DNA of 20,398 bases. It comes from a virus. The position numbers and the translations under genes are program-made. Positions 1 to 20,398 of the stretch are shown piece by piece; the first letter of the stretch is position 1, and each line of letters opens with the position of its first letter. Below the pieces are notes generated by a model. That model made no database searches, was not told the origin of the DNA, and was given only the letters and a program-made list of their open reading frames with translations. The stretch spans positions 1 through 20,398 of IMG/VR virus record IMGVR_UViG_3300029267_005572. One strand, 5' to 3'.

Positions 1-1343
1 GACCCGACGAGGCCCAAGGTGACTTCGGGCAGCCTGGCCACGGTGTATTCGAGCAGGCCCTCGTAGACGTGGCCGATCTGTTCCACATCAAGGGCGCGGT
101 AGGACAGAAGCTGCGCGCCGCCGCGCTGCTCCAGCAACTGGAGCGCCGTGAGGAGCAGGAGCACCGTGCGATTGTCGATAGGCAGCGGTACGGCCGGTTC
201 CTCACGCCAGGACGTGCCCTTGGCCCGCCCTTCGAGGAAGGGAAAGCGGTCGGGATCGAAAAGCGACCCCCCGAGGGCGGGCATGCGAAGGGCCTCGTGC
301 TCGACGCCGCCGTAGACCGCCCGGAAGACCGCCAGCATCCGCGACCACGCGTCGTGCCGACGCTCCAGGACCTCGGGGCCATGTTGGGATTCCTCCTCGC
401 GCAGCCAGGCGCGGAGGGTAGAGATGGCATAATGCTGGTCATAAACAGGATCGCCGAGTAGGAGGAGTCCACGCTCCTCGGCGCAGAGGATGAAGACCAG
501 CCGCATCATGACGGTCAGCCCTGCCTCGTAGAGCTCCGCCGGGCGGACATCCTTCAGCAGTTGGCCGTTGCGATCCTGGTCGGCACGCCCGAGCGCCTGG
601 AGCAGCACTTCTACCGCGCGGCGGACCTGCTCGCCGAGGGTATCGGTTACCTCCTCCTGGAATTCGATGGAGCGTTCCAGAAGCTGGTCGAGGGCATCCT
701 CAGGGGGGCCGAAGCAACGGCGCACGCCCAGCAGCGACACGAAGGCCTTCAGGGTTATGGGCTCCTGCTTCCAGAGGCGGGCGAACCATGACGTATAACC
801 GGACGTGCTGCCGATCGGGGCGTTGACCAGCATCCATTGTTCCCCATTGGTCACCAACCCGATACGCACCTCGGTTGCGCGGCAGAGCAGCGTCATGCGC
901 TCGGCGGGCGACGCGGGCCAGCGGTCGGCGGGCAACGCTTTCTCCAGGTCGGTCTCCGGCGGATGGATGGCGATGAGCAGGTGCGGCTTGCCGTCGTCCG
1001 CGTGTACGGCGAAGTCGGGAGCCATCTCCACGCCATGCTCGGGCGCTCGATAGACGACCTTCCCGTCGAGACGCTTGCGAGGAACGAGGACCTCGTCTTC
1101 GTATTCCAGGGCCTCCTGTATGACCATGCGCGTCCAGGCAACGTGCAGTGCGTCGAGTTCCGGATCGTCCTCGTCCACCGCGTCGCGCCATTCGTCATAG
1201 GCGGCGCGCAGCCGTTGGCGGCGAGGCGTTTCGATCTTGTCCAACCCCTGGGGAAAGACATCATTGAGGACCGATGCGGCGAGGAATGGGCCGGAGATAT
1301 CGACCAGCGAGAGCCATTGCACTTGTTCCAAGACACGAGCCAT
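1..1343 (-). CDS. drmMI: DISARM class 1 methylase DrmMI-like, N-terminal part (cut by window edge)
   Basis: Open frame from ATG at 1343 to the window edge, 447 residues visible and no stop. It starts 3 nt after the helicase stop, with a GGAGG motif inside the helicase end, so the two are co-translated. Recognised features are a segment around YEAGLTVMMRLVFILCAEE and a later LDVEQIGHVYEGLLEY segment, which I know from large Eco57I/COG1002-type DNA methylases annotated in DISARM class 1 loci. The family is usually well over 1,000 residues, and its SAM-binding and NPPY motifs lie in the C-terminal part, which is outside this window. Catalysis therefore cannot be judged here. The expected role is N6-adenine methylation that marks host DNA as self. 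It could instead be a type IIG/BREX-like methylase, but the neighbouring helicase favours DrmMI. Confidence 0.68.
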   Translation of the reverse strand, partial: MARVLEQVQWLSLVDISGPFLAASVLNDVFPQGLDKIETPRRQRLRAAYDEWRDAVDEDDPELDALHVAWTRMVIQEALEYEDEVLVPRKRLDGKVVYRAPEHGVEMAPDFAVHADDGKPHLLIAIHPPETDLEKALPADRWPASPAERMTLLCRATEVRIGLVTNGEQWMLVNAPIGSTSGYTSWFARLWKQEPITLKAFVSLLGVRRCFGPPEDALDQLLERSIEFQEEVTDTLGEQVRRAVEVLLQALGRADQDRNGQLLKDVRPAELYEAGLTVMMRLVFILCAEERGLLLLGDPVYDQHYAISTLRAWLREEESQHGPEVLERRHDAWSRMLAVFRAVYGGVEHEALRMPALGGSLFDPDRFPFLEGRAKGTSWREEPAVPLPIDNRTVLLLLTALQLLEQRGGAQLLSYRALDVEQIGHVYEGLLEYTVARLPEVTLGLVG

Positions 1344-1346
1344 GGA

Positions 1347-4300
1347 TCACTGGCCCTCCTGGAAGTCGTCAGGTACGAGGAACTGGACGGCCACCGGGAA
1401 CGTCCTCTCGACGGGGTCGGCGTACCGTTTCCGGAGGGCATTGATCTCTCTATTGCGTTCCTCGGGAATGCGCTCAAGCCGCAGACGCAAGGCTTCGATA
1501 TCGCGCCTGAGCTGTTCACGCTGATCCGCTGGCCACAGCTCGAGCTGGACGGCCTTGCCAGATTCCGCCAGTTCCTTGCGTATCATGACGGCCAGATCTT
1601 CAAGCACCTGCGCCAGATCCGATTCCTCGGCCTTGCGGCGACGGTCGAGGGTGTTGGTCAGGAACTGCAGACGTTCTCGTGAGCGCGCCTCGACTGCGTT
1701 GAGGATCGACGATTCCTGTTCCGCGAACCGTTTCTGGAGCGCGTTGAAAGTCTTCTCGGTCGGTTCCGCTGGCACGCTCGCGTTCAGCACTTCTTCCAAT
1801 CTTGCCAAGGTGCGAATGCGGGCGAAGCCTGCGACCTTCAGCTCGCCGCCAGCCATCGTCAATTCCTCGTGCAACCTGTGATGGCCGCCGCCCGTGATGA
1901 CGAGGCGCGACCATACGATCACGACCGGCTCCTCCGAGACCGCTCTCGGCATCGAGCGCACCGCCACGCGTTCGAGCTTCTTACGGTCCTCGTGCGCCCA
2001 CACTTCTGCCCGCAACAAGCGAAGCGACATCTGCACCAGAGGATGATGCAGATGGGCCAGGACCACATCGTCGCGACCCTGAGCCACGGCATGGTCGAAA
2101 GTGATAGGCCGACGCGTCCCCGTATGAGGGTGCTCCAGTCCGCGAGTCGCTTGGGCCCAGGAACCTGTGAGGAGAGGCACATCGAATGCCTGGGCATCCG
2201 ACACGCCGGAGAGACCGGTCGATTCGAGCGGCGGCTTCCCGGCGATGTTAAGGGCGACGGAGACCGCTCGGTGGACGTAATCCGGGGTCAGATGGAATCT
2301 GTCGCGGGCTTCCAGAAGCCGCTCGTGAAGACGAGCAACGCGCTCCTGCAGTCGGCGTTCGGCGGCGACAAAACGTCGGACCTTGGATGCCTTGGCTTCG
2401 GCATCACGCGTATCCATCTTGATCCGCCTGCCCAGCATGGCCTCTTCGATCTGCTGCGCGATGACGGGACCGACGCACCCGAGGTCTTGGCGGATGTTGT
2501 CCACCTTGCGGACGGCGCGCATGAGGAACTCATGGTCGCCATCGAGGTCGCCCGGCTTGGCATCCGGCGCGGCTGCCCCGACCTTCAGTCCTTTGCCCAC
2601 AGGGTGCCAGATGTAGACGGTCTTCGCCTTCTGGCCGTGGCGGTCGATGCGACCGTTGCGTTGCTCCATTACATTGGGGTTCCACGGTATCTCTATGTGG
2701 ATCAGGTAGTTGCAGTGGTTCTGCAGGTCGATCCCCTCGGAAGCCGCGTCGGTGGCGAGAAGGATGCGGACGGGCGAGACGTCCGGGTTGGCCTGGAAGG
2801 CCGCCTTGATCCTCTCGCGGTCGTCCCGGTCCATCCCGCCAAGAAGCGCCATCAGGCGCTTGCCGCCCCACCTCTTGGAAGCGAGTATCTCCAGCAGCCA
2901 GGAATGGGTGGCCCGATACTCGGTGAACAAGATGACCCGTTTGTCGTTCCATTCGCCGTCCGTTTTCAGGTGGGCCGCCAGCCAATCCAGAATGGCTTCC
3001 GCCTTGGAATCCGCCCGGTTCTTGGCGGTCTCCGCCCATGAGGCGAGGCGGTCGAGCATGGCACGCTGGACATCGGCCAACGGAGCCGAGAGCTCGCTCG
3101 CCGCTTCGATGGCCTCGGCCTGGGCCTCCTCGACTTGGGCGTCATCCGCGTAATCCTCCTCCGTGCGAAGGATCGCCTTGCGGAGGATTCGCTCCTTCAA
3201 CGCACGTCTCTCTCGCCTGGAGCCGACACGCGCGAGGGTCTGTCGATGCTTGGTCAGCGTGAGGGCGAATGCCATCGGCGACGAGAACAGGCGCTTCTTG
3301 AGGAGCTTGTGAATGAAATTGGTCCCGAATGCAGCGGATGTGCCCGCGACCGTTTCGGCGCGACTCTCGGTGTATTCCTTGAGGAGATGATGAATCTCAC
3401 GCTCTTCAGCCGTATAGCCGACCTCCAGGGCCAGCAGTTCTCGCTTCGGGTAGATCGGATCACCATTCTCGTCCACGATGTCGGCTTTCATGCGCCGAAC
3501 CATGATCCGATGCAACTGCTTCTCATCGGGCATGACTCCGCGCGCGAAACGCTGATCGTCGAGCAGCTCGAGCAGTGAAGTGAACGACTCCTGGTAGCCG
3601 TTGTGCGGCGTAGCGGTCAGGAAGAGCCGGTGCTCGAAGTGCGGGGCGAGCGTCCGGATCAGGCGCGTGCGTTGGCTCGGCATCGCGTAGCGGCTGGCGG
3701 CCGAGGGCGCCGCATTGTGAGCCTCGTCGACGACCAGGATGTCGAACTTGCGCGGGTAGGTGACATGCGGCGGTAGGGCATCCTTCATGAGGCGCAGACC
3801 CTCGCCGCTCTTCATCCAGTCTATGGAGGCGATCAGACGCGGAAAACTGGTCCACGGATTCCCATGGAGCCCGCGCTCCCGGCGCAGGCGCTTCAAGTAA
3901 TCGGTGTCGACGATGCGGAATTCGAGCCCGAACTTCTCGTGCATCTCGGTCTGCCATTTCACCTGCAGCGAAGCCGGACAGACGATGAACACCGAGCGGA
4001 CTCGGTGGCGCACCAGGAGTTCCTGTATCACCAGACCAGCCTCGATGGTCTTGCCGAGGCCCACGTCGTCGGCGATCAGGAGATTGGCGCGGGCCATATC
4101 TACAGCGCGGACGAGAGGATCAAGTTGGAAGTCCTCGATCTCGACGCCGCTTCGGAAAGGCGCTTGAAGCAGCGAGCGGTCGGCATTCGTGGCAGCTCCC
4201 CAGCGGATGGCGTCGAGAAAGGCCTCGAGGCGTTCGCAAGAGTCCCGCCCTCCGACGCTGGGAAGACCTGCCGTTTCGAGTATGCGAGCGCCAGGCTCAA

Positions 4301-4481
4301 GTTCCCACACCGCTGAGAGGGACTCATTCAGCGCATCCTCGTCCAGGGATGCGAGCGTGACGAGGTGCTGAGGCGTGAAGCCGTTTGCCCGGGCTAATCC
4401 GGAGGATCGGACGTCCGTGACCACCCATTGCCTCCGACGGACTTCGACGAGCTGGCCCAGTTCGGGAGGAGCGACGGTCAT
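1347..4481 (-). CDS. drmD: SNF2-family helicase, DISARM DrmD-like
   Basis: 1044 residues, a complete Swi2/Snf2-type DNA translocase. Visible motifs are Walker A DDVGLGKT (about 138-145), the DEAH box in VVDEAHN (about 250-256), motif III TATPHNG (about 289-295), motif V ATDAASEGIDLQ (about 576-587) and motif VI with QRNGRIDRHGQ (about 607-617). A charged helical segment lies between the two RecA lobes (about 400-500), and a long helical C-terminus contains ESDLAQVLEDLA. The length and order (helicase, then large methylase) match DrmD of class 1 DISARM. The ATG at 4481 overlaps the stop of the Vsr gene as ATGA, which fixes the start and implies coupled translation. It would act on invading DNA as an ATP-driven motor. 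A stand-alone RapA/HepA-like helicase is the alternative, made less likely by context. Confidence 0.8.
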   Translation of the reverse strand: MTVAPPELGQLVEVRRRQWVVTDVRSSGLARANGFTPQHLVTLASLDEDALNESLSAVWELEPGARILETAGLPSVGGRDSCERLEAFLDAIRWGAATNADRSLLQAPFRSGVEIEDFQLDPLVRAVDMARANLLIADDVGLGKTIEAGLVIQELLVRHRVRSVFIVCPASLQVKWQTEMHEKFGLEFRIVDTDYLKRLRRERGLHGNPWTSFPRLIASIDWMKSGEGLRLMKDALPPHVTYPRKFDILVVDEAHNAAPSAASRYAMPSQRTRLIRTLAPHFEHRLFLTATPHNGYQESFTSLLELLDDQRFARGVMPDEKQLHRIMVRRMKADIVDENGDPIYPKRELLALEVGYTAEEREIHHLLKEYTESRAETVAGTSAAFGTNFIHKLLKKRLFSSPMAFALTLTKHRQTLARVGSRRERRALKERILRKAILRTEEDYADDAQVEEAQAEAIEAASELSAPLADVQRAMLDRLASWAETAKNRADSKAEAILDWLAAHLKTDGEWNDKRVILFTEYRATHSWLLEILASKRWGGKRLMALLGGMDRDDRERIKAAFQANPDVSPVRILLATDAASEGIDLQNHCNYLIHIEIPWNPNVMEQRNGRIDRHGQKAKTVYIWHPVGKGLKVGAAAPDAKPGDLDGDHEFLMRAVRKVDNIRQDLGCVGPVIAQQIEEAMLGRRIKMDTRDAEAKASKVRRFVAAERRLQERVARLHERLLEARDRFHLTPDYVHRAVSVALNIAGKPPLESTGLSGVSDAQAFDVPLLTGSWAQATRGLEHPHTGTRRPITFDHAVAQGRDDVVLAHLHHPLVQMSLRLLRAEVWAHEDRKKLERVAVRSMPRAVSEEPVVIVWSRLVITGGGHHRLHEELTMAGGELKVAGFARIRTLARLEEVLNASVPAEPTEKTFNALQKRFAEQESSILNAVEARSRERLQFLTNTLDRRRKAEESDLAQVLEDLAVMIRKELAESGKAVQLELWPADQREQLRRDIEALRLRLERIPEERNREINALRKRYADPVERTFPVAVQFLVPDDFQEGQ

Positions 4482-4933
4482 CGGTGTATTCCTCCACCGC
4501 GACAGGCCTCGACGATACGAGCGATGATTCGTGGCGTGGGGGGCAGGCAGTCATGCTCCCAAACCCGGATTACTCGCCATCCGGCCTTCCGCAGGCGGGC
4601 GGACTGCCGTTTGTCGCGGTCCTTGTTCTCGGCGAGCTTGGGCAGCCAGTAGTCCTGGTTCGACTTGGGGTACGTCGCATGCTTCGGACACCCGTGCCAG
4701 AAGCATCCGTCGACCAACACAGCGACCTTCGGCCAAGGGAAGACGATGTCCACGGTGACTCCTTCGACGCGACGGTGGAGTCTGAACCGCAATCCTTCAG
4801 CATGCAGAGCCGACCGAAGCGCCCGTTCCGCTCCGGAGTCCTTGCTCTTCACCCGGCGCATGATCTCGGATCGTGTGAGCGGCTTCCGCATCGTCCTATC
4901 GGATTTCTTGCTCACCACAATGCTTCCGCTCAA
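4478..4933 (-). CDS. vsr: Very short patch repair (Vsr) endonuclease
   Basis: 151 residues, the usual Vsr length. Vsr nicks DNA 5' of T:G mismatches that arise when 5-methylcytosine deaminates, so it normally accompanies a C5 methylase. Visible family signatures are the RSEIMRRVKSKD segment near residue 21, the metal-binding aspartate in VDIVF (D62), the FWHGCP motif (78-83) with zinc-ligand His/Cys, NKDRD (103-107) and VWEHD (124-128). The start is a TTG at 4933 that overlaps the methylase TGA as TTGA, with AGGAGG just upstream. An in-frame GTG shortly after is a second option. It sits between the C5 methylase and the helicase, overlapping both by 4 nt, so it is made as part of the defence operon. 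Some relatives act as restriction nucleases instead of repair enzymes. Confidence 0.92.
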   Translation of the reverse strand: MSGSIVVSKKSDRTMRKPLTRSEIMRRVKSKDSGAERALRSALHAEGLRFRLHRRVEGVTVDIVFPWPKVAVLVDGCFWHGCPKHATYPKSNQDYWLPKLAENKDRDKRQSARLRKAGWRVIRVWEHDCLPPTPRIIARIVEACRGGGIHR

Positions 4934-6060
4934 GCGACCTCCTGCCGTTCGTTGACGCCAGCCAGAGTGCTCCGAGACGCCACATGTTCCATGATCGCGC
5001 GACCGAGTTCCTTCGCCAGCTTCGGCGGAACCGCATTGCCGATCATTCGCCCGACCGCCTTACGGTTAAGCCTCTCATTGGATGGCCAGAACTCGTAACT
5101 GCGTGGAAACGACTGGAATAGCGCCGCCTCGCGGAGCGTGATCGACCGGTCCTGTTCCGGATGGCCGAATCGCCCGTTGCCTATGCCCGTGCAGAGCGTC
5201 GTCATCGTAGGAGCGGGCCGATCCCACCACATCCGCCCGTAAATGGAGAAGTAGCTCTTCCCCGATTCCTTCCGATGGCAATCCAGAACCAGTTCGTCAG
5301 GCCAATCATGCCTCGTCCCACCGTCACGCGCCGTAGCGCGAATGCGTTTGAGATTCATCGGGGACAGCTGCGAGGCCGCATGCATGGGATCGGACGAATC
5401 CTCTTCCCCCGTTTCCAGCGGAGGCAGTTTCCCGATGGTCTTGCGGACCGTTCTCCACTGGCTCGGATAGCGATAGCGCCCCTCGGGGATCGTGATCTCC
5501 CCGAGCTGCGACGCGAGCAGCACCAGGCGCCTGCGGGATTGGGGAACACCGTATTCGGGACACTGGACGATCCGCCAATCGACGTGGTAGTTGAGCTTCT
5601 CAAGCGTGCGGACGAACCGACCAAATACCTCACGCCCACGGTCCACCAACTCGGGAACGTTCTCCATGGTTACCAGCTCGGGGACGATGCCGGTCACGAA
5701 CCGGCCGAAGTTGTCCAACAAGTCCCAGGCACCGTGCTTCTTCGCACCGTTGGTCAGCTTTGAGAAAGGCTGACAGGGAGCGCATCCGGCGAGCAGTCTG
5801 TACTTGTCCGGATCGAACAGCTTCTTGATGCTGGTGTAGTTCTTACGAGCCACGTCCCAGTGGAGGAATTTCACGTCCGGATTGTTCTTCTCATAGGCGT
5901 GCTTCATCTGTTCGTCGAGGTCGATTCCAGCCTCGACCTTGATGCCAGCCTGCAGAAGACCGTGCGTTAACCCTCCTGCGCCGCAGAAGATGTCCACGGC
6001 GCTGATGGGGCTATCCGCGGTGAGCTTCTGAAGACGTCTGTGAATAACTCGGCTTGCCAT
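4930..6060 (-). CDS. C5-cytosine DNA methyltransferase (Dcm-like)
   Basis: 376 residues with the ordered motifs of C5-cytosine methylases: motif I DIFCGAGG (23-30), motif IV PCQPFS with catalytic Cys96 (95-100), motif VI ENVPEL (133-138), motif VIII QSRRRLVLL (174-182) and motif X IGNAVPP (340-346). It transfers a methyl group from SAM to cytosine in a target that cannot be read from sequence. The target recognition region lies about 190-280. All catalytic motifs look intact. The ATG at 6060 follows the HTH gene by 9 nt, with TAAGG upstream. The 3' end overlaps vsr. In the operon it would produce the 5-methylcytosine whose deamination Vsr repairs, and may mark self DNA alongside the adenine methylase. 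Hand counts of sampled lines suggest lower G+C than the phage genes. Confidence 0.93.
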   Translation of the reverse strand: MASRVIHRRLQKLTADSPISAVDIFCGAGGLTHGLLQAGIKVEAGIDLDEQMKHAYEKNNPDVKFLHWDVARKNYTSIKKLFDPDKYRLLAGCAPCQPFSKLTNGAKKHGAWDLLDNFGRFVTGIVPELVTMENVPELVDRGREVFGRFVRTLEKLNYHVDWRIVQCPEYGVPQSRRRLVLLASQLGEITIPEGRYRYPSQWRTVRKTIGKLPPLETGEEDSSDPMHAASQLSPMNLKRIRATARDGGTRHDWPDELVLDCHRKESGKSYFSIYGRMWWDRPAPTMTTLCTGIGNGRFGHPEQDRSITLREAALFQSFPRSYEFWPSNERLNRKAVGRMIGNAVPPKLAKELGRAIMEHVASRSTLAGVNERQEVA

Positions 6061-6069
6061 GCTACAGCC

Positions 6070-6312
6070 TTACCGCTTTTGCTCTGCGTTGCCATCGACT
6101 GGTAGACTGCTATCACCGTTCTGAGCGCCGCCTGGATCGGCCGCGCCACCTCTCACCCACTCGTCGACCTCTGAGAGCTTGAAGCGCAGAAGGCGACCAG
6201 CGCGGTGAGCAGGAAAGCCCTTCCTGTCGATCCACCGATAGACTGACTCCTTCCGGACACCGATGTGCTTTGCCACCTCTGCTGCGTCGACCCAGCGTTC
6301 TTCGCTGCTCAT
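6070..6312 (-). CDS. Small excisionase/MerR-type helix-turn-helix protein
   Basis: 80 residues. The N-terminal half carries a winged HTH of the excisionase/HTH_17 type: DAAEVAKHIGV then SVYRWIDRKGFP forms the helix-turn-helix (about 9-33), and GRLLRFKLSEVDEWV (about 38-52) is the typical wing and last helix. The tail from about residue 56 is polar and probably disordered. It is the first gene behind the defence promoter and lies 9 nt ahead of the methylase, so a role as operon regulator is likely. Such proteins can also be recombination directionality factors, but no integrase is in view. ATG at 6312 has an AAGGA motif 9 nt upstream. Repeats around the promoter (see separate entry) are possible binding sites. 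Confidence 0.85.
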   Translation of the reverse strand: MSSEERWVDAAEVAKHIGVRKESVYRWIDRKGFPAHRAGRLLRFKLSEVDEWVRGGAADPGGAQNGDSSLPVDGNAEQKR

Positions 6313-6367
6313 GGCCTATGGTCCTTCCCACGGAACCACACGAGCGGGCGATGAAGAGTCATTCATA

Positions 6368-6422
6368 GTCAGTGAAAGTATAAGAAACGCGTCCGTCTTG
6401 TCAAGCCGAGAAGTGACAGTGA
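6368..6422 (-). promoter_or_regulatory. Paired 8-mers flanking the promoter, possible operator
   Basis: The plus-strand 8-mers GTCAGTGA (6368-6375) and GACAGTGA (6415-6422) differ at one base and lie 47 bp apart, in the same orientation. One lies between the -10 box and the transcription start, the other just upstream of the -35 box. This placement suits a repressor that loops or occludes the promoter, with the small HTH protein as the obvious candidate. This is inference from spacing only, and two 8-mers could arise by chance. Confidence 0.3.
6377..6404 (-). promoter_or_regulatory. Sigma-70-type promoter of the defence operon
   Basis: On the minus strand a perfect -35 box TTGACA (6399-6404) is separated by 16 nt from a -10 box TATACT (6377-6382), one mismatch from TATAAT. 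The expected start of transcription is near 6369-6370, leaving a leader of about 57 nt before the HTH start at 6312. The region is clearly richer in A+T than the phage genes beside it. No other promoter of this quality was seen, so the five defence genes are probably one transcript from here. Confidence 0.82.
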
Positions 6423-6497
6423 TCTCCTGCCCGAACAGATGCACAAGGCATTGGCCCGCCGACTTGCTCGACTCGCTGATCATCGCTCTGGCCCTTG

Positions 6498-9173
6498 TCA
6501 CACGGTCTCAACGACCAAGACAGGAGTCGCGGGAACAGATGAGTCCGCTGTGGCTGCGTGCTCGTCAGTGTTCTGGGTCTTGATGCCCGAGGGCCAGAGG
6601 GCGGTGGCGATGCGGATGGTGAAACGGTAGGTCTGGCCGTCGGTAAGAGGGCCGGATTGCCACGTGTAGCGGGCGGGAGCCGTGGGGCGATCCATCAGCA
6701 CCGTATCGAGGGGCAGGCCATAGTCTACCGCGCCAGTGCCGGCGTCCCAGTAGATGCGGGCTTCGTACGCGGCGCCTGGGCCGTTCTCCTCGTAGCGGGG
6801 GTCGTAGAGCCATTCGAGATTGATCTTGCCGTTCTCGATGGCGCGCGCCTCGACCCAGCGCGGCTCGGCAGGCCGGGCGGCGGGGGCGCCGTCCTGGAAC
6901 GGGATGGCAACGATCTGGCGGATGTTGCCCTCCTCGTTCCCAGCCCCGTCCACGGCGCGCACCAGGAAAATCCAGACGCCGTCCTCGTCCGTGAAGACCT
7001 GCTCGTAGCTGGTCTCGGCCGAGTCCTGGACTGGCTCGGAAGCGAGATCCAGGCTGTCGGCGCCGGCGGAGCTCCGGACGCGGTAGCTGGCCACGTCCAG
7101 GCTGGGCGAGGCCTGCCAGGAGATGGTGAGGGTGCCGGTCTCCGGGTCGAACTGCCACGCAATGCTGCTCGGCGGCTCCGGAGCGCTGGCGACCGTCTCC
7201 GACTGCTCGGTCGAGATCCCCTCGTCGCCTTCCTCATCGACAGCCCGGACCTGGTAGGTGTAGGTCTCGTCCCGGAGCGGCCCGTCATCGTAGGACAGCC
7301 CGAGCAGCTCGGCGATCAGCTCGTATTCGCCGCCGCCCGGCTTGCGGTGTAGCCGGTAGATGCGCGCCGTCGGCGACTCGGTCCAGCTGCAGCGCACGAC
7401 GTCCATGGGCGTCCACAGCCAGCCGAGGAGCTCGTCCTCCTCCATGCCGACATCGGCCAGGACCTGGAGGATCTGCCTGACCGTCTGCGATTCCGGCAGC
7501 CGCACGGCAAGACCAGTCGTATGGTATGCAATCGCGCCGTCAATCACGACCGTGTACTCCGCCCCGGCCCCGGCGCCGCCCTGCGGCCAGACCAGCTCGC
7601 GCTGCCCGCTCTCCGGGACGCGCAGCGAGACCGCCATGCAGTGGAGCGCGGCGCCGCCGGTCGCCGCCATCAGGACCGTTCCCACGTCCTCCTTGTAGAC
7701 GAGCCCGTCGGTCCCTCCGGCCGGCACATGGACGATAACGCCGAGGCGCTCAATGCCCTTGAGCAGGTCCGTCCCGCCGGCCAGGACGGCGGCGACCGCG
7801 CCCGGCCCTTCCACACCGACCAGGTACAGGTCTGATGCGCCGATGACGACGGCAACCGCAGCGCCACCGTCTTCCGTGCCTATCAGAAGCTCGTCCATGC
7901 CGCCGGTAACGACTAAGACCACTGCGCCGACGTCTTCCGCGCCGACCAGGTGCACGTCGGTCCCGCCGACGGCGGCGGCGACCGCCTCTCCCTCGTCCTC
8001 GATGCCGACGAGATGCCTGTCCGTCGCGCCGACGGCGACCAGGACCGCCGCCCCCTCGCCCTCGGAACCGACCAGGTGCAGGTCCGTCCCGCCGCTCTGC
8101 ACGGCGACGGCCGCGCCCGCCTCTTCCGTGCCGACCAGGTGCCTGTCCGTAACGCCGGCCTCGACGTGGACCTCTGCCCCCGCGTCCTCGTGGACGGGCT
8201 CGTGCGGGTCCAGGTCTTCTACGTCGAAGCTTATCCAGTTCCAGACGCCGATGTGGTAGGAGCAGACCCCGAACACGTACCTGTAGCTCCTGCCGGCCGG
8301 GACGGGGACGGAGAGGACGTCGAGCAACTCCGTCCGGTCCGCGTCGCTGTAGAAGCGGGACTCGAACGCCGTGTCTCCGGTCCGCTCGTTGGTCAGGTAC
8401 CACGTCGTGTTCGCGCCCGTCCCCGTGGCGTACTCGTCGGCGCTGTCGTTCTCGTACTCCTCCAACGGGAACAGGTATTCATCCAGGTTATGGTCGTACT
8501 TGATCTGGACGCCGATCGCCTGGTTGTTGTTCAGGTCCCATCCCCGGCAGTCGTCCACGACGTTGGAGACCGCCCAGCAGCAGCCCTGCGCGGGCGCGCC
8601 CTGGTTCCCCTGGGACGTAACCTTGAGGGTGTGCGCGAACGCCGGGCCGAAGTGCCCCGCGCCCCTGTCGGCGTAGACGTAGGAGTCCCCGCACTTCCAG
8701 AGCTTGAACATCTGGAGCTTGTGCGGATAGACCGTTATGCTGTTGTTGGGGTCGACCTCGACGTAGCCGGTGAAGTCCTCCAGCGGATCGGGCGGGGCGG
8801 CAAGCATCCCGGCGGCGTCCAGGTCGACGCGGAGGGCATCCCATAGGAGAGCGGACCGGTCGGCGTGCGCCGCCCCTTCGGCCCTGCCTTCCCCCTTCAA
8901 CCGCCCCCGCAGCGGGTCCACGCGCTCTTCCTCGGTTGGCTCCCAGGCGGGGGTGCGGACCTGCGGGCGCGTCTCGAGGATGTCGCGCACGACCCGGTGG
9001 ACCTGCTCCAGGCAGAGCGCGCGGTGATGGCGGGCTTCGGGGGAACGGTCGCCGGCCCGTTCGTTGTGCTTCAGGCGGAGGGCCTCGAGGACGGCGTAGG
9101 CGTACCGGTAGCGTGCCTCGGGCGCCGTGACGCCCGGCGGGTAAGCGAGGGCCTGCTCCGCGCCTGCGGCCAT
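6498..9173 (-). CDS. Phage tail-fibre-like protein with 21-residue repeats and fibronectin-III-like domains
   Basis: 891 residues, last gene of the virion block. The N-terminal 125 residues are helical and charged. Residues about 135-325 form a compact region rich in W, Y and C (Cys198-Cys199 pair, CSYHIGVWNW near 304-313). Residues 329-513 hold nine repeats of 20-21 residues with the pattern ED.GA.V.V..GGTD.HLVG. Residues about 590-660, 665-760 and 768-870 look like fibronectin type III modules, for example TYTYQVRAVDEEGDEG and the similar SYEQVF...FLVRAVDGAGNEEG. ATG at 9173 has GGAGG 7 nt upstream. The placement after the tail-tip genes and the modular, repetitive build suggest a fibre or adhesin that contacts the host surface. 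No direct homologue is recognised, so receptor binding is inferred. Confidence 0.82.
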   Translation of the reverse strand: MAAGAEQALAYPPGVTAPEARYRYAYAVLEALRLKHNERAGDRSPEARHHRALCLEQVHRVVRDILETRPQVRTPAWEPTEEERVDPLRGRLKGEGRAEGAAHADRSALLWDALRVDLDAAGMLAAPPDPLEDFTGYVEVDPNNSITVYPHKLQMFKLWKCGDSYVYADRGAGHFGPAFAHTLKVTSQGNQGAPAQGCCWAVSNVVDDCRGWDLNNNQAIGVQIKYDHNLDEYLFPLEEYENDSADEYATGTGANTTWYLTNERTGDTAFESRFYSDADRTELLDVLSVPVPAGRSYRYVFGVCSYHIGVWNWISFDVEDLDPHEPVHEDAGAEVHVEAGVTDRHLVGTEEAGAAVAVQSGGTDLHLVGSEGEGAAVLVAVGATDRHLVGIEDEGEAVAAAVGGTDVHLVGAEDVGAVVLVVTGGMDELLIGTEDGGAAVAVVIGASDLYLVGVEGPGAVAAVLAGGTDLLKGIERLGVIVHVPAGGTDGLVYKEDVGTVLMAATGGAALHCMAVSLRVPESGQRELVWPQGGAGAGAEYTVVIDGAIAYHTTGLAVRLPESQTVRQILQVLADVGMEEDELLGWLWTPMDVVRCSWTESPTARIYRLHRKPGGGEYELIAELLGLSYDDGPLRDETYTYQVRAVDEEGDEGISTEQSETVASAPEPPSSIAWQFDPETGTLTISWQASPSLDVASYRVRSSAGADSLDLASEPVQDSAETSYEQVFTDEDGVWIFLVRAVDGAGNEEGNIRQIVAIPFQDGAPAARPAEPRWVEARAIENGKINLEWLYDPRYEENGPGAAYEARIYWDAGTGAVDYGLPLDTVLMDRPTAPARYTWQSGPLTDGQTYRFTIRIATALWPSGIKTQNTDEHAATADSSVPATPVLVVETV
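7635..8189 (-). repeat. Nine tandem 63-bp coding repeats (21-residue units) in the fibre gene
   Basis: Residues 329-513 of the fibre protein consist of consecutive units of 20-21 residues. Conserved positions are an acidic pair at the start, a glycine at unit position 4, alternating valines, GGTD or a variant, and HLVG at the end. The two or three last units are degenerate (for example LLKGI and GLVYK endings). At DNA level the units are diverged, so this is an old coding repeat. The alternation of hydrophobic residues and glycines fits a beta-structured shaft. Confidence 0.85.
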
Positions 9174-9185
9174 GTCCGGTCCTCC

Positions 9186-9217
9186 GGGCGTGGGGCGGGA
9201 CGCTGCGCCTCACGCCC
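9186..9217 (-). other. Strong hairpin immediately before the fibre gene's ribosome binding site
   Basis: On the minus strand, GGGCGTG (9211-9217) pairs with CACGCCC (9186-9192). Inside it, after one A/C mismatch, GGCG pairs with CGCC around an 8-nt loop. The stem ends directly next to the GGAGG of the fibre gene (complement at 9181-9185). There is no U-tract, so it is not a standard terminator. It could shield the mRNA from decay or set the translation level of the fibre. Confidence 0.5.
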
Positions 9218-9223
9218 CGCGTC

Positions 9224-9835
9224 TTACTCGCTGAACCGGATGTAGAACGTGCACTCCAGGGACTCGCCGTCGGAGAGCGTGCGCGACTGCGACAGGGCTT
9301 TGCTGGCGATCAGCTTCCCCTCGGTGCCGGACGCGACCGTGCAGAGGAACATCTTCGTCACCGGGCCGATGTCCCCGCCGTCGGCCGTGAAGGTCACGGT
9401 CTTGGTCTTCGCCTGGTAGTCGCCCCCCTCCTGGCTGATCGTGAAGTCGGTCGCATTGCTGGCCACTGCCTGGCGCGCGTATCCGTTGCCGGACGGCTCG
9501 TCGACCAGGTTGGACAGCGTGTCGCCCTCCGCCAGGCTGGCGCGGTTGTCGAGCCCGAGGTAGTAGTTCTCGGGGACCGACGCCTCCTCGGTGAACAGGG
9601 CCTGGCAGAAGAACAGCTCGCCCTCGTCGTGGAGCATGTTATGCCCGCACTCGGCCCACAGGAGCCGTCCTTCCGCATCGCGGTGACGGACCGTCCAGAT
9701 CGAATGGGCGCTCGTCCGGGGCGGCAGCCCCAGCAGGGCGCGCGCGCAGTCCAGAGCCAGGTAACGGCCGCGCCACCCGAGCTGCTGCAAGGCCAGGCGC
9801 GCCTCCCAGCATGCACTTCTCGCTCGTTTGAGCAT
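9224..9835 (-). CDS. Small tail-fibre/baseplate-like structural protein
   Basis: 203 residues from ATG at 9835. A GTG two codons earlier would touch the GGAGGA motif, whereas the ATG lies 7 nt from it and is preferred. The first 40 residues are basic and helical. The rest is beta-type, with HNMLHDEGELFFCQALF (near 65-81), YYLGLDNR and a C-terminal TFYIRFSE. I recognise this layout (an alerting N-D-G-E segment, then a list of short strands ending in a YIRF-like strand) from proteins next to tail fibres in phage clusters, but I cannot name a family. It is separated from the upstream gene by 28 nt and from the fibre gene by a 50-nt gap holding a hairpin. It is probably a virion component of the tail tip or fibre base. 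Confidence 0.72.
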   Translation of the reverse strand: MLKRARSACWEARLALQQLGWRGRYLALDCARALLGLPPRTSAHSIWTVRHRDAEGRLLWAECGHNMLHDEGELFFCQALFTEEASVPENYYLGLDNRASLAEGDTLSNLVDEPSGNGYARQAVASNATDFTISQEGGDYQAKTKTVTFTADGGDIGPVTKMFLCTVASGTEGKLIASKALSQSRTLSDGESLECTFYIRFSE

Positions 9836-9863
9836 CTTCACTCCTCCCGTCCAAAGGTAAACC

Positions 9864-11405
9864 TCAGTTGACGCCGTCCAATCCGGCCACGAGTTCCATC
9901 TCGCCCGATGGCAGGTACACGAGTCCCAGCTTGTCCGCGTCCCAAAGGTCCACGCCAGAGGACGAGCGCATCGCGACCTGGCAGACGATCACGCCGTCCT
10001 CACTGATCGTGTTGCAGCCCGTCCAGCTGCTCGTGACACCGTAATGGCAGCGGGGCTTGAGCATGGCCGCCCAGTATTCGTGCGGGTGCGGCTGCGTCCA
10101 GACGGGGCCGGCGTGGGACCAGAGATCGCGGCCCTGTCCGTCCACCCCCTCGTGCTGGAAGGTATAGATGCCCGCACCGATGGACACCGTATCCCCGCCG
10201 CTCCGGTATTCGCCCGGCCCCTTCAGGTAGCCACCCGTGGGCGTTGTGAAGTAGACTCCGCTGCCGCCCAGTTCGTGCGTGTAGAGACGCCGCAGGTCGC
10301 GGTTCTCGTCGGGGACGCCCCACTCGCCTTCAGTGCGGACGTGGTGGCGGTCCCAGTACTCAGAGGGCGAGCTCCACCTCGTCCACCAGGTCTCGTCCCC
10401 GAGCCAGCACATCGGCACGCCGGCGTTGGTCAGGTAGTCGGCGTGCCACACGTCCCCCTCGCAGACCTCCCTGGTGAACCAGCGCACGCCGTCCTCGTAG
10501 AGGTGATACCAGATCGTCCCCTCCAGCTCGATCAGGTATTCACGCGGCGTGAAGAGGCGCGGGCCCCAGTCGTAGGGCTGGCTCGCGCCGAAGAACATGT
10601 AGCCGATGTACTGCCAGTCTCCAGGACCGTCGACGGTCAGGTCCGAGTGATAGCAGTTGTGGTACTTGGTCTCGGGATCGTACTCGACCCGCCAGCAGTC
10701 GCCGCTCCGGTTATGGATGAAAAGCCCGTTCCCGGTGTTGTTCGGGCCGTGGATATTTCCATTGACGTCCCAGGCGGTGTGGTGCCGCGCGCTGGTGCCC
10801 AGCGGGAACCCGCCCATCGCGCACCGCCAGGTCATATGGGCCACCCCCTGGTCATCCAGAAGGAACTCGTCCACATAGGTGCTCGACCAGAGACCCAGGT
10901 CATCGGGGTAACGCCAGGGACCGACGATCCGTGGTCGCCAGAAGGAGCCCGTCTTGCGGAAGATGCGGCAGCAGGGCACCTCGTAGTAGCCGCCCCAGTC
11001 GCCGGCCAGAACGACGCCGTTGTGGCAGTCGCCGGGCAGGTAGTGCGCGTAAGGCACCGCCCAGCGCTCGCCGCCCGGGCCGTCCGCGACCTTCACCTGT
11101 AATGTGCCCCACCCGTTGACTCCCTGGGGCGGCCAGTGATCGCAGAGCTCGATTTCCTTCGGACCTCCAGGCGTCTTCACGCAGATGGCATGCTCCTGGT
11201 CGAGGAGGCCGGGGGCGTAGAGAGGGAAGGTGTCGTTGTACCAGCGATACTCTCCGCCGCCGAGATAGGTGCCCTTGACGCAGACGCGGACGTCGTGCTT
11301 CGGCTCGACACCGTACGTGGCGATGCCGTTGTGCCACCAGCGGTCCATGCCGGCCGCCTGTGCCTCCACGACGGTCCCGGTGTGCTCTGTGCCGATGACG
11401 GCCAT
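9864..11405 (-). CDS. Tryptophan- and cysteine-rich phage protein, tail-tip position, function unknown
   Basis: 513 residues. The ATG at 11405 overlaps the previous stop by one base (TGATG). Composition is striking: about 29 Trp and 14 Cys by hand count, and many Tyr, His and Gly. Typical segments are DRWWHNGIATYG near the start, PCCRIFRKTGSFWRP, DETWWTRWSSPSEYWD and PHPHEYWAAMLKPRCHYG. There is no signal peptide or membrane segment, and no catalytic motif I can recognise. Such a content of exposed-type aromatic residues is common in carbohydrate-binding beta proteins, so recognition of host surface sugars is a reasonable guess. It lies between unknown tail-tip genes and fibre genes. Not assigned to any family. 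Confidence 0.75.
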   Translation of the reverse strand: MAVIGTEHTGTVVEAQAAGMDRWWHNGIATYGVEPKHDVRVCVKGTYLGGGEYRWYNDTFPLYAPGLLDQEHAICVKTPGGPKEIELCDHWPPQGVNGWGTLQVKVADGPGGERWAVPYAHYLPGDCHNGVVLAGDWGGYYEVPCCRIFRKTGSFWRPRIVGPWRYPDDLGLWSSTYVDEFLLDDQGVAHMTWRCAMGGFPLGTSARHHTAWDVNGNIHGPNNTGNGLFIHNRSGDCWRVEYDPETKYHNCYHSDLTVDGPGDWQYIGYMFFGASQPYDWGPRLFTPREYLIELEGTIWYHLYEDGVRWFTREVCEGDVWHADYLTNAGVPMCWLGDETWWTRWSSPSEYWDRHHVRTEGEWGVPDENRDLRRLYTHELGGSGVYFTTPTGGYLKGPGEYRSGGDTVSIGAGIYTFQHEGVDGQGRDLWSHAGPVWTQPHPHEYWAAMLKPRCHYGVTSSWTGCNTISEDGVIVCQVAMRSSSGVDLWDADKLGLVYLPSGEMELVAGLDGVN

Positions 11406-12220
11406 CAGTCGGGTCCCCTCAGCCAGATGCGCCCGACGCCCAGCGTGTCGGGATCGAACGACGTGCCCGTGACCTCGATGGTCAGGCCGACGTTGTTGTT
11501 GAGGCGCGCGTGGCTCGGCACGAAGACCGGGTGCCCGTCCGCCGATACGCCCAGGAAGCCGGTTTCATCGGCCGGCACGACGATGCCGCATGGACGGTAA
11601 ACCTCGAAACTTGCGCCGCTGAGCCAGCCGTCCACCCGGAGCAGACGCACGGGATACGGCGTGTCGTCCGACGTCATAGACTCCAATGCCCGCACCATGA
11701 CGGTCCCCGTGCCCGAGACGAAGATCACGGCCGCCAGGCCGTCTCCGGGGTCGCCGCCGACGCAGGCCCAGACCTGCGGGTTGCCCGTCGTCGAGGCCGT
11801 CCATTCGCCCGCCACCGGCCCGAGCAAGTCACCGCATGATGGCGACTCCCCTTCGGCGACGAGCACCGTGTGCGGCCCGGCCGACAAGGCTATCCGCCCG
11901 ATGGCGCCGGCGGGGATCGGCTCGGCCGTGGCGGCGTAGAGGCCCGTGCCGCCCTCTCCGCCCGGCCTGACGAACTCGATCTGTCCCTGGGTCTGCGAAC
12001 GCGGCGCAAGCTCGACTACAGCGTGCATGGGGGCGTCCTCGTCGGACGCGTTGCAGGCCGGGGCGATTCCAAGCAGTTCGGCGGCGCCGGGCTGTCCCGG
12101 CCCAAACAGCCGCCGCCCTTCCTGCTGCGCGCGGGCCGCGTCAATGAAGCGGTTGTAGGTCCGCGCCGGAATGCGCAGCGGCTCGCCCGTCCTGACCTTT
12201 CTGAGATCGTCCCCGCTCAC
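11405..12220 (-). CDS. Phage tail-region structural protein, function unknown
   Basis: 271 residues from a GTG at 12220 that overlaps the upstream stop as GTGA. The start segment LRKVRTGEPLRIPARTYNRFIDAAR is a helical lead-in that I have a general memory of from other phage tail clusters. The remainder is beta-rich with many Gly, Pro and Val and ends in RIWLRGPD. Segments such as TAEPIPAGAIGRIALSAG look like a small beta-barrel. No enzyme motif or membrane segment is visible. Its place between the tape measure and the fibres suggests a tail-tip or fibre-base component. Confidence 0.72.
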   Translation of the reverse strand: MSGDDLRKVRTGEPLRIPARTYNRFIDAARAQQEGRRLFGPGQPGAAELLGIAPACNASDEDAPMHAVVELAPRSQTQGQIEFVRPGGEGGTGLYAATAEPIPAGAIGRIALSAGPHTVLVAEGESPSCGDLLGPVAGEWTASTTGNPQVWACVGGDPGDGLAAVIFVSGTGTVMVRALESMTSDDTPYPVRLLRVDGWLSGASFEVYRPCGIVVPADETGFLGVSADGHPVFVPSHARLNNNVGLTIEVTGTSFDPDTLGVGRIWLRGPD

Positions 12221-12537
12221 AGTCGGCTCAACTCCCTCAAGGGCTTGTTCGCCACCCTCCGTCCGAGCCTTCGCATGGCCGCGCGCAGCCTGTCCGCCGC
12301 CTCGAACGCCCTCAGCCGCCGGAGCGTCTCCATCGCCTCACTGCACGCGTCGAGCAGCTCTCGCATCTCTGCGGCCGACACTCGCCGCGGTGGCTGCACG
12401 TAACGCCGCATAGGGGGCAGGGCCGGCAGCTCGGACGGCCAGGGGAACTGCGCCACGCACGCCGAGGCGCGCCAGCTCTCCCGCATGCGCTGCTCCGCCC
12501 TGGATTGCCAATCACGCGCTGTAATGTCCACGCTCAT
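12217..12537 (-). CDS. Small Arg/Ala-rich helical phage protein, function unknown
   Basis: 106 residues. ATG at 12537 overlaps the upstream stop as ATGA, and its own stop overlaps the next GTG, so it is locked into the coupled series. Two halves are visible: a Pro/Trp-containing part (FPWPSELPALPPMRRY, about 31-46) and a helical, Arg-rich C-terminal part (about 53-100) with RLRAFEAADRLRAAMRRLGRR. It could be a chaperone or an internal tail component. I do not recognise a family. Confidence 0.66.
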   Translation of the reverse strand: MSVDITARDWQSRAEQRMRESWRASACVAQFPWPSELPALPPMRRYVQPPRRVSAAEMRELLDACSEAMETLRRLRAFEAADRLRAAMRRLGRRVANKPLRELSRL

Positions 12538-13346
12538 GTCCCGATGCCCAGTTGCCTGAAGTCGCCGTATTCGTAGACCTGCTCGACGTAGACGCCGACG
12601 GGCCGCTTGACCAGGACGCCCTCATCCTCGGCGTCGGCGTAGCGCACCCAGAGGTATTCCCAGCCGCGCTTGCGGATGCCCGTGATCTCGCCCACGGTCA
12701 GGCTGCGGCGGTTCGGGCTGGCCGCGAACCGGAACGTGATCTCCCAGTCCTCGTCGCCGCGCCGCGAGCCCGAAGCCCCCAGGAACAGCACCTCGCCCGG
12801 CTCGAAGCCCCGGAAGCCGGCCTGATTCACCTTGCCGGTCAGGCGGAAGAGCGACGCCTTGTAGCTGCCCGTCACGTAGACGTCGTCCAGGTAGTGCGTC
12901 TCGGTCCAGTTGAAGACGGGGACCGTGATGTCCACGCCCTCGACGCTGTCGCGCGTAACGCCGATCGCGCCGCTGAAGTTGGGGGCCGTCTGTCCGGGCG
13001 CGGCGTGCCTGCCAACCGTCGCCAGGCTCTGCGTGACGTGCTGGGTGCCGCCGCCGGTGTCGAATGAGAACTCGGACTCCCCGGTCGCCGGCCTCGGCGT
13101 CCTGCCGTAGCGGGCCACGCCCTCCCAGATCGAGCCGTCCGGGTTGTTGATGTCCACGAAAACGGGCGAGACGCGGCGGCTCTCGCGCGGAAGGCCGTCG
13201 TAAAGCACGGGCGCCGCGTCGCCGAGGGCGACCTTGGCCTCGAGGTCGCTCGCCGTGCCGCGGATCACGTACTGGAGCTCGACCGACGCGCTGTCGCCCG
13301 TGGTCGACTCCCGGCTCTCCGCTCTTTCCTCAACCGTGATGGGCAT
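12534..13346 (-). CDS. Tail protein following the tape measure, possible distal-tail-like protein
   Basis: 270 residues from ATG at 13346, almost wholly beta-type, with no membrane segment. Segments such as GTASDLEAKVAL, SFDTGGGTQHVTQSL, FNWTETHYLDDVYVTG and GEVLFLGASGSRRGDEDWEITFRF are visible. The last resembles a structural beta-sandwich. In siphophages the first gene after the tape measure normally encodes the distal tail protein, and this gene holds that position, so a role in the tail tip is inferred from order alone. No strong Shine-Dalgarno motif precedes it. Instead the 45-nt gap carries a small tandem repeat (separate entry). The 3' end overlaps the next gene by 4 nt. Confidence 0.72.
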   Translation of the reverse strand: MPITVEERAESRESTTGDSASVELQYVIRGTASDLEAKVALGDAAPVLYDGLPRESRRVSPVFVDINNPDGSIWEGVARYGRTPRPATGESEFSFDTGGGTQHVTQSLATVGRHAAPGQTAPNFSGAIGVTRDSVEGVDITVPVFNWTETHYLDDVYVTGSYKASLFRLTGKVNQAGFRGFEPGEVLFLGASGSRRGDEDWEITFRFAASPNRRSLTVGEITGIRKRGWEYLWVRYADAEDEGVLVKRPVGVYVEQVYEYGDFRQLGIGT

Positions 13347-13395
13347 CCGTTATGTTTCCGTCATTCCGTCATGTAGTCCGTCATGTATCCGTCAT
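13346..13395 (-). repeat. Tandem ATGACGGA repeat between tape measure stop and next start
   Basis: On the minus strand ATGACGGA occurs four times exactly (plus-strand positions 13388-13395, 13377-13384, 13365-13372, 13357-13364), plus a decayed copy at 13346-13353. Steps are 8-12 nt. The first copy contains the TGA of the tape measure, and the last merges into the next gene's ATG. Every exact copy opens a mini reading frame of a few codons. Confidence 0.8.
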
Positions 13396-15362
13396 GCGAA
13401 GGTGAGTCCGCCCGCTTTTGCCTCGTCCAGCAGGCGGCGCGTGTTCTTCGCGGTCTCCTCGCTGGCGCGTGCCGTGCGGTCCATCGCGTTGCCCATGCCG
13501 AGCCCGCCGAGCGCGACCGATGAGAAGGTCCCCGCGACCGATCCCGCCCGGCTCACCGCGCTGCCGACGCGTCCGAGCCGGTCGAGCAGGCTGCGGATGC
13601 TGCCCGGTTCACCGGGTCCTTCGGGAGCCGCCGCTTCGGCCTCGGCCTCGACGCGTGCCTGGGAGGCCTGGTCGATGGCGTCCTTCCATTCCTGCTTCGC
13701 CTTCCCTAGGGCGTCCTCCGTCGCGGCGATCCGCGCGTCGTGCTCGTCGCTGATCTGCGCAAGCCGCCGGTCGTGATCCTCCCTGGCGAGCCGCTCCGCC
13801 ACATGCTGCTCGTCGGTGAGGGAGCGGAGGCGGGCGTCGCTCTCCCTGTCGATCCGGGCGAGGTCCGCGCGCGTGGACTCCTCGACGGCCCGCTTCGCGT
13901 ACTGGACGTCCAGCGTCTCGTCGAAGAGGCCCTGCACCTCGAGCATGCGCTTGGCGAACCACCCCGAGAGCTTCGTCTGGGTGGCCTTCCACCAGCTCGA
14001 GAACCGCGTCCAGCCGCGCTGGAGGGCGTAGGTCAGCTTGAGCCAAGCCTGCTCGATGGCGTGGGTGGCGATCTCGAATGCCGCGCGGAAGCCGAAGACG
14101 AAGTTGTGCCAGGCGAGCTTCAGGGGCTTGACGCCCTTCTCCCATTCCATCTTGAGCGTGAGCCACAGGATCTTCGCCGCCAAGCCGATGTCCCCGGCGG
14201 CGAGCGCGTCCTTGATGCCCCCGAACGCCGCCAGCGCATCCTCCTTCAGGGACTCAAACCTCCCGGCCAGCCAGGAGAGCGCCTTTCCGCCGGCACCCGT
14301 GGCCTTGACCAGGTAGGCGCTCAGGACGCCCACCGCCCCGATCACCAATCCGATCGGGGAGAGCAGAGCGCCGATCACGCTGACCAGCGTGCCGAAGACA
14401 CCGGCCACCACGGCCACGATGGACGACAGACCACCGAGAACCGTGGAGAAGATGCCCATGCTCACGCCGAGCACGACCAGGGCAGCGCCGGCCGCGCCGA
14501 GCAAGGCCACGAGCTTCGCGACCATCACCACGGCCGCCTTGTGCTCCTTGATCCATTGACCCATGACCTTCACTACCTCGACCGCCTTGCCCACGAGCGG
14601 CGTCACGACGGGCAGCAGGGCCGAGCCGATCTCGACGGCCGTGTCCCTGATCTGCGCCCGCAGCGCCTTCATCCGATTCTGGAAGGAGCCGGCGGTCCGT
14701 ATGGCGTCGCCCACCGCTCCCTGTTCCGTCATGGACTTCATGATGATCGAGAGGCGCGCCAGGACCTTCTCCTGCTCGGTAAGTTCCCCGCGTCCCTTGC
14801 CCAGGCCCATCGCCAGCGCCTCGGCCTGGACGGCGCTGTCGAGGAGGTTGATGCCGTACTGGCGCAGGGGACGCGACATGCCCGCCAGGCCGCTCTGGAA
14901 CTTCTCCAGCGCCTCGGGGTCCTGGATGTTGTAGAGGGAGGCGAAGTCGAGCGTGAGCTTCTCGACTTCCTGCGACATCTTCCGCGCCTCCTCCCCGCCG
15001 AAACCGAGCCCCACGAAGAAGGCCTGTAGCGAGGAGAGGCTGTCGCGGATCTCGTAGCGCGACCGGCCGACCGATCTCGCCAGCGCGTCGGCGAACTCGC
15101 CCGCGGCCTTCGCCTGCGTGCCGAAGACCTGCTCGAACTTGTTGAGGGTCTCCATCGCGTCGCCCGCTGCCTTGACGCCGTAGGCGAACGGGGCGGCCAT
15201 CACGCCAGCCGCGCCCATCATCTGGAGGCCGAGGGCGCGCACGGCGCGGCCGAAGTTGCGAAGCCGCTTCTGCGCGCTCTTCAGGCCCCGCGCCAGGCGG
15301 TTGTCGTCGGCGTAGAGCTCGACGTAGGCCTTGCCCGCCCTGATTCCGCGCTGAGACGGCAT
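13392..15362 (-). CDS. Tail tape measure protein (TP901-type)
   Basis: 656 residues. This protein sets tail length and is threaded through the tail tube, passing to the host membrane at DNA entry. The N-terminus (RGIRAGKAYVELYADDNRLARGLKSAQKRL) and the core around LYNIQDPEALEKFQSGLAGMS (about 143-163) are typical of TP901 tape measures. A long hydrophobic stretch (about 276-354) would give two or three membrane helices, as in other tape measures. Residues about 495-570 are a charged coiled coil with similar DEH/R-rich units. The C-terminal TAKNTRRLLDEAKAGG is also typical. ATG at 15362 has GGGGAG 7 nt upstream. The length would suit a rather short tail. It follows the chaperone region as expected, though two small membrane-type genes lie between. 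Confidence 0.93.
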   Translation of the reverse strand: MPSQRGIRAGKAYVELYADDNRLARGLKSAQKRLRNFGRAVRALGLQMMGAAGVMAAPFAYGVKAAGDAMETLNKFEQVFGTQAKAAGEFADALARSVGRSRYEIRDSLSSLQAFFVGLGFGGEEARKMSQEVEKLTLDFASLYNIQDPEALEKFQSGLAGMSRPLRQYGINLLDSAVQAEALAMGLGKGRGELTEQEKVLARLSIIMKSMTEQGAVGDAIRTAGSFQNRMKALRAQIRDTAVEIGSALLPVVTPLVGKAVEVVKVMGQWIKEHKAAVVMVAKLVALLGAAGAALVVLGVSMGIFSTVLGGLSSIVAVVAGVFGTLVSVIGALLSPIGLVIGAVGVLSAYLVKATGAGGKALSWLAGRFESLKEDALAAFGGIKDALAAGDIGLAAKILWLTLKMEWEKGVKPLKLAWHNFVFGFRAAFEIATHAIEQAWLKLTYALQRGWTRFSSWWKATQTKLSGWFAKRMLEVQGLFDETLDVQYAKRAVEESTRADLARIDRESDARLRSLTDEQHVAERLAREDHDRRLAQISDEHDARIAATEDALGKAKQEWKDAIDQASQARVEAEAEAAAPEGPGEPGSIRSLLDRLGRVGSAVSRAGSVAGTFSSVALGGLGMGNAMDRTARASEETAKNTRRLLDEAKAGGLTFA

Positions 15363-15379
15363 CAGTCAACTCCCCGCAC

Positions 15380-15475
15380 TCATATCTCGTCGCTGTGCTC
15401 CTTGAGCTTCACCCAGCCGTACAGGAGGGCGGCAGCCAGGAGCACTCCTGCGATCAAACCTATTGCGAACCACAT
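15380..15475 (-). CDS. 31-residue single-span membrane peptide
   Basis: Short reading frame with ATG at 15475 and TGA at 15380-15382. A clear AAGGAG lies 8 nt upstream. The peptide starts MWFAIGLIAGVLLAA, giving one membrane helix (about 2-20), followed by a charged tail YGWVKLKEHSDEI. It sits between a lipoprotein gene and the tape measure, with 17-18 nt on each side. The good ribosome site and regular spacing are the support, since a frame this short could occur by chance. A holin-like, spanin-like or exclusion role is possible, but nothing in the sequence decides. Confidence 0.55.
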   Translation of the reverse strand: MWFAIGLIAGVLLAAALLYGWVKLKEHSDEI

Positions 15476-15493
15476 CGTCTTCTCTCCTTGAGC

Positions 15494-15958
15494 TCACAGA
15501 ACCGTCCACACGAAGACCGGCCCGCCGACCATCGCCGCGAGCCCCACGACCTGGCCCACCAAGCGTAGAAGCTCGTTCGACGGTGCGTTGGTGTTGAGAG
15601 CCCAGAGAAGGAGCCCGGCCACCGCCACGATGGCGGAGCCAATCACCTTCGCCAGCACGCCCGCCGTCTGCTCTCCGTAACGCTCCAGCAGCGCCGCCAT
15701 CTGCTTGTCTAGGCCGTACCGCACCGTCGACACGTCTCCGCTCACTGTCCCGCCGCCCGTCTCTACCCCGCTCTCCCTGGCATACTCCTCCATCTCCGTG
15801 ATGGTGGGCTGGTGCACGTCGCCGGCGACGTGCTCGGCACGCGGCGCCGGAGCGACTTCGGCCGCCTGTGTCTGGGCCTGCGCCGGCATCGAGTCGCACC
15901 CGGAAAGCAGACTCAGCAGCACGAAGACCTCGATGAGAAAGGCGATTCTCCTATTCAC
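15494..15958 (-). CDS. Phage-encoded lipoprotein with C-terminal membrane segments
   Basis: 154 residues from GTG at 15958, with AAGGAGG 6 nt upstream. It overlaps the previous reading frame by 8 nt. The N-terminus is a lipoprotein signal: MNRR, a hydrophobic run, then the lipobox LSGC with Cys21. A polar, Ala/Pro/Gln-rich linker follows (about 22-60), then a short helical part (about 82-104) and two hydrophobic stretches (about 105-121 and 132-154). So it would be anchored by lipid and span the membrane. It lies in the usual chaperone-to-tape-measure gap. Some phages encode lipoproteins that block superinfection, in one known case (phage TP-J34) by acting on the tape measure. Here that is only an analogy. 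A lysis function is the alternative. Confidence 0.78.
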   Translation of the reverse strand: MNRRIAFLIEVFVLLSLLSGCDSMPAQAQTQAAEVAPAPRAEHVAGDVHQPTITEMEEYARESGVETGGGTVSGDVSTVRYGLDKQMAALLERYGEQTAGVLAKVIGSAIVAVAGLLLWALNTNAPSNELLRLVGQVVGLAAMVGGPVFVWTVL

Positions 15959-16244
15959 TTCCCGCCTCCTTCTTTGGCACGAGGCTCCTCAAGAGGCCGA
16001 TGTTGCCGGCCGTGAGCGGTGTCCCGCGCGGGCTTCGCTCCGCGTACGGGTTGAAGTCGCTCGGCCTGAACGCCCTGGTCTTCTTCGGGTCGCGGTTCAC
16101 GTTCGCCACCAGCGCCATGATCGAGCTCGTGTGCGCCCACGCGGCCCGGCCCCGCGCCTCGGCCATCCAGAGCAGCTCCCTCAGGGTGAACGGTCCGGGG
16201 TCGACTCCGGCGATGCCGGAAAGCTGGTGGACAATCCGCCAGAC
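15951..16244 (-). CDS. Tail assembly chaperone extension in the -1 frame (gpT-like part)
   Basis: The reading frame ends at TAG 15951-15953 and is plausible protein from about 16244, with SGIAGVDPGPFTLRELLWMAE, then ALVANVNRDPKKTRAFRPSDFNPYAE. This pattern (VDPGPLTLREL followed by NRDPKK...F.P.DF.P) is familiar from small proteins after tail chaperones. There is no normal start codon before the ATG at 16166, yet the recognisable part begins upstream of that. It lies in the -1 frame relative to the preceding chaperone gene and overlaps its end, so it is probably made as a frameshift fusion, as with lambda gpG and gpGT. The alternative is internal initiation at 16166, which has GGGAG 9 nt upstream and would give 71 residues. 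The left coordinate is firm, the right one is where coding character begins. Confidence 0.66.
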   Translation of the reverse strand, partial: VWRIVHQLSGIAGVDPGPFTLRELLWMAEARGRAAWAHTSSIMALVANVNRDPKKTRAFRPSDFNPYAERSPRGTPLTAGNIGLLRSLVPKKEAGSE

Positions 16245-16666
16245 CTGAGCTCCTGCCGGAACTCCTCCTCGATCTCGCCGCTTTCCAGCTTCGCCTCGGC
16301 GGCCTGAAGCGCCATCTCCTCCAGGGCGTCCAGCTTCTGGAGCGCGGCTCTCACGAGACGGCGCTTCCGGCTCGGGAAAAAACCCGAGAGCTCCTCCAGC
16401 AGCGCCTCGGTCGCCTGGTCGATGACGTCGCCGGCCATAGCCCGCCCGAACTGCTCGTCCGTGACGGCCTGCCCGTCGGCCTGCTCCTTGCACAGCGCAT
16501 AGAGCACGTCGCAGAGGAGAACGGGGTCGGTAATGAGCTTCTCCAGGACCTCGCCGCCGGCGGTGTCCAGCAGGTCGACCGCGACCATTGCCCGCACCCG
16601 CCGGATCGTCTCGACGTTGACCTGGACCGTCCAGGTGCGCCCGCTGTTGTCGGTGAACGTTGCCAT
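16181..16666 (-). CDS. Tail assembly chaperone (gpG-like)
   Basis: 161 residues. The ATG at 16666 overlaps the tail tube stop by one base (TGATG). It starts with short strands (TFTDNSGRTWTVQVNVETI), followed by a helical protein with acidic and Leu-rich stretches (KLDALEEMALQAAEAKLESGEIEEEF). Location right after the tail tube gene and before the tape measure is the classic chaperone position. The last 20 or so residues (SGGLSTSFPASPESTPDRSP) look non-native, as if the true continuation were in the -1 frame. An in-frame T TTT TTC heptamer occurs at 16376-16382. It would help the tape measure fold and recruit tail tube subunits and would not be in the virion. Confidence 0.78.
   Translation of the reverse strand: MATFTDNSGRTWTVQVNVETIRRVRAMVAVDLLDTAGGEVLEKLITDPVLLCDVLYALCKEQADGQAVTDEQFGRAMAGDVIDQATEALLEELSGFFPSRKRRLVRAALQKLDALEEMALQAAEAKLESGEIEEEFRQELRSGGLSTSFPASPESTPDRSP
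16376..16382 (-). other. Candidate -1 frameshift heptamer T TTT TTC
   Basis: The heptamer TTTTTTC on the minus strand lies in the correct phase of the chaperone gene (codons GGT TTT TTC), and fits the X XXY YYZ rule. A -1 slip here would give a 238-residue fusion ending at 15951. The run is unusual in a region of high G+C. Against it, the chaperone frame still looks like real protein for roughly 40 codons after the heptamer, so the real switch could be nearer 16250. Confidence 0.42.
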
Positions 16667-17121
16667 CAGGCCACCTCATACCACTCGGTGTGCTCGTGGG
16701 GCTTGACCGAGACGCTGACCGTCACGCCCTCTTCGAGCGGCTCGGCCCGGCTGAAGTTCAGTACCTGGAAGTTGCTCACCAGGCCCTGCGAACCGCTCGT
16801 GTCGATGTCCCCGTCCATCGCCGCCAGGGCGATGTCGGTGTTGCCGAAGTACGCGTTCTTGAGCGCCGTGAACGCCGCGTCGGTCGGGTCCCACATCATC
16901 TCGAACTCGATGGTGCCTTCCTTCAGGGTCGCGAGCGTGGCGCGGAACCCGTTGTTGGCGCGCGTGGTCACGTCGGCCTCGCCCTTCTCCATGTTGAGGG
17001 TGAGGTCCTTGACGTTCGCGATCTCGTTCCAGGTCAGGTCCTCCGGCTCGCCGCCCTCTTCGCCGGTCAGGAGCGAGCTCGAGTAGTAGAACTTGCAGTC
17101 CATTCCCAGCTTATGGGGCAT
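16666..17121 (-). CDS. Major tail tube protein
   Basis: 151 residues. This protein polymerises into the tail tube of siphophages. Evidence is the length, the beta-rich pattern (GMDCKFYYSSSLLTG, DLTLNMEKGEADVTTRANNGFRATLATLKEGTIEFEMMWDP) and the place between the neck genes and the chaperone. The segment VTTRANNGFR...LKEGTIEFEM is typical of tail tube proteins, in which a small beta sandwich carries a long loop. The end, PLEEGVTVSVSVKPHEHTEW, also fits. ATG at 17121 follows a clear AGGAGG, one of the strongest ribosome sites in the cluster, as expected for an abundant protein. Confidence 0.9.
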   Translation of the reverse strand: MPHKLGMDCKFYYSSSLLTGEEGGEPEDLTWNEIANVKDLTLNMEKGEADVTTRANNGFRATLATLKEGTIEFEMMWDPTDAAFTALKNAYFGNTDIALAAMDGDIDTSGSQGLVSNFQVLNFSRAEPLEEGVTVSVSVKPHEHTEWYEVA

Positions 17122-17133
17122 GTCTCTATCCTC

Positions 17134-17574
17134 CTATCTGACCGAGTCCCGCCACATGGCGGGGAGCTTCGGCAGGTTCTCCTCGTAGGCCGGACCCATG
17201 AACGGCCTGGCCTCGTAGCGGTGCATCCTCTTGTCGCGGCCGCGCACGGTGGCGCCGTGCTCCATGAGCTCCGGGATCGTCGTCGGGCCGTAGTCGCTCC
17301 GGCCGTGGAACTTCACCGGGCCGATGACCACGCTGGCCGTGGGGAAGTCGTATGCGAACAGGATCAGCCGCAGGCCCGGGGTGCTGTGCACGCTCGGCGG
17401 AAGGCCGGCCGGGCTCACCCCCTTGCGCTTGCGCAGCTTGTCCTGCATGGCGGTCGTGCGCACGAAGGCCCCGAAGCGCGACAGCACGCGCCGCTCGGCG
17501 GCCTGAACGCGGCGCCTCACCTTCTCCGCGTCGAAGAAGCCGCGCCTGGCCGTTCTGAAGTCCAGTCCGATCAT
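17134..17574 (-). CDS. HK97 gp10-like neck/head-tail joining protein
   Basis: 146 residues. I chose ATG at 17574 because it overlaps the upstream stop as ATGA. A GTG five codons earlier is possible. The helical N-terminus (AEKVRRRVQAAERRVLSRFGAFVRTTAMQDKL), a basic middle segment and a beta-rich second half with SVVIGPVKFHGR, and then a closing EARPFMGPAYEENL, match the HK97 gp10 / Mu gpG-type virion morphogenesis family, whose C-terminus usually reads RPF..PA. The position just before the tail tube gene supports this. It would act in the neck joining the capsid to the tail. Confidence 0.75.
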   Translation of the reverse strand: MIGLDFRTARRGFFDAEKVRRRVQAAERRVLSRFGAFVRTTAMQDKLRKRKGVSPAGLPPSVHSTPGLRLILFAYDFPTASVVIGPVKFHGRSDYGPTTIPELMEHGATVRGRDKRMHRYEARPFMGPAYEENLPKLPAMWRDSVR

Positions 17575-17996
17575 CGCCACATCCGCCACGTGAAGGTCAG
17601 GATCGACGTGAACTGCCGCATCTCCTTCATGTGCTCCTGCGCGTAGACGGGGCCGTTCTCGATTCGCACGCAGGCGGCCGGCACGCTTTCCAGACGCCGC
17701 CCCCGGAAGAAGTCGGCGATCTCCTCGACCAGCGACATCAGCGGATCGAGCTCGGTCGGCGTGCCTTCGCTGAACCTCTGCTGCACCGCCACGTCGACCT
17801 GGTAATCGTGCTGGTGCTCGCCCCGGCTGGCGGCGGCAATCTCCAGCCCCTTCGGCACCACGGTCACCCGGAGCGTCTCCATGTCCTGCATGTCGAAACG
17901 CGGCGCATAACGTCGCTCGGCCGTGAAGGGCAGGCCGAAGGAGCCCGCGTTCAGCTCCGAAACAACCGCATCAGCGACGTCCAAGATGGTTGCCAT
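17571..17996 (-). CDS. Tail-terminator-like protein
   Basis: 141 residues. The start MATILDVADAVVSELNAGSF, then strands such as LRVTVVPKGLEI and YQVDVAVQQRF, a helix PLMSLVEEIADFFRGRRLE, and a final FTSILTFTWRMWR form the helix-strand layout of tail terminator proteins (lambda gpU type), which cap the tail tube and join it to the head. The ATG at 17996 follows a GAGGT overlapping the upstream TAG by a few bases. Gene order, two genes before the tail tube, fits. In many phages the terminator lies directly ahead of the tube gene, so the roles of this and the gp10-like gene could be confused. The general assignment as a neck-tail protein is more secure than the exact role. Confidence 0.7.
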   Translation of the reverse strand: MATILDVADAVVSELNAGSFGLPFTAERRYAPRFDMQDMETLRVTVVPKGLEIAAASRGEHQHDYQVDVAVQQRFSEGTPTELDPLMSLVEEIADFFRGRRLESVPAACVRIENGPVYAQEHMKEMRQFTSILTFTWRMWR

Positions 17997-18000
17997 TGCT

Positions 18001-18177
18001 CTACCTCGTCTTCGCCCAGAGGAGACCGCCCACAGAGATCAGGCAGCTGCCGACCGTGATCACCACCAGGTGCAACTCGCCACCGTAGGCCAGCTCGCAC
18101 CCTATGCCGATCCCGGTGACCGCGATGCCGACGCACTCGATGCCGGCGGCCAGGAGCCTTGTGTTTCGCCTGTTCAT
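18001..18177 (-). CDS. 58-residue two-helix membrane protein
   Basis: The short frame starts at ATG 18177, which overlaps the preceding stop as ATGA, and ends at TAG 18001-18003, five bases before the next gene. It begins MNRRNTR, then a hydrophobic run LLAAGIECVGIAVTGIGIG (8-26), a short polar turn ELAYGGELH (28-36), a second run LVVITVGSCLISVGGLLW (37-54), and ends AKTR. Basic ends with hydrophobic helices suggest a helical hairpin with both ends in the cytoplasm. This resembles small holins in outline. Its position among the neck genes is unusual for a holin, so the function is open. The coupled overlap is the best evidence that it is real. Confidence 0.7.
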   Translation of the reverse strand: MNRRNTRLLAAGIECVGIAVTGIGIGCELAYGGELHLVVITVGSCLISVGGLLWAKTR

Positions 18178-18563
18178 GGTTGGATCGTGTCCACGTGCTT
18201 TGTGTGTACGCGCAGCGTCTTGCCGGCCGGATCGCAGGTGCGGTAGTGCCGCTCCGCTCCCAGGTCCATCACCTCGTAGACGTAGGTCCCGTCCTCCCGC
18301 TCCTCGTGAATCCGGTCACCGAGCTCGGGCAGCGTGCGGTCTCCGTCCAACACCAACTCGTCGGCGGCGATGATGTAGTCGCGCATCTCCTGCTCGACGA
18401 TCACGCCGTAGCCGTCGTCCACCTCGAACCGCGTCGCGGCGACCGTGGCGGCGACCTCCATCGAGGACGCGCCCCGGTGGTAGGTCACCGCCCGCGTCAG
18501 GTGCGCCTTGCGCTGCCCCTCGAGCCAGTCGAGGCCCTGCTGGAGCATGTCTGTCACTGCCAT
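18174..18563 (-). CDS. Putative head-tail connector/stopper protein
   Basis: 129 residues. It opens with a helix (MLQQGLDWLEGQRKAHL) and continues as a beta-rich protein (VTYHRGASSMEVAATVAATRFEVDDGYGVIVEQEMRDYIIAADELVL, then DGTYVYEVMDLGAERHYRTCD), which resembles the small beta-barrel stopper/head-completion family in which a helix leads a barrel. The gene follows the decoration protein, where head completion genes are expected. ATG at 18563 has GGAAAGG close upstream. It probably closes the portal and binds the neck. The fold is inferred, not matched. Confidence 0.66.
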   Translation of the reverse strand: MAVTDMLQQGLDWLEGQRKAHLTRAVTYHRGASSMEVAATVAATRFEVDDGYGVIVEQEMRDYIIAADELVLDGDRTLPELGDRIHEEREDGTYVYEVMDLGAERHYRTCDPAGKTLRVHTKHVDTIQP

Positions 18564-18609
18564 CGCCTTTCCACAAGCCTCAACGCCTCAGGTCTCACGC
18601 CTGCCGTTC

Positions 18610-18951
18610 TCACTGGCTCATGCGGACCCGGACGGTCGCATCGTCATCGCCGGCGGCCGCGACCGTCTTGCCGATCAGCTTGTTGGCGCCGGTCTCGTCG
18701 TCCTCCTTGGCCACGCCGTCGGCCACGTCCCAGTAGACCTCGGCGCCGGCGTCGATGGCCTCGCCTTCCCCGGTCGCCTTCGGGAAATCGAAAACCCCCG
18801 TCACGGCCAGGGCGCCGAGCGCGTCGGCGGCGATGTCGAGCTTGGCCACGCCGACCAGCTCGCCCTGGACCACCACGTCGCCGGCCGAGACGTCGCTGGA
18901 CGGCGTGTAGTCAATCGCGTCTCCCGTCTGCACGTATCTTGCAGTCGCCAT
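18610..18951 (-). CDS. Capsid decoration protein, DUF2190-type
   Basis: 113 residues. There are two ATGs two codons apart, and the second at 18951 is chosen because AGGAG lies 8 nt upstream, whereas the first (18957) would nearly touch it. The sequence begins MATARYVQTGDAIDYTP, then DVVVQGELVGVAKLDIAADALGALAVTGVFDFPKA, then AIDAGAEVYWD, then KLIGKTVAAAGDDDATVRVRM. This is the classic DUF2190 layout: a small beta-rich protein that binds the capsid surface and stabilises it. It normally follows the capsid gene closely, but here about 300 bp of unexplained sequence lie between. Confidence 0.9.
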   Translation of the reverse strand: MATARYVQTGDAIDYTPSSDVSAGDVVVQGELVGVAKLDIAADALGALAVTGVFDFPKATGEGEAIDAGAEVYWDVADGVAKEDDETGANKLIGKTVAAAGDDDATVRVRMSQ

Positions 18952-18957
18952 GTTCAT
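18949..18957 (-). repeat. Left 9-bp direct repeat flanking the intergenic segment
   Basis: ATGAACATG on the minus strand, containing both possible starts of the decoration gene. It matches the 9-mer at 19257-19265 at 8 of 9 positions, same orientation, 308 bp apart. Confidence 0.5.
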
Positions 18958-19256
18958 CTCTCCTGTCTATGGCTGCTTGCGGTTTGGACATTGGAGTCGT
19001 AGAATGGAAAGCACTTGCGCGCCGTTACCTTGGCACGCATCTTCAGAAAGGGGGTGCCTCTTGAAGCACCTTTTGAAGATGCCGGGAAACACCTCATTGC
19101 GAGGATAACCACAGTCTCCCCGGCCAAGGCCCGACGGGCAGGCGTCGAAAGAGACAGCAACCCATTCGGGTGATGTGGGCGCGCGGCAAGGCATGGCAAG
19201 GTGTGGGGGCCATCCAGTCCTGCCACTGGGCGGCCCATTTCTATCATCTGCGCACT
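18958..19256 (-). other. 299-bp hairpin-rich intergenic segment between capsid and decoration genes (candidate RNA or small inserted element)
   Basis: No convincing gene is present. One open frame of 103 codons runs through it from ATG 19265, but only about 62% of its third positions are G or C by hand count. That is close to the segment's own G+C (about 59%) and far from the strong G/C third-position bias of neighbouring genes, and no protein family fits. On the minus strand five stems can be drawn. H1 is 19207-19236: GGGCC...GGCCC enclosing CCAGT...ACTGG with a 6-nt loop. H2 is 19160-19171: ACCC...GGGT. H3 is 19129-19139: GCCC...GGGC. H4 is 19081-19124: GCCGGGGA with TTCCCGGC, enclosing CCTC...GAGG at 19092-19104. 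H5 is 19037-19082. GGCAAGG is repeated at 19185-19191 and 19195-19201 (plus strand). Direct repeats flank it. Confidence 0.5.
19037..19082 (-). other. 19-bp bulged hairpin (H5) within the intergenic segment
   Basis: On the minus strand GCATCTTCA (19074-19082) pairs with TGAAGATGC (19037-19045), then AAA with TTT, then GGTGCTT with AGGCACC (one G-U) around a CAAG loop at 19060-19063. The only interruptions are a single bulged C and a CCC bulge on the 3' side. No run of U follows, so it is not a simple terminator. Confidence 0.6.
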
Positions 19257-19265
19257 CACGTTCAT
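19257..19265 (-). repeat. Right 9-bp direct repeat flanking the intergenic segment
   Basis: ATGAACGTG on the minus strand, directly after the TAA of the capsid gene. It differs from the 9-mer at 18949-18957 by one base. It could be a target-site duplication or a duplicated start region. Confidence 0.5.
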
Positions 19266-20398
19266 TTACGCCTCGCCCTTGAACTTGACCATGCCCCGGT
19301 AGTCCTGCTCGCGGACGCCGAGGTCGAAATACACCCGGAACTTGACGCCGAGCGTGTCGAAGTCCGTCTCGCCGCGCTCCACCGTCGGCGTGCGGCGTCC
19401 CTTCAGGTAGCCGATCTCGAACGTGTCCACGATCTGCGGGTCGGCGAACAGGTACCACGCCACGCTTGACGCGCCAGAGTAGTTCGTGTTCGAGAGGTAG
19501 GGGCTGACCACCAGCGTCAGGTCCTCGTCGGCGATGGCGTTGTAGGTCGGGATGCGCTCCTTGTCGGTCGCCCCCACCGCGATGAGCAGCGTGGCGTTGA
19601 GCAGCTCCCGCGCCGTCATCTTGAGGGCCGTCGGCACCAGCAGGTACTTCGGACTGACGTTGATCGGCTGGCCGTCGGCGTCCGTCTGGTCCATGAACAT
19701 CTGGACCGCCTCGCCGAGGCTGTCGGCCGACAGCACCGTGTCCGCGCCCGCCTTATAGTTCCCGTGCCCCGTCGAGAAGAGGCTGTCGGGATTGCTAAGC
19801 AGCCGCGTGAAGAAGAGCTGATCGATCTTCCGCGCGGCCCGCGCGCCCATGCCCTCGGGGACCTTCAGGAACGCGCCGAGGTCGTCGTTGTAGATCATCT
19901 GCCTGGTGAGCGAGAAGATCTTCCCGAACGTGCCGAGCTGGTTCGTGGCCTTCTCCTCGGTCAGGCCCCCGTGCTTGATCTCACCGTCCGGCGCCACCGG
20001 TTCGAGATCGCCCACGTCGGTCAGGCGATAGCGCTCCGACTCCTTGAAGTCGTTCAGCTCGCCTTCGCTGCACAGCTTCGTGGCGACCACGGGCTGCGCC
20101 TGGAAGCTCTTGAGCAGCTTTTTGTTGGCGACGTTGTTCAGGATGCCCGGCAGCGACACCGTCGAGAACGCAGCCCGGATGGTGTCGTTGCAGAACGCGC
20201 GCGGCGTCGGCACGCCCTCCATCCTCGCGCACTCCACGAAGAGCTGCTGGATGGAGATGTCCCGGTCGTGCCAGGCGGTCTCGACCACCTGCTCCCCGTA
20301 GGCCTTCACGAGCTGCTCGTCCGGGATGCCCGCCCTGAGGCAGAGCGCCGCCTCGAGAGCCTTCGTGTCGAAGTCGCGCCCCCGGTCGTGATTGACCG
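19266..20398 (-). CDS. Phage major capsid protein (N-terminus outside window)
   Basis: Open without a stop from the window edge to TAA at 19266-19268, 376 codons visible. The start is not in view. A GTG at 20309 is unlikely to be it, because the reading frame upstream is also good protein (FDTKALEAALCLRAGIPDE). This segment, leading into LVKAYGEQVVETAWHDRDISIQQL, is familiar from capsid proteins made as a fusion with a prohead protease, in the Mu gpT-like group. The capsid part continues with TKLCSEGELNDFKESERYRL, EEKATNQLGTFGKIFSLTRQMIYNDDLGAF and ends YLKGRRTPTVERGETDFDTLGVKFRVYFDLGVREQDYRG, a typical capsid ending. If the fusion is correct, the protease domain lies to the right of position 20398. 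Confidence 0.88.
   Translation of the reverse strand, partial: VNHDRGRDFDTKALEAALCLRAGIPDEQLVKAYGEQVVETAWHDRDISIQQLFVECARMEGVPTPRAFCNDTIRAAFSTVSLPGILNNVANKKLLKSFQAQPVVATKLCSEGELNDFKESERYRLTDVGDLEPVAPDGEIKHGGLTEEKATNQLGTFGKIFSLTRQMIYNDDLGAFLKVPEGMGARAARKIDQLFFTRLLSNPDSLFSTGHGNYKAGADTVLSADSLGEAVQMFMDQTDADGQPINVSPKYLLVPTALKMTARELLNATLLIAVGATDKERIPTYNAIADEDLTLVVSPYLSNTNYSGASSVAWYLFADPQIVDTFEIGYLKGRRTPTVERGETDFDTLGVKFRVYFDLGVREQDYRGMVKFKGEA

Follow-up and report, generated by a model that had tools for sequence, protein, structure and literature searches.

The question raised by this locus is what occupies the stretch between the capsid and decoration genes of a phage, and whether it is an inserted mobile element, a structured RNA or an ordinary spacer. 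In the window (the whole stretch of viral DNA analysed here, 20,398 nt), the gene order on the minus strand is protease-capsid fusion, spacer, decoration (cement) protein and tail genes. The 3' part of the protease-capsid fusion gene lies at 19266-20396 on the minus strand (PF25209 Phage_capsid_4, 3e-51; PHROG 4523) with its TAA stop at 19266-19268, and the reading frame of this fusion is complete in locus L048, where it has 685 amino acids. The decoration protein gene (18610-18951, minus strand; PF09956, 2e-25; PHROG 122) starts at the second ATG, at 18951 and not at 18957, according to the alignment with relatives (MATARYVQ..), and therefore the whole spacer covers 18952-19265 of the minus strand, i.e., 314 nt. 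Since relatives of the window's capsid protein were found in 46 of 392 Planctomycetota genomes, the host of the phage is probably a planctomycete or a neighbour.

The original prediction described a hairpin-rich, gene-free segment between these two genes, and such a segment is indeed present and noncoding. When six frames were scored, coding signal was absent from the spacer: the codon score was -0.30 bits per codon (+0.05 to +0.71 in the window genes), and the G+C at the three codon positions was 0.57, 0.56 and 0.62, compared with a GC3 of 0.74-0.95 in the genes. A protein gene in the 103-codon frame, which if conserved in relatives was to have refuted the original prediction, is rejected, because there is no coding signal and this frame has no Pfam or PHROG match. 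The G+C of the spacer (approx. 0.58-0.61) is below that of its surroundings (0.63-0.71), as first noticed, and the 19-bp stem proposed on the transcribed strand is included in the fold of the spacer RNA (-118.1 kcal/mol, z = -2.1, with 3 of 100 shuffles being equally good), where the best 120-nt tile (19138-19019) ranks third among 338 for folding on the minus strand.

The segment had also been described as flanked by 9-bp direct repeats, and both copies exist on the minus strand, the first (ATGAACGTG) at 19257-19265 and the second (ATGAACATG) at 18949-18957, where it overlaps the decoration start codon; both lie outside the RNA element. The two copies are mismatched at one base, and when both flanks were shuffled 500 times, 102 of the shuffles contained an equally good pair, so the repeat is at chance level. 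A small transposon or MITE with a 9-bp target-site duplication, one of the two explanations offered originally, is not supported for this reason.

The other explanation, a structured RNA, gained support from homologs with compensatory changes. Pattern, covariance-model and BLAST searches returned 12 diverged homologs, so that the family has 13 members with the window included; seven of the homologs are at the capsid-decoration junction of other phages and five are elsewhere. Searching the decoration-selected loci with the element by blastn gave L104, L129, L111/L112 and L146/L147, all of them at that junction although their capsids, where measured, share only about 40% identity with that of the window, and the core pattern, with which (and not with the covariance model) the viral contigs of IMG/VR were scanned, added L183, L184 and L197, each directly after the capsid stop. 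Eight members, including the window, have their place precisely between the two genes and are all in sense orientation; the covariance model R1 was built from these eight. The five remaining members are found between a terminase-like gene and a portal gene (L291, R1 E 7e-11), just after integrase and HTH_17 (excisionase-like) genes and beside a tRNA (L307, R1 1e-7), just before a tape-measure-like gene that has no Pfam match (L344, R1 1.6e-9), in a planctomycete chromosome, antisense to its neighbours (L288, R1 2.5e-7), and next to an IS6 transposase gene of a Methylocystis plasmid (L352, blastn 7e-6; model R2 1.2e-4). Each carrier record searched has one copy, and R1 found no further copy among the other relatives scanned.

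With the window element, blastn gave nothing in annotated phages and only chance matches of 25-27 nt in annotated plasmids, and no match in the 392 planctomycete genomes (a search run without a positive control), where the covariance model finds one, that of L288. No match to the core pattern was seen in 289 genomes from the phylum of the Verrucomicrobiae MAG G519, nor to R2 in 75 genomes from the class of G010, the latter again without a positive control. One candidate in which only a single hairpin matched (L335) was dropped, and L336-L343 and L345, which matched a search pattern and not the model, were rejected. Because carriers of the element include phages with planctomycete-type capsids, a planctomycete chromosome and an alphaproteobacterial plasmid, uncultured viruses may carry it widely, and the defined core together with the covariance model makes the family searchable at scale.

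The conserved structured core of the RNA is at 19037-19240 (all core coordinates refer to the minus strand) and scores 146.2 bits with R1, where the window sequence is one of the eight used to build the model and the independent evidence is that of the homologs and pair counts. In 5' to 3' order, the core contains hairpin H1 (19207-19236; 19226-19236 paired with 19207-19217), which has compensatory changes at most pairs, and then the conserved motif CCGCGnnCCCAC (19175-19186), the CCAC of which belongs to the 5' strand of helix P2. This helix (19109-19178) pairs CCACA at 19174-19178 with UGUGG at 19109-19113 and encloses the H2 region; it is invariant in the eight junction members, and diverged members have G-C or U-A in place of one of its A-U pairs. 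Inside it are helix P2a (19114-19155; 19151-19155 with 19114-19118) and hairpin H2b (19132-19147; 19143-19147 with 19132-19136), with the loop CCYGYY in most members. Hairpin H3 (19092-19104) is CCUC/GAGG in the window and CCCC/GGGG in most members, with GUGGUUAU on its 5' side and UGUUU on its 3' side, and hairpin H4 (19037-19083) has a stem of up to 19 bp in the window, longer than in relatives. An anti-Shine-Dalgarno-like stretch at 19047-19056 reads CACCCCCUUU in the window and (C)ACCUCCUU in most members. The stretches conserved across members are CCGCGnnCCCAC, GUGGUUAUCC, UGUUU after H3, UCAAnA and ACCUCCU, and the order within the core is CCGCGnnCCCAC, then GUGGUUAUCC-hairpin-UGUUU, then UCAAnA; the length of the element is approx. 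190-225 nt across the family.

The case for this fold rests on covariation. The eight junction members were aligned with MAFFT, with no fitting to structure. Over 45 consensus pairs in this alignment, 89.9% of cells were paired, and 19 of the 45 pairs had changed on both sides, a count reached in none of 500 shuffles. Sliding the partners by 1-3 columns lowered the pairing to 34-47%, with this control being somewhat biased toward the consensus pairs, which were derived by eye from L104; RNAalifold, run on its own, yields nearly the same pairs. With four diverged members added, in an alignment fitted to the model, two-sided changes are seen at 37 of the 45 pairs. The compensatory changes, which the original prediction had proposed to look for, hence exceed both the column-shuffled and the slid controls. 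For most members folded singly, P2 is missing from the minimum-energy structure, imposing the consensus is unfavourable by 3-21 kcal/mol, and the window RNA deviates from the consensus pairs in H4 and at its 3' end. It could be argued that the spacer is simply a variable one, or what is left of a gene, with hairpins formed by chance, as this spacer is highly variable across the phage family and sometimes contains genes, and as the window fold taken alone only modestly beats its shuffles. However, the covariation in the homologs, the conservation of the core in unrelated contexts and the absence of coding signal in every frame make this explanation extremely improbable, and we consider it very likely, from the alignments, that the core represents a conserved structured RNA family.

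The statement that no described RNA matches held as well. The whole window had no match to Rfam 15 at gathering score, and at permissive E-values there was no credible match over the element in the window, L104, L129, L111, L146, L288, L291, L344 or L307; a lncRNA match at 0.016 on the window is far below the gathering score and belongs to a model without base pairs. A known catalogued RNA is rejected on the absence of any matching Rfam 15 family. A self-splicing intron (group I or II) is likewise rejected, with no Rfam match and the element lying between two complete genes. Titles and abstracts, in a literature search of partial coverage, held no description of such an RNA. HEARO (RF02033), the guide RNA of IsrB-type elements, is similar in being a structured RNA of approx. 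200 nt that occurs sporadically on mobile DNA, but the element has no match to its model: HEARO was found in none of the 12 carrier records at E<=1 (the control was weakly positive in one genome). A TnpB-like gene (PF07282) was not found above the cut-off in the 12 carrier records, several of which are fragments, with positive controls, while the search for PF14239 (RRXRR), which had no match in carrier records, is uninformative because its controls were silent too. No RNA-guided nuclease gene was found in these carrier records, and a linkage of the element to HEARO or TnpB is not supported by these searches. GOLLD, ROOL and OLE-like RNAs are large structured RNAs without a protein signature, some of them carried by phages; they are much larger than the element, which has no Rfam match to any of them. 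Structures of large phage-associated RNAs of unknown function are described in PMC12286853. We rate the element as a new family within this known kind, the phage-carried structured RNAs of unknown function. Lacking a protein signature, the noncoding RNAs of phages are difficult to detect, and here is one with strong covariation support.

Among 207 unique capsid-decoration junctions, gathered by capsid and decoration searches, the median length is 57 nt (interquartile range 33-86) and 18 are of at least 200 nt. The closest relative found (L003) has a spacer of 38 nt, a capsid 88% identical and homology on both sides of the spacer; in this comparison for an empty site, which had been proposed at the outset, a near-identical phage without the element was not found among the relatives. 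Because the junctions of the nearest relatives are short, the window segment is, by comparison of sequences, an addition relative to them. Long junction spacers in L090, L119, L235/L236 and L274 hold NUMOD4-HNH homing endonuclease genes (called by Pfam on L235 and L090, and by resemblance for L119 and L274), which, in other phages of the window's phage family, occupy the junction where the element lies in the window and differ from it in being protein-coding. The junctions of L180 and L113 resemble the NUMOD4-HNH ones. At the junctions of L212, L217 and L229, the late operon contains an acetyltransferase-like (GNAT-like) gene, judged by sequence resemblance, that is encoded on the opposite strand, and unidentified genes are in the spacers of L209 and L123. 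The capsid-decoration junction is a cargo site, and as it takes homing endonucleases and other cargo, phages that carry the element can be compared naturally with those that lack it. Simple hairpins are also common at the junction (19 of 48 capsid-decoration spacers with z below -2). In L005, L006, L221, L225, L279 and L281 the spacer hairpins are long imperfect inverted repeats of low complexity.

The idea that something had been inserted here is therefore right in part, as close relatives have short spacers and the element moves independently of its flanks, while target duplication does not go beyond chance. Between L104 and L184 the element is 88% identical in nucleotides and the capsids 50% in amino acids, and between L199 and L197 the values are 88% and 57%, whereas L198 and L184 have capsids 86% and elements 81% alike; the capsid identity values of L192 are meaningless, its capsid frame being broken in its contig. 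Because element identity is uncoupled from flank identity, the element has a history separate from that of the capsid gene, having been transferred either through homologous recombination across the conserved ends of genes or by some other means. In L199 (the same as L146), a second stretch resembling the capsid 3' end (GTCAAGAGCAAGGGCGAGGTG) lies downstream of the element and looks like the remnant of an earlier capsid end after recombination. We slightly favour the reading that the element is a horizontally exchanged accessory RNA gene, found mostly in phage late operons and rarely in chromosomes or plasmids.

The main rival to the accessory RNA gene is a selfish, non-autonomous mobile element that would use its hairpins to move, with a recombinase, a homing nuclease or an RNA-guided nuclease helping in trans and the junction being a favoured landing site. 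Its sporadic presence, the variety of its genomic contexts, its inheritance independent of the flanks, homing endonuclease genes at the same junction in other phages, the IS6 transposase gene adjoining the L352 member and the second capsid-end-like stretch 3' of the element in L146 would all fit. Against this, there is no target duplication above chance in the window, the carriers showed neither HEARO RNA nor a TnpB-like gene above the cut-off, each carrier record searched has a single copy, the covariation throughout the fold speaks for selection on the RNA, and the transfers can be explained by homologous recombination over conserved gene ends; hence we consider this reading fairly unlikely. 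A still less probable explanation is an intercistronic RNA that acts in cis on the proportion or the stability of the capsid and decoration messages, be it as a processing site, as an attenuator or through control of the ribosome site, for which the eight sense-oriented members exactly between the two genes and the simple hairpins in the same spacer of many relatives can be cited. Most relatives, however, lack the element, which is not always 5' of the same gene, as five members are in other contexts, with L288 antisense to its neighbours. The predicted accessibility of the decoration ribosome-binding region is 0.49 with the element and 0.52 without it (with the start used being a few bases off in three of the eight carriers), so control of this region in cis was rejected. 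The other contexts and the unchanged accessibility speak against a cis role at the decoration gene and weaken the processing and decoration-dosage roles suggested originally.

Returning to the accessory RNA gene, its identity as a structured RNA is well supported and its mechanism is not. The element would here be transcribed together with the virion (late) genes and would work as RNA, probably in trans after processing; we regard an accessory RNA acting in trans as an even proposition, and the location of 8 of the 13 members at one site, which also fits a local (cis) role, counts against it. It is known that the sequence ACCUCCUU resembles the 3' end of 16S rRNA, and that bacterial small RNAs with C/U-rich anti-Shine-Dalgarno motifs exist. 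The element is similar to these by resemblance only, in that its ACCUCCUU could pair with ribosome-binding sites, and differs from them in fold, size and location. ACCUCCU (ACCUCCUU) is present in 10 of 13 members; the window has ACCCCCU, and the perfect ACCUCCUU is missing from the window, L291 and L307. Because this anti-Shine-Dalgarno-like stretch is conserved in those 10 members, an action on translation in trans is suggested. To hypothesize, the C/U-rich stretch may form base pairs with the Shine-Dalgarno sequences of mRNAs from the host or the phage and thereby influence their translation, a route that we favour among specific mechanisms but that is weakly supported and, in our view, unlikely. 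A broader proposal, a new phage RNA class with a trans function of its own, for example as an anti-Shine-Dalgarno decoy or repressor redirecting late translation or by scaffolding or guiding a protein of the host or the phage, and passed between phages of distant hosts like a protein-coding moron gene, is possible and somewhat doubtful.

Several other genes in these phages deserve mention. After the RNA element, L197 has two decoration-like proteins in tandem (3934-4729, plus strand). Adjoining the virion genes of the window, positions 3-6312 on the minus strand encode DrmMI (truncated at the end of the window, with the N-terminal part present), DrmD, a Vsr-like nuclease, a C5 cytosine methyltransferase and a small HTH protein that matches the PADLOC mad1 model, and from its gene content this defence-like cluster looks like a phage-carried class 1 DISARM-type system. 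In the tail region, an 891-aa protein (6498-9173, minus strand) has an extended array of short, degenerate repeats (VVxVVGGTDxHLVGxEDxGAAV-like).
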